DNA of 55,266 bases from Candidatus Poribacteria bacterium (GTDB taxonomy: Bacteria > Poribacteria > WGA-4E > WGA-3G): assembly GCA_022822275.1 (NCBI GenBank), contig JAJEBZ010000029.1, forward strand, positions 1 to 55,266. The letters are read 5' to 3'. The translations under genes and the position numbers were made by a program. Shown one piece after another: positions 1 to 55,266 of this stretch (position 1 is the first letter of the stretch; each line of letters starts with the position of its first letter). The notes under the pieces are model-generated. The model did no database searches and was not told the DNA's origin. It saw only the letters and a list, made by a program, of their open reading frames with translations.

Positions 1-206
1 GAAGATACCACAATCAAACGTCTTGCTTAGATAATGTTATTCTTAGCAAAAAATCATAAGGTAGCGGTCTTTTCCGCGTACTCAGCGTAATCCGTGTCCT
101 CCGCGATTCAGACAACACCATGCCAAAAACTTTACTAACCTATTTGACACGTTTTCAGTGTTTTTCTCACCGATAAATGCATTCAATTTTGGGTTGTTCT
201 GATTTT

Positions 207-254
207 GCAAAACATACCACGTGGTATGAAATAACATACCGTGGTATGTTTTGC
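207..254. promoter_or_regulatory. nested palindrome, operator-like
   Basis: A perfect 14-bp inverted repeat (207-220 against 241-254) encloses a perfect 16-bp palindrome, CATACCACGTGGTATG, at 213-228. The inner half-site recurs as ACATACC/GGTATGT at 233-250. This arrangement of two adjacent dyads built from one half-site is typical of a dimeric repressor operator, or could form a cruciform. No regulator gene is adjacent, so the function is inference. Confidence 0.4.
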
Positions 255-447
255 GAATTTGCTTTTAGTCCAGTCTTAGTGGGGGCTGAAAGGCGTTTTT
301 TTCGAAAATACAAATTTTTTCTGAGTATTTTAGTCCATCTGTTTTTTATTTGGTTTCGTGGCTTTATGTTTTACTCCTTTTTTGTGTGAGGAATAACTGC
401 AAATCTTTTGTGTATTTATTTTGATTTCATAAGAATTTTCTACTCTC

Positions 448-476
448 AAAAACCGCACCAAATGGTACGGTTTTTT
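448..476 (+). terminator. hairpin followed by T-run
   Basis: A stem of about 11 bp with one mismatch (448-459 with 464-475, loop AAAT) is followed by a T6 run on the + strand. This is intrinsic terminator geometry. It may close a transcript entering from left of the window, or be part of an AT-rich repeat. Confidence 0.4.
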
Positions 477-851
477 GTTTGTGTTTTTTGTGTTTAGTTT
501 TTGGCTTTGCGTAACGTGCTTGTTGTGTGCTTATTTTTTGTATATATTATAAGTGATTTTTCATGCGTTTTGTAGTTTTTTCGGTGTCTGTTTATTGGGA
601 TTTCCAATATATATCCAATAGGTTTGGGATAAGTGTGAATCATATATAATTTATTGGGATTTTATTGTTGGAAACCCTGCCAACAACGAAACCTCGACAA
701 TTGAATGCATCTGATACATTTGTAATTTTGTTGACATAATACAGAATAAATGAGACGATATGATTCATATTGAAAGTAGAATTATCTGAAAAGTTGATTA
801 TGTTTTTGAGGATTACGAATAAAGGGACGGTTACACTAAAGGAGCATCACA

Positions 852-1730
852 ATGCCCAAACGGGTTAATAAAGCGATTGAATTATTAGAAGCAGACCAAC
901 CAGTTTTTTATACAGGCAGCCACACAGGCGCGGACTTAAACTATGACGCTGGACGCGCCATGGCGAAAACGTGGGCAGACTATATCAACATCGGTATGGA
1001 ACACGGTTGCTTCGACCTATCCGGTTTAGACCAATTTATGCGCGGACTGGCAGATGGCGGTCCCACAAATAGCGGACACAAAACTCCCGCTGTCATAGTT
1101 GAACTACCTGTAGATGGCATCAGTTCAGAGGTAATTCGTGCAAACGGTTGGCAGGTAAGACAACTGCTGGCGCGCGGTGTACACGGTTTATTGCTCTGCC
1201 ACGCAGAATCACCGGAAGCAGTAAAAGCATTTGTAGAAGCGTGCCGCTACCCATTCCAGACAATCGGAGTCGGAACACACTTAGACGTAGGCAGACGCGG
1301 CTCCGCTGGACAAAGTTCCGCTGCTCCCATCTGGGGAATCTCTGTTGATAAATACCTGGATGTCGCTGACCCGTGGCCCCTCAATCCAAGCGGGGAACTG
1401 CTCCTCGGCCTCAAATTTGAAAACAAACGCGCATTAGCAAACGTTGAAATGACAGCAAGCGTCCCAGGAATCGCTTTTGCCGAATGGGGCCCAGGAGATA
1501 TGAGCATGTCTTTCGGCTATAAACACCAACCCAACCCGCGTCCGCAGGAACTCCAAGATGCAAGAGATCGTATCTTCGCTGCATGCAAATCCGTAGGCCT
1601 TCGCTTTTTAGAGAGTGCCTCACCAGACACAATTGAAGCAAGTATTGATGCTGGTGTCAGAATCTGCGGGTCAGGTGAACAAACTGCTCGCGTCGGACGC
1701 ACTTATACTAAAAGAACAATGCCTGTCTAA
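852..1730 (+). CDS. HpcH/HpaI-type aldolase family protein
   Basis: This 292-residue protein resembles the HpcH/HpaI aldolase/citrate lyase TIM-barrel family, whose members cleave 2-keto-3-deoxy acids with a divalent metal. Visible family landmarks are the MEHGCFD segment at residues 49-55 (equivalent to the GEH motif), the LLARGVHGLLL strand-helix, and the VEM...VPGIAFAEWGPGDMS stretch near the C terminus, which matches the metal-binding Glu and the GP-D-L loop. The start is backed by an AAAGGAG ribosome site 7 bases upstream. An RraA-family gene follows 37 bases downstream, which suggests a two-gene unit for catabolism of a keto or hydroxy acid. The substrate cannot be read from the sequence. 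Confidence 0.8.
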   Translation: MPKRVNKAIELLEADQPVFYTGSHTGADLNYDAGRAMAKTWADYINIGMEHGCFDLSGLDQFMRGLADGGPTNSGHKTPAVIVELPVDGISSEVIRANGWQVRQLLARGVHGLLLCHAESPEAVKAFVEACRYPFQTIGVGTHLDVGRRGSAGQSSAAPIWGISVDKYLDVADPWPLNPSGELLLGLKFENKRALANVEMTASVPGIAFAEWGPGDMSMSFGYKHQPNPRPQELQDARDRIFAACKSVGLRFLESASPDTIEASIDAGVRICGSGEQTARVGRTYTKRTMPV

Positions 1731-1767
1731 CCGAAATCAATTGACTCTTCAAGAAATGAGGTAAACG

Positions 1768-2502
1768 ATGCCATTAACAGAACAAGAAATGCTATCCGAA
1801 TTACAAAAATATGACACCCCATCAATAACAAATGTAGTCGCGACATATCCAAATAACCCACTCTGTCTCGGACTTTACAACCCTTGGACAGAAAACTGGT
1901 ACACAGATACCACAATCCGATGCATGTATCCAGAGTTGGGAGCAGTTGCGGGGTATGCCGTCACATGTGTCTACGGTTTACCAGACCCTGGTTATTCTCG
2001 GCTATCCTTTATGGACGTAGTAGATGCGTTAGACGTTTCCAGGAAACCAACAATTCTTGCACTTCAACAGAAGTTCCCACCCGAATTAGCAAACAAGGTC
2101 GGATTAGCAGGTGGCAATATGACTGCCGCAATGAAATCTGTTGGGTGTTTAGGAGCAATCTCAAACGGTCCTTCGCGCGACATTGATGAAATTCGTCCGA
2201 TGGAATTCCAGTATCTATTGAGCGGTATCTCACCCGGACACGGCGGCATGGCGGTGCATGCTGTCAATGTCCCAGTTTCCATAGCAGGCATGGACGTGTC
2301 GCCAGGTGAAATAATACACATGGACGAAAACGGCGCATGCAAGTTTCCAGGCGACAAATTAGAAGACGTGTTGACAAATGTCAAGGCATTGTTGAAAGCA
2401 GAAGGAGACAGGATTGAACAACTGCTATCGGGACCAAAAACTGCAAAACAGGTCCGTGCCATCTTCAGCGGACATTCTTACGCAGAAGATGAGGAGGAGT
2501 AA
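1768..2502 (+). CDS. RraA family protein (HMG/CHA-type aldolase-like)
   Basis: This 244-residue protein carries the RraA-family core. The segment GGNMTAAMKSVGCLGAISNG is followed by PSRDIDEI, matching the conserved G-x-x-G-x-(V/I)-x-x-G-x-x-RD pattern whose Arg and Asp bind ligand and metal in 4-hydroxy-4-methyl-2-oxoglutarate aldolases. In many bacteria such proteins are aldolases or decarboxylases and not RNase E inhibitors. Pairing with an HpcH/HpaI aldolase 37 bases upstream favours a metabolic role. The N-terminal segment of about 80 residues is longer than in E. coli RraA. A GAGGT ribosome site lies just upstream of the start. Exact substrate unknown. Confidence 0.8.
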   Translation: MPLTEQEMLSELQKYDTPSITNVVATYPNNPLCLGLYNPWTENWYTDTTIRCMYPELGAVAGYAVTCVYGLPDPGYSRLSFMDVVDALDVSRKPTILALQQKFPPELANKVGLAGGNMTAAMKSVGCLGAISNGPSRDIDEIRPMEFQYLLSGISPGHGGMAVHAVNVPVSIAGMDVSPGEIIHMDENGACKFPGDKLEDVLTNVKALLKAEGDRIEQLLSGPKTAKQVRAIFSGHSYAEDEEE

Positions 2503-2585
2503 AAAACTGCAATCAATAATGATATATAGAAATAATTAAACACCTTACTATGGTGAAGTTTGAAAATAATTACACACATCCCCCG

Positions 2586-2690
2586 TAGGAGCGATCTCCG
2601 AATCGCGACGAAACGTTTTGACAGTCGGGAATCGGAGATCAAATCAAGAAATCAACGGTATGAATGCACTTATGGCATTCGCTGGGGCCC
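2586..2690. repeat. palindromic intergenic repeat
   Basis: Positions 2593-2609 and 2624-2640 form a 17-bp imperfect inverted repeat with two mismatches. The GTAGGAGCGATCTCCGAATC-type left arm recurs in the hairpin at 55044-55111. Immediately after it, 2640-2667 is identical to 30238-30265 (28 of 28 bases), and 17 bases of it occur inverted at 7848-7864. This indicates a dispersed repeat family of the genome. Confidence 0.65.
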
Positions 2691-2789
2691 TATGTCCCGC
2701 ACCCTCTCAATTAATCCAGTTACGACGGGGCCCAGAGACCCCATAAATGTCAATATAAGGAAATATTTTTAATATTAAGCATACCCTTC

Positions 2790-2976
2790 AGTCCCGTAGG
2801 GACGATATGTTTATAGAAAACGAGTATCCCTCCAATTCTTTAGTCCCGACAGAAGCCATACGCGCTTCTGACGTTGATTTGGTAGGGACGATATGTTAAG
2901 TCTTATATGCCGTTCCTACGGAACTCAAGAAACGGGTGATAACGTTTTTCTATAAACATATCGTCCCTACGGGACT
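2790..2976. repeat. 187-bp element with 33/34-bp inverted ends
   Basis: The left arm 2790-2822 is the reverse complement of 2943-2976 except for one inserted base. Each arm contains its own small palindrome, GTCCCGTAGGGAC or its near equivalent. A third partial copy of the arm (GTAGGGACGATATGTT) lies inside at 2882-2897. The interior encodes nothing recognisable. This looks like a non-autonomous palindromic element. Confidence 0.65.
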
Positions 2977-3039
2977 AAAAAGAACAAAAGTTTGTACTTC
3001 TGTGCAAAAACTTTACACACCCTAAATACACAAATTACC

Positions 3040-3068
3040 TTGACATAATCTGTAAAAAAGTATTTAAT
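3040..3068 (+). promoter_or_regulatory. sigma70-like promoter for ridA operon
   Basis: TTGACA at 3040-3045 is separated by 17 bases from TTTAAT at 3063-3068. That is a full -35 match and a one-mismatch -10. Transcription would begin around 3075 and read the RidA-FabV-ThuA-WD40 gene run. Confidence 0.5.
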
Positions 3069-3137
3069 AATATAGGTTGATGCAACACTAAGCGTTTGCA
3101 ACACCAAAATTTAACCCTTTTGGAGAACTTACAATAG

Positions 3138-3599
3138 ATGAAAATAGAAAAACGACTGGAAGAATTAGGTATTGAATTGCCCCTACCTGCGACACCCGTT
3201 GCGAATTACGTTACGACTGTTCAAACAGGAAACCTGGTTTTTACGTCTGGGCACGGTCCTGGTACAGGTGAGGGAAAAATCTATAAAAGTCAACTGGGAA
3301 CGGATGCTTCGGTTGATGATGGTTACGCATCTGCACGACAGGTTGCACTCGGATTGATCAGCACGCTCAAACATGCGTTGGGGGATTTGGATCGGATTAA
3401 ACGTGTTGTGAAGGTTGTCGGATTTATCAACTCCTCTGCAGATTTCACTGACCAACCCGCTGTACTCAACGGTGCATCAGATCTGTTTGTAGAAGTTTTC
3501 GGTGATAAAGGTAAACATGCACGTTCTGCAGTTGGTATGGTGCAATTGCCCGGTGGTATTCCCGTTGAAATCGAAATGATTGTAGAAATTGAGGACTAA
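3138..3599 (+). CDS. RidA/YjgF family protein
   Basis: This 153-residue protein belongs to the RidA (YjgF/YER057c/UK114) family of small trimeric proteins. Many members hydrolyse reactive enamine/imine intermediates to protect PLP enzymes. The hallmarks are the LVFTSGHGP stretch, a central helix LISTLKHALGDLDRIKRVVKV, and Arg129 in KHARSAVG, equivalent to the ligand-binding Arg of active members. It is longer than E. coli RidA (128 residues) because of an insert after the first strands, as in the YjgH/YoaB-like subgroups, so the deaminase activity is not assured. FabV follows 23 bases downstream. Confidence 0.85.
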   Translation: MKIEKRLEELGIELPLPATPVANYVTTVQTGNLVFTSGHGPGTGEGKIYKSQLGTDASVDDGYASARQVALGLISTLKHALGDLDRIKRVVKVVGFINSSADFTDQPAVLNGASDLFVEVFGDKGKHARSAVGMVQLPGGIPVEIEMIVEIED

Positions 3600-3622
3600 C
3601 CTCTTTAGGAAAGAAAATTATA

Positions 3623-4816
3623 ATGGCAGTTCAAATAGTTCAACCTCGTATTCGCGGATTTATCTGCACTAATGCCCATCCTGCAGGTTGTCAAGCGAAC
3701 ATTCAAAATCAGATAGCATATATAAAAGAGAATACATCCCACAATGCCTCAGGCATCAATGCCCTTGTTGTCGGTGCGTCGACGGGTTATGGACTTGCTT
3801 CCCGAATTGCGTTGACGTGGGGATACGGTGCGAATACTTTGGGCCTACTCTACGAGCGTCCCGCGGATGATAGAAGAACAGCGTCAGCAGGTTATTACAA
3901 CACCGTTGCTTTTCATCAACAGGCGCAGCAAGATGGCTTTTTTGCTGAAAGTATCAATGGTGATGCCTTTTCGGATGAGGTGAAGCAGGAAACGATAACA
4001 CAACTCAAAGAGAATTTTGGGAAAATAAATATTCTGGTTTATAGTATCGCTGCACCGCGCCGAACCCATCCACACACCGATGAAACGCATAACTCTGTGC
4101 TGAAACCGATAGGTGAATCATACACAGGAAAAACGATTGACCTAAATAGTGAAACCGTTGTGCCTGTTACGATTGAACCTGCAAATGACAAAGAGATCGC
4201 TGACACAATCGCAGTGATGGGAGGTGAGGACTTAGAGATGTGGGTTGATACTTTAGGTGATGCGGGGTTGCTTGCACCAGATGTTACGGTCGTTGCATAT
4301 ACCTACATCGGCAGCACGTTAACTTGGGCAATTTACCGAGATGGCACTATCGGGAAGGCGAAAGATGATCTGAAGGCACGTGTTGACAGACTTGATGAAA
4401 AACTTGCAAATCAATTTGGTGGCAATGCTTATATTTCAGTCAACAAAGCTGTCGTTACGCAAGCCTCTGCGGCGATACCTGTTGTGCCTCTTTACATCAG
4501 TATTCTCTACGATATTATGAATGAAAAGGGGATAAATGAAGCACCAATCGGACAGATGCAACGACTATTCTCCGAACATCTCGGTCCCGGTTTACAACCG
4601 CAACTTGATCGTGATCGTTACATTCGATTAGATGACAGAGAATTGCGGCAAGATGTGACAGATGCTGTCACAGAACGATGGGAACAGATTGATACCGATA
4701 ATTTTCATGAACTCTCTGACTATGCTGGCTACAGAAGACGTTTCCGCAACCTGTTCGGATTTGAGGTAGAAGGTGTTGATTACGATGCAGCAGTAGAAAC
4801 AGAATTAATTTTTTAA
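3623..4816 (+). CDS. fabV: trans-2-enoyl-CoA/ACP reductase FabV
   Basis: This 397-residue protein is full length for FabV, the NADH-dependent single-domain reductase that reduces trans-2-enoyl-ACP/CoA as the last step of fatty-acid elongation and gives triclosan resistance. The NADH-binding [10 protein letters not shown] lies at residues 51-60. The catalytic Y-x8-K pair is Tyr238/Lys247 in [11 protein letters not shown]. The SIAAPRRT segment and the C-terminal region match the family throughout. An AGGAAAG ribosome site precedes the start. It lies between a RidA-family gene and a ThuA-like gene, an unusual context for a fatty-acid enzyme. Confidence 0.95.
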
Positions 4817-4826
4817 GGAGAAACTT

Positions 4827-5549
4827 ATGTCACAACTTTTAGTAACAGTTTGGAACGAATTTAGACATGAAAAATCTAACGAAAAGATTCGCGCCCTTTA
4901 CCCCGAAGGTATTCACTCCGCGATTGCTGATGGATTAAGCGAACACGGTATTGAAACGCTCACCGCTACGTTAGATGAACCGGAACACGGCTTAACTAAC
5001 GAAGTGCTGGATAAGACAGACGTGTTGATATGGTGGGGACATGCTGCGCACGGTGCGGTTGAAGATGCAATCGCTGATAAAGTCAAGAACCGCGTGTTGC
5101 AAGGTATGGGACTCATCGTGCTACATTCTGGGCACTATTCTAAGCCTTTTACCCGTTTGATGGGAACATCGTGTAGCCTGAAATGGCGCGAGGCAGCCGA
5201 AAAGGAACGTATCTGGGTGATTGAACATGGACATCCCATCGTTGAAGGTCTTGATGAATACTTTGAGATTGAAAAGACCGAAATGTATGGTGAACCCTTT
5301 GACATTCCAGAACCGGATACACTTATTTTCATCAGTTGGTTTCCTGGCGGTGAAGTGTTCCGGAGTGGGTGTTGCTACTATCGGGGTAGAGGAAAAATAT
5401 TCTATTTTCGTCCCGGTCATGAAACATATCCGATCTATTACGATAAAAATGTGCGTCAAGTGATTGCGAATGCGGCGCGATGGGCTGCACCTGGAGATGC
5501 ACCTAAACCTGTATTTGGACATTCACAACCATTAGAACCGCTTAGTTAA
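4827..5549 (+). CDS. ThuA-like domain protein
   Basis: This 240-residue protein matches the ThuA (trehalose utilisation) family, a class-I glutamine-amidotransferase-like fold used in sugar catabolism loci. Key stretches are the VTVWNEF opening strand, [23 protein letters not shown] (the usual LHS/HG turn), and the late [13 protein letters not shown] segment with a conserved GHE motif. No signal peptide is seen, so it is probably cytoplasmic. The AAGGAG ribosome site is 7 bases upstream, and only 10 bases separate it from fabV, implying co-transcription. In well-studied relatives the function is oxidoreductase-like or unknown. Confidence 0.85.
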
Positions 5550-5612
5550 GGTCTTGTGTTGTACTTAGGATGGTCGCAGTTTACGTTTATTGCTATGGAG
5601 GTATTATCCAAA

Positions 5613-7640
5613 ATGCTTATCAAACGTTTGTTCTTCACTGTCATAGTTTTATTTAGTTTTTTAGCGTTGGGTTATGCAGAAGACGGTAGACAGATTGTAC
5701 GTCTCAATAAAGGTGGTGTTAGTGAAGTCCAATATTCGCCGGATGGGCAGATTTTAGCAGTTGCTGGCGGTGTCGGAATTTGGCTCTACCCTACGCAGAC
5801 AGATGCCCCACCTACCCTGATTGAGCATCCAAATCATATAAGGAACATATCTTTCAGTGCGGATGGAAAAGTCCTCGCTGCTTCGGATGGACACGATAAA
5901 GTTCTTTTGTGGGATGTTACAACCGGAGAACTCCAAGATTCACTTGAACAGGATACAAATACTGTTCTTATAGATATATCATTCAGTTCAAATGGACAGT
6001 TTCTTGCTATTGCTAATTCAGATGGGACGATTCGGATGTGGGATATTTGGTCAGATGAGATTCTCTATAAAGTTGAAGCACATCCAAATAGTAATGTAAG
6101 TACCTTAATGTTCAGTCCAGATGGAAAGACGTTTGCCAGTGGTGGTTCGGACGCTGTAGTCAACTTGTGGGATGTCAAATCAGGTGACCTCCTTCATACA
6201 CTTAGAGGACATAAAGAATCCGTCAACAACGTGTTGTTCAGTCCTGATGGACAATTACTTGCAAGTTGCAGTCTTGAAAATACTATCCTTTTATGGGACG
6301 TTCAGGCAGGTAAAATCCACAACGCAATCACCGGAAAGTCAAATTGGGTCTTCAGCTTATCGTTTAGTCCGGATGGGGAGATGCTTGCGTCTGGAGGAAC
6401 AGATGATAATGTCTATATATGGGATGTTAGAACCGTTCAACACCTTCAGACATTCATAGGTCACCGATATAGTGTTAATGGTTTATCGTTCAGTCCGGAT
6501 GGGGAGGCGTTAGCAAGCGTGAGTACTCAGGACAGTGATGTCCGAATATGGAATCTTAGTACAAGTACTCTCAGTCATACACTCCCAGGACATAGTGGTG
6601 GTATCTGGAGTTTATCGTACAGTCAGGATGGGCGTATACTTGCCAATATAAGTCAGGGAACCGTTAGTTTGTTGGATGTTGGAACAGGCGAAACCTTACA
6701 TACACTGATGGGGAATACGGTTTCTTTTAGTCCAGATAGACAGACGGTTGCTATTGCAGGATTAGATCCAACTGTACGTTTGTTGGATGTAAGAACAGGT
6801 GAAATTCTACAAACACTTACGTTAGAAATTGATCCTTTATATATATCGTTCAACCGTGATGGACAGAAACTTGGCATTCTGGATAGGGATGGTACTATTC
6901 ATTTATGGGATGTAAAGACAAATGGTCTTCAACAGACATTCTCAGAGTATGCACGTGTCATTGGGATCCGTTTTCATGGTCAAGTCTCGTTCAGTCCAGA
7001 TTTGCGATTTCTTGCCAAAGCACACTATGACGATAACACTGATACGTATAGTAAAATATATTTGTTGGATGCTATTACAGGTGAACTCCTTCACACACTC
7101 TATGGACATGGAAATTCGGTAAGGAGTCTATCTTTCAGTGTGGACGGAAAGAAGCTTGTGAGTGGAAGTTGGGACTCAACCATTCGTTTGTGGGATGTTG
7201 AAACCGGTCGTCTTCTCCAGGTACCCATAAGGCAAGGGGGACAAATTGACAGTGTATCGTTCAGTCCAGATGGACAAACACTTGCAAGTGGCGGATCGGG
7301 CGGTACTGTCTATTTGTGGGATGTAGAGTCAGGTAAGCTGAAAGACTCACTCACGGGGAATAGCAATGGCGTAACCAATGTGTTGTTCAGTCCGGATGGA
7401 CAGGGACTTGCAATTAGCAGATTGGGTGGGACCATTTTTTTGTGGGGTAAAATTTCCGCGCCCCCTGAACCAGAAAGACACGCAGCAGATATCAACGCTG
7501 ACGGTGTTGTCAACATACAAGATTTGGTGTTGGTTGCGGTAGACTTCGGCAAAACAGGTGAAAACGTTACGGATGTCAATGGTGATGGCACAGTCAACAT
7601 TCATGACCTCGTTGTTGTTGTATCGGAATTTAATGAATAA
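5613..7640 (+). CDS. secreted WD40-repeat protein with C-terminal dockerin
   Basis: The chosen ATG at 5613 has a GGAGGT site 10 bases upstream and begins a classical signal peptide (MLIKRLFF...LALGYAED). A longer GTG start at 5556 has no ribosome site. The 675-residue product has about 14 WD40 blades, recognisable by SPDGQ..LASG and LWDV motifs, enough for two propellers. It ends in two dockerin type-I-like calcium loops, DINADGVVNIQDLV and DVNGDGTVNIHDLV. Dockerins bind cohesins, so this may be attached to a cell-surface or secreted scaffold. It follows the ThuA-like gene by 63 bases and may share its transcript. The binding partner is unknown. Confidence 0.85.
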   Translation: MLIKRLFFTVIVLFSFLALGYAEDGRQIVRLNKGGVSEVQYSPDGQILAVAGGVGIWLYPTQTDAPPTLIEHPNHIRNISFSADGKVLAASDGHDKVLLWDVTTGELQDSLEQDTNTVLIDISFSSNGQFLAIANSDGTIRMWDIWSDEILYKVEAHPNSNVSTLMFSPDGKTFASGGSDAVVNLWDVKSGDLLHTLRGHKESVNNVLFSPDGQLLASCSLENTILLWDVQAGKIHNAITGKSNWVFSLSFSPDGEMLASGGTDDNVYIWDVRTVQHLQTFIGHRYSVNGLSFSPDGEALASVSTQDSDVRIWNLSTSTLSHTLPGHSGGIWSLSYSQDGRILANISQGTVSLLDVGTGETLHTLMGNTVSFSPDRQTVAIAGLDPTVRLLDVRTGEILQTLTLEIDPLYISFNRDGQKLGILDRDGTIHLWDVKTNGLQQTFSEYARVIGIRFHGQVSFSPDLRFLAKAHYDDNTDTYSKIYLLDAITGELLHTLYGHGNSVRSLSFSVDGKKLVSGSWDSTIRLWDVETGRLLQVPIRQGGQIDSVSFSPDGQTLASGGSGGTVYLWDVESGKLKDSLTGNSNGVTNVLFSPDGQGLAISRLGGTIFLWGKISAPPEPERHAADINADGVVNIQDLVLVAVDFGKTGENVTDVNGDGTVNIHDLVVVVSEFNE

Positions 7641-7865
7641 TACTTGCTAAAGAAGGACTAATTTATAGAGTGTATCTCATAAATCACTTGTCCGGGCAGG
7701 GGATCCCTGTCCGTCGTTTAGAAGAACCCTTCTATATAGGGACCAGAGTTATTTAGTTTTAAGAGTTTTCCGTTTATCTGTGTTACTAATAGTTTATATC
7801 GTAGGTGGGAATGCTATTGGGCGAATGCGCGTATGGCATTCGCCATGATTCATACCGTTGATTTA

Positions 7866-7930
7866 GACCTACGGCACTACATAGATGTTAACGATTGTGA
7901 TAAAAAACGACTAAAATGCCTGAAACTAAA
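7866..7930 (+). repeat. 65-base direct repeat, copy 1
   Basis: Aligns without gaps to 8552-8616, with 58 of 65 bases identical. All seven differences are transitions. Copy 2 ends 13 bases before the histidine kinase start, so the duplicated sequence may include the promoter region of that gene. Confidence 0.7.
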
Positions 7931-7978
7931 AAACCTTGGTTGACGTTTTTGGCAACCAATATTATAATTTAGTTACAT

Positions 7979-8134
7979 TAATCCAAGTTGCTACCTATAA
8001 GTTTTAGACCAGCAAACACTGTTTTTAATAGAGAATAATTCATTTTTCGTAAAATTTTGTAGCACAAACTGTCAGTTTGTGTGCTAAGATGCACAATCTA
8101 ACAGATTGTGCTACATAGGTGGCAACTTAGGTTA
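7979..8134. repeat. MITE-like element, copy A
   Basis: This 156-bp element is bounded by about 20-bp imperfect inverted repeats (7979-7998 and 8115-8134, AAGTTGC core). Inside are two tight hairpins, GCACAATCT-AAC-AGATTGTGC and an AGCACAAACT/AGTTTGTG stem. The last 80 bases are identical to the copy at 27595-27751. It has no coding capacity. Confidence 0.75.
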
Positions 8135-8425
8135 CATTAGTTAAGGAATACAACATTCGGTTTGAGATAAATATCAGGGATTTTCATACAAGGTAAGGTT
8201 TTCAATCCCAAGAGCGCAAACCGAATTACAAGGACAAAGGATCTGAGCAACGGCAAAATGCACGGATCCGACACTTTTAGGATAGTTAAGATAGTTAAAT
8301 AGATTCCTACCGAACCCGGAATCTGTTCCACATTTTTAATTGAGTTACTATAGGGTGTGAACGTGCAATAAAACGCGCGCTAACCCCGAAATGTTAACGT
8401 AATACTAACATAACTCTTATTATTA

Positions 8426-8495
8426 TAACCTAAGTTGCCACCTTGCTTTGTAGCACAATCTTCCAGATTGTGTCGTACGGGCGCAACTTAGATTA
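8426..8495. repeat. MITE-like element, short variant C
   Basis: This 70-bp relative of the elements at 7979 and 27595 keeps the TAACCTAAGTTGC end, an inverted GCAACTTAGATTA end, and one inner hairpin of the AGCACAATCT/AGATTGTG type. It is flanked by TTAT-like bases on both sides that could be a target duplication. Confidence 0.6.
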
Positions 8496-8551
8496 TTATA
8501 GAAAAATCTGAAATTATCTTTACACGGATAGGTTTCGCTAATGCTCTACCC

Positions 8552-8616
8552 GACCTATGACACTACATAAATATTAACGATTGTGATAAAAAACGACCAA
8601 AATACCTAAAACTAAA
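8552..8616 (+). repeat. 65-base direct repeat, copy 2
   Basis: Partner of 7866-7930 (58/65 identical, only transitions differ). It sits directly in front of the sensor kinase gene. Confidence 0.7.
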
Positions 8617-8628
8617 TAATCCTGCGAT

Positions 8629-11226
8629 ATGGAACCGAATATGTCAATAGAAGAACTTAAGCGTGAAAATGCAGAGTTAAAGGCTACCAACCTTGAGCTG
8701 CAAAGTCAACTCAAACTGATGGAAACCATTTTTGGAAATCTCAGTGAGGGAGTAGTAGCCTCGAGTTTAGAAGGCGAGTTTTTACTTTCCAACCCAATAG
8801 CACAGGAAATTGCCGGGATGGGGCCAAGCGAGGGCGAAGGGCACCCTGAAGAATGGAGTGAAATTTACGGTACGTTTTATCCGGATAAAACCACCATAGT
8901 ACCCTCAACGGAACTCCCGCTTTACAAAGCCATGCGCGGTGAAGAAACTAATGATGTTAAGTTGTTTATGCGTAATGAAAACAGGCCGGCCGGTGTTTTT
9001 ATCAATGTGAGTGGGAGGCCTCTATTAGACGAAACGAACAACCTAATAGGTGGGGTTATCGTTATGCGTGATATTACCGAGCTGGAGAAGGTCACGCAGC
9101 GATTAGAAACAACAGTCAACGAACTACAAAAGCAGAACACGTTGATGGACATTGTTTTCAATAGTATCGGGGACGGTGTTATTGTTGCGAATAAAGAGGG
9201 GCAGTTTTTATTTTTCAATCCAACTGCACAGGAAATTGTCGGGATAGGGGCAACTGAGGAGAACCCTGAAAAATGGAGTGAGACTTACGGGACATTTTAT
9301 CCGGATAAAGTTACGCCCATTCCATCACACGAACTTCCGCTCTCCAAAGCCATACTGGGAGAGGTGACGAACGATATAGAGATATTTATTCGGAATCAGA
9401 ATCGCCCGGATGGTGTTCTTATTAGTGTCAGTGGCAGACCTTTATACGGCGAAACTGACAGCTTAGTTGGGGGGGTCGTTGTTTTCCGTGATGTCACCCA
9501 ACTGGATTTGGTCAAGAGACAATTGGAAACAACAGTCAACGAGTTACAAAAGCAGAACGCGTTGATGGATGCGATTTTTAATAGTATCAGCGACGGCGTT
9601 GTTGTTGCGGATAAAGATGGAAGATATGTGATGTTTAATGAAACTGCTAAAAAAATGGGCGGTCGGGTTCCTAAGAACTTACCCAACACGCAGGCACCTG
9701 AAATACTTGGGCTTTTTCAGCCAGACGGTGAAACTCTTTTTCCTGCTGATAAACTACCTATTACTCTGGCACTGCGCGGTGAGCGTCCGAATAACGTTGA
9801 GATGTTTATTCGGAATTCGCACCTGTCGCAGGGGGTTGATATTAGTGTCAGTGCAAGGCCTATATATGGTGAAAACGGTCTTGTGAACGGTGCTGTTTCT
9901 ATTACACGTGATGTATCGGAGCTCAAGGCATCAGAGAAGCAGTTGATTGCGATAAACGATCAATTAACTGCTCAAAGCCAACTCATGGAATCTATTTTTA
10001 ATAGCATCAGCGATGGGGTAGTAGTTGCCGATGAATCCGGGCATATCATCATGTTTAATCCGAGTGCAGAACGAATTGCAGGCCTGGTAGCGGGGGCATC
10101 TACAAATATAATAAGGCGCGAACAGTGGCTTAGAGAATATCGTTTCTTTCAGCCTGATGGAGTGACTCCCTGGCCTATGGATAACCTGCCACTGATACGG
10201 GCTCTCCGGGGTGAATTAATAGATAACGTTGAGATTTTTCTTAAACACGACAAAATACCAGATGGACTTCATCTCAGTGCAAGTGGAAGACCGCTGCAAA
10301 ACAGTGATGGAAAAAAGACAGGTGGGGTCCTCGTCTTTCACGACATAACGGATAGAATCAAATCGCAAGAAGCAGTGGCGCAAGCATTTGTCCAAGGAAG
10401 GTTAGAGATCGTTGATACTATCCTCCATAATATTGGTAATGCGATTAACAGCGTGACTGTCGGCATTGACACTGTTTACAATTTACTTGCCGATGATCTA
10501 CTTGTCAGCCGTCTTACTGCCCTCGCCGAGGCTCTGAAGCAACATGAAGATAACTTGGGGGATTACATTGAGAATCACCCACAGGGGCAGAAGGTCCTCC
10601 CGTTCCTTCTTACGCTTTCCGAAGATTTCCAAGTTGCGGACGAAAAGTTGAGACGAACAGTAGGACGCATCCAGAACAGAACAAGACATATCGTTGATAT
10701 TATCCGCACCCAGAATTCATACCAGAATACGAGTGGGGTACACAAAGATATAAACCTTTCGGAGGCAATTTCAGACGCAGTTAAGATACTCCAAGACTCA
10801 ATAAACAAGCGACAGATACAAGTTGTTATTGACTGTGACAACGCGCTGCCTGAGATTCGGACTCAAGAAAGTCAATTTCATCAAATGCTGGTCAACCTTA
10901 TCAAAAATTCTATTGAAGCGATTGATGAGTTAGCAAACTTGGGAGAACTTACTGAAGAACCTCGTATCAAGGTTCACGTCTACATTGATGATGATTTTTT
11001 ATGTCTTGATATTACGGATAACGGTATAGGACTTGCTCCTGAAGACGTTGATAAGATTTTTTCGGCTGGATTTACCACCAAAGAACAAGGAAGTGGGTTA
11101 GGACTACATTCGAGTGCAAATTTTGTGGTCAGCTCTGGGGGACAAATCCAGGCATTTAGTGATGGAAAAGGGAAGGGAACGACACTACACATCAGGTTAC
11201 GGAATTCCCTCTATTCAGCCGAGTAG
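8629..11226 (+). CDS. multi-PAS sensor histidine kinase
   Basis: This 865-residue protein is predicted to be soluble, with no membrane segment. A short coiled coil precedes four PAS modules beginning near residues 30, 172, 312 and 452, each marked by (I/V)FNSI.DGVVVA..G and RDVT/DIT motifs. The C-terminal kinase has a candidate phospho-acceptor His in ILHNIGNAIN, an N box VNLIKNSIEAI, a G1 box DITDNGIGL and a G2 box GSGLGLH. This matches the HNIGNA-type kinases usually paired with sigma54 regulators. The response regulator starts 19 bases downstream and is the likely partner. The signal is unknown. The ribosome site is weak, and an ATG 12 bases further in is an alternative start. Confidence 0.9.
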   Translation: MEPNMSIEELKRENAELKATNLELQSQLKLMETIFGNLSEGVVASSLEGEFLLSNPIAQEIAGMGPSEGEGHPEEWSEIYGTFYPDKTTIVPSTELPLYKAMRGEETNDVKLFMRNENRPAGVFINVSGRPLLDETNNLIGGVIVMRDITELEKVTQRLETTVNELQKQNTLMDIVFNSIGDGVIVANKEGQFLFFNPTAQEIVGIGATEENPEKWSETYGTFYPDKVTPIPSHELPLSKAILGEVTNDIEIFIRNQNRPDGVLISVSGRPLYGETDSLVGGVVVFRDVTQLDLVKRQLETTVNELQKQNALMDAIFNSISDGVVVADKDGRYVMFNETAKKMGGRVPKNLPNTQAPEILGLFQPDGETLFPADKLPITLALRGERPNNVEMFIRNSHLSQGVDISVSARPIYGENGLVNGAVSITRDVSELKASEKQLIAINDQLTAQSQLMESIFNSISDGVVVADESGHIIMFNPSAERIAGLVAGASTNIIRREQWLREYRFFQPDGVTPWPMDNLPLIRALRGELIDNVEIFLKHDKIPDGLHLSASGRPLQNSDGKKTGGVLVFHDITDRIKSQEAVAQAFVQGRLEIVDTILHNIGNAINSVTVGIDTVYNLLADDLLVSRLTALAEALKQHEDNLGDYIENHPQGQKVLPFLLTLSEDFQVADEKLRRTVGRIQNRTRHIVDIIRTQNSYQNTSGVHKDINLSEAISDAVKILQDSINKRQIQVVIDCDNALPEIRTQESQFHQMLVNLIKNSIEAIDELANLGELTEEPRIKVHVYIDDDFLCLDITDNGIGLAPEDVDKIFSAGFTTKEQGSGLGLHSSANFVVSSGGQIQAFSDGKGKGTTLHIRLRNSLYSAE

Positions 11227-11245
11227 TCATAAGAAAGGTAGTTAA

Positions 11246-13144
11246 ATGGAAAATTTCAACACACGTGTTTTAATTGTTGACGATCAGGACGAAATCCATA
11301 TTGATTTTCAAGAAATATTCAGTGAAAAGAATAGGAAAGTTGCTTCGGACGATTTGGCAGATGCGTTTCTGCCTGGTAGTTCCCAAAATAGCAAAACCTA
11401 TCTGCCTTCGTTTGAACTGTCGCATGCCTCAAGCGGGGTTGAAGCATATCAGGTTGTCAAAGATGCCACAGACTCTAACTACCCCTTCGCGGTCGCGTAT
11501 ATTGACATCAGGATGCCACCAGGTATAGATGGCGTTGAAACTATTCGGAGAATTAGAGAGTTTGAGAAGAATCTCGAAATCGTTATCATGACTGCTTACA
11601 CCGATAAGCCACTGCATGAAATTGTCACAAATATGGAATTGCTACATAAATTGCTATATATACGCAAGCCGGTTGCAAGAGAGGAGATTCAGCAAATTAC
11701 GCTTTCGCTTGTCCAAAAGTGGAACGTTGAACAGCAATCTATTAAGCACCAGCAGTCACTCGATCTGAGTTATCAAAGGCTTAAAGCGGTACTTGACACT
11801 ACGGGGGATGCTATCGGTGTGTTAGATAGAGACAACCATCTCTTGTTTGCGAATCAACAGTATTGTCAACTGTTTGACATATCTGCTAACGACCTCAGCC
11901 AGATATCACCGGATGACCTCAACGCACGTGCCAACGCTCGGTTTCGTAAAGTTGAGCTATCAGAAATAGATCACATTGTTGAGCCCTTTGAGAATTTCAC
12001 GAGCATTTTGGAAGATGTCGGCAACACTGACCAGAGTCAGCCGCGATTGTTTTATTGCTTAACCACGCCTCTTAAAGAAAGTGAAAATGGTGTAGTGGAT
12101 AAAGTTGTAAGTTACCGGGATATGTCAAAAGATGTCGAAATTCAACGGATGACAGCAGAGGTTATTTCCTTGCGCGCTGAGCTTGAAAAGAGCTATTCCT
12201 TTGGTGAAATCATCGGGAAAAGCAAAAAGATGCAGCAGCTGTTCACCCAGATTCAAACGGCAACAGAAGGCAATATCACCGTCCTGATTCAAGGGGAAAG
12301 CGGTACCGGCAAAGAGTTGGTTGCAAAATCAATACATTATAACAGCCCTCGAAAAAGCGGTCCTTTCGTTGCGGTTAATTGTGCCGCAATACCAGAGACA
12401 CTGATTGAAAGTGAATTGTTCGGCCATGAACGCGGAGCTTTTACGGGGGCATCCGATCGGAGAATTGGTAAGTTTGAAGAAGCGAACAAGGGAACACTTT
12501 TTCTGGATGAAATCGGAGATATGAAACCGGAGTTACAGGCAAAGTTGCTGCGAGTCCTACAAGACTACCAATTTCAGCGAGTCGGTGGTACAAGCACGAT
12601 CTCCACAGATATCCGTGTGCTAACAGCCACAAATCAGGACTTAGCGGATGCCATTGAAAGGGGAGACTTCCGTATGGACCTGTACTATCGTATTGCAGCG
12701 TTCCGAATTATGATTCCTCCGCTGAGAGAAAGACCCGAAGATATTGCTATCCTGGCAAATCACTTCCTGAAAAAGTTTGCTGCAACCGCTGAAAAATCTA
12801 TTCGTGCCATTTCCGCTGATGCCTTACAAGCCTTGATGCAATATGACTACCCTGGTAATGTACGCGAATTAGAAAACGCTATTGAAAGTGCGGTTTTAGT
12901 TGAAACGGCAGACCTACTGCAGCGACGCAGCCTTCCGTTACATCTGTTACAAGCAATTCCACAAACCGAGGCAGGTGAACCAACAGATACCGATGTCATC
13001 TTACCGCTTGACGAAGTTGAACGCAGAACTATCCAACACGCGCTTGAAGTGATAGACAATAATGTCTCCCGTGCAGCTCGCGCCCTGGGCATCGACAGAT
13101 CCACATTGCATCGGAAACTGAAAAAATATCAAATGCTACAGTAA
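11246..13144 (+). CDS. sigma54-dependent response regulator (NtrC/AtoC type)
   Basis: This 632-residue regulator has an N-terminal receiver (acidic pair Asp12/Asp13, phospho-acceptor Asp87 in AYIDIRMP, Lys141 in RKP), a PAS-like domain around residues 175-290, an AAA+ sigma54-interaction domain and a Fis-type HTH. The AAA+ module shows Walker A GESGTGKE near residue 350, the GAFTGA loop that contacts sigma54 near 397, and Walker [11 protein letters not shown]. The HTH is [18 protein letters not shown] at the C terminus. A PAS domain between receiver and AAA+ is less common. It should activate sigma54 promoters when phosphorylated by the kinase encoded just upstream. Targets are unknown. Confidence 0.93.
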
Positions 13145-13194
13145 AACACTGTGTTGCAATATGCCACACTATTGTTTATTGTATAACACAGCGC

Positions 13195-13545
13195 GTGTGC
13201 CTTCTCGGTGGCGTTGTAGCATCAGCCGCACCAGCTGTGCAGCAATCTCCTGATAAAACGGCTCTGTTAGCAAACTATCCGAACCCGTTTAACCCGGAGA
13301 CATGGATCCCATATCAGTTGTCAACATCGGCTGAGGTTACATTGGCGATCTACAATGTGAAAGGTGAAATGGTTCGGCAGTTAGCGTTAAGGTATAAAGC
13401 TGCGGGGAACTACCTTAGCAGAAGTCGGGCGATCCATTGGGATGGTAAAAATCGATCTGGTGAGAAGGTCACGACCGGCGTATATTTCTATCGTCTTACT
13501 GCTGGAGATTTCTCCGCAACATGCAAGATGCTAATCATCAAGTAA
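13195..13545 (+). CDS. orphan FlgD-like/T9SS-type C-terminal domain, probable remnant
   Basis: The frame encodes essentially only a C-terminal beta-sandwich domain. It runs from NYPNPFNPETWIPYQL through LAIYNVKGEMVRQL, HWDGKNRSGEKV and TGVYFYRLTAGDFSATCKM to a final IIK. This FlgD-Ig-like module normally ends large secreted proteins. Here there is no proper signal peptide, ribosome site or ATG; the nearest start is GTG at 13195, and the frame stays open upstream without a start. It therefore looks like the surviving tail of a deleted gene, though expression cannot be excluded. A terminator follows directly. Confidence 0.6.
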   Translation: MCLLGGVVASAAPAVQQSPDKTALLANYPNPFNPETWIPYQLSTSAEVTLAIYNVKGEMVRQLALRYKAAGNYLSRSRAIHWDGKNRSGEKVTTGVYFYRLTAGDFSATCKMLIIK

Positions 13546-13571
13546 TTCTGTCCTAAACCAACAAACGTTAC

Positions 13572-13604
13572 AGGGGAAAGGTTGTCAAAACCTTTCCCCT
13601 TTTT
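13572..13604 (+). terminator. intrinsic terminator
   Basis: AGGGGAAAGGTT pairs with AACCTTTCCCCT around a short loop and is followed by TTTTT. This is a strong rho-independent terminator 27 bases after the orphan FlgD-like frame. It probably also ends the two-component system transcript. Confidence 0.85.
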
Positions 13605-13671
13605 CGTGCCATTTCTACAATCTATCTCATAAGGTGGCAAAAACTGGACATACCCAAGACAGATAAAAACA

Positions 13672-13700
13672 TTGACATTTTACAGTTAAAAATGTAAAAT
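13672..13700 (+). promoter_or_regulatory. sigma70-like promoter for PhyH gene
   Basis: A perfect TTGACA (13672-13677) is followed after 17 bases by TAAAAT (13695-13700). The dioxygenase gene starts at 13731, leaving a leader of about 25 bases. Confidence 0.6.
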
Positions 13701-13730
13701 TTCGCCAGGAATTCTAAAAGGAGCTGAACC

Positions 13731-14453
13731 ATGGAAATGACGAAAGTTAATATAGGACAACTATTAGAAGACGGTTATATCTTAATAGAAGGCGCGTTGT
13801 CACCTGAAGAGACTGAACATATCCGCCAACGGGTTAACTATGCCCGCGAACAAGGGTGGGAAGAAGGCTTAAATGCTGTCGGCAATATGTGGTTTGATAG
13901 CCTGCTTGATCGTGAACCGGACACTTATGCACCACTTGTTGGGCATCCGAGTGTCCGTCCTTATCTTGAAGGTTTGATGGGAAAGCAGTGCCAACTTCGT
14001 AGTCTACGTGCACATATCAATCCAGGTCCTTATCTGCAGGAATGGCACATGGACTTTTATGGTTATTGGCACGAAAAACGATACGTTGAAGAACATCCAT
14101 TCGCAATGGCACCCGTTGGTATTAATACCACCTACTATTTTCAAGACAACGGTCCTGGAGAAGGACATCTCAAATTTGTCAAAGATGGACACCTAAACGA
14201 ACCACCATATCTGTATCCGATGGATCGTCCCAAATTTGAGACGTGGTGTGAGGCACAAGAACACGTCATCCTATATCCAAAGGCTGGGGATTGCGTTGTG
14301 TTTATCAACCACATGCCACATCAAGGGGCAAAGGAACGGGACGACATGGAACGTAGCAACGTTGTCTGTCACTATCAGGTCACCCCAATGTATGACGGTG
14401 TTTGGCATGTTTCGCGTCCACGCGGATATCAAGGCACTTTCCCGTTTGCTTAG
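13731..14453 (+). CDS. phytanoyl-CoA dioxygenase (PhyH) family protein
   Basis: This 240-residue protein is a Fe(II)/2-oxoglutarate-dependent oxygenase of the PhyH type. The iron-binding facial triad is visible as His106-x-Asp108 in EWHMDFYG and a distal His in FINHMPHQGAKER (His197, or His194). The NTTYYFQDNGPGEGHLKFV strand pair fits the double-stranded beta-helix. Such enzymes hydroxylate diverse small molecules, and the family name does not fix the substrate. It has its own promoter and an AAAGGAG ribosome site. The LamG gene begins 68 bases downstream. Confidence 0.88.
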   Translation: MEMTKVNIGQLLEDGYILIEGALSPEETEHIRQRVNYAREQGWEEGLNAVGNMWFDSLLDREPDTYAPLVGHPSVRPYLEGLMGKQCQLRSLRAHINPGPYLQEWHMDFYGYWHEKRYVEEHPFAMAPVGINTTYYFQDNGPGEGHLKFVKDGHLNEPPYLYPMDRPKFETWCEAQEHVILYPKAGDCVVFINHMPHQGAKERDDMERSNVVCHYQVTPMYDGVWHVSRPRGYQGTFPFA

Positions 14454-14521
14454 ATTAGAATCGTTCTTATTTGACGACTGTTGTAACCCCATGCAGATTC
14501 AATTTTAATAGGTAAAAACTT

Positions 14522-15328
14522 ATGCAAAGCATAAAAGTTTTTCTAATGACTATAATCTATCTGGCAGCGAGTTTTCAAATTGGCAGCATAGCCGAAGAAG
14601 TGGAAGGGATAGTTGTTTATTTTGGATTTGAAGATGGAGAAGGCGAAACTGTTACTGACCTGTCTGGAAATCAGCAGAACGGGATATTAGAAGGTGACAC
14701 AGACTGGACAGATGGCAAATTTGGTAAAGGTCTCAAATTCGGCGGTGAGAACGGTACTGTTAGTGTTGTTCATTCCCATCACTTTGAGTTTACCGAAGGC
14801 ATTACCGTTTGTGCTTGGATTCGTCCAACATTGATTGAAGGTCCCGGTGAATGGCAACTGATAGCAGCAAAGGGTTCTGATATAGACGAGTTTTTTGAAG
14901 TGCTTCTACATCCTCAAGGGTATATCTGGATGGGGTGGCGATTTTCTACGGGACGGGTTGCACCGAATAAGAGTCCTAACGTTGTGGTTAAAGCAAAGTG
15001 GCAACACGTTGCCGTTTCGTTTCAGTCAGGAGATTGGTGGAGGGTCTACCTTGATGGCGAAAAACTGATGGATTATCCAGAAGTGGATGGGAAACTATAC
15101 CCTGTTGAAGCACCATTACTATTGGGAATTGAACAACCTTTCACGTTACAACGTTACTATAATGGTGATATGGATGAGTTTGCTATCTATAACCGCGGAC
15201 TTTCGCAAAGTGAAATTAGGCAAATCCAAAGAGGTATTGAGCAAACTTTGCCAGTTAAACCAACTGGAAAACTCTCAACCACATGGGGCATCTTGAAGCA
15301 AACAAGTATTCAAAGTGTGCCAAATTGA
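14522..15328 (+). CDS. secreted LamG-domain protein with TTWG tail
   Basis: A 268-residue exported protein with an N-terminal signal sequence (MQSIKVFLMTIIYLAAS..), followed by a concanavalin A-like/LamG jelly-roll. Typical LamG phrases are YFGFEDGEGETVTDLSGN.QNG, GITVCAWIRPT, WQHVAVSFQSGDWWRVYLDGE and GDMDEFAIYNRGLS..EI. Such domains bind carbohydrates or other ligands at the surface. The last 25 residues hold GKLSTTWGILK, a tail shared with two unrelated exported proteins at 27783 and 28682. It may be co-transcribed with the PhyH gene. Ligand unknown. Confidence 0.85.
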   Translation: MQSIKVFLMTIIYLAASFQIGSIAEEVEGIVVYFGFEDGEGETVTDLSGNQQNGILEGDTDWTDGKFGKGLKFGGENGTVSVVHSHHFEFTEGITVCAWIRPTLIEGPGEWQLIAAKGSDIDEFFEVLLHPQGYIWMGWRFSTGRVAPNKSPNVVVKAKWQHVAVSFQSGDWWRVYLDGEKLMDYPEVDGKLYPVEAPLLLGIEQPFTLQRYYNGDMDEFAIYNRGLSQSEIRQIQRGIEQTLPVKPTGKLSTTWGILKQTSIQSVPN

Positions 15329-15488
15329 CATACACCTTGAAAATGCACATTCAACTTAATACTGCCATTTTGACTTATGGGCAGCATAGATATACGTATT
15401 TAGGGCAATATAGGTTGGCATAGATATTGCACTTTTTTATTTACGAGATTATACAGAATAACATTTTTTTTACGATTTGGAGTATAAA

Positions 15489-17408
15489 ATGAGTAAAGTA
15501 ATTGGAATTGATTTAGGAACTACAAATTCATGTGTTGCCGTTTTAGAGAGTGGCGATGCAAAGGTCATTGAAAACGCGGAGGGAAATCGTACAACCCCTT
15601 CAATCGTCGGTTTCACCAAAGAGGGAGAACGTCCTGTCGGGCAAGTCGCTAAAAGACAAGCTATCACAAATCCTCAAAATACAATTTTTTCCATCAAAAG
15701 GTTCATGGGTAGGAAATTCAGTGAAATCGGTGATGAATCTTCCCGTGTACCTTATGAATTAAAAAGCGACAAAGATGGAGACGTTAGCGTAAATATAGAC
15801 GGTAAAGGGTACTCTCCACCTGAAATCTCCGCAATGGTTTTACGGAAGATGAAAGAAACCGCGGAGGCGTATCTCGGTGAAGAGGTCACACAAGCCGTTA
15901 TCACAGTGCCTGCTTATTTCAACGATTCGCAACGTCAAGCGACAGCAGATGCAGGGAAGATAGCTGGATTAGAAGTTTTGCGGATCATCAACGAACCGAC
16001 TGCCGCTTCACTCGCTTACGGGTTGCAAAATGAAGGGGATAAAAAGATCGCTGTTTACGACCTCGGTGGCGGCACATTTGACATCTCTATTCTCGAAATT
16101 GGTGATGGTGTGTTTGAAGTGAAAAGCACAAATGGGGATACACACCTCGGTGGTGATGATTTCGACCAAAAGATTATTGATTGGATGGCACAGGAATTTC
16201 TGAGTAGCCAAGGGATTGACCTACGAAATGACCAGATGGCACTGCAACGATTGAAAGAGGCAGCAGAAACGGCAAAATGTGAACTTTCCAGCACATTGCA
16301 AACCGATATTAACCTGCCATTTATCACGGTGGATGCCAGTGGTCCCAAGCACCTTAACTTAACACTCACGCGGGCAAAACTGGAACAGATAACAGATGAT
16401 TTGGTAGAACGTTCACTTGCACCATGCAGACAGGCACTATCGGATGCAGAAATGCAGCCGAACGAAATTGACGAGGTGATACTTGTCGGTGGACAAACCC
16501 GGATGCCGAAAGTGCAGGAAGCAGTACAGCAACTCTTTGGCAAGGAACCACACAAAGGGGTTAACCCCGATGAGGTTGTTGCGGTCGGTGCTGCAATTCA
16601 AGGCGGTGTGCTTGCAGGTGATGAGGAGGTAAAAGACATCTTGCTGTTAGATGTAACCCCTCTTTCACTCGGTATTGAGACACTTGGTGGGATGTTTACA
16701 AGACTGATAGAGAAGAATACCACTATCCCAACGAAGAAGTCAGAGAAGTTCACTACTGCAGAAGACAGTCAGACTGCCGTTGATGTGCATGTGCTTCAAG
16801 GTGAACGGGAACAGGCTGTTTACAACAAAACGATCGGTCGGTTCCGATTGGGTGACATTCCACCAGCTCCAAGAGGCGTGCCGCAGATTGAGGTCACATT
16901 TGATATTGATGCCAACGGTATTCTCAACGTGTCTGCCAAGGATACAGCAACTGGTAAGGAACAGAAGATTACGATTACTGCCTCCTCTGGTCTCACCGAT
17001 GAAGAAATCGAACAGATGGTGAAAGATGCAGAAGCACACGCCGAAGAAGATAAACAGAAGCGGGAAGAAGTCGAGACGCGCAACCGCGCCGATTCTTTGG
17101 TCTATGAAACCGAGAAAAACCTGAAGGAATTCGGGGACAAGGTAGACGATGCAACTAAAGAAAAAGTCAATGCAGGTGTAGAACGCGTCAAGCAAGCACT
17201 TGAAGCGAACAACAATGCTGAGATAAAATCAGCAACGGATGACCTGATGCAGATATGGCATGAGGCATCAGCACAGATGTATCAACAAACTGCCGATGCG
17301 GAACAGGGAACACCCCCCGATGATGCTCCCTCTGAAGATGCTGCAGACACCGATGTCGTTGACGCTGAATATGAAGTCGTTGACGAGGATGAGGAGAAGA
17401 AGGAATAA
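15489..17408 (+). CDS. dnaK: chaperone protein DnaK (Hsp70)
   Basis: A full-length 639-residue Hsp70. The ATPase domain begins [13 protein letters not shown] and includes [28 protein letters not shown] and [11 protein letters not shown]. The substrate domain includes [14 protein letters not shown] and the VLQGER loop. It ends in the usual acidic [11 protein letters not shown] tail. The ATG at 15489 is preferred because TTGGAG lies upstream; a TTG four codons earlier would remove that site. It stands alone: no grpE, dnaJ or hrcA is adjacent and I found no CIRCE element upstream, so heat regulation cannot be inferred. Confidence 0.98.
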
Positions 17409-17446
17409 TTGTCTTGATGTTCTGTCCTATTCTGGAGATAACAGAT

Positions 17447-18052
17447 ATGGCTTATAGTGAGTTTACCTTAGAATCAGTAGTGCCCACATTTCAACTTCAG
17501 AAAATTGATACTACGGATCTCTTTTCAGCAGTTGCAACGGTTCCGCCAAGCGATCATCTGACGACCGCATTAGCAAAAAAAGCGGCTTTAGCTACTGCTA
17601 TCGGTACTGAGAAAGCACGGTCGGAACTGATTGTCGCTGATGTGCTTGTTGAACTCCGCGAACATTGTGAAAAGCGTATCAGTTTCTTTTCTGGTATTGA
17701 CTTCAATGTAGATGTAGAATCGGGTTTAACAGGTGTGTGTGACTTCTTAGTAAGCCTATCACCAAACCAATTTTATTTGGAAGCACCAGTAGTCATCCTT
17801 GTTGAGGCAAAAAACCTTGACTTGAAACTTGGACTTGGACAGTGTGTCGCAGAAATGCTCGCTGCCCAACGTTTTAATGCGGAAAGAGAAAATGACATCC
17901 CTTGCATTTATGGAGCAAGTACAACTGGAGTTGAGTGGTTATTCCTCAAGTTGGAAGGGAAGTGCTTGCAACTTGACATGTCAACCTATACGATTGAACG
18001 GTGTGACAGAATCCTCGGTATCCTCTCCAGTATGGTGGCACAAAAGGCGTGA
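17447..18052 (+). CDS. PD-(D/E)XK nuclease-like protein, copy 1
   Basis: A 201-residue soluble protein. Its core (residues about 85-130) has the layout of the PD-(D/E)XK fold: Asp in GVCDFLVS, then VVILVEAK with the E-x-K pair, then a helix starting GQCVAEMLAAQRF whose Gln is typical of the fold. Families of this type occur widely in cyanobacteria and are uncharacterised. The start chosen matches that of its neighbour. The gene lies 38 bases after dnaK and 30 bases before a paralogue of identical length. Nuclease activity is inferred from motif spacing only. It might be an inactive or regulatory relative. Confidence 0.65.
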   Translation: MAYSEFTLESVVPTFQLQKIDTTDLFSAVATVPPSDHLTTALAKKAALATAIGTEKARSELIVADVLVELREHCEKRISFFSGIDFNVDVESGLTGVCDFLVSLSPNQFYLEAPVVILVEAKNLDLKLGLGQCVAEMLAAQRFNAERENDIPCIYGASTTGVEWLFLKLEGKCLQLDMSTYTIERCDRILGILSSMVAQKA

Positions 18053-18082
18053 GGGGAGATAGAGGAATCAGGAGGAACAGAT

Positions 18083-18688
18083 ATGGCTTATAGTAATTTT
18101 ACCCTGGAGACAGTGGTAACAGCATTTCAGTTGGAAATTGTTGAATCCGCGGAGCTCTTTGCTGAAATAGAAGCAACAGTTCCAAGCCCTTATCTCACAG
18201 AGGTCCTGACCAAAAAGGTACAATTAGCCATCGCCATAGGGACAGAGAAGGCGAAGTCTGAGTTGATTGTTTCTGATGTTCTGTTTGAACTTCGCGAGCA
18301 ATTCCAGCACCGTATCAGTTTTTTTTCGGGCATTGAGTTCAGTGTTGACGAGGAAAGTGGATTAACCGGGGTATGCGATTTTTTAGTGAGCCTATCACCA
18401 GTGCAGCATCTGTTACAGGCTCCTATTATTGTTCTTGTTGAAGCGAAGAAGGATGATCTGAAACTTGGTATGGGGCAGTGTGTTGCTGAGATGCTCGCCG
18501 CTCAACGTTTTAATGCTGAGAGAGGAAATGACATTACTTCCGTTTATGGTGCCAGCACCACAGGCGTAGATTGGTTGTTCCTCAAACTTGAAGGAAAATG
18601 CCTGCACATTGATATGTCAACCTATACGATTGAACGGTGTGACAGAATCCTCGGTATCCTCTCCAGTATGGTGGCACAGAAAGCGTGA
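18083..18688 (+). CDS. PD-(D/E)XK nuclease-like protein, copy 2
   Basis: A 201-residue paralogue of the gene immediately upstream, colinear without gaps and similar along its whole length. It has the same motifs: GVCDFLVS, IVLVEAKKDDLKLG and GQCVAEMLAAQRFNAE. The AGGAGGA ribosome site is much better than that of copy 1. The final 60 or so bases are nearly identical to copy 1 even though the rest has drifted, which suggests local gene conversion. The duplication may give a heterodimer or simple dosage. Function unknown. Confidence 0.65.
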   Translation: MAYSNFTLETVVTAFQLEIVESAELFAEIEATVPSPYLTEVLTKKVQLAIAIGTEKAKSELIVSDVLFELREQFQHRISFFSGIEFSVDEESGLTGVCDFLVSLSPVQHLLQAPIIVLVEAKKDDLKLGMGQCVAEMLAAQRFNAERGNDITSVYGASTTGVDWLFLKLEGKCLHIDMSTYTIERCDRILGILSSMVAQKA

Positions 18689-18730
18689 TATATCCTCGGG
18701 GTTTATAGTTAAATCCAAATATGTGAATCA

Positions 18731-18769
18731 CCCTTTGTAGGCGTGGTTTTAAACCGCTCCTACAAAGGG
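18731..18769. terminator. bidirectional hairpin between convergent genes
   Basis: CCCTTTGTAGG pairs with CCTACAAAGGG, and the stem continues imperfectly to about 19 bp around a short loop. It lies between the converging PD-(D/E)XK-like gene and the WD40 lipoprotein gene. It lacks a clear T-run and shares TAGG/CCTA-type arms with the dispersed palindromic repeats, so it may be a repeat acting as terminator. Confidence 0.5.
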
Positions 18770-18829
18770 CGAAGAAGTTGAATTACTGATTTATCGGTAT
18801 TAGTGAACCTCATCGGAATTTTTTTACCA

Positions 18830-20236
18830 TCAAGGGACATCCCAGAGACGGATGGTCCTATGATCATTACTTGCGAGTGTTTTCCCATCCGGACTAAATG
18901 CTACACTACTGACCTGAAACAGGTGCGTAAGTGTGTGCTTTTGTGTGCTTGTTGCCACATCCCACAGACGGATAGTTCCATCATCACCACCACTTGCGAG
19001 TGTTTTCCCATCCGGACTGAATGTTACGCTCGAAGCCGTACGCGTATGTCCTTCAAGCGTGTGCTTTTGTGTGCCTGTTGCCACATCCCACAGACGAATA
19101 GTCCGACCAAAATCGCCACTTGCGAGTGTTTTTCCATCCGGACTGAATGCTATGCTACTGACACTACCCCACACTTCAAGTATGTGCTTTTGTGTGTTTG
19201 TTGCCACATCCCACAGACAGATAGTTCCATGAAAAATCGCCCCAGCCAAGCTGCTACCAGCCAAGCTGCCACTTGCGAGTGTTTTTCCATCTGGACTGAA
19301 TGCTACGCTACTAACACCTCTTGTATGCCCTATTAGAGTCTGTATGTGACCTGTTGCCACATCCCACAGACGAATAGTCCCATCATCACCGTCACTTGCG
19401 AGTGTTTTCCCATCTGGACTAAATGCTACGCTATAAAACCCAAGTCTATGCCCTTCAAGTATGTGCTTTTGTGTGCCTGTTGCCACATCCCACAGACGGA
19501 TAGTTCCATCAAAAGTCGCCCCAGCCAATCTGTCACCAGCCAAGCTGCCACTTGCGAGTTGTTTCCCATCCGGACTGAATGCTACGCTACTGACACCACC
19601 CGCATGCCCCTTAAGTGTGTGTTTGTGCATCCATGTTTCCACATCCCACAGACGGATAGTTCTATCATAACTACCTGATGCAAAGGTGCTGCCATCTGGA
19701 CTGAATGTTATATCAGAGGTACTATCGTGAACTAACCCGTTGTATTTCTCACCATTCTCAGCCCAGAAGGTCCATAAGCCATTTTCAACACCATCTTTGT
19801 AGAACACTTTCTCTTGGTTTTGTTGATTGTCGTACCACTTGAGATAGATCCCATGCATTTTACCGTTCTGCATCTGCCAGAGTGCGTACGGTATGTCGTC
19901 CTCTGTTGCCTTTACCCATCCTGTATAAGGTGTCTCCTGATTAGGGGCATAGTATAGTTCTTCACCTGATGGTGATTGGCGGGTCTGCAAGTTATCCTCG
20001 TCTAATGCTTCCGCAAGGATCTGCTCGCGCACCTTTGGGTCATCCAAATTGGGGAGATTATCCGCAATCGAATCCGCAATCGAATCCGTATCATCTGAAT
20101 CAGATCCACACCCAATGAACAACGCGAAACAGATACATAACATTGGGATTAGTTTCATTAGTTTCCGCACCTGACGAATACATACTGTAAACACAGTAGC
20201 ATTCTCTTTTTGCCACAAGATATGTTTCTTAATCAT
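18830..20236 (-). CDS. lipoprotein with MORN/YwqK-like segment and WD40 propeller
   Basis: A 468-residue lipoprotein. The lipobox LFIGC follows a hydrophobic stretch that starts at an inner Met (20158), but the strongest ribosome site (GGGAGGA) serves the outer ATG at 20236, giving a long n-region. After an acidic linker comes a YwqK/MORN-like part (YTGWVKA, MHGIYLKWY, GLWTFWAENG). About seven WD40 blades follow, with SPDGKTLASG and TIRLWDVAT motifs. Two blades carry an extra LAGxxLAGA insert. The blades are almost identical at DNA level, implying recent repeat homogenisation. Probably a surface-anchored protein-interaction platform. Confidence 0.8.
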   Translation of the reverse strand: MIKKHILWQKENATVFTVCIRQVRKLMKLIPMLCICFALFIGCGSDSDDTDSIADSIADNLPNLDDPKVREQILAEALDEDNLQTRQSPSGEELYYAPNQETPYTGWVKATEDDIPYALWQMQNGKMHGIYLKWYDNQQNQEKVFYKDGVENGLWTFWAENGEKYNGLVHDSTSDITFSPDGSTFASGSYDRTIRLWDVETWMHKHTLKGHAGGVSSVAFSPDGKQLASGSLAGDRLAGATFDGTIRLWDVATGTQKHILEGHRLGFYSVAFSPDGKTLASDGDDGTIRLWDVATGHIQTLIGHTRGVSSVAFSPDGKTLASGSLAGSSLAGAIFHGTICLWDVATNTQKHILEVWGSVSSIAFSPDGKTLASGDFGRTIRLWDVATGTQKHTLEGHTRTASSVTFSPDGKTLASGGDDGTIRLWDVATSTQKHTLTHLFQVSSVAFSPDGKTLASNDHRTIRLWDVP

Positions 20237-20280
20237 AGTTTTCCTCCCAATAGTTACGTTTTACATAAACGATTACTGAT

Positions 20281-20337
20281 TTAATAATCCAGCAAGGCAA
20301 TCCCCTCACGATACGTCTGCACAGATGTCTGCAAAGT
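20281..20337 (-). pseudogene. duplicated 3' end of malate dehydrogenase gene
   Basis: Read on the minus strand this encodes LQTSVQTYREGIALLDY and a stop, almost identical to the true Mdh C terminus (LQTSAQTYREGIALLGY). DNA identity is about 50 of 57 bases, and weaker similarity continues to about 20362. It lies beyond the small gene that follows mdh. So a short gene is now bracketed by two copies of the mdh 3' end, as after insertion or allele replacement. Confidence 0.8.
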
Positions 20338-20350
20338 CCAACTTATCGTC

Positions 20351-20578
20351 TCAATCTGCTACTTCAGAATCAACGGATTCCAAGAGTTTTGGTTTTTTAC
20401 TCGGCAAGTCTGCGAATTTATATTTGCCGGACTGCCGCATTTTTTCCTGTAATTCTTGATAGTGAGCGACCAGTTGACTCACATCATGGTTAAATCGTGC
20501 AGAGATTTTGTGCCGTATTTCACGTACCTCGTTAACTATTTCGCATTCGGTATTTTCTATGATTTCTCTGTCTCTCAT
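20351..20578 (-). CDS. small conserved-looking hypothetical protein
   Basis: A 75-residue charged protein with a helical core, VREIRHKISARFNHDVSQLVAHYQELQ. I recall similar short proteins with an EVRxIRxxxxxxFxxD pattern in cyanobacteria and planctomycetes, often near toxin-antitoxin genes, with no assigned function. It begins 23 bases after the mdh stop and is flanked by the mdh 3' duplication. No toxin partner is adjacent. The stop codon overlaps the edge of the mdh remnant. Confidence 0.6.
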   Translation of the reverse strand: MRDREIIENTECEIVNEVREIRHKISARFNHDVSQLVAHYQELQEKMRQSGKYKFADLPSKKPKLLESVDSEVAD

Positions 20579-20601
20579 TTCACCCTTATAATATAAATTG
20601 C

Positions 20602-21528
20602 TTAGTACCCCAGCAACGCAATCCCCTCACGATACGTCTGTGCAGATGTCTGCAAAGCACCTAATTCATCATCTGTCAATTCAATCTCAAGTATCTCCTC
20701 AATACCATTTGCACCTAATTTTATCGGCACACCGATATAGAGGTCGTTGATACCGTATTGTCCTGTGAGATGTGCAGAACAGGGCAGTAACCTTTTCTTA
20801 TCTAAAACAATAGCTTCTGCCATCTGTGCCAACGATGCACCTGCGGCGTAATATCCACTTGTCTTGAGAAGATTGACCACCTCAGCACCACCATCACGAG
20901 TGCGTTGTGCCATCGCTTCAATCCGCTCTGTTGAAATCAATTGCGGAATCGGGATACCGTTGACGGTTGTATAGCGCGGTAACGGCACCATCGTATCACC
21001 GTGTCCGCCAAGAACGAGGGCATGGATGTCTTCTACCGATACGCCCAATTCAAGCGAGATAAAATAGCGGAACCGGGCGGAATCCAGGACACCCGCCTGT
21101 CCCACAACTCGGTGTGATGGAAATCCCGATACCTTCCACGCGTGGTAGGTCATGATGTCAAGTGGGTTGGTGAGCATCACAATAACAGTATCGGGTGAAT
21201 GCTTCACCACATTCTCTGTGACGCTGCCGACGATGTTTGCATTTGTTTGCAATAGGTCTTCGCGTGTCATGCCCGGTTTGCGTGGAGAACCTGATGTAAT
21301 AATAACTAAATCTGAATTTGCAGTTGCCGAATAATCAAGGTCGCCGCTGATTGCTGCGTCAAACAGTTCTACCGGTCCCATTTCCGCCATATCCAACGCC
21401 TTGCCTTGCGGGACTCCATCAACAATGTCAATCATGACGACATCGCCAAGCTGTTTCTGTGCGATTAGGAATGCTGCTGTTGCACCGACGTTGCCTGCAC
21501 CGATTACACTAATTTTCTTTCTTGCCAC
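20602..21528 (-). CDS. mdh: malate dehydrogenase (LDH-like)
   Basis: A 308-residue NAD-dependent malate dehydrogenase of the LDH-like type found in many bacteria. It has the Rossmann GAGNVGATAA, the substrate loop SGSPRKPGMTREDLL with the catalytic-loop Arg residues, NPLD, and catalytic His in GGHGDTMVPL. It interconverts malate and oxaloacetate in the TCA cycle. It starts with GTG, backed by a GGAGGA ribosome site. Its placement with citrate synthase and isocitrate dehydrogenase genes upstream on the same strand indicates a TCA cluster, although a restriction-modification pair now separates it from icd. Confidence 0.95.
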   Translation of the reverse strand: MARKKISVIGAGNVGATAAFLIAQKQLGDVVMIDIVDGVPQGKALDMAEMGPVELFDAAISGDLDYSATANSDLVIITSGSPRKPGMTREDLLQTNANIVGSVTENVVKHSPDTVIVMLTNPLDIMTYHAWKVSGFPSHRVVGQAGVLDSARFRYFISLELGVSVEDIHALVLGGHGDTMVPLPRYTTVNGIPIPQLISTERIEAMAQRTRDGGAEVVNLLKTSGYYAAGASLAQMAEAIVLDKKRLLPCSAHLTGQYGINDLYIGVPIKLGANGIEEILEIELTDDELGALQTSAQTYREGIALLGY

Positions 21529-21561
21529 TTCTTCCTCCGTTTTATATCAGGTTGTTTTAAA

Positions 21562-22659
21562 TTATTGTTTGATAACAAAGATCACATCTGCTTCAGTTGA
21601 GTATGTTTCTCCATCCCAATCAAAGTCAATTTGAAAACCAACATCTGTATTTACTTTTTCTATATAATTTGCCACGTGTGTTGAAATCAAAGATCTAGCT
21701 CTTTTTAATTTCCATGAATCAAAAAAGTTCGTTTTATCTACCAACACCAGAAACAAGCGATTTGAAGCATCAAAACGTCGCACGCCTTGATTCTCATAAA
21801 ACCATCGTGCTAAAGGTTCAGGATTAGCAATAGATTCGTTTAACAATGTCTCTCTGCATGCGTATAATTCACGTACCAATCTGTGTGCATCATCATTTGG
21901 ATGATCGTCAAGTTTACGCCATAAATCAGGAATTAGGACTGATTCAGGAACGGACGTGTCAAAACTAATATCTAATTTTCGCGCTAAGTCTTTCATTAAG
22001 GTCAATTCAGGACGTAATCCGCTTGCCTTTCTATAATCTTTAATGTAGCCTTCAGGTAAGTATGTGACTTTCAAGTCAAACGGTTTATTGTTAAGAAAAA
22101 AGTCAATTTTCTTTATCTGTCCCACTGCTGGAATTACGTTCACATGCTCCTTAAAAATATCTTCAATAACGATGGAAGTCCAATGGTTGTACCATGAAGC
22201 TAATACATAAGCACGTAAACTATTGTGAAGATCCCCTTCTATTGCATCAGACAATGATTCATAAGAAGTTATCTTTTTCACATACCTGTTTACAATAGTT
22301 GCTTCTAAACTGTTTTGATGCAAACCGCCCCATTCAAAAGATTGAACTTTGTACAACTCACTTATCAATTGTTGTTCGTTTTCACGTCGGGTTTTTCGAT
22401 CTTTTTCAAATAATTCTTTTATAACGTCATCAATATTTACCGAACGTAGTTCTGACTCATAGAGTAATCTCAACTTCTCGTTGTTTGTCTTGCTATTCCC
22501 TATATCTACTTCAAATTTGTTGATAAGATAATCGAGATGTTCTTTGCGTGAAAGTGAACGGAGTTTCAAAAACCGCATTCCTTCATCTGTTGCGGAGAGT
22601 TCACGAATTTTATCGTCCTTGAACAGGCTCACAGCAGTACTAAAATCCAACATCTTCAA
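21562..22659 (-). CDS. restriction endonuclease-like protein of an R-M pair
   Basis: A 365-residue protein with no close family that I recognise. Positions 180-200 (VGQIKKIDFFL..KPFDLKVTYL) give a PD-(D/E)XK-like site: Asp186, then Asp195-x-Lys197. Its start overlaps the stop of the DNA methyltransferase gene by 4 bases, the classic tight coupling of a type II restriction-modification pair. The base composition is AT-richer than the flanking TCA genes, which suggests horizontal acquisition. Recognition sequence unknown. Ends 33 bases before mdh. Confidence 0.7.
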   Translation of the reverse strand: MKMLDFSTAVSLFKDDKIRELSATDEGMRFLKLRSLSRKEHLDYLINKFEVDIGNSKTNNEKLRLLYESELRSVNIDDVIKELFEKDRKTRRENEQQLISELYKVQSFEWGGLHQNSLEATIVNRYVKKITSYESLSDAIEGDLHNSLRAYVLASWYNHWTSIVIEDIFKEHVNVIPAVGQIKKIDFFLNNKPFDLKVTYLPEGYIKDYRKASGLRPELTLMKDLARKLDISFDTSVPESVLIPDLWRKLDDHPNDDAHRLVRELYACRETLLNESIANPEPLARWFYENQGVRRFDASNRLFLVLVDKTNFFDSWKLKRARSLISTHVANYIEKVNTDVGFQIDFDWDGETYSTEADVIFVIKQ

Positions 22660-24155
22660 TTACTTTCTTTAGGATAACGAGTTGTCCAGTTTTTTATATT
22701 TCTAAATGTCTCTACGGTTTTTTCTCGATTTTTCTCGTTAATTTGCTTTCCGAACAACAGAACATAATCAGTTTTTAATCCACCTTTTCTATTATCTTGT
22801 AGTACGGATCCTGCCGAATATGGGCTCGGATAACATCCAATAAATGTAAGTCCTATAGATGCTTCAAGTTCACGAAAACTTTGCCAATGACATTCAGATC
22901 TCGCGTTAAATAGGATTGCCATAATCCCGTTCTTTTTTAGGACACGAGCACATTGACTAAATATAGAAGATAACTTTTCGTTATATGATTGGATATCTTT
23001 TCCTCTCTCTTTTGCATTCGAAACAACAAGTTCATCTTCATAATCATAATCAAGTCCTAAAATACTGTTCCACATCTCACTAAGTTCTAAGTACGGAATC
23101 CGATCTCCGTGCGGAGGGTCGGTTAAGATGACTTTGATTGATTCTGCTGGAATATCCTTTAGAAGTTGTTCTGCATCTCCCTGTTGAACACAAACAGTTT
23201 CTTTCTCATTGAAAAAGTCATTTGGATTAGATGAAATCGGAGTTTTTTTAGAAGTCCTTGCTTCCGCAACAGCCTTTAGCAATTTGCTGGCTTTTGTAGC
23301 ATAGCAATTCCAGGCGTTGATCTCAAAATGTTGTGTTGGGCACCAATATCCAACTATCCAACTCCCCACCTCAATTTTATCCGTTTCAATACCCTTGGTT
23401 TTCCCTCTTTTTGAGACAGCAAAAACCATGTTGGACATTTGACCTACTGATGCAGACAGTATCAGAAGCAACGCTCTTTTTAAGTTGTCAGAATACTGTT
23501 CAATTTCACTCTTGATTAGGTCAATTGCTCGTAATGCGCGTGGTGAAAATAAAGTATCAATGGTAAGGTTTTTTTGTGAATTTATCCTTGTATTGTCAAA
23601 CAACTGAAGTTTCCTTAACCTTTTTGGTTGGTATTCTTCGGCACTTTGGAAACCCTTCAGTTCTAATTCTGTTGGGTTAAGTTCAACTTTTCTACTTCCA
23701 CGTTTTGTCCAAACTCTTGTAATCTGGTCATTGTTCCATAGAAAATGGGTAACTATATTTCCATCTGACAATTGATACATAGAATTGATACGTGGTTTTA
23801 GGTGCTTTTCAAAAGCAAAAATAGCATTTCCTAAATCAATATAGTCTGGGGGACGTAGGTAAAGTTTTGCTAACTCAATACTAATTGGGTTGATGTCAAA
23901 ACCGATAAATCGGCAATTTTGACCTACACATTCTTTTGCTATGAGCCCTGAACCGAGGAAAGGATCTAAAACAATATCATGAGGTTCAGCCAGATTTTCT
24001 ATTAGAAACCGCCACACTTCAACTGGTTTTTTCCCCCAATATTTGTGGAAACCAGCGAACCCTTTATAGCCTTCAGGTGGTAATGGGCTACCTAAAGCAC
24101 TATAGCCGTCAAGATTGAATGACATTTGTAGGTTATCGGACATTTGTGAATCCAT
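22656..24155 (-). CDS. site-specific DNA methyltransferase
   Basis: A 499-residue amino-methyltransferase (N6-adenine or N4-cytosine). The AdoMet-binding motif DPFLGSG is at residues 64-70, followed by GFDINP. The catalytic DPPHGD motif is at 346-351 in place of the usual DPPY. HKYWGKKP at 37-44 resembles the HKYWxRKP signature of DUF1156-like and related methylases. The two motifs are far apart, with a large insertion that probably includes target recognition. It is coupled by a 4-base overlap to the downstream endonuclease gene. The ribosome site is poor, and the true start could be an inner Met. Confidence 0.88.
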   Translation of the reverse strand: MDSQMSDNLQMSFNLDGYSALGSPLPPEGYKGFAGFHKYWGKKPVEVWRFLIENLAEPHDIVLDPFLGSGLIAKECVGQNCRFIGFDINPISIELAKLYLRPPDYIDLGNAIFAFEKHLKPRINSMYQLSDGNIVTHFLWNNDQITRVWTKRGSRKVELNPTELELKGFQSAEEYQPKRLRKLQLFDNTRINSQKNLTIDTLFSPRALRAIDLIKSEIEQYSDNLKRALLLILSASVGQMSNMVFAVSKRGKTKGIETDKIEVGSWIVGYWCPTQHFEINAWNCYATKASKLLKAVAEARTSKKTPISSNPNDFFNEKETVCVQQGDAEQLLKDIPAESIKVILTDPPHGDRIPYLELSEMWNSILGLDYDYEDELVVSNAKERGKDIQSYNEKLSSIFSQCARVLKKNGIMAILFNARSECHWQSFRELEASIGLTFIGCYPSPYSAGSVLQDNRKGGLKTDYVLLFGKQINEKNREKTVETFRNIKNWTTRYPKESN

Positions 24156-24236
24156 ATCGTTAGCGAGTTGTCATTTCACATTTTACTTGTCATGATTTGT
24201 TACATTGCATAGTATGTTGCGTGTATGTGAGGATAT

Positions 24237-24374
24237 TTACCTCTCAATATGCTCACGAATTGCAATAACTTCTTCCAAAATACGTTTGTGAAGATAATAG
24301 ATCACATACACCATCAAAAAACCGATGCCAGCTAACAAACCTACACTAAGTATTATTTTAGTTTTTAATGACAT
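24237..24374 (-). CDS. small single-span membrane protein
   Basis: A 45-residue protein starting MSLKTKIILSV with one hydrophobic helix (residues about 7-27) and a charged helical tail ending REHIER. A GAGAG site precedes this ATG. Longer frames would overlap icd. It starts 34 bases after the icd stop, so it is likely expressed with icd. No family recognised. Confidence 0.5.
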   Translation of the reverse strand: MSLKTKIILSVGLLAGIGFLMVYVIYYLHKRILEEVIAIREHIER

Positions 24375-24408
24375 CTGTTGCTCTCTCGTAAACCGTAACA
24401 GTATATTT

Positions 24409-25656
24409 TTACTGAAAGTTTTCAATAATTGCTGCACCGAATTCAGATGTGCGAACTTTCGTTGCACCCTCCATCAACCGTTCTAAATCATAGGTTACCT
24501 TTTTTTGGAGAATAGTCTTCTCCAATCCAGTGATAATCAGATCAGCCGCTTCTTGCCAACCGATATGTTCCAACATCATCACAGCAGAGAGGATAAGTGA
24601 ACTCGGATTGACAACATCCTGATCCGCGTATTTAGGAGCAGTCCCGTGTGTTGCCTCAAAGAGTGCGGCCTCATCGTTGAGATTTCCCCCCGGTGCCATG
24701 CCGATTCCACCGACCTGTGCTGCGGCTGCATCGGAGAGATAATCGCCATTCAAATTTGGTGTGACAATGACATCATATTCATCGGTTCGCGTTAAAATCT
24801 GTTGTAACATACTATCCGCAATTCTGTCATTTATGATAATCTTACCTTCTGGAACGTTGCCATCATATTCGTCATAAAGTTCCGCTTCTGTAATCGTTGT
24901 ATCAGCAAATTCCTCTTTCGCGAGTTCATAACCCCATGCACAGAATGCCCCTTCAGTGAACTTCATGATATTCCCTTTGTGGACAAAGGTGACGCTGCGC
25001 CTGCTGTGGTCAATTGCGTATTGGATCGCCATGCGTGCTAATCTCTTTGTGCCGAAAATACTTATTGGTTTTATACCGACACCAGAGTCTTCACGGATTT
25101 CCACTCCCATTTCTGTGCGAAGTAGGTCAATAACCTTTTTCACCTCCGGTGTTCCCTGTTCCCACTCAATGCCGGCATAAACGTCTTCGGTATTCTCACG
25201 GAAGATGACAACATCCATTTTTTCGGGATGCGTGACAGGTGCGGGGACACCTTGGAAGTATCGGACAGGACGCACACAAGCATAGAGTTCAAGCACTTGA
25301 CGTAACGTCACGTTTAGACTACGGAAACCACCGCCGACGGGTGTTGTTAAGGGACCTTTTAGTGCCACACGGAAATGTTCAATTGCTTTGAAGGTATCCT
25401 GTGGTAGCCACTCATTGTATTTGTCCATAGCGTTTTCACCAGCGTAAATATCAAACCAGACGATCTGATTTTTGCCGCTGTAAGCAGTTTGGACAGCGGC
25501 ATCAACGACACGACGCGTTGTTTTCATAATGTCCCGTCCGATTCCATCGCCTTCAATGACAGGAATAATCGGGTTATCTGGAACAACCTTCTGTCCGTTG
25601 GCAGTCTGTATTATTTCGCCATCTGTTGGGACTGTTAATTGATCAAATTCAATCAC
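24409..25656 (-). CDS. icd: isocitrate dehydrogenase (NADP+)
   Basis: A 415-residue enzyme, practically the length of the E. coli protein (416), oxidising isocitrate to 2-oxoglutarate. It contains IEGDGIG, the substrate loop [13 protein letters not shown], the metal/catalytic stretch NLNGDYLSD, and [17 protein letters not shown]. The Lys-Tyr in GTAPKYA is the NADP-selecting pair. The GTG start at 25656 is preferred because AGAGGA is 6 bases upstream; another GTG 21 bases earlier lacks such a site. It is 88 bases downstream of the citrate synthase-like gene, in TCA order. Confidence 0.95.
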
Positions 25657-25744
25657 TGGGATTCCTCTCTGATTCACGAAAATATCTATAGGAGATACTC
25701 GCTGATTTAGATTTGTATTTATAGGGGATTAGGGTAGGTGTGTT

Positions 25745-27304
25745 CTATTGATCAAATATTTCATCCCCTGCCATCCTGTTATGTAATGCAACGACTTCAT
25801 TAGCGATAGTTATATCGTCGGTAGGCTTTGGAATAATTTCGGGGTCTGGAGGAATAACTGGTCGGATGATTTTGAGTTGAAGCTGTTCGCGTGCATCCAT
25901 CATCCACCCAAATCCACGGAAAATGTATGTTAGAAATGTTCTGTCGTTTTCATAAATATCCAGCCCTTCTTGGACAGACCACCCACCAAAATCCGTGTTT
26001 GGGGTTAAGCGTAGCGGAGGTTCGTTTTCACGCCCTGGGCGTACAATCCCTTCAATAAAAGCGATTTGGTAGATGCGTTGCATTATGGATAAGCGTTTTT
26101 TCTGTCTATCGTTTAGTTGAATTTCACCTTTATTCACAGCGTCCAGGAAAGGGTTAAAATAGATGGCGGGTCTCGGGTCTTGTTGGATTTCATCGGTTCT
26201 ACCCGCAGCAGCAATTTCTGGGTGTCCGAAGGTTGGAAGTGCTGTGAGCATTCGTTCGCGGATTGCAGCTTCTCTCTCATCGGAATCAAGCGGTTCAATC
26301 TGATTGATAAAGTCAGTCATGTCGTGTATAGCACCGAAATGCCGGTCACCGTCCAAAGCCATTTGTGCGGCAACAAAGAAGTCTGAGACTGCGCCTGTGT
26401 GTAACGTTGCAAGATAACGCGCAACGACGTTTGAGCCTGCGGAACCGTGGTGTGTTTGTATGATACCCATACGTTCTAATATGAAGGCTTCAACGGCAGT
26501 TGCTTCTCTACCTAAAAGGAGACTGTAACATGTTTGAAAAGCGGTTTTTCCATTTTTCTGGTGTTCAACAATGAGGTCATTTGCGCGCATTGCGAGTACT
26601 TGTGGGTGTAATGCGTTGCTTTCTCTCAACTGGTGTCGCATAAAAACAGAAATTGTACCTAATGCGACGTTTTCAATGTGGGTATCAATAAGTTCTAACA
26701 ACAAGTCGCCTGGCTCTCTTGCTGTGTTTATACCTTTTTGATCTGGGATGCTAAGTTTTCGGAGTGTGGAAAAATGTTGAATGGCTGCTTCTGGGCCGGC
26801 TTCAGGGAAGGCTTTTACAAAATCTGCGACTTGATTGATGAGACGTTGGTTACCTGTGAGACCGTCTCTGCGTATCTCAATAAATTCATAAAACTTTCTG
26901 TCTATTATCTCCGAAAATAGGGTTTCTTCGTCTATATCATCTTCGTTAGTTTGAGGTTTTCTCCCGAAAAGACCTACAAAAATTACGTGTGCTGGGCTAA
27001 GTTGTTTTGCAATAATTTCGCTTTCAGAAACGATACCACGTATACCAAAACTTCGGACATTGAGGGTAATCTGTGCATCACCACAGTCCACGGCGGCCTG
27101 GTGTAAAACGGGGTTTGCAAAAACATTTGTGGATTGTGGCATTGAGCTGAAACTCTTGAGAGCTGCAGCAATTTCTCCCTCGCCTAACGTAGTTGCCCGT
27201 GCAATTGACTCATTTACAGGTGTATACGTTGAGACTTGGGGTACTTCAGACACGATTTTTCTGACCGCCGCTTCTCGCTTTGCCTCCATATTGTTATTCA
27301 ACAT
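25745..27304 (-). CDS. divergent citrate synthase-like protein
   Basis: A 519-residue protein, unusually long for citrate synthase (about 430). The fold signature HHGSAGSNVVARYLATLHTG, then ALDGDRHFGAIHDM and FGHPEI...IQQDPRPA, supplies the catalytic triad equivalents His286, His322 and Asp376 (numbered from the chosen start). The N-terminal SFGIRGIVSESEI...FVGLFGRKP matches the GLRGxxY...LLxGxLP region. The ATG at 27304 has AAGGAGA 5 bases upstream; the longer start does not. Adjacent icd and nearby mdh support a TCA role, condensing oxaloacetate with acetyl-CoA. Other CoA-dependent members (methylcitrate synthase, citryl-CoA lyase) remain possible. Confidence 0.75.
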   Translation of the reverse strand: MLNNNMEAKREAAVRKIVSEVPQVSTYTPVNESIARATTLGEGEIAAALKSFSSMPQSTNVFANPVLHQAAVDCGDAQITLNVRSFGIRGIVSESEIIAKQLSPAHVIFVGLFGRKPQTNEDDIDEETLFSEIIDRKFYEFIEIRRDGLTGNQRLINQVADFVKAFPEAGPEAAIQHFSTLRKLSIPDQKGINTAREPGDLLLELIDTHIENVALGTISVFMRHQLRESNALHPQVLAMRANDLIVEHQKNGKTAFQTCYSLLLGREATAVEAFILERMGIIQTHHGSAGSNVVARYLATLHTGAVSDFFVAAQMALDGDRHFGAIHDMTDFINQIEPLDSDEREAAIRERMLTALPTFGHPEIAAAGRTDEIQQDPRPAIYFNPFLDAVNKGEIQLNDRQKKRLSIMQRIYQIAFIEGIVRPGRENEPPLRLTPNTDFGGWSVQEGLDIYENDRTFLTYIFRGFGWMMDAREQLQLKIIRPVIPPDPEIIPKPTDDITIANEVVALHNRMAGDEIFDQ

Positions 27305-27531
27305 GAAATCTCCTTCGTCGTGAATCTGATACGTCCACGGATACATCGCTCGTTGTAAGCACTCGCTGTTGCAATCCTAATCAAAAATATTGCGTGGAAG
27401 GTCAAGTCGTTCAGATTCCATCATAATATAAAAAGTTTGCTGACTGATCTTTTTATCCTTTAAGATATTTTATATAATTTTTGATTAAAAGTCAAGATAA
27501 AAGTTTGGATGGTTTGGATGAGATTGCAAAA

Positions 27532-27566
27532 GCAATGCCGAGTGCATGAGATGCTCTCGGCATTGC
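27532..27566 (-). terminator. stem-loop, possible terminator
   Basis: GCAATGCCGAG pairs perfectly with CTCGGCATTGC across a 13-base loop. On the minus strand it is followed by TTTTGC, a weak T tract. It lies about 215 bases past the end of the secreted protein gene at 27783. Confidence 0.4.
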
Positions 27567-27594
27567 CTTATAAGAGATGTTATCTTCTCTATAA

Positions 27595-27751
27595 TAACTC
27601 AAGTTGCTACCTATGGGATTTTAGACCTACAGACACCGTTTTTAATAGAGTATAATACACTTTTTGGAAGTTTTTGTAGCACAAACTGTCAGTTTGTGTG
27701 CTAAGATGCACAATCTAACAGATTGTGCTACATAGGTGGCAACTTAGGTTA
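27595..27751. repeat. MITE-like element, copy B
   Basis: 157 bp, inverted ends 27595-27614 and 27732-27751 with the same AAGTTGC core as copy A. Its last 80 bases are identical to 8055-8134. The near-perfect identity of copies 19.6 kb apart suggests recent mobility. Confidence 0.75.
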
Positions 27752-27782
27752 TAATAGAGATTGAATTAGTTGCTAAATGAAC

Positions 27783-28595
27783 TTACTTTATGTTTTTGAT
27801 GTGCCCCCAAGTTGTTGTTGCTTTACCAGCAGGTTCAACGGGTGTTGCGACATCGGCTTGTTTTGAGATAAAGTTAATCATCTCAATGAGTACTTGGCCG
27901 CGTGGCAGGTCTCCTCCACTTGGTTCCTGCATGCAAATTCCAACACGCCCACTGCTGTCGTTCAACTTAATTATACCAGGATCAAAGAAGGTTGCACCAT
28001 TGTCTCCAAAAGCTGCTTCAACAGTCCATGGGTCAACAATTTGTTCACTTTTGAACGGGCGTTCGGACGTGAAATTCACCAATGAAGGCGTGTGTTCCGC
28101 ACCGAGATCAGTCGGTGTAATCTGTGTTCCAGCACCCCACATCTCAACATTAAGATTGATGATGTTTTGTAACCCACCTACTTCGTTATTGGATTCAGAG
28201 ACATAAAAGATGTAATCAGAACAGTTTAGGACAACATTGCCGCCGTATATGAACCGTTCCATTATGGAATCGTCAGCTTGCCCATTTCCAGGTGTGTAAA
28301 GCGTAGTTGGTGTCCATCCGAAAAGGATAATGATATCAGCATGCTCATCATCAATGCGTTCTTCTGCCCAAGGTCCGATTTCAGCATCGGTTTTGTAGAC
28401 CACTTCATCAACAGCAGCCACAGTGTCTTTGAGGTTATCAAACACGACTGCGCGTTGTATATCTGCGTTTTCTTGTGTAATCCACCCTACGCCTTCACTA
28501 AAAATTGCAACATCACCGAGGCCTGCCCAACTTGTTGCTGATATAGCAAAAGCAGCGAGGAGTGTAAATAGCATAATCAAATGTCTAATGTTCAT
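27783..28595 (-). CDS. exported GATase/ThuA-like protein with TTWG tail
   Basis: A 270-residue protein with a Sec signal peptide (MNIRHLIMLFTLLAAFAISATSWA). The body has alternating strands and helices (DVAIFSE, ADIIILFGWTPTTLY, GGNVVLNCSDYIFY) that resemble ThuA/class-I amidotransferase-like folds, but I see no catalytic Cys-His pair. It ends GKATTTWGHIKNIK. A paralogue with the same layout lies 86 bases upstream on the same strand. A strong AAGGAG site supports the start. No defined function. Both are probably periplasmic or surface proteins. Confidence 0.65.
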   Translation of the reverse strand: MNIRHLIMLFTLLAAFAISATSWAGLGDVAIFSEGVGWITQENADIQRAVVFDNLKDTVAAVDEVVYKTDAEIGPWAEERIDDEHADIIILFGWTPTTLYTPGNGQADDSIMERFIYGGNVVLNCSDYIFYVSESNNEVGGLQNIINLNVEMWGAGTQITPTDLGAEHTPSLVNFTSERPFKSEQIVDPWTVEAAFGDNGATFFDPGIIKLNDSSGRVGICMQEPSGGDLPRGQVLIEMINFISKQADVATPVEPAGKATTTWGHIKNIK

Positions 28596-28681
28596 TAGAT
28601 TCTCCTTTTATTTTGTTAGATAAAATTATAGATCAGTTGTATGTAAGGACGTAGCAAAGAGGATGTCCTTACAGATACGGT

Positions 28682-29500
28682 TTAATAATCAGATTTGATA
28701 TGCCCCCAGGTAGTGGTTGCTTTTTGATTCGGATCGACTGCTGATGGACCGAGTGCCTCATCAAGATAGTTATCAATCATTTCTGCAAAAACTTCACCGC
28801 GTGGAAGTGTAGGGACATTTGGTTCTTGAAAAGCGATGCCTATACGTCCCCCCGTTTCTGTATCATGCATAATTACAGGATCAAAGAGTCCAGCACCGTT
28901 ATCACCAAATACCACCTCAACTTCCCAGGGATTGATAATCTGAGCTTCCTTGAAAGGGCGTTCTGAGGTAAAGAAACCGAGACTTGGTGTATACTTTTTT
29001 CCATCATCTGTGGGTGTTATTGCGGTGCCTCCAGCCCACATATCAACATTGATGTCCATCATATTTTGCAATCCACCAACAGCGTTTGCATCAACACCTT
29101 GCACTATATAAAAGATATAATCCGCAGTGTTGAGAAATATATTTCCGCCTTCAAGGAAATTTTCTGCAACAGAACCATCAGGCTCTGTATTACCTGCAGG
29201 ATAAAGAGTTGCTGGAAAGTCCCCGAACAAAACAATAATATCAGAAAAACCGTTATCAGTATGTTCTTCTGCCCATGTTTTTAGTTCGTCTTCACCTAAT
29301 GTGACAACATTAGTGGGTTTTTTCAAAAGGCCTGCTAATTCTTCACCTTCAGCTTTGGCAGTTGGTTGTGCAATCCATCCAGCTCGGTCAGTATAGATTG
29401 CGACTTCTCCAAGAGGCCCTGCTTCACCAAAAGCCGAAATAACGGATACTGCAAGAAGACACCCCAAGGTGATTGTTGTAAGTGTTATGAATTGTTTCAT
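28682..29500 (-). CDS. exported GATase/ThuA-like paralogue with TTWG tail
   Basis: A 272-residue paralogue of the next gene. It has a signal peptide (MKQFITLTTITLGCLLAVSVISAF), matching core segments (EVAIYTDRAGWIAQP, SDIIVLFGDFPATLYPAGN, NIFLNTADYIFYIV, GGLQNMMDINVDMW, FTSERPF, PWEVEVVFGDNGA) and the tail KATTTWGHIKSDY. AAGGAGG stands before the start. The GGLQN, PSL, FTSERPFK and PRGxV blocks are conserved between the two copies and are candidates for a functional surface. Function unknown. Confidence 0.65.
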   Translation of the reverse strand: MKQFITLTTITLGCLLAVSVISAFGEAGPLGEVAIYTDRAGWIAQPTAKAEGEELAGLLKKPTNVVTLGEDELKTWAEEHTDNGFSDIIVLFGDFPATLYPAGNTEPDGSVAENFLEGGNIFLNTADYIFYIVQGVDANAVGGLQNMMDINVDMWAGGTAITPTDDGKKYTPSLGFFTSERPFKEAQIINPWEVEVVFGDNGAGLFDPVIMHDTETGGRIGIAFQEPNVPTLPRGEVFAEMIDNYLDEALGPSAVDPNQKATTTWGHIKSDY

Positions 29501-30475
29501 TAAATTCCTCCTTTTATTAATTGACAGGATTTACGCAGTAAATTAAGTCCTACAATTAATATAACCCTGATTAGGTTACATTAGAGTTCCGAAAGTAAAT
29601 TTGAAACTCTAATATTTTTATTCATGAATAATAGTTAAGATATCCCTTCTGCAAACAAAATAACCCGCAGCAAACTATCCAAGTGAATAGAGAGCGTACG
29701 GGCATAATAAAAGTTGATGAACACCGGCAACATTCGCCTGTTCGTTAACTGATATATTATTACACTTGTTAACTATTGAGAAGGGGGGGGTAAACTTGTG
29801 GTTAATAAAACGGATAATCGGTAAAAGCACAGAGTGTCCAAGAATAGAATAAATGTAAAGATGGCTTAGACGAATTAGAGTCGTTCTTTCTAATTTGGGG
29901 TTGCTATAAGCATTTTGCATTTTCGCCATCCTTTATAATATTGAATATCTGTACCAATACCAATCAAATAGCAATTATTACGGACGATTGTCCAAAAAAG
30001 ACAAAAGTAATCTTTATTGCTATAATTGTAAATAATGACTAATGAATTGTCAAGAAAAAATTGCAATATAATACCATTTCTAAAAATGATGTCGTATTAC
30101 AAGTTTTTGTAAATGCAATCTAATACCAAATTAGCATGATTTGTCTTGTTTTCACGGGCGAGGAAACCTCGCCTCTACGGACAGTTCCTTGGTTCATCAG
30201 AATACGCGTATGGTATTCTGAATTGGTTAGGAAACCGCAAATCAAGAAATCAACGGTATGAATGCTATATAGCATTCCCCGGGTATGAAGGTTTCCTTAT
30301 GGCATTCCCCGCCTACCGCTATGAATCGCGTTAATTTGGTATAATACGGAAACCCAAACTAACAGTTTGTGCTACAAAAGAGAAATATATTATTAGAAAT
30401 GTTATAAGTGTGGAACAAACTGATTGTAATTGAACAGTAACGTATGTCAAAAATATACAACAAGCATTGATAGCC
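29501..30475. other. gene-free region with palindromic repeats
   Basis: No gene is convincingly supported. Holds an 8-G homopolymer (29783-29790), a cluster of palindromes at 30155-30335, and a remnant of the MITE-like inner hairpin around 30352-30378 (CAAACTAACAGTTTGTGCTACA). The rest is AT-rich. Confidence 0.55.
30155..30335. repeat. cluster of short palindromes with shared 28-mer
   Basis: Contains GGCGAGG-AAA-CCTCGCC, TCAGAATA..TATTCTGA and GAATGCTATATAGCATTC. Bases 30238-30265 are identical to 2640-2667. It is part of the dispersed repeat family also seen near 2.6, 7.8 and 55.05 kb. Confidence 0.65.
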
Positions 30476-31768
30476 TTAGGGTAGCTCTGGTTCTCTTAGC
30501 AGGTGTTCGGATGATAATTCTCCCGTTAAGGTAAGAAGAAATGCCACCAAATCTTGTACCTCTTGCTCATTCAGTTCAAGGGGTTCAAGCGTGCCTTCAC
30601 GCATTCCTACAAATCCGTTTGGAACGCCGCCTGCGTTATTAAATTCAATGATTGATCTTAGTGTAGGGAACTCTCCTGTGTGGAAATATGGGGCAGTGAG
30701 AGCAACATTTCGTAGTGTTGGGGTTTTGAACTGTCCTTGATGTTGTTGTGTCGGTTCCAGAAAGTTCAGTATTCTTTGCGGTACGTCTGGATCATCACTA
30801 TAGATACCTCCACCGTTAAAGGGGCTATCCAAGAGTTGCTTAATGCCGTCATATCGTCCCGTGTCTTCTGGGAACTTGCCTTGGGGAACACCGAGGTTGT
30901 GGAATTCGTTGTCGGTAAAACTTGGGGTGTCGTGGCAGAGAATACAAAACCCTTTACCGATAAAGAGTTTTAGTCCGCGTTTTGCTTCTATGCTGATTGC
31001 ATTCATATCGCCTGCGACATATTGATCAAACGGAGCGTTTCGGCTGATTAGGAGGCGTTCATAAGCCTCAATGGCTTTACCGATATTGGCAAAGACGGTA
31101 TTAACAGCGATCTTATCTGCTTCTGACATATTGTCAAATTGTGGATCGCCGGGTTTTCCATTTGGTGGGAAGCGATCCGTATTTACCAAGTTGGGAAGTG
31201 GACCGAATACTACCTCATAGTCTTTTCGATAAAGATTTTTGATGAGGTGTGTATACTGAAGACGTGTTCCCGCTTGTTCTTTTTCTCCTTCAAGAGCGAT
31301 GAGTGCTTGTGCCCAGAGTGAATCTGCTCTGCCATCCCAGAAGTGCCATTGGTTATAGGCGACATTAAGTAGTGTTGGTGCATTCCTCGTGCCTCTGTCT
31401 ACTCCCAATGAAGTTGCTTCAACGTCTGCAAATCCGTAAAATGGGGAATGACATGTTGCACATGAGACGGTGGCATCTATAGAGAAACGTTCATCAAAGA
31501 AGAACTTTTGTCCTAATAGTGCTGCGTCAGGATTGTCCGCAAAGCGATTTGTTGGACTTGGTGGAGGTACTTCGGGGAGTGGTGATAAACGTTGGATTAC
31601 TGCCCATTCACGTTTTGTAAAGATGTCTACTTCTGTTTCAATGTCTCCATTCATTGATAAAGTGCCTTCATCTCCGCAACCGATGAGTGCTAATGTGATG
31701 GCAGATATTAGGCAAATAGTGCATAAATAATTGTGTTGTATTTTCGGTGCAGAAACATGAGATGACAT
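30476..31768 (-). CDS. di-haem cytochrome c peroxidase family lipoprotein
   Basis: A 430-residue lipoprotein (lipobox LALIGC) of the CcpA/MauG di-haem family. Two c-type haem sites are visible: CATCH in the N-terminal half and CILCH in the C-terminal half. Family phrases include LGQKFFFDERFSIDATVSC, GTRNAPTLLNVAYN, FWDGRADSLWAQA and FKTPTLRNVALTAPYFHTGEFPTLRSII. Such proteins reduce peroxide or oxidise protein or small-molecule substrates in the periplasm. It is last in a tight leftward gene run, 27 bases after a SUMF1-like lipoprotein. AGAAGGA ribosome site. The substrate is uncertain. Confidence 0.9.
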   Translation of the reverse strand: MSSHVSAPKIQHNYLCTICLISAITLALIGCGDEGTLSMNGDIETEVDIFTKREWAVIQRLSPLPEVPPPSPTNRFADNPDAALLGQKFFFDERFSIDATVSCATCHSPFYGFADVEATSLGVDRGTRNAPTLLNVAYNQWHFWDGRADSLWAQALIALEGEKEQAGTRLQYTHLIKNLYRKDYEVVFGPLPNLVNTDRFPPNGKPGDPQFDNMSEADKIAVNTVFANIGKAIEAYERLLISRNAPFDQYVAGDMNAISIEAKRGLKLFIGKGFCILCHDTPSFTDNEFHNLGVPQGKFPEDTGRYDGIKQLLDSPFNGGGIYSDDPDVPQRILNFLEPTQQHQGQFKTPTLRNVALTAPYFHTGEFPTLRSIIEFNNAGGVPNGFVGMREGTLEPLELNEQEVQDLVAFLLTLTGELSSEHLLREPELP

Positions 31769-31795
31769 TTTATCCTTCTTTTTTTGTAATAGGTA

Positions 31796-32722
31796 TTACT
31801 GCTGTTTTGGTGCATCCATTGCGCATCTGAATCCGATGATCTGTGAGCTACCGACAATGTCATCATAGTCTCTATATGCACAGCGTACATAGTCGAATCC
31901 TGCGAACCAACTGGAGCCTCGCCAAGATTTTTTCCCCATGCCGCTTGTTTTTGGTCCTTTTGGGTTTTCTCGTGGACTCACCAAATAGTAATCCATATCA
32001 AACCAATCTGATACCCATTCTGAAACATTTCCTGCCATGTGGAGCGCACCGTAGGGACTTGCTCCTTGGTGAAAACTATCCACAGGGGCAGCCGTTGCAT
32101 ATCCATCAAGGTGTCCATCAAACTTTTTGTCGTCGTCAAAGTTGCACTTTGTTGGGTCAAATTCGTTCCCCCAGGGCCAAAGGCGTCCATCAGTTCCGCG
32201 TGAGGCTTTTTCCCATTCTGCTTCGGTTGGCAAACGTTTACCAACCCATTCTGCATAAGCTGCTGCGTCTCCCCATGTAACACCGACTACGGGTTGGTCT
32301 GGATGATTGAATTTTGGATTATCCCAAAATAAAGAGTTTCTATGTCCAGTCGCTTCGACGAATTTGGTGTAGTCCGCATTAGAGACTTCATATTTATCTA
32401 TAAAATAGGCATCTAAATATACTTTGTGTTGTGGGAATTCATCAAGCGGGTCTGCTAATGTGTCAACATCTGGATCACTTCCCATGATGAAATCACCTGC
32501 TGGCACATAAACCATTCCATCTGGAATGTCTATTGTCTCTTTTTCTTCTTCTTTTTCTTTTTCTTCAATGGGAAGATTCACCATAGGTTGCTGTTCATCG
32601 GTTGGTTCTACAATTTTTGCTTCTTCAACAGGCATCACTTCATCGCTTCCGCACCCGTATATGGTGGACATGAATAGAATAAAGAGAGTAATCAATGATT
32701 TACATAGAGTTTTTAAATTCAT
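31796..32722 (-). CDS. SUMF1/FGE-fold lipoprotein, copy 1
   Basis: 308 residues from the inner Met, which begins a lipoprotein signal ending MSTIYGC; upstream codons overlap the preceding gene. An acidic linker leads into an FGE-sulfatase domain: GMVYVPAGDFIMGSDP, FIDKYEVSNADYTKFVEATGH, RLPTEAEWEKASRG, GNVSEWVSDW and GFRCA. The paired cysteines that form the copper site in formylglycine-generating enzymes are absent (SSWFAGFDYVRCA where S-x-x-C...C is expected). Catalytic sulfatase activation is therefore unlikely and a binding or other role is more plausible. Confidence 0.85.
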   Translation of the reverse strand: MNLKTLCKSLITLFILFMSTIYGCGSDEVMPVEEAKIVEPTDEQQPMVNLPIEEKEKEEEKETIDIPDGMVYVPAGDFIMGSDPDVDTLADPLDEFPQHKVYLDAYFIDKYEVSNADYTKFVEATGHRNSLFWDNPKFNHPDQPVVGVTWGDAAAYAEWVGKRLPTEAEWEKASRGTDGRLWPWGNEFDPTKCNFDDDKKFDGHLDGYATAAPVDSFHQGASPYGALHMAGNVSEWVSDWFDMDYYLVSPRENPKGPKTSGMGKKSWRGSSWFAGFDYVRCAYRDYDDIVGSSQIIGFRCAMDAPKQQ

Positions 32723-32741
32723 GGTAACACAAATTATGTAT

Positions 32742-33605
32742 TTAAGGTGTCTTTGCACAACGAAACCCGACAGAACTGCTGTGATCGCTGCATTGTGCAG
32801 GATAGATATAAAAGACGGTGGTGCGCGTATCGTCTGGTCCATTTGTCCACGAACCACCCCGTATTGTATATGTTATGCCTTTAGTTAGGTCGGATTTTTC
32901 GTTTGCAATATCTCCCTTGTTGTTTTGCAGTTCAGGCAGGTCGCTCGTTACCCATTCCCACACATTGCCGGACATATCATGTAGTCCGTAAGGACTAACA
33001 CCTTTTGTGAAACTTCCGACAGGTGCGGGTTGCATGGTATAACCATCGTATTTTCCATCCATTTTGCCCCCGTCATCAAAATTACCTAACGAAGGGTCAT
33101 AGTCATTGCCCCACGGATACAAACGTCCATCTATACTTCGTGCAGCTTTTTCCCATTCAATGTCCGTGGGTAGTCTTTTTCCTGCCCAATTTGCGTAAGT
33201 TTCAGCGTCCTCCCAATTGACACCGACAACCGGTTGATCGAGGTCATTGAGGGTTGGGTTATCCCAAAATTTCGGTTCACGATGACCTGTTTCGGATAGA
33301 AAAATGGCGTACTGTCCGTTTGTGACCTCATACTTGTCAATATAGAATGCTTTCACAAAAACGCTGCGTGAATCGACTTCATTTCCGGTATTCAGATCGT
33401 TTTTTGTATCAGTACCGATGATGACTTCACCCGCGGGAATTAGTATCATTTCATCAACAACATGCTTTACATGGTCATTGGGTTGGACAGGAAGATCTGC
33501 CTTGTTGTCATTGCATGCGATCAAACCGAATTTTAAGACAATCATGAGTAATAAAATGACTTTAAATTTCATCTCTTTCACCAGCATCTTGTAAATGTAG
33601 TTCAT
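32742..33605 (-). CDS. SUMF1/FGE-fold lipoprotein, copy 2
   Basis: A 287-residue paralogue of the next gene. The lipobox is FGLIAC; an inner Met (33572) gives a more compact signal peptide, and neither start has a strong ribosome site. The outer start is 7 bases after the ABC ATPase stop, suggesting translational coupling. Domain marks: MILIPAGEVIIGTDT, FYIDKYEVTNGQYAIFLSETGH, KRLPTDIEWEKAARS, LHDMSGNVWEWV, IRGGSWTNG and VGFRCA. Like copy 1 it lacks the FGE copper-binding cysteines. Confidence 0.85.
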   Translation of the reverse strand: MNYIYKMLVKEMKFKVILLLMIVLKFGLIACNDNKADLPVQPNDHVKHVVDEMILIPAGEVIIGTDTKNDLNTGNEVDSRSVFVKAFYIDKYEVTNGQYAIFLSETGHREPKFWDNPTLNDLDQPVVGVNWEDAETYANWAGKRLPTDIEWEKAARSIDGRLYPWGNDYDPSLGNFDDGGKMDGKYDGYTMQPAPVGSFTKGVSPYGLHDMSGNVWEWVTSDLPELQNNKGDIANEKSDLTKGITYTIRGGSWTNGPDDTRTTVFYIYPAQCSDHSSSVGFRCAKTP

Positions 33606-33612
33606 GCTTTAT

Positions 33613-34587
33613 CTATTCTGCCGTTTCAGCAGTTAGGGATAAAAACAATTCTTCTAAGCTTTTTTCATCGGTGTGCATTTCAAGTAACTTCCATCCGTTT
33701 TCAATGATCGTTTTTGCGACTTCTGCGCGGATATCGCTGGTGTGAGTATATTGTATGTGAAACGTCATTGTATCATCAAGGACTTCGGTAACCTTTTCGA
33801 CTGAAACGACATCAGAGATGTTTGTGAGAACTATTCTTATTTCTTCAGGATCGCTGTCAGCAACTACAAGGGTGAGTGTATTGATTGGAACATTACTTTC
33901 ATCTTCATTCGGATTTATGTTTGAGATGGCGCGACCATTGGACACTTGCATATCCCCCGTGATTTTACCTTTACTGATGATTAGGAGGCGTTCACATGTC
34001 ATCTTTGCCTCAGGAAGAATGTGTGTGCTAAATAGAATTGTACGTTCCTTACCGAGTTCTTTGATTAATTCTCGTATTTCTACGATTTGTCGTGGGTCTA
34101 ATCCGGAAGTGGGTTCGTCAAGTATGAGTACTTCGGGTTCATGCACCAGAGCTTGTGCTAAACCGACGCGTTGGCGAAAGCCTCGTGATAGTTGTCCGAT
34201 AATCTGTTTACGTCTTTCGGTTAAAGCACATGACTCAATTACAGCATCTAATCGTCCATTAATTTGTTTTCGTGGTACACCTCGAATTTTTGCCATATAA
34301 GAGAGATACCTTGTGACCGTCATTTCGGTATAGAGCGGTATGTTTTCGGGTAGGTATCCGATTCTATTACGCACCTCTCGCGATTCTTTAAAGACATCGT
34401 ATCCTGCGACGGTGACCTTTCCGCTGCTTGCTGGCATAAAGCAGGTCAGAATGCGCATTGTTGTTGTTTTTCCTGCACCGTTGGGACCAAGAAAGCCAAC
34501 AATTTGCCCTTTGTCTACACTGAAAGAGATGTCTTTGAGAGCTTGAAATGGACCGTAGTTTTTTGATAGGTTTTGAACTTCAATCAT
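33613..34587 (-). CDS. ABC transporter ATP-binding protein
   Basis: A 324-residue ATPase of the ABC-2/GldA-like exporter type. Walker A GPNGAGKT near residues 39-46, a Q-loop region IGYLPENIPLYTEM, signature LSRGFRQRVGLAQAL, Walker B VLILDEPTSGLD and switch His in STHILPE. A C-terminal domain of about 100 residues follows. No membrane permease gene is adjacent, so the partner must lie elsewhere. It sits in a leftward run between a phosphoesterase and SUMF1-like lipoproteins. The transported substrate cannot be inferred. Confidence 0.93.
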   Translation of the reverse strand: MIEVQNLSKNYGPFQALKDISFSVDKGQIVGFLGPNGAGKTTTMRILTCFMPASSGKVTVAGYDVFKESREVRNRIGYLPENIPLYTEMTVTRYLSYMAKIRGVPRKQINGRLDAVIESCALTERRKQIIGQLSRGFRQRVGLAQALVHEPEVLILDEPTSGLDPRQIVEIRELIKELGKERTILFSTHILPEAKMTCERLLIISKGKITGDMQVSNGRAISNINPNEDESNVPINTLTLVVADSDPEEIRIVLTNISDVVSVEKVTEVLDDTMTFHIQYTHTSDIRAEVAKTIIENGWKLLEMHTDEKSLEELFLSLTAETAE

Positions 34588-34631
34588 TTTGGTTATCAGT
34601 TAAAGAGGTTATTGATAGGCAGAGATTCATA

Positions 34632-35528
34632 CTATTCACCTGAAACATTTTCTTTTTTCCGTTGGATGGTAAATTCTTGATCTCTGGGACGACCAGAGAG
34701 GTATGGATTATTATCTGGATTGGCGGCTTCGGACGCTGCAAGTACTTCCGGTAGGTCGACAGGTACGGAGTTCACCTCAATTCTATCAGGATATACATGA
34801 ACCTGTCGCCACGTCATCGGATAGCAGATAATTCCAGATGTTACAATACATAACATGCCTTGTTCCCTAAAAACGCGATTGAGGTGTTGGTGTCCACAGA
34901 AGAAACCTAAAATATGTTTCTCAAAGGGTGCTACGATTTCAAGTACCTCTGCTGAATTTGCGATTCTGGATCCAACCCCTTGAAATTCCACATTTGGGAA
35001 GGGGAGTTGGTGTGTGAAAAAAAGGATGTCTTCCCCGTAGTCTACAGCTTTTTTCATTTCCCGTTCAACCCATGCGAGTTGATTTGTACTGACATAACCG
35101 TGCGTCAGGTCTTCGGGGACTTCTTGTGCATCCATTAGAATGAATCTAATGTTCTCTTTGACAAAACTGGTAGAGCCCATGCCGTTTATACCGAATCGCT
35201 TTAGGTATGAGGCTTTTGATCCGGTTTCTGGGTCAAGATCGTGATTGCCTGGGATGTAATAGCATTGTGCTTTTAGCCGTTGTCCCAACAACTGAGCGGT
35301 ATTTAGTGCCTCTTCATATTCCTCTGCTGACATATCAAAACTTTTTCCACCACAAACGATGTCTCCGCCATGGATGACAAATGCAGGATCAAAATCGTTT
35401 AGTTGTTCAATTAGTTTCTCATATAGAGCAAAACTATGACTTTGTTGTTGCAATCCACCAGCAAAGTTTTGCTGTGCATGGGGATAAAGATGTGTGTCAG
35501 TGATGAAGGCGAACTTAAAGGGTGTCAT
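34632..35528 (-). CDS. calcineurin-like metallophosphoesterase
   Basis: 298 residues with the complete metallophosphoesterase signature: Asp11-x-His13 in FITDTHLYP, HGGDIVCGG, PGNHDLD, FFTHQLP and CGHQHLNR. These ligands hold a dinuclear metal centre for phosphate ester hydrolysis. No signal peptide is seen. It lies between the sulfatase and the ABC ATPase on one strand. Similar enzymes include cAMP or glycerophosphodiester phosphodiesterases. The substrate is not determinable here. Confidence 0.9.
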   Translation of the reverse strand: MTPFKFAFITDTHLYPHAQQNFAGGLQQQSHSFALYEKLIEQLNDFDPAFVIHGGDIVCGGKSFDMSAEEYEEALNTAQLLGQRLKAQCYYIPGNHDLDPETGSKASYLKRFGINGMGSTSFVKENIRFILMDAQEVPEDLTHGYVSTNQLAWVEREMKKAVDYGEDILFFTHQLPFPNVEFQGVGSRIANSAEVLEIVAPFEKHILGFFCGHQHLNRVFREQGMLCIVTSGIICYPMTWRQVHVYPDRIEVNSVPVDLPEVLAASEAANPDNNPYLSGRPRDQEFTIQRKKENVSGE

Positions 35529-35608
35529 AACATTTCAATAATTGCGTTCATTTGTCCAACTTGTTGCAACGGGACTACTTTTCGGTTGTGATGTTGCTGG
35601 TAAATATG

Positions 35609-36961
35609 TTACTGGTTCTTGACATATCCGGTAGTTCCATTTCGTTCTGCTTTATGTGCTTCCCAATAGTCTTCAATTCCTTGTCGCCATGTTTGTGCAG
35701 CTTCAGTCAGCTCAGCGGTTATTTCTGGATGTTCATTTTTCAGATTGGTGGTTTCTCCCATATCGGTTTCAAGGTTAGCAAGGTGAACATCATCTTCTGG
35801 GGGTGCACCTTCAACCAATTGCCCGTTAAGGACTAATTTCCACTTACCCCGTCGCATTGCGGTCTGTTTTCCCATTTCCCAAAAGATATCGGTATGAGGT
35901 GAAAACCACCCATCACACACCACCCCTATTTGGCTTAATCCGTCAAGTTGATATTTTGATAAATCTCCATCAGCAGCGGATAAGAAAGTCGGGAAGACAT
36001 CCATTGCTGCCCCGTATTGAGGGATTACATTTCCAGGTGGTATTTCTTTTGGCCAATGCATAATTCCGGGTGAACGGATTCCCCCTTCGTAGAGACTGAA
36101 TTTATGTCCTTTGAGTTTGCCTGCACTACCGCCATAGTATGGGTCTTGTGTGCCATCTAACCAGTTGCGTGTTTCCCGCGAGGGGCCGTTGTCACTTTGG
36201 AAATAGGAGAACGTATTTTCTGCGACACCGAGTCTTTCAAGTTCTGCAAAAATCTCACCAACGCTGTCATCCACTGCACTTAACATTGCAGCCATAATTT
36301 GTCTATCCCATGGCAAGTTTGGAAACCTGTCAACATATTCCTGTGGTGCGTGCATCGGATAATGTGGTGCATTGTAAGGCACATAAAGGAAAAACGGTTT
36401 GCCTTGTTCAACTGCTTTTCGGATATATCTAATTGCATACTCTGTGATCAGTTCAGTAAAATACTCACCGTTTCGGTATATTTCTTCGCCGTTTTCCCAA
36501 AGGTCATGCGTTTGGTCAAAATCTGGTCGTCCCAATGCCCAATAAAAGATGTGTGAATAGAAATCGATGCATCCTGCCATGAACCCGAACCAATCATCAA
36601 AACCGTGGTCTTCAGGGCGTGAACCCTCTGCAAGTCCGAGGTGCCACTTGCCGGACATTGCAGTGTAATACCCGAGTTCCTTGAGTGCGGTTGCGATCGT
36701 TGGGACAGAAGGTGGTAATCCAGTTGCAGTGCGATGTCCGGCTAAGATGGATCGTACTCCTGCATGGCAAGGGTATCGCCCTGTCAATAAAGCAGCGCGG
36801 GAGGGTGAACAGACAGGTGAGTTGGAGTACCAATCTGTAAAACGAATGCCTTCAGCAGCCATTCTATCCAGATGGGGTGTCTTGAAATCTGTAGCCCCCA
36901 TACAGGAGAGGTCACCGTATCCTTGATCATCTGTTAAGAATATAATAAAATTGGGTTGCAT
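35609..36961 (-). CDS. Cys-type arylsulfatase
   Basis: A 450-residue sulfatase. The N terminus IIFLTDDQGYGDLSC has the metal-binding DD. VCSPSRAALLTGR contains the C-x-P-S-R sequence in which Cys51 is converted to formylglycine. GKWHLG, DHGFDDWFG and QSDNGPSRE complete the active site. There is no evident signal peptide, unusual because most polysaccharide sulfatases are exported. It needs a genuine formylglycine-generating enzyme, which the two SUMF1-like neighbours probably are not. GGAGGGA ribosome site. It likely starts the leftward gene run; its substrate is probably a sulfated glycan. Confidence 0.93.
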   Translation of the reverse strand: MQPNFIIFLTDDQGYGDLSCMGATDFKTPHLDRMAAEGIRFTDWYSNSPVCSPSRAALLTGRYPCHAGVRSILAGHRTATGLPPSVPTIATALKELGYYTAMSGKWHLGLAEGSRPEDHGFDDWFGFMAGCIDFYSHIFYWALGRPDFDQTHDLWENGEEIYRNGEYFTELITEYAIRYIRKAVEQGKPFFLYVPYNAPHYPMHAPQEYVDRFPNLPWDRQIMAAMLSAVDDSVGEIFAELERLGVAENTFSYFQSDNGPSRETRNWLDGTQDPYYGGSAGKLKGHKFSLYEGGIRSPGIMHWPKEIPPGNVIPQYGAAMDVFPTFLSAADGDLSKYQLDGLSQIGVVCDGWFSPHTDIFWEMGKQTAMRRGKWKLVLNGQLVEGAPPEDDVHLANLETDMGETTNLKNEHPEITAELTEAAQTWRQGIEDYWEAHKAERNGTTGYVKNQ

Positions 36962-37025
36962 TTTCCCTCCGTTGTGTTCTCACAGTGGATAAACAGAAGT
37001 CCTCCGTTCACTTCTAATTATAAAT

Positions 37026-37184
37026 TTATTTTCGGTTTAACATCTTCCGTGTTGCAATAAACTTCCCTGCTGTGAGTGTGTAGAAATACATGCTCCTCGC
37101 CACAGGTTCACTAAACTTAATTTTGCCATCCCAATACGCTGCACGTCTCGTGTTCTGATTAAGTCCAAATATTTCCTTTTCTAC
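37026..37184 (-). pseudogene. remnant of FlgD-like C-terminal domain
   Basis: A 52-codon minus-strand frame, without a start codon, reads RAAYWDGKIKF, then SMYFYTLTAGKFIATRKML and a stop. This is the terminal part of the same FlgD-Ig-like domain as at 13195-13545 (WDGKN..TGVYFYRLTAGDFSATCKM). It has lost its beginning and probably has frame damage upstream. It lies between the glycyl-tRNA synthetase and sulfatase genes and shows that a secreted-protein gene once stood there. Confidence 0.7.
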
Positions 37185-37221
37185 TTAATTTGCGTCCATC
37201 CTGCTTAATATATCATGATAC

Positions 37222-40200
37222 TTATTCCCCTGCAATGACCAACTTTGTAAGATCAGCTACAGCATAGATGGGTTTTGCAATACGATTTAGCAGTGCTAAT
37301 CGGTTTGTGCGTAGTGCAGGTTCTTCTGCCATCACGAGGACATCATCAAAAAACGTGTCTATTACGGGTTGCAGTTCCGCTAACTGTTTCAGAAGTTCTG
37401 AATACGCGCGTGCCTGAATACTTTTTTCAAAATCAGGTTCTGCATCGGTTATGCAAGCGTTTAGTACTTTTTCAGCATCATCTTTTAGGAGTGCAGCTTC
37501 CACAGTTTCTGGCGGATTTTCAGGCAAGATTCTAAGTACCCGATTGAGTGCATTATATACTTCCTCAAAATTGGGAGTCAAGCGAAATTCGGCAAGTGCA
37601 CTCGCGCGTTTAAGAATATCCACGATGTCAACATCACTGACTGCTAAGACAGCATCAGCAATGTCAGGCGCGTATTGTTGCGTCTGTAATATAACGCGTA
37701 AACGATCTCTAAAGAAACTAAGGACACTTGACGTTGTATCTTCCGACAATTCTACTTCGTATAAAGAGATTACCTCTTTGATTACACTATCTACAGAGAT
37801 CTGTAGTTCTCTGTCCTGAAGAATACGTATAATACCAAGTGCATGCCGTCTGAGAGAATATGGGTCTTGTGAACCGGTTGGGAGTTCTTCTATACCGAAG
37901 TACCCAACGATGGTATCAAGCTTATCGGCAATTGCGAGCACTGCGCCAACTTCGGTTTCGGGTAACGGTGTGTCAGCACCAAGGGGTTGGTAATGCTCTG
38001 CGATAGCAGTAGCAACAGGTTCGGGTTCACCAGAGTTTTTTGCATAATATCTCCCCATAATTCCTTGGAGTGATGGGAATTCTATGACCATTTGTGTGGT
38101 TAAATCTGCTTTACAGAGCCATGCTGCACGTTCAACATGATGCGTAGTTGTTTCTGCTAACTTCAATTCTGTGGCAATGAACTTGACCAGCGACTTAAGC
38201 CGTTCGGTTTTTTCTAAGAGGGACCCAAGTTTTGTGTGAAAAATGACAGAACCTAATTTATCAACTTTATCAGCGAGGCTGGTTTTCTGATCTTCTCTAT
38301 AGAAGAATTCTGCATCGTTAAGTCGTGCGTTTAGGACCCGTTCATTTCCGTGCCGAACACCTTCAATATTGCCATCTGTACCATTCGAAATCGTGATAAA
38401 TTTCGCGGCAAGATCAGCATCACTTTTCCACATCGGAAAATACCGTTGATGCTTTTTCATGGCAGTAATCAATACTTCAGGAGGTAACTCAAGATGTGAC
38501 TCACTGAAATTGCCAACAATCGGCTGCGGTTTTTCCACAAGATAGGTCACCGTATCAAGCAATTCCTCATCTAATTTGGGTAGGCATCCTTCATCTTCTA
38601 AAATAGTTCTGACCTGTTTTTCTATTGTGTAACGTCGTTCATTTGGACAAGCAATGACACCAGCGGCGTGTAATTTTTGCAAGTATGTGTCCAAATCAGA
38701 TGATAACAAAGTCATTGCATCCGGATGCAATGACCGATGTCCATAAGTTATCCTTCCTGCGTGTGCATTTCCATAAGTACAATTGACAATTGCATCCCCA
38801 AGTAGTGCCACAAGCCATCTGATAGGACGCGCAAAACGAGCAAAATCCTGTGCATCTTCAGACATTGTTTCCCATCGCATTGTTTTTGGAAATCGGAGTG
38901 CTTCGATCCATTTAGGTAGGAATGTTTCCAGCAATTCGTGCGTAAATTTTCCTTCTTCACGTTTGGAAGCGGCGATATACTCTCCACGTTCAGTTTCAAC
39001 GATACGAAGGTCTGAAATTTCTACACCTTGTGTTTTGGCAAAACCGATTGCTGCTTTTGTCGGTTCACCGTTTTCATCATAAGCGATACTTTTTGGTGGT
39101 CCAACAACTTCTGTCTCCTGGCTTTCTTGCATTATTTGAACATCTTTGATAGCAAGTGTGATCCTCCGTGGCGTACCAAACGTTTGAATATCTTTAAATG
39201 GAATTCGGTGTTCTGTGAGGGATTTGGTTGCAATTTCTTTGAGCTGTTCTAATGCTGGTGGGACATAACTCGCGGGTATCTCTTCAGTCCCAATTTCAAA
39301 CAATAAATCTGTCGTTTTTTGATCCTTTTCAGGATTTGTCAATATAGAAACCACATCTAACGGTACAGTGTTCGCCTCCGTAGCAAAACTTTCCATGAGG
39401 GGATGTCCCATCTCTTCGCGTTGTGTAACATAAGCTCGTGCAATCCGTTGTGCAAGTCGTCGAACCCGTTCTATGTAACTCACCCTTTCCGTGACACTGA
39501 TAACACCTCGAGCATCTAACATATTGAAGGTATGTGAGCATTTCAAGACATGGTCGGTTGCGGGTAGTACTAAATCATTATCTAAACAGGCATGGGTTTC
39601 CTTTTCGTAGGTACTAAATAGATCAAAAAGCATATCCACATTAGCGTGTTCAAAGTTGTAGGTTGAGTATTCCACTTCACTTTGGTGGTGAACATCTCCG
39701 TAGTTCAGGTGGTCGTTCCAACGAATGTCAAAAAAGGTGTCAACGTCCTGAAGATATAGAGCAATACGTTCCAATCCGTAAGTAATTTCAGCGCAAATCG
39801 GATTGAGTTCTATGCTACCCATCTGTTGAAAATAGGTGAACTGTGTGACTTCTGCACCGTTCCACCAGACTTCCCAACCGAGCCCAGAGGCACCAAGTGT
39901 TGGTGATTCCCAGTCATCTTCTACAAAACGAATGTCGTTTTTACGTGGAGAGATACCGAGATGATAAAGACTCTCCAGATAAAGAGGCAACACATTTTCT
40001 GGTGCTGGTTTTAGAATGACTTGATATTGGTAGTATGCACCGAGACGGAAGGGATTTTCTGCATATCTACCATCGGTGGGTCTGCGGACAGGTTCTACAT
40101 AGGCGACCTGCCACGGTTCTGGCCCGAGACATCGTAAAAATGTGGCGGGGTTAAATGTGCCTGCACCGACTTCTATATCGCAAGGTTGTTGTATGATACA

Positions 40201-40254
40201 TCCGTGATCTGCCCAAAATTTCTCTAATGCTAATATAATCTCTTGAAAGGTCAT
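37222..40254 (-). CDS. glyQS: glycyl-tRNA synthetase, fused alpha and beta chains
   Basis: A 1010-residue fusion of the two normally separate subunits of the bacterial tetrameric enzyme. Residues 1 to about 290 are the alpha (GlyQ) catalytic part: [34 protein letters not shown], [18 protein letters not shown] segment, [19 protein letters not shown]. From about 315 begins the beta (GlyS) part, [19 protein letters not shown], continuing to the C-terminal helical/anticodon region. Such fusions are known in Chlamydia and some other phyla. The inner Met at 40254 is chosen because it matches the normal GlyQ start. The ribosome site is weak. Confidence 0.95.
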
Positions 40255-40581
40255 ATAGTTTGTTTGTTTTCTGCTCCATTTCCGGTAGTTGTTACGAATA
40301 ATTATTGTAGCATGAGGGAGGGTTTTAAGCAATGGGATTTTTTCCGGAATACCTCTACTCCAACCCTAAAAGTCACTTGACGACGAGTAGAATTTTAAGT
40401 TTCAATTATTGATGCCGAAACAAACAGAATTGAAAAAGAGAAGAATTCAATCGGCAGAAGTCTGTTCAGTTCCAAGAAATTGAAGCACACTGTTAAGAAC
40501 TGCAGGAAACATCCCACTTTTGAGGTTGTTGTGGTGAACCTCATGCCGTTGCTTCAACAAACGAATTATAGTAGAAGTCCA
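40255..40581. other. gene-free interval
   Basis: Between the PIN gene end and the glyQS start. It contains a small GAGGTT/GAACCTC hairpin near 40518-40538 and otherwise no recognisable feature. Confidence 0.4.
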
Positions 40582-41121
40582 TCAAATAGATAACAAATAT
40601 CTATTCGCTGTTAGGATCTGAATCTCTTGAGTTTTAAAGTCTCTATCATCTGTTATTAGTGTGAATCCGTTGTTTTTGCATAGTTCAGTAATTACTTGAT
40701 CATTATAGTCAGAATCGCCTTTGGCATAATCATCAAGTAGGTCATCTATTTTTAACGTTTTAAAGCCGCTTTCTATTTGTAGACAATGTTGCATAACCCG
40801 CTTAGCATCTGCAGTAATATCTTTCGCAACTGGTTTGAAATGATGGCTATTACGAAAATTCTTGAAATATTTGAAACGCGGTGCAACAAGTTTCCATTTT
40901 CTTCTTGCGTAGGTATTAATAAATTCAGAAACGACTAAGACATCAATATATATTTGGCTTTTTGCGTTCTTAATACGTTTAAAGACATTGGAATAGATTC
41001 TCTCCCAATAATACCTCGGCTTTTGCGGCCCATATAGGTATAACCAGATATTGGCATCCAAGAATAATTGATCTTTCTTAGAAAAATTGTAGTTACGTAC
41101 ATCTATTACTTTATGCTTCAT
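40582..41121 (-). CDS. PIN-domain nuclease-like protein
   Basis: A 179-residue PIN-fold protein. The acidic site is complete: Asp22 in LFLDANIWLYL, Glu66 in VVSEFIN, Asp138/Asp141 in GDSDYNDQVI and Asp158/Asp161 in TDDRDF. These coordinate metal for RNA cleavage in VapC-type toxins and rRNA-processing PIN proteins. It is longer than typical VapC (about 130). Its start overlaps the STAS-like gene by 11 bases, so the two are translationally linked, and no VapB-type antitoxin is present. This suggests the STAS-like/GHKL partners, rather than a DNA-binding antitoxin, control it. Confidence 0.82.
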   Translation of the reverse strand: MKHKVIDVRNYNFSKKDQLFLDANIWLYLYGPQKPRYYWERIYSNVFKRIKNAKSQIYIDVLVVSEFINTYARRKWKLVAPRFKYFKNFRNSHHFKPVAKDITADAKRVMQHCLQIESGFKTLKIDDLLDDYAKGDSDYNDQVITELCKNNGFTLITDDRDFKTQEIQILTANRYLLSI

Positions 41122-41467
41122 TGTTTAATGTTTCTTGAATTGCTCTGTTGAATTTCTCGGGATTCTTGAAGTATAGTTTGGCATTGTCAACAACACGCTT
41201 CAGTAAAGCAAGATCGTCTTGTTCAGCGTCTTCAATTTTTAACAAAGAACGAATTTGATCCGTATCAAATATTCCATACAATTGACCGATCGCTGCATTC
41301 AGAAAAGCTGAAGTTAATGTCGTGACATTATGGAATGAGAGTACAACATTTAGATCCATTTCAAGAGCTGTCTTAAGGCGTTCATAAACCTTTTGACCAT
41401 CGCTGGAAGCGACGCATAATGGACTACCTACTACCTCAAACATATATATTTTAATTTCTTCTGGCAT
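41111..41467 (-). CDS. STAS-like domain protein (DUF4325 type)
   Basis: A 118-residue protein resembling the DUF4325 STAS-like family, with the diagnostic NVVLSFHNVTTLTSAFLNAA followed by IGQLYG. STAS domains bind GHKL kinases in partner-switching systems (SpoIIAA/SpoIIAB style). The ATG at 41467 is chosen because GGGAGA precedes it; an upstream start would overlap the GHKL gene. It lies 10 bases after the GHKL-STAS gene and overlaps the PIN gene. A regulated conserved Ser/Thr cannot be assigned, though the TTLTS stretch is a candidate. Confidence 0.8.
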   Translation of the reverse strand: MPEEIKIYMFEVVGSPLCVASSDGQKVYERLKTALEMDLNVVLSFHNVTTLTSAFLNAAIGQLYGIFDTDQIRSLLKIEDAEQDDLALLKRVVDNAKLYFKNPEKFNRAIQETLNNEA

Positions 41468-41477
41468 GGTTTTCTCC

Positions 41478-42350
41478 CTAAAAGATGTCTTCTGCATCTA
41501 TTTCGTGTGTAAGTGTGTAAGTGTTCGTGTCTGATGTTTTGATTTCTATACTTACTACTGTACCGGGAAATGGACAACTCAGTCGTTCGGTTTTAGTTGT
41601 ACGATTTTTCCGCTGCCAATAACCCGCATCTGATACAATTTGAATACAACCACCATTCAAGTCTATAAAGTCAATGAGTAACTTCAACCCTAACCCACCA
41701 GGCAAGTTACCTTCCTTAGTTGTGTGTCCTTCCTCTGTTGCCCAAATAATTGCCTCTTCTGGTGTATATTTTTCACCCGTGCAGTCTTTTATATTTTTTT
41801 GGATGCCAACTCCAAGGTCCGCTACCGTAAAATCAAGTTGATCTTTTTTTGGGAAAAACTGCCCACAACTAAATATTCCTAAATCAGTGCGTGAATGTAA
41901 GACAGCATTGCTGAATATCTCAAAAATGCTTTCTCTAAATTTCTTTAACAATTCGCGTGACATATCAGGTATTTCATCACGATGCAACAATTCATCTTCA
42001 ATATAATTCGCAAAAAAGTGATCGTCTTCAACGTCAAACCTTTGATAAGGAATAGTAGTTCCCCAACGATCCGGAATTGTTAGACGGCCATAGTGACTGA
42101 GAAAACCGTTTTTTGATAGAATTGTCTCAACTTCTTGGGGAATATGAATTATATTTACTTTATTTAATCTGTCACCCAAACTATAGAGGATAGCACCAAA
42201 TGCAGCACACATATCCGCATCAAACCAATATGTTTCTCTTAGATCAATCTCAACTTTATTAAAGTTTAATTCTTTTGTTTCTGCATATAGACGTGCCAAG
42301 GCATCAAAACTAGTATGGTCATGGTGAATCTTTGGTAGAAAGAATCTCAC
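41478..42350 (-). CDS. GHKL ATPase with N-terminal STAS-like region
   Basis: A 290-residue protein. The N-terminal 100 residues (VEIDLRETYWFDADMCAAFG..) look STAS-like. The C-terminal half is a HATPase/GHKL domain with N box Asn148 in IFEIFSNAVLHS, G1 box DLGVGI (178-183) and G2 box PGGLGLKLL (217-225). No phospho-acceptor His domain or receiver is present, so it resembles anti-sigma-factor kinases more than histidine kinases. It starts with GTG after TGAGGT. First gene of the GHKL/STAS-like/PIN unit. Confidence 0.82.
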   Translation of the reverse strand: MRFFLPKIHHDHTSFDALARLYAETKELNFNKVEIDLRETYWFDADMCAAFGAILYSLGDRLNKVNIIHIPQEVETILSKNGFLSHYGRLTIPDRWGTTIPYQRFDVEDDHFFANYIEDELLHRDEIPDMSRELLKKFRESIFEIFSNAVLHSRTDLGIFSCGQFFPKKDQLDFTVADLGVGIQKNIKDCTGEKYTPEEAIIWATEEGHTTKEGNLPGGLGLKLLIDFIDLNGGCIQIVSDAGYWQRKNRTTKTERLSCPFPGTVVSIEIKTSDTNTYTLTHEIDAEDIF

Positions 42351-42734
42351 ACTGATACCTCACGTAAGGTTTTGTTTAGACGTTAACTCAAATGAAACAG
42401 TTTAAATCAAGCTTGCTCTATTCTACTAATACATAGAATGTTTTAAAAGACATAATATGTGTCAACCAATACATAACAACATAGATTTTCAATTATAACA
42501 TGTAAACATTTTGAATTCAAGAAAATGTATAAAACATTGTAAATATTCTGGAGTTGTTTAATAAGCAGAAAACCCATCAAAGATTCGTTGAAATATGTTA
42601 GGACTGGTATTTAAAAAACTTTCTCCACAACATTAACAAAGTCATAGATAGTACTTGGATTTCCTATTATACCATAGTCTTATGTTGAATGCACCAAAAT
42701 TTCGTCATTACACTATCGCAGCATAAACACAACC
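42351..42734. other. AT-rich gene-free interval
   Basis: Separates the GHKL gene from the 3' end of lpd on the same strand. Very AT-rich. It should hold the GHKL-unit promoter, but no clear -35/-10 pair or repeat is seen. Confidence 0.4.
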
Positions 42735-44111
42735 TCATAACACATGCACTGCACGACCATACGCTGCCTCAGCAGACTCCATCACCATCTCCGAAAGTGT
42801 TGGATGTGCGTGAATACAATGTGCAATATCCATAGCAGACGCACCTAAACGAATTGCCACAGCAGCCTCATGAATTAGCGTTGATGCCTGTGTTCCCACA
42901 ATATGTACACCCAAAATATCTCCACTATCCGCATCTGTGACAGTCTTTACGAAACCATCTGCTTCCCTCATCCCTAATGCCATGCCACTTGCTCCATAAG
43001 GAAACCGACCTACCTTAACATCATACCCCTCATCAGTAGCCTCTTTTTCAGTCATACCCACATGTCCTATTTCAGGAAGTGTGAAAACACACCATGGAAC
43101 CACTTGATAATCCATTTCAGTTGTTTCACCGAGGCAGTTTTGTGCGGCAACCTTTCCTTCAGCAGAAGCGACATGCGCCAATAGGTATCGACTTGCAACA
43201 TCGCCCACTGCATACACACCAGGTATATTTGTCTGCATCTGTTCATTCACAACAATTTTGCCCTTTTCTGTCTGAACGCCAACCTTTTCTAATCCAATCC
43301 CTTTTGAATTATATTGTCTACCGATTGATACAAGCATCTTTTGAGCAGATAGACTTTCACCGGATTCAAGTACTGCAGTAACACCTTCCTTCGATTTCTT
43401 GACATTGGTGATATTCGAGCCTGTCTGGATCGTGATGCCTTTTCGCTTCATAAAAAGTTGGATATGACGAACAACCTGTACATCTTCAGTCGCTAAAATA
43501 GTAGGTAGCAATTCCAACACAGTAACCTTACAACCGAAAGCATTGAATATAGACGCAAATTCACATCCTGATACGCCACCACCGACAATAATTAGACTTT
43601 CAGGGGTTTCTGCAAGATTAAGAATCCCTGTCGTTGTCAACACATCGGTTTCATCAATCTCAAAAACAGACGGTTCAGCAGGCTCAGAACCAGTCGCAAT
43701 AATGACATTTTTTACATTTATCTGTTCAGATGTGCCATCAGATTTACTAATGGCAATAGTTTTCTTATCAACAAATGATGCATTTCCGCGGACAGTATGA
43801 ATTTTGTTCGCTTTTAGAAGTTTTCCAATTCCATCCTTTAGTTTCTGAATCACTTCTGTCTTGTGTTCTAATGTTTGTGAGTAGTCAACAAGCGTGCTTT
43901 GGATATTTAGTGCAGGTGTGTTTTGAACCTGTTCCGCCAAATGTGCAATAGAAAAAAGGGTCTTTGTTGGAATACAACCCCTATTTAGACACGTACCGCC
44001 CCATTCACCTTTCTCTATAAGGCATACAGTACCCCCAAGTTGTGCTGCTCTAATTGCAGCGACATAACCACCTGGTCCTCCGCCGATAATTCCAACATCA
44101 TACATTGTCAT
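42735..44111 (-). CDS. lpd: dihydrolipoamide dehydrogenase
   Basis: A 458-residue E3 flavoprotein that reoxidises lipoyl groups of 2-oxoacid dehydrogenases or the glycine cleavage system. N-terminal FAD site GIIGGGPGGYVAA, redox disulfide GGTCLNRGCIPTK, NAD site IIVGGGVSGCEFASIF, YAVGDVA, and the C-terminal interface motif HAHPTLSE with the catalytic His-Glu. The ATG at 44111 has AGGAG 5 bases upstream; a GTG two codons earlier overlaps that site. No E1 or E2 gene is adjacent. It is divergent from gltB. Confidence 0.96.
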   Translation of the reverse strand: MTMYDVGIIGGGPGGYVAAIRAAQLGGTVCLIEKGEWGGTCLNRGCIPTKTLFSIAHLAEQVQNTPALNIQSTLVDYSQTLEHKTEVIQKLKDGIGKLLKANKIHTVRGNASFVDKKTIAISKSDGTSEQINVKNVIIATGSEPAEPSVFEIDETDVLTTTGILNLAETPESLIIVGGGVSGCEFASIFNAFGCKVTVLELLPTILATEDVQVVRHIQLFMKRKGITIQTGSNITNVKKSKEGVTAVLESGESLSAQKMLVSIGRQYNSKGIGLEKVGVQTEKGKIVVNEQMQTNIPGVYAVGDVASRYLLAHVASAEGKVAAQNCLGETTEMDYQVVPWCVFTLPEIGHVGMTEKEATDEGYDVKVGRFPYGASGMALGMREADGFVKTVTDADSGDILGVHIVGTQASTLIHEAAVAIRLGASAMDIAHCIHAHPTLSEMVMESAEAAYGRAVHVL

Positions 44112-44194
44112 AACCACTCCTGTTTATTGAGATGGATATAATTCTAACACAACGGGTTAGGGTTGTCAAGGTAAGCACTTACCACAAAATATTG

Positions 44195-44224
44195 TTGACG
44201 AATCACCACAATTTAAGGTATACT
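44195..44224 (+). promoter_or_regulatory. sigma70-like promoter for gltB
   Basis: TTGACG (44195-44200), an 18-base spacer, then TATACT (44219-44224), each one mismatch from consensus. The resulting leader of about 150 bases contains small hairpins (GCG-AAAA-CGC and CGTCT-ATATT-AGACG near 44270-44305), whose regulatory role is unknown. Confidence 0.55.
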
Positions 44225-44382
44225 ATTAATTGTTGAAAAAATTACAATAAACAGAATTTGGGAGCGAAAACGCCTATACGTCTATATTAGACGCAGCATC
44301 CACGACCTTATAATGCTTTTATAACGACACACATATTTAACGGATGCTGAATACATAGATTACTTGGAGTATGATCTGACAA

Positions 44383-47300
44383 ATGGACCAATATTTATAT
44401 GAGAAAGATGCCTGTGGAGTCGGTTTTATAGCAAACATTTCAGGGAGTCGTAGTCATGCAATTTTGAAAATGGCAATACAAGCAGTTACGAATTTGACAC
44501 ATCGTGGTGCGGTTGCAGCTGATGCAAAAACCGGGGACGGTGCAGGTATATTAACACAGATTCCGGAGAAGCTATTTAGAAAAGAAGTTGATAAGTTTGA
44601 AGCACATATAGATTCAATTGATGACCTTGCTGTCGGTATGGTTTTCCTACCGGAAAATAACATTGTCGCACAAAATCGGGGGCGAGAGATCGTCACTCAC
44701 ATTTTACAGCAATATGGATGCCCACTCTTGGGGTGGCGTCCAGTTCCTATTGACGTTTCTGCTCTCGGAGAAAAGGCATTAGCAACTCTACCTTTGATAC
44801 AACAGGTACTTATTGGAAGACCCCCCCGAATCTCCACTGACAAGTTTGAAAGACATCTTTATCTTATCTGTAAAGAATTAGAACATCGTATTACTGAAGA
44901 GCAACTTGATGGATTTCACATTGCCTCCTTCTCACATCAAACTATCGTGTATAAAGGGCTGCTTGTAGCCCCACAACTTACAAAGTTTTATCCTGATTTA
45001 CAGAACCCTGACTTTGAGGCAGCTTTAGCTGTCTTCCATCAACGCTATAGCACAAACACTTCACCAACTTGGTCACTTTCACAACCTTTTAGAATGCTTG
45101 CACATAACGGTGAAATAAACACATTGATGGGAAACAGGAATTGGATGCGCGCAAGAGAGGCAGAACTAAACTCACCCATCTGGAATGAGGATATCAAGAA
45201 ACTTGCCCCCATTATCAACCCTCTTGGCAGTGATTCAATGAGCCTTGATAACGTCTTAGAGTTGCTAACCCATTCCGATTACAGCATCCTCCATTCAATG
45301 ATGCGTTTAATCCCTGAAGCTTATGAACAGATACCCGATATGCCTTCCGCATTGAAAGCATGTTATGAATACATTTCCTGCGTGAGTGAACCGTGGGACG
45401 GTCCCGCTGCTGTTGCTTTCACAGATGGAAACATAGTCGGTGCAAGTTTAGACAGAAACGGACTAAGACCCGCACGATATAAGGTGACAGATGATGGGCT
45501 TATTGTCATGGGGTCGGAAGTCGGAATCATTGAGTTGGATGATAGTCGTGTGGTCAGAAAGGGACGCTTAGGTCCAGGGCAAATGATCGCTGTTGATACT
45601 AACAACGGACGATTACTCACTGATTTAGACATAAAGAACAAAGTTGCACACCAAAAACCTTATGTCAATTGGGTTAAACAGACTATAAACTTAGATGATT
45701 TAAAACCCAATCCTTTAGGTGCAATTACACCAGTACCAGATGACTTAAACCAGAACCAAAAAGTATTTGGTTATATGACTGAAGATGTGGAAAAGTTCAT
45801 CAAACCCATGGTTCTGCAGGCAAAGGAAGCGGTCGGATCTATGGGTGATGATAGTCCCCCTGCTGTTATTTCTCGACATCCGCGTTTGCTGTACCACTAT
45901 TTTAAACAACTATTTGCACAGGTTACCAATCCTGCAATTGATTCACTCCGAGAACGGCTGGTGATGTCTTTAACGACACGTCTGGGAAGACGACGGAGTA
46001 TCCTTACAGAGACTGAAAAACATGCTCATCTAATCCGCTTGAATTCACCAATACTGACAAATGAAGAACTGGAAGCCTTGAAACGGCAAGATAATGTTGA
46101 ATTCAAGCACACTACAATTCCAGTCCTTTATCCTGTTGCTTCTGGTATACAGGGATTGGAAACAGCATTAGACAAATTGTGTGAAAGAGTTATAGATGCA
46201 GTAACTGCGGGAAATACGCTTCTGATTTTGAGCGATAGAGATGTAAATGCGGATAATGCGCCTATTCCGATGTTACTTGCTGTCGGGGCAGTACATCACC
46301 ATCTCATCCGCGAAGGCAAACGCATGCAGGTCAGTCTGATTGTTGAAGCGGGGGATCCACGTGAAGAACATCACTATGCAGTATTGTTGGGATACGGTGC
46401 TGATGCTATCAACCCATACCTTGCTTTTTCCACGATCGTTCAACTTTCCCAAGACGATGAATTTGAAGAACTCACAACAGAACAAGCCATTTTGAACTAT
46501 AAGGAAGCAGTTGAGAAAGGCATTCTAAAGATAATGGCAAAGATGGGGATATCCACAGTGTCAAGTTATCGAGGTGCACAGATATTTGAAGCAATCGGTA
46601 TCAATTCAGGCGTGATCGATAAGTGTTTTGCTGGTACCCCATCAAGGTTGGGTGGCATCGGATTTGAACACATCGCAGCAGAAACGCTCCATTTTCATAC
46701 AAAAGCATTTGGTGCGACTGATGACAGAAAAACATTACAAGAAGCAGGTTATTTCCGTTTCCGAAGACATGGTGAATTTCACGCATTTAACCCGACAGTA
46801 TTCAAAGCCATGCATAAGTTTATAAAAAGCGGTGAACCTGAAGACTATGTTGAATATGTTGATGCCGTTGAGACAGGTGAACCATCAAGTTTACGGGATC
46901 TACTCGTTTTCAAACCCAGCACTCCCATTCCCATTGAAGAAGTTGAACCTGCTGAGGATATCGTACGCCGTTTTACAACTGGAAGTATGTCTTTTGGCGC
47001 ATTAAGTCGAGAAACGCATGAGACTTTAGCGATTGCTATGAACCGACTCGGTGCCAAATCGGGAAGTGGAGAAGGCGGAGAAGATAGCGGACGATTTGAA
47101 AGACAACCGAATGGAGACCTTGCTTCAAGTGCTATCAAACAGGTCGCATCCGGACGATTTGGTGTAACACCTCAGTACCTCGCTTCCGCACGGGAATTGG
47201 AGATCAAAATGGCACAAGGCTCCAAACCTGGAGAAGGTGGACAGATTCCTGGTCATAAAGTAACTTTGGAAATCGCAAAGATTCGTCACTCAATTCCAGG

Positions 47301-48864
47301 CGTTCCCTTAATTTCGCCGCCGCCACATCACGATATTTATTCGATTGAGGACCTTGCGCAGCTAATATATGACCTGAAACAGGTTAATCCTCGGGCGAAG
47401 ATCGCTGTGAAACTTGTATCAGAGTTTCTTATCGGAACTATTGCTGCTGGCGTAGCGAAAGGATATGCAGATGTAATTCAAGTCAGTGGGCATGAAGGCG
47501 GGACAGGTGCTTCACCCCTGAGTTCTATCAAAAACGCTGGAACGCCATGGGAACTTGGTCTCGCTGAAACCCAACAGAGCCTTGTGGCAAATGATCTACG
47601 CGACCGCGTTGTCCTCAGAGTTGATGGTGGCATGCGTTCAGGACGGGATATCGTCATCGCAGCAATGCTCGGAGCAGAAGAATACGGTTTCGGGACTGCT
47701 GCTATGGTTGCGACTGGTTGTATTATGGCACGTCAATGCCATCTCAATACTTGTCCTGTTGGTGTCGCTACACAAGACCCAGCACTCCGTGCTAAGTATC
47801 CCGGAACACCTGAAATGGTTGTGAATTTTATGCTCGGAGTTGCCAACGAAGTTCGCACAATTCTTGCGAAACTTGGACATACAAGTCTAAATGATGTCAT
47901 TGGACGACCAGAACTGTTAGAAACTGCTAAATTGGTTGAATATCCGAAAGCAGCAACTCTCGACTTAGCAGAAATACTGTCACCTGCTGATCCAACCGGT
48001 GAAATGCCTCGCTATCATCTACATGAACGCAATGACCGTGTTGACACTCCCTTAGATGATCAAATTCTAATTGATGCTGCAACGGCAATTGAGAAGAAAG
48101 AACCAATTCAGCTATCATACCCGATCCTCAATACGCACAGAACAGTGGGAGCAAAGTTATCTGGCGAAATTGCATATCGATACGGTGACGAGTTGCTACC
48201 AAAAGAGACCATTCGATGCTACTTTACAGGTAGTGCAGGACAGAGTTTTGGTGCTTTCTGTAGCACTGGTATCCAACTTGTTTTAACTGGCGAAGCGAAT
48301 GATTATGTTGGTAAAGGTTTGGCAGGAGGCGAAATAGTTATCAAACCATCGCCTGATGCGCGTTTCAAGACACACGAAAATACCATTATCGGAAACACCG
48401 TGTTGTATGGTGCTACAAACGGGTCTTTATATGCCGCTGGTAGTGCAGGGGAACGTTTCTGTGTACGGAATAGCGGGGCAACGGCTGTTGTAGAAGGTGT
48501 TGGTGACCACGGTTGTGAATATATGACAGGTGGCACTGTTGTCATTCTGGGTGAAACAGGACGGAACTTTGGCGCAGGTATGACAGGTGGCACTGGTTAC
48601 GTACTTGACGAAAACCGAGAATTTGAGAAAAAAATTAACCCGCAACTTGTTAAGTTAAGACGTATCACAGATAAAGCAGATGAAGACATACTGATCGGTC
48701 TGATACAAAAGCATCTTGAATTAACTGAAAGTCCCTATGCTGAACAGGTTCTTAATAATTGGAGTGCGTTTTTACCACTCTTTTGGAAAATAGTTACACC
48801 TCCACCCCCGCCTCTGCCTACACTAAACCGCCGTACCCGCAAGCGGCCCCCAAGAAAAAAATAA
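44383..48864 (+). CDS. gltB: glutamate synthase large subunit
   Basis: A 1493-residue GltB that transfers the amide of glutamine to 2-oxoglutarate. The amidotransferase nucleophile is Cys11 in DACGVGFIA, exposed after removal of a 10-residue propeptide. Then come the Ntn hydrolase body (RYSTNTSPTWSLSQPFR, HNGEINTLMGN), a central domain, and the FMN domain (GAKSGSGEGGED, VSGHEGGTGASPLSS). The 3Fe-4S cysteines are in CIMARQCHLNTCPVG, and a C-terminal GXGXG beta-helix follows. It ends with an unusual Pro-run and a basic KRPPRKK tail. The small subunit gltD is not next to it. Confidence 0.97.
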   Translation: MDQYLYEKDACGVGFIANISGSRSHAILKMAIQAVTNLTHRGAVAADAKTGDGAGILTQIPEKLFRKEVDKFEAHIDSIDDLAVGMVFLPENNIVAQNRGREIVTHILQQYGCPLLGWRPVPIDVSALGEKALATLPLIQQVLIGRPPRISTDKFERHLYLICKELEHRITEEQLDGFHIASFSHQTIVYKGLLVAPQLTKFYPDLQNPDFEAALAVFHQRYSTNTSPTWSLSQPFRMLAHNGEINTLMGNRNWMRAREAELNSPIWNEDIKKLAPIINPLGSDSMSLDNVLELLTHSDYSILHSMMRLIPEAYEQIPDMPSALKACYEYISCVSEPWDGPAAVAFTDGNIVGASLDRNGLRPARYKVTDDGLIVMGSEVGIIELDDSRVVRKGRLGPGQMIAVDTNNGRLLTDLDIKNKVAHQKPYVNWVKQTINLDDLKPNPLGAITPVPDDLNQNQKVFGYMTEDVEKFIKPMVLQAKEAVGSMGDDSPPAVISRHPRLLYHYFKQLFAQVTNPAIDSLRERLVMSLTTRLGRRRSILTETEKHAHLIRLNSPILTNEELEALKRQDNVEFKHTTIPVLYPVASGIQGLETALDKLCERVIDAVTAGNTLLILSDRDVNADNAPIPMLLAVGAVHHHLIREGKRMQVSLIVEAGDPREEHHYAVLLGYGADAINPYLAFSTIVQLSQDDEFEELTTEQAILNYKEAVEKGILKIMAKMGISTVSSYRGAQIFEAIGINSGVIDKCFAGTPSRLGGIGFEHIAAETLHFHTKAFGATDDRKTLQEAGYFRFRRHGEFHAFNPTVFKAMHKFIKSGEPEDYVEYVDAVETGEPSSLRDLLVFKPSTPIPIEEVEPAEDIVRRFTTGSMSFGALSRETHETLAIAMNRLGAKSGSGEGGEDSGRFERQPNGDLASSAIKQVASGRFGVTPQYLASARELEIKMAQGSKPGEGGQIPGHKVTLEIAKIRHSIPGVPLISPPPHHDIYSIEDLAQLIYDLKQVNPRAKIAVKLVSEFLIGTIAAGVAKGYADVIQVSGHEGGTGASPLSSIKNAGTPWELGLAETQQSLVANDLRDRVVLRVDGGMRSGRDIVIAAMLGAEEYGFGTAAMVATGCIMARQCHLNTCPVGVATQDPALRAKYPGTPEMVVNFMLGVANEVRTILAKLGHTSLNDVIGRPELLETAKLVEYPKAATLDLAEILSPADPTGEMPRYHLHERNDRVDTPLDDQILIDAATAIEKKEPIQLSYPILNTHRTVGAKLSGEIAYRYGDELLPKETIRCYFTGSAGQSFGAFCSTGIQLVLTGEANDYVGKGLAGGEIVIKPSPDARFKTHENTIIGNTVLYGATNGSLYAAGSAGERFCVRNSGATAVVEGVGDHGCEYMTGGTVVILGETGRNFGAGMTGGTGYVLDENREFEKKINPQLVKLRRITDKADEDILIGLIQKHLELTESPYAEQVLNNWSAFLPLFWKIVTPPPPPLPTLNRRTRKRPPRKK

Positions 48865-48870
48865 GTATTC

Positions 48871-48930
48871 TTTTCAACAGATAAATGCCTCTAATTGGTA
48901 TTACAATTAGAGGCATTTATCTGTTGAAAA
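48871..48930. terminator. 27-bp perfect hairpin between gltB and exbD
   Basis: Bases 48871-48897 pair perfectly with 48904-48930 around a 6-base loop. It begins with TTTT and ends with AAAA, so it can terminate both converging transcripts (gltB from the left, exbD from the right). It is longer than typical terminators. Confidence 0.85.
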
Positions 48931-48997
48931 TTAGAACATTTCAAGTAATCTTGGTTATACCAAGCATGACTTGTTGACTTGAACCTGCCTTGCCCCT

Positions 48998-49426
48998 TCA
49001 TCTACCTTCGTCTTCAGCAACGGCGAAAGCAACTTCAAGTCCTTCAATTTTGTTTGATCGGTTTTTTGCTCGTTCCACAACATCAATAACGCGTCCGTGT
49101 TTTGCGCGTTTATCAGCTTTAATAATCAATGTGCTAATTTTGTGTTCATTTGCAGCTATAAACAACCCAACATCTTCAAGCGTTTGCATTTCAAGGTCAT
49201 CAATAGCAATCCTTCCATCGCTGCTGATAAACAAGTTATATTTTTTCCTCGGAAATTCGTTTTCGGTTGAGGAATCTGGTAGCGTCACACTAAAAGGTGG
49301 TGGAACACGCATGATGGCAGAAACCATGAAAAAGATGAGTAACAGAAATACACAATCTATCATAGGTGCCATCGGGATATCATCGTCACTTGATGTATTT
49401 CTTCTACGGCTCATTTGGAGTGCCAT
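48998..49426 (-). CDS. ExbD/TolR family protein, copy 2
   Basis: A 142-residue single-span protein of the proton-driven TonB/Tol energiser. IPMAPMIDCVFLLLIFFMV has the conserved membrane Asp that carries protons; the periplasmic domain follows. The ATG at 49426 has AAGGAG 7 bases upstream; an ATG six bases earlier is too close to that site. Last gene of the ExbB-ExbD-ExbD run. Two non-identical ExbD proteins could form mixed dimers in the channel, or one could be specific for the large outer-membrane protein encoded upstream. Confidence 0.9.
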   Translation of the reverse strand: MALQMSRRRNTSSDDDIPMAPMIDCVFLLLIFFMVSAIMRVPPPFSVTLPDSSTENEFPRKKYNLFISSDGRIAIDDLEMQTLEDVGLFIAANEHKISTLIIKADKRAKHGRVIDVVERAKNRSNKIEGLEVAFAVAEDEGR

Positions 49427-49464
49427 GTGCATTCTCCTTTCATTAAGTTATAAAGTTAGGTGCC

Positions 49465-49914
49465 TCATTCACGTGCAGCGATTGCAAATCCAATCTTATC
49501 AATACCTGCATTCTTCGCTGTATCCATTACTTGCACAATTTGTTCATGTAGAACTTGTCTTTGAGATTGGATAATCAGCATATTTTTCTGTTCTGGGTCG
49601 GCATTGAGTAATATTGCAAACATATCAGACAACAGGACAACTTCCCCATTCAAGAGCATGGTGCCATTTTTTTCACCAGGAGCTGGGTCATCAATTTTGA
49701 CGACAAGTCCTTTAGGTTTTTCTTCAGAAGGTGTGCCGGGAGGTGGTAATTGTACTCGGATCCCTGGCATTGGTGTAAAAGTTGTTGACACCATGAAGAA
49801 GATCAGAAGCAGGAACACACAGTCAATCATCGGTGCCATACTAAGAGTTGGCGGTTTGCGTTCCCTTATTCGCGTTGCCATTAGGCTTAATTTGGCTTCA
49901 CCAAGTTGTTGCAT
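49465..49914 (-). CDS. ExbD/TolR family protein, copy 1
   Basis: 149 residues with the same membrane segment as copy 2 (SMAPMIDCVFLLLIFFMVS, functional Asp), then a Pro-rich stretch PPPGTPSEE and a periplasmic domain ending AKNAGIDKIGFAIAARE. GGAG lies 7 bases before the start. It follows the ExbB-like gene by 57 bases. The periplasmic parts of the two copies differ clearly, so they are not a recent duplicate. Confidence 0.92.
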   Translation of the reverse strand: MQQLGEAKLSLMATRIRERKPPTLSMAPMIDCVFLLLIFFMVSTTFTPMPGIRVQLPPPGTPSEEKPKGLVVKIDDPAPGEKNGTMLLNGEVVLLSDMFAILLNADPEQKNMLIIQSQRQVLHEQIVQVMDTAKNAGIDKIGFAIAARE

Positions 49915-49971
49915 TTCATATCTCCATTTTTGTAGAAAAGGGCGAGTTACAAATACCCGCCCAACATGTGA

Positions 49972-51039
49972 TTAAGCGTTTGCATCACCTACAATCAACT
50001 GGTTTACGATTTCAGTTGAGACCTGTGAGATTTCAACCATGTGTCGGTTGACCCAACTATCAAAGAGTTGGAAGAAAATCAAACAAGGGATAGCAATTGT
50101 CAAGCCGCCAGCAGTTGTTAGGAGTGCCTGTGAAATACCTTCGGCAAGCTGTTGTGGGTCACCAGTACCTTCAAGGGCGATAGTTGTAAAGGCTGTAATC
50201 ATACCAGTAACAGTTCCCAATAGTCCAAACAGCGGTGAAACCACAGCAACTGTTCCGAGTACGGGTAGATTTCGTTCTAATTCAGGAATTTCAAGGAGGC
50301 TTGCTTCTTCTATAGCTTCTTGAATTTCCTCTTTTGTAATATCGCGTTCCTCAATCTGTGCTTGGCTGTATCTCAGTAGTCCAGCCTTTAGGACATTGGC
50401 AAGTGGTCCGCCTGCTTCTTCACAAGTTGAGACAGCTTCCATAATGTTTTCTTTTCGCAATGAGTCTGCTATGCTTGCGATGAATTGTTCAGTCCCAATT
50501 CGCGAACGGCTTCTAACAAACGTGAAAAGCCTTTCAATAATGAAGGTTAATGCGACAACAGAACAAATGGCTAATGGATAGAATACAAAACCGAATTTCT
50601 GAAAAAATGAGATGATATTATCTTTTTTTCTCATTTTGGTTCGGTCAAATATTTCACCACCTGCAGCGAGTACCTTAGATTTTCCGACTCGTTTTCCATA
50701 ACCTTCTTTTTCATAACTAATGGTGTAACGTCCGGCCTCCAGACCTGTCTTCTCATAGGCACCATCTTTATCAGTTGTCGCCGTAAATGCTTGCTCGTCA
50801 ATACCGCGCACAATTGTAACTGTCACACCCTCAATAGGGTTCAGATCGGCGGAAGTATCAACAACTTCACCTTTAATAGTTCCTCCAGCACCAAAGGTTT
50901 CCGCATCAGAGGCATCTTCTGCGCCAACACTCGGTTCATTAACTTCCACTTCTTCTGTTGCTTCTTCTTGTGCCATAACGATGCCAACAGACATAAACAT
51001 ACAAGCAACTAACATAAAAATCAAACTTAAACGATTCAT
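49972..51039 (-). CDS. ExbB/TolQ-type proton channel with extra N-terminal domain
   Basis: A 355-residue protein starting at the inner Met with a signal peptide (MNRLSLIFMLVACMFMSVGIVMAQEE); GGAG lies 11 bases upstream. Residues about 50-125 form a carboxypeptidase-regulatory-like beta-sandwich (GEVVDTSADLNPIEGVTVTIV, ATTDKDGAYEKTGLEAGRYTISYEKEGY). The MotA/TolQ/ExbB body follows: a first membrane helix near 145-165, then the hallmark pair PLFGLLGTVTGMITAF and ALLTTAGGLTIAIP. The periplasmic sandwich domain is absent from classical ExbB and may contact envelope partners. It is transcribed after the large outer-membrane-like gene. Confidence 0.9.
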   Translation of the reverse strand: MNRLSLIFMLVACMFMSVGIVMAQEEATEEVEVNEPSVGAEDASDAETFGAGGTIKGEVVDTSADLNPIEGVTVTIVRGIDEQAFTATTDKDGAYEKTGLEAGRYTISYEKEGYGKRVGKSKVLAAGGEIFDRTKMRKKDNIISFFQKFGFVFYPLAICSVVALTFIIERLFTFVRSRSRIGTEQFIASIADSLRKENIMEAVSTCEEAGGPLANVLKAGLLRYSQAQIEERDITKEEIQEAIEEASLLEIPELERNLPVLGTVAVVSPLFGLLGTVTGMITAFTTIALEGTGDPQQLAEGISQALLTTAGGLTIAIPCLIFFQLFDSWVNRHMVEISQVSTEIVNQLIVGDANA

Positions 51040-51252
51040 TCGTACTGATTCTCCTTTAGGTAATTTGCCAATTCGGCAATAAATTTCTTTTTTTATTTGT
51101 AGAACTAAGACTTTATCACACAGGACTTCCACATTCAAGTTGGTCTACAGAATCTGTGAAGTCAGTTCTTCTTATTAAACACCTCAATGAATACAAAGTT
51201 ACGTTTTCATAAGCATGAAAACATAAAAAGACAGGTCCGCAAAAATTTCTAT

Positions 51253-51292
51253 GTGAGTTTGCTGGAGATCAAGTGAATGTCAGCAAACTCAC
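51253..51292 (-). terminator. stem-loop after outer-membrane protein gene
   Basis: GTGAGTTTGCTG pairs perfectly with CAGCAAACTCAC over a 16-base loop, 9 bases after the stop of the large gene. On the minus strand a T-rich stretch follows after a few bases. It could terminate or attenuate read-through into exbB. A second 8-bp hairpin (51203-51222) lies further along. Confidence 0.55.
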
Positions 51293-51301
51293 AAAATGTA
51301 T

Positions 51302-54300
51302 TTAGAAACCCATCATTGCTCTGACGAACGTTGTATTACTCGTAGTGTTTTGCAGCAATATTGTAGTTCTACGATATCCTGCAAGGATAACGATATTGAA
51401 CCCGAGCCATTCACCTCTGTTAATAGCTTGAATTTCAAAAATACGCGTCCGTAAGTCTGGTCGGAATAAGATTGGTACTCGTTCATCAGCTGGGAAGAAC
51501 CTTAGATAATTTTTGTAATCATTATCTCGGTTAGAAAACTTTCTATATTGGAAACCACCGAGAATGTTCATACGCTGGGTGAATTGATAATCAAGGCGTA
51601 CACCGAAGATGTCTTCCCGACTACTACGATTAAACCTTAGATATTCAATTGCTTCATTGCTTAATGGTGCGGAGAAACGGGGGTTGATGCCTTCAGGTGG
51701 AGCCCACAACTCGGGTTCCCCTAAATTTTCACCATCGGCAGCACTACGGGGGATTTGTAGAGCTGTTCCTCTTTCTCTTCCATCAAGACCACGATCCCAG
51801 ATATACTTAACCATAGGTGTCAGCGTAAAATCTTCCCCAATTAAATTAATGAAGGGCAAATCACCAAGCGGGATTTCATATCTTGCTTTGAAAATGACCT
51901 GTTGGCTCCGTATGTTGCGATCAGGATAACGACGCGCTATCCAGTTGTCAACATCATAGATTAGCCCTACATCCGTATCGTCGAGTGCATTAATACCGTG
52001 ATCGGGATAGAAAGGATATTCCCTTCTTTGTCCACTTGTACGTACCTGTTGGTCAGGCACTAAGAAATCAACGCGATCATCTGTTGCATACAGATCATCA
52101 TTGAGATCGTCAGGATTGCCTTCTTCAATCGGAATGTCTAAAAACACAGCACTATCTTCATCTGGTTGATATTGTCTTTGATTAACGAGTAGGATTTTCG
52201 TTTCCAGTGTCAAGTTTGGCACTGCGGTATAGAGAAACTGTAACGTTGCGGTATTGACAAGTGCGTTGTTGTAATCAAGTTCGTCAGTAATTTGGACCTC
52301 TTCCAATTCACCGACACGTAATGTGATGGTATAATCTGGAATATCATCCATAACTCGTACGAGTCTATTTTGGAATAGGACCGTTCCAAAGTCAGGAATA
52401 TCACGTTGGTAAGTGATATGCATGTATTTGGAATCATTTTTGCGACGACTTGAGATTTCACTTTCGTTTAACCATCCCGCTTGAAGCGACAGGTTGTCAA
52501 GTAGGTCATATTCTGCTGTGAGATGATATCCTCCACGGTCAATTCCATATTCGTATTGTGGTTCAAAATCATCTTCAAGCGAATCGATTGTGCCGTTGTT
52601 GTTCAGATCGATGAGGTCAGTAAAGATCGGTGGATCAGCTTCAAAGATCAAAAAGTCTTCTTGGTAGTCTAATATACCGTTTTGATCTCTGTCGTCTGCG
52701 CGGGGCAGTACCCCATCAAAGTCATCATCATCAGGCCAATCATCATCATCATCATCATCTTCAATGAGAGCATAATTTTCTACGTCCCATGGATCGCGTT
52801 CGGCTGTTGATATCTGTGTTCTTGGAAGGTTATAAGCTTGGTCACGGTCGCTATTGGAACCGAAGTCTAAATAGGTTGTCGTATATCCTGGATCGATATG
52901 ATAAAACGCACCTTCAAGGTATAGTTTTCCAAATCGAGATTTTAGATTGAGGAACCATGCGGTTTCCCTTCCAAGTTCGCCATCTCCATCTGTGTCAGTT
53001 CCATCCCCACCAAGCATCGCTTCAAAGCGTTCACCTTCAGTTTCGGAGTATGTAGGGATACCGTTTCCGTCAACGGGTAAATTGGTATCAGGATCAATTT
53101 GTATACCTGTTTGCTCTGTCCCATCTTCAGTTACAATTTCGGGTGTGATTCGGCTAAATCCCACTTTATCTCTTGGGATAGTAGGATACTGCTTATATTT
53201 TCCGTTGATAGAGTAATGAGCTCTTATAAAGACATTACCGACGGTTCCTTCGAGATCGAGTCCGTATAGAACGGCTGCTCGTGCTGCCCCGTATCTGTAT
53301 GTAACTTTACGAGGTCTCCCTTCATCTTCCCATGAACTTGGGTCATCTGCAAGGGTTTCCCTATTGCTAACATAATCTGGTGACTGCCCGTAGTTACCAG
53401 GTGCTTCAATGATGTCGCGAAACGGCATGCGAATGTGGCCGTCTTCAGTCTTTATCCATTCTTGGATGTCAGCGTCTGATGCTGCGGCGTTTGCTTCACT
53501 AAATCCGATAAAAGCGATATTGTAATCACCAGCAACAGTCATTTTGAAGACAACTGATTTCACGGTACGTGGATCGACCGGTTCGACGAAGATGTTAGGA
53601 AATTCGTTGTGAAGTTCAGTAATTACAAGGTCATACTTCATCTTGTTAAACCCTTCAACGATTTTCCATTCGCCTATAACTGGTCTGATGGGGTCTTCGG
53701 GTGAGCGAATAACATCCGCATCAGAAACAGGTGCAAATTTGGGTTCACCACTATTGGGGTGACCACTGGGATATTCGTCAGTTGCTAAAACTGTAACGGT
53801 AAACGTTTGTTCAGCAAGGAGTTCCGGTTCAAACGCTTCTAATTCTTCTTCAGACAAACCTTCAGGAACAGCTTCAAGTGCTTGTGTAACGATGGTGATA
53901 TCCATTTTATTGACAGCTGCACCAACACCACCTTTAAAATTACTTACGAATAACTCGTCAACCCTATCTTGGTCAATTTGTCCTAAATCTCTGCTGTTGA
54001 TGAACGATGTATCGTTAGCGTTGCTGGACACGTAATAATGATTATCTTCAGGTGAGTCGTCTCGGAATACAGTTGTAATCATCTCTGGCGGGGTATTCGC
54101 CACGGTTCCCATCAGTGGGTTTTCAACACGTTCGGGGTGTTCTTTATGCAAATTCACATAAGTGAATCCAACACGAAAAATATCCCCCAAAAGTCCTTGT
54201 CCTCTAAAACCGATAAGTCGTGCATTTTCAATATGCCTGGTATTAGCATCTTCATTGAATCCGTTTCGACGTCCAAGGGTTGGAGCGAGGTTTGCAGCAC

Positions 54301-54838
54301 CTTCTGTAAGTTGAACAGGGTTAGAAATACGTGAGTTAATGAGTGTAAAAAGGTGTCGTTCTTGTGCAAAGGACACGTCCCAACGAAAACCATCAAATTC
54401 TGTTTTGTAAATTATATATCTATTTGGAAACAAAGTAGATGGTTTTAGACGCATATGGTCGCCGATGGCAAACTCATTATATCTACCCCGAAAGGAATCT
54501 TCAGTTAAGATAGTACGGTCTAACTGAGCTGAGAATCTTTCGCTGTCAAGTTGCCCTGTCCAACCGACAACCAATTCACCGTTCTGATTGAATGCTTTTC
54601 GTTCACGGTAATTGTAGACCTCACTACCTTCCAGAAGTTCTTTACCAAAAAGGTCGTAGAAGAACTGTGGTTCCTCTTCTAATTGGAATCTATCAGAGAA
54701 TTTTGAGTCTCCATCAATTGTAGGCAAGAGTGGTTCTTGCGGTCCTAAACTTTGTGCACCACATCCGTATAGCACAACCCCACATAGGAAGCAAGACGCT
54801 ACAAGTAAAACATTAGTTATTCGTTTTAACTTGTTCAT
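51302..54838 (-). CDS. large outer-membrane-like lipoprotein with Asp-rich calcium-type repeats
   Basis: A 1178-residue exported protein. The signal ends in a lipobox VVLYGC (Cys26). Most of the length is beta-strand-rich with alternating aromatic residues, and the C terminus is a Phe, as in outer-membrane barrels. The middle has EF-hand/thrombospondin-3-like Asp loops (DTDGDGELG, DRDQNGILDYQE, DLNNNGTIDSLE) and a poly-Asp run. AAGGAGGA precedes the start by 11 bases. Its position ahead of ExbB/ExbD genes suggests it uses, or belongs to, a TonB-like envelope machine. I do not recognise a named family. Confidence 0.75.
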   Translation of the reverse strand: MNKLKRITNVLLVASCFLCGVVLYGCGAQSLGPQEPLLPTIDGDSKFSDRFQLEEEPQFFYDLFGKELLEGSEVYNYRERKAFNQNGELVVGWTGQLDSERFSAQLDRTILTEDSFRGRYNEFAIGDHMRLKPSTLFPNRYIIYKTEFDGFRWDVSFAQERHLFTLINSRISNPVQLTEGAANLAPTLGRRNGFNEDANTRHIENARLIGFRGQGLLGDIFRVGFTYVNLHKEHPERVENPLMGTVANTPPEMITTVFRDDSPEDNHYYVSSNANDTSFINSRDLGQIDQDRVDELFVSNFKGGVGAAVNKMDITIVTQALEAVPEGLSEEELEAFEPELLAEQTFTVTVLATDEYPSGHPNSGEPKFAPVSDADVIRSPEDPIRPVIGEWKIVEGFNKMKYDLVITELHNEFPNIFVEPVDPRTVKSVVFKMTVAGDYNIAFIGFSEANAAASDADIQEWIKTEDGHIRMPFRDIIEAPGNYGQSPDYVSNRETLADDPSSWEDEGRPRKVTYRYGAARAAVLYGLDLEGTVGNVFIRAHYSINGKYKQYPTIPRDKVGFSRITPEIVTEDGTEQTGIQIDPDTNLPVDGNGIPTYSETEGERFEAMLGGDGTDTDGDGELGRETAWFLNLKSRFGKLYLEGAFYHIDPGYTTTYLDFGSNSDRDQAYNLPRTQISTAERDPWDVENYALIEDDDDDDDWPDDDDFDGVLPRADDRDQNGILDYQEDFLIFEADPPIFTDLIDLNNNGTIDSLEDDFEPQYEYGIDRGGYHLTAEYDLLDNLSLQAGWLNESEISSRRKNDSKYMHITYQRDIPDFGTVLFQNRLVRVMDDIPDYTITLRVGELEEVQITDELDYNNALVNTATLQFLYTAVPNLTLETKILLVNQRQYQPDEDSAVFLDIPIEEGNPDDLNDDLYATDDRVDFLVPDQQVRTSGQRREYPFYPDHGINALDDTDVGLIYDVDNWIARRYPDRNIRSQQVIFKARYEIPLGDLPFINLIGEDFTLTPMVKYIWDRGLDGRERGTALQIPRSAADGENLGEPELWAPPEGINPRFSAPLSNEAIEYLRFNRSSREDIFGVRLDYQFTQRMNILGGFQYRKFSNRDNDYKNYLRFFPADERVPILFRPDLRTRIFEIQAINRGEWLGFNIVILAGYRRTTILLQNTTSNTTFVRAMMGF
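52729..52762. repeat. ATC trinucleotide microsatellite in the OMP gene
   Basis: Runs of CATCATCATC at 52729 and again six or seven ATC units from about 52741 encode the poly-Asp stretch on the minus strand. Trinucleotide slippage would change the length of the Asp run without breaking the frame. Confidence 0.7.
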
Positions 54839-55266
54839 TATTTTAATATTCCTCCTTAGGAAATAATTATTTCGGATATCAGATCACTCACCTTAGTGAA
54901 TAGAGTTGCTCTAAGTATTGAATGTCACGGATCCGAAAAACTTAATATGAATTGAAATTCTTGAGATATATAAACGAACAAGAAATATATCCGTTTTGAT
55001 CTAACGATGAATCACATTAGTGCTTTGTCAACATATTATTGTAGGTCGCGATTCGGAGATCGCTCCTACCGGTGGGCTGCTTATGGTAGGAGGGAACTCC
55101 GATTCCCGACCCTTTCAAGCCCATCAATTAGCGATTGACTAAGCATTAGGTTAGATTGTAAAAAGTTTTTTATATCTGTGCTCACCGCTTTCCACCTATT
55201 ATTAAGTATGTGAATTTGTGGTGGGTTTCATTTCATAATTAAGAGGTGTATTGTGATAGTACTACA
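54839..55266. other. gene-free right end with palindromic repeat
   Basis: No gene seen. Upstream region of the large leftward lipoprotein gene, AT-rich, with the imperfect inverted repeat at 55044-55111 listed separately. Confidence 0.5.
55044..55111. repeat. imperfect 27-bp inverted repeat
   Basis: 55044-55070 and 55085-55111 are inverted copies with a few mismatches and a 14-base loop. The arm TCGCGATTCGGAGATCGCTC is the reverse complement of the repeat arm at 2588-2609, tying it to the dispersed palindromic family. Confidence 0.7.

What the first reader, a model, noticed from the sequence alone, without database searches (positions are those of the whole stretch)
40582..42350. GHKL ATPase, STAS-like protein and PIN nuclease in one unit: candidate partner-switch-controlled RNase
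Three genes overlap or nearly touch (10-base gap, 11-base overlap), implying coupled translation. The sequence shows intact GHKL N/G1/G2 boxes, a DUF4325-type STAS-like domain and all PIN acidic residues, but no DNA-binding antitoxin. In SpoIIAA/SpoIIAB systems a GHKL kinase and a STAS protein switch partners according to ATP or phosphorylation. I infer that such a switch here could hold or release a PIN RNase, giving a stress or phage response module. I do not know a named system with this composition.
Basis: partly seen in the sequence, partly recalled or inferred. Interest (0 to 1): 0.75.

Follow-up and report, generated by a model that had tools for sequence, protein, structure and literature searches.

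The report
Kinase-released RNase toxin module (VapKSC)
Three touching genes encode a kinase, a small inhibitor and an RNA-cutting toxin that match VapKSC, a phage-defence switch described in 2026; it is a new member from a poorly known bacterial phylum, and its relatives show that where the kinase gene is lost, the inhibitor's phosphorylation site is often lost too.

Summary
In detail: 42350-40582 (minus strand) carries GHKL, DUF4325/STAS and PIN genes with a 10-bp gap and an 11-bp overlap. VapKSC was reported in June 2026 (PMC13373217). In the PDB, the only sequence hit of the window's STAS protein is Escherichia VapS (9z7o_A, 1e-14). The only hit of the PIN is Escherichia VapC (9z7o_C, 0.0024; profile 3e-15). 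All catalytic residues and the phospho-acceptor Ser are present, and the GHKL protein has an N-terminal STAS domain, as VapK does. The same gene order occurs on a Deinococcus plasmid and in many prophages; all 15 uncut prophage loci found through VapK have all three genes. Beyond the paper, in the same phylum: (i) 13 genomes with no detectable VapK keep VapS+VapC under purifying selection; (ii) orphan VapS genes persist; (iii) the phospho-acceptor is Ser/Thr in every VapK+ locus but Ala/Gly in 15 of 32 VapK-less loci, and a neighbouring Asn behaves alike. Phylogenetic independence is limited (at least 5 changes). Verdict: new member of a known kind, with an informative evolutionary by-product.

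The parts
41478..42350 (-). vapK: STAS (aa 1-~90) + GHKL kinase domain (aa ~99-271), 290 aa, GTG start
   Evidence: HATPase_c 8e-4; AlphaFold2 pLDDT 90.7, GHKL part closest to SpoIIAB, TM(target) 0.56-0.64; N-terminal part matches RsbS and TM1442 STAS by profile
41111..41467 (-). vapS: DUF4325/STAS antitoxin, 118 aa (128 aa from the upstream ATG at 41497)
   Evidence: PF14213 2e-13; Escherichia VapS 9z7o_A E=1e-14, sole PDB hit; AlphaFold2 pLDDT 88.6 with C-terminal helices 83-101 and 103-115
40582..41121 (-). vapC: PIN-domain nuclease toxin, 179 aa
   Evidence: PF01850 9e-11; Escherichia VapC 9z7o_C 0.0024 single sequence, 3e-15 by profile; D22, E66, D138, D141, D159, D161 conserved
41309..41311 (-). 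phospho-acceptor Ser codon of VapS (S53 of the 118-aa form, S63 of the 128-aa ORF), equivalent to Escherichia S48
   Evidence: alignment with 9z7o_A; Ser/Thr in 35/35 VapK+ loci, lost in 15/32 VapK-less loci
42225..42227 (-). Trp42 codon of VapK, candidate equivalent of the ssDNA-sensing aromatic (Escherichia VapK F54 / CapK W68)
   Evidence: W/F/Y in 34/34 VapK homologues; equivalence inferred, Escherichia VapK sequence not available here
41056..41058 (-). Asp22 codon of VapC, equivalent to Escherichia VapC catalytic D28
   Evidence: alignment to 9z7o_C
42351..42734 (-). 384-bp AT-rich (29% GC) gap to lpd, presumed promoter region; TTGAAT-17-TATAAT at 42520-42492 is one weak candidate
   Evidence: promoter-like matches are not significantly above shuffles (14 against 10.1, sd 2.7)

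Best explanation
The three genes are a vapKSC operon. At rest the VapS antitoxin binds the VapC PIN RNase and its C-terminal helix blocks the active site. When VapK senses damage (probably single-stranded DNA bound between its STAS and GHKL domains), it phosphorylates one Ser in VapS. Phospho-VapS lets go of VapC, which then cuts RNA (probably rRNA or tRNA) and arrests the cell, limiting phage growth. Shown here: genes, order, homology to Escherichia VapS and VapC, catalytic and phospho-acceptor residues, the VapK domain layout, and co-variation of the phospho-acceptor with presence of the kinase. Shown by others in an Escherichia homologue: VapC toxicity, VapS neutralisation, loss of neutralisation and of binding with S48E, loss of phage protection with D28A, S48A or F54A. 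Inferred for this locus: activity, ssDNA as the trigger, and RNA as the target.
For: The only PDB sequence hits of VapS and VapC are chains A and C of one VapS-VapC complex, 9z7o. The paper describes the same three-gene order and domain content. The trio is conserved on D. gobiensis plasmid P5, a gut phage contig, Streptococcus phage Javan172 and at least 18 IMG/VR prophage contigs. Catalytic residues of VapK and VapC are invariant or nearly so. Phospho-acceptor S/T in 35/35 VapK+ loci against 17/32 VapK-less; N67 35/35 against 9/32; five other near-invariant columns (F55, F65, A69, G71, L73) kept in 30-32 of 32. dN/dS 0.15-0.17 for all three genes in VapK+ loci. Many relatives lie beside restriction-modification or PD-T4-4-like genes.
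Against: No functional assay in this organism. VapC identity to Escherichia VapC is low. The HATPase_c match is below Pfam's cut-off. The ssDNA-aromatic equivalence (W42) could not be aligned directly to Escherichia VapK. Activation by ssDNA was not shown biochemically even for Escherichia VapK. In this phylum VapS and VapC persist in 13 genomes without VapK, so the kinase is not always required for retention of the pair.
Confidence: 0.9

Rival explanations
1. VapS-VapC is in essence a stand-alone two-gene toxin-antitoxin pair, and the GHKL gene is an optional regulator whose loss hardly matters.
For: 13 genomes keep intact VapS+VapC with no VapK match anywhere in the assembly; both genes are under purifying selection there (omega 0.14 and 0.21); the VapK-less rows group together on the VapS tree.
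Against: The window has an intact VapK. Outside this phylum all 15 uncut loci found through VapK have all three genes. VapK itself is under purifying selection (omega 0.15) and the phospho-acceptor is never lost while VapK is present.
Confidence: 0.06
2. A CapK-CapS-like transcriptional switch that controls a neighbouring operon.
For: Same kinase and STAS fold class; the paper links the two systems.
Against: VapK here has no N-terminal HTH and VapS has no wHTH (118 aa, STAS plus short helical tail); no downstream immune operon in the window; the PDB hit is VapS, with CapS (9z72) only at E=0.55.
Confidence: 0.02
3. A general-stress anti-sigma-type partner switch (SpoIIAB/RsbW class) whose real target is a sigma factor or unknown protein; the PIN gene is a passenger.
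For: The GHKL domain model is closest to SpoIIAB; the VapK N-terminal domain resembles RsbS.
Against: No sigma factor nearby; the PIN gene is linked in every VapK-anchored uncut prophage locus and is homologous to the VapC that Escherichia VapS binds in the crystal.
Confidence: 0.02

Closest known systems
VapKSC (Escherichia sp. E4736; Chambers et al. 2026, PMC13373217; VapS-VapC structure PDB 9z7o)
   Same: Gene order K-S-C, STAS+GHKL kinase without HTH, STAS antitoxin with Ser/Thr acceptor and helical C-terminus, PIN toxin with conserved acidic residues
   Different: Distant in sequence; host is a Latescibacterota/Poribacteria-like MAG; the window locus sits between housekeeping genes; relatives in this phylum include VapK-less VapSC and orphan VapS, not described in the main text of the paper
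CapK-CapS (same paper)
   Same: GHKL kinase with a STAS domain, phosphorylating a STAS partner
   Different: CapK has an extra HTH, CapS a wHTH; they control transcription of a neighbouring immune operon and do not hold a toxin
VapBC type II toxin-antitoxin
   Same: PIN-domain toxin of the VapC kind
   Different: Antitoxin is STAS, not a DNA-binding VapB; a kinase gene is added; per the paper, VapS does not displace the active-site Mg2+
SpoIIAB-SpoIIAA / RsbW-RsbV partner switches
   Same: GHKL kinase phosphorylates a Ser at the start of the second STAS helix
   Different: Output is a sigma factor; no nuclease; kinase lacks the N-terminal STAS domain

Membership tests
VapKSC | Three-gene operon in the order kinase, STAS, PIN | tested here: met
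   same order in L148, L149, L150 and prophages
VapKSC | VapK = STAS + GHKL, no HTH | tested here: met
   AlphaFold2 model pLDDT 90.7; STAS profile hits TM1442 3.5e-6 and RsbS 8e-4; SpoIIAB fold match; 290 aa leave no room for an HTH
VapKSC | Intact GHKL nucleotide-binding boxes | tested here: met
   E144, N148, H152, G180, G219, G221 invariant in 34/34
VapKSC | Aromatic ssDNA-sensing residue in VapK (F54 in Escherichia) | tested here: inconclusive
   W42 is W/F/Y in 34/34 homologues, but Escherichia VapK could not be fetched for direct alignment
VapKSC | VapS homologous to Escherichia VapS with the Ser/Thr acceptor | tested here: met
   9z7o_A E=1e-14; S63/S53 aligned with the Escherichia Ser
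VapKSC | VapS C-terminal helix reaching the VapC active site | tested here: inconclusive
   C-terminal helices predicted at aa 83-101 and 103-115, the last at low confidence, so the helix is present; its contact with VapC was not tested
VapKSC | VapC homologous to Escherichia VapC with catalytic acids | tested here: met
VapKSC | VapC toxic, neutralised by VapS, released by VapK phosphorylation; phage protection | not testable with these tools
   wet-lab only; shown for the Escherichia homologue except direct VapK kinase activity
CapK-CapS | HTH on the kinase and wHTH on the STAS protein | tested here: not met
VapBC | DNA-binding VapB-type antitoxin gene upstream of the PIN gene | tested here: not met
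   the upstream gene is DUF4325/STAS; no other ORF between
SpoIIAB/RsbW sigma switch | Sigma-factor gene in the operon | tested here: not met
Systems in PADLOC-DB 2.0.0 | Match of any of the three proteins to a defence model | tested here: not met
   only a weak DrmA match to the GHKL domain, 1e-3; the library predates VapKSC

The most novel reading that the evidence does not exclude
VapS has a life without its kinase. In this phylum (and in one 143-kb viral contig, L176, where a VapS domain is fused to an AAA+ ATPase and has Met at the acceptor site) non-phosphorylatable VapS proteins are kept by selection, acting as permanently locked antitoxins that protect against VapC of incoming vapKSC elements, or, when phage-borne, as counter-defence against VapKSC.
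Probability: 0.25. Interest if true: 0.65.

Novelty: new member of a known kind. Interest (0 to 1): 0.42.

Why it matters
It extends VapKSC to a Latescibacterota/Poribacteria-like phylum and confirms it as a mobile defence module carried by prophages, plasmids and restriction islands. The relatives give an independent, evolutionary line of evidence for the phospho-switch: the acceptor Ser/Thr and a neighbouring Asn are lost only where the kinase is absent. They also reveal VapK-less VapSC pairs and phospho-dead orphan VapS proteins that can be tested directly as locked antitoxins.

Tried and rejected
Single-protein scan of genome contigs gave only one relative, so the genome search over the phylum was used instead. 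Papers on DUF4325 say nothing about function. Viral scan with Escherichia VapS found nothing, and plasmid and phage scans with it only reached loci already in hand, so Escherichia VapK could not be obtained. Fold search of the VapS model gave no significant PDB match (library ends April 2026, best STAS TM about 0.5), so the sequence hit to 9z7o is the evidence for VapS. I first read the S/T conservation in all viral loci as unbiased, but the scan pattern itself required S/T at that place. I therefore checked loci retrieved through VapK instead: 15 of 15 are S/T with Asn at +4. Phylogenetically independent pairs are too few (1-3) for a sign test. Considered and rejected: dead cassette (low dN/dS), CapKS, VapBC.

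Full report
WHAT IS THERE. On the minus strand, 42350-41478 encodes a 290-aa GHKL protein, 41467-41111 a 118-aa DUF4325/STAS protein and 41121-40582 a 179-aa PIN protein. Upstream lies lpd after a 384-bp gap of 29% GC; downstream lies glyQS. The cassette is 36% GC in a window whose mean is 42.6% (sd 2.5; only 3 of 214 positions are lower), which fits a recent arrival. The assembly is one of 85 held genomes of its phylum; the single named relative found in genome contigs is a Candidatus Latescibacterota MAG.

WHAT IT IS. The only PDB sequence that matches the STAS protein is Escherichia VapS (9z7o_A, E=1e-14), and the only one that matches the PIN protein is Escherichia VapC of the same entry (9z7o_C, 0.0024; 3e-15 with a 14-sequence profile). 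The system is VapKSC (EMBO J 2026, PMC13373217). There a GHKL kinase with an N-terminal STAS domain (VapK) is thought to sense ssDNA and phosphorylate the STAS antitoxin (VapS) at Ser48. A Ser48Glu change abolishes VapC binding and neutralisation. The operon gives about 2 logs of protection against phage Bas42, which D28A (VapC), S48A (VapS) and F54A (VapK) each abolish. The authors report 289 instances, 36% of them within 10 kb of another defence gene. Direct ssDNA activation of VapK could not be tested by them.

RESIDUE-LEVEL TEST. VapC: D22, E66, D138, D141, D159, D161 conserved in 42-43 of 43 homologues, Escherichia included. VapK: N, G1 and G2 boxes intact; position 42 is W, F or Y in 34 of 34, the likely equivalent of the ssDNA aromatic (F54 in Escherichia, W68 in CapK), but this could not be aligned directly. 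VapS: the Ser aligned to Escherichia S48 is S63 of the 128-aa ORF or S53 of the 118-aa form. AlphaFold2 models: VapK pLDDT 90.7, with a STAS domain (about 1-90) followed by a GHKL domain closest to SpoIIAB (STAS profile hits); VapS pLDDT 88.6, with the Ser at the start of a helix and a helical C-terminus.

DISTRIBUTION. Complete trios in the same order: Deinococcus gobiensis plasmid P5 (L148), gut phage contig MT837343 (L149), Streptococcus phage Javan172 (L150, its PIN ORF unannotated), and many IMG/VR prophages, often beside integrase, repressor or lysis genes. Fifteen of fifteen uncut prophage loci retrieved through VapK carry VapS and VapC (in L161 VapC is split by a frameshift). In the window's own phylum VapK occurs in 15, VapC in 33 and VapS in 42 of 85 genomes. 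Loci fall into a few sites: beside lpd (window), beside an ABC-transporter/SDR cluster, inside a type III restriction island together with a PDC-M47/PD-T4-4-like pair, beside a type IIG/ISP restriction enzyme, and next to a CRISPR array (L002, by inspection). Restriction and defence annotation rests on one representative per cluster. By that count about 10 of 17 VapK-bearing loci of the phylum have such a gene within 9 kb; the window's own nearest is a methyltransferase about 17 kb away.

BEYOND THE PAPER. (a) Thirteen loci carry intact VapS+VapC without VapK, and their genomes have no VapK match at E<=1e-3. VapS and VapC there are under purifying selection (median dN/dS 0.14 and 0.21, against 0.17 and 0.17 in VapK+ loci). 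(b) Orphan VapS genes also remain constrained (pairs 0.05-0.30). (c) The acceptor column is S/T in 35 of 35 VapK+ rows and A/G in 15 of 32 VapK-less rows. N67 is Asn in 35 of 35 and 9 of 32. Five other near-invariant columns (F55, F65, A69, G71, L73) are kept in 30-32 of 32 VapK-less rows; V102 is kept in 25. So loss is concentrated on the acceptor motif.

LIMITS OF (c). Part of the viral sample was drawn with a pattern that required S/T, although the 15 VapK-anchored loci, the phylum loci and L148, L149 and L151 were not. On the VapS tree the acceptor changed at least 5 times and VapK status at least twice; VapK-less branches hold 52% of tree length, so five losses all falling there by chance has p of about 0.04 (0.52^5, a rough figure). 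The naive Fisher p (1.6e-6) ignores relatedness. dN/dS is NG86 at dS near 1, and pairwise values cannot be tied wholly to the time after the loss of VapK or VapC.

A PHAGE VARIANT. A 143-kb viral contig (L176) encodes an AAA+ ATPase fused to a VapS domain (46% identical to the window's) with Met at the acceptor, and no VapK or VapC in the 6.3 kb held. A phage-borne locked antitoxin is one possible reading; nothing tests it here.

JUDGEMENT. New member of a known kind, interest moderate. The acceptor-loss pattern and the VapK-less lineage are the parts that would interest a specialist.

Noticed in passing
window 21562-24155 (-): A 365-aa ORF overlapping a 499-aa DNA methyltransferase (PADLOC MTase_II 9e-38): probable type II restriction-modification pair.
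   Followed up: partly
window 17414-18688 (+): Tandem duplicated ~200-aa genes matching PADLOC PD_DExK 'Cas associated' (about 1e-46).
   Followed up: partly
L176:1720-3357: 142.7-kb viral contig encodes an AAA+ ATPase fused to a VapS domain with Met at the phospho-acceptor; no VapK or VapC nearby.
   Followed up: partly
L110, L113, L020-L022, L095 and others: Type III restriction island in this phylum with interchangeable inserts (VapKSC, VapSC, orphan VapS, OLD-like ATPase, PDC-M47/PD-T4-4 pair, HEPN protein), a modular defence hotspot.
   Followed up: partly
L002:3000-4600: CRISPR array with cas genes just upstream of VapK in a Latescibacterota MAG; VapC there is reduced to a C-terminal fragment.
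   Followed up: no
L167:1087-3632 and L151:3536-4734: Variant loci: GHKL-STAS pairs without a PIN gene; in L167 a 408-aa gene of unknown kind lies between them. Possible alternative effectors of the same switch.
   Followed up: no
L101, L104, L108, L109, L127: VapC reduced to N- or C-terminal remnants while VapS mostly remains open, as expected for toxin loss with antitoxin retention.
   Followed up: partly
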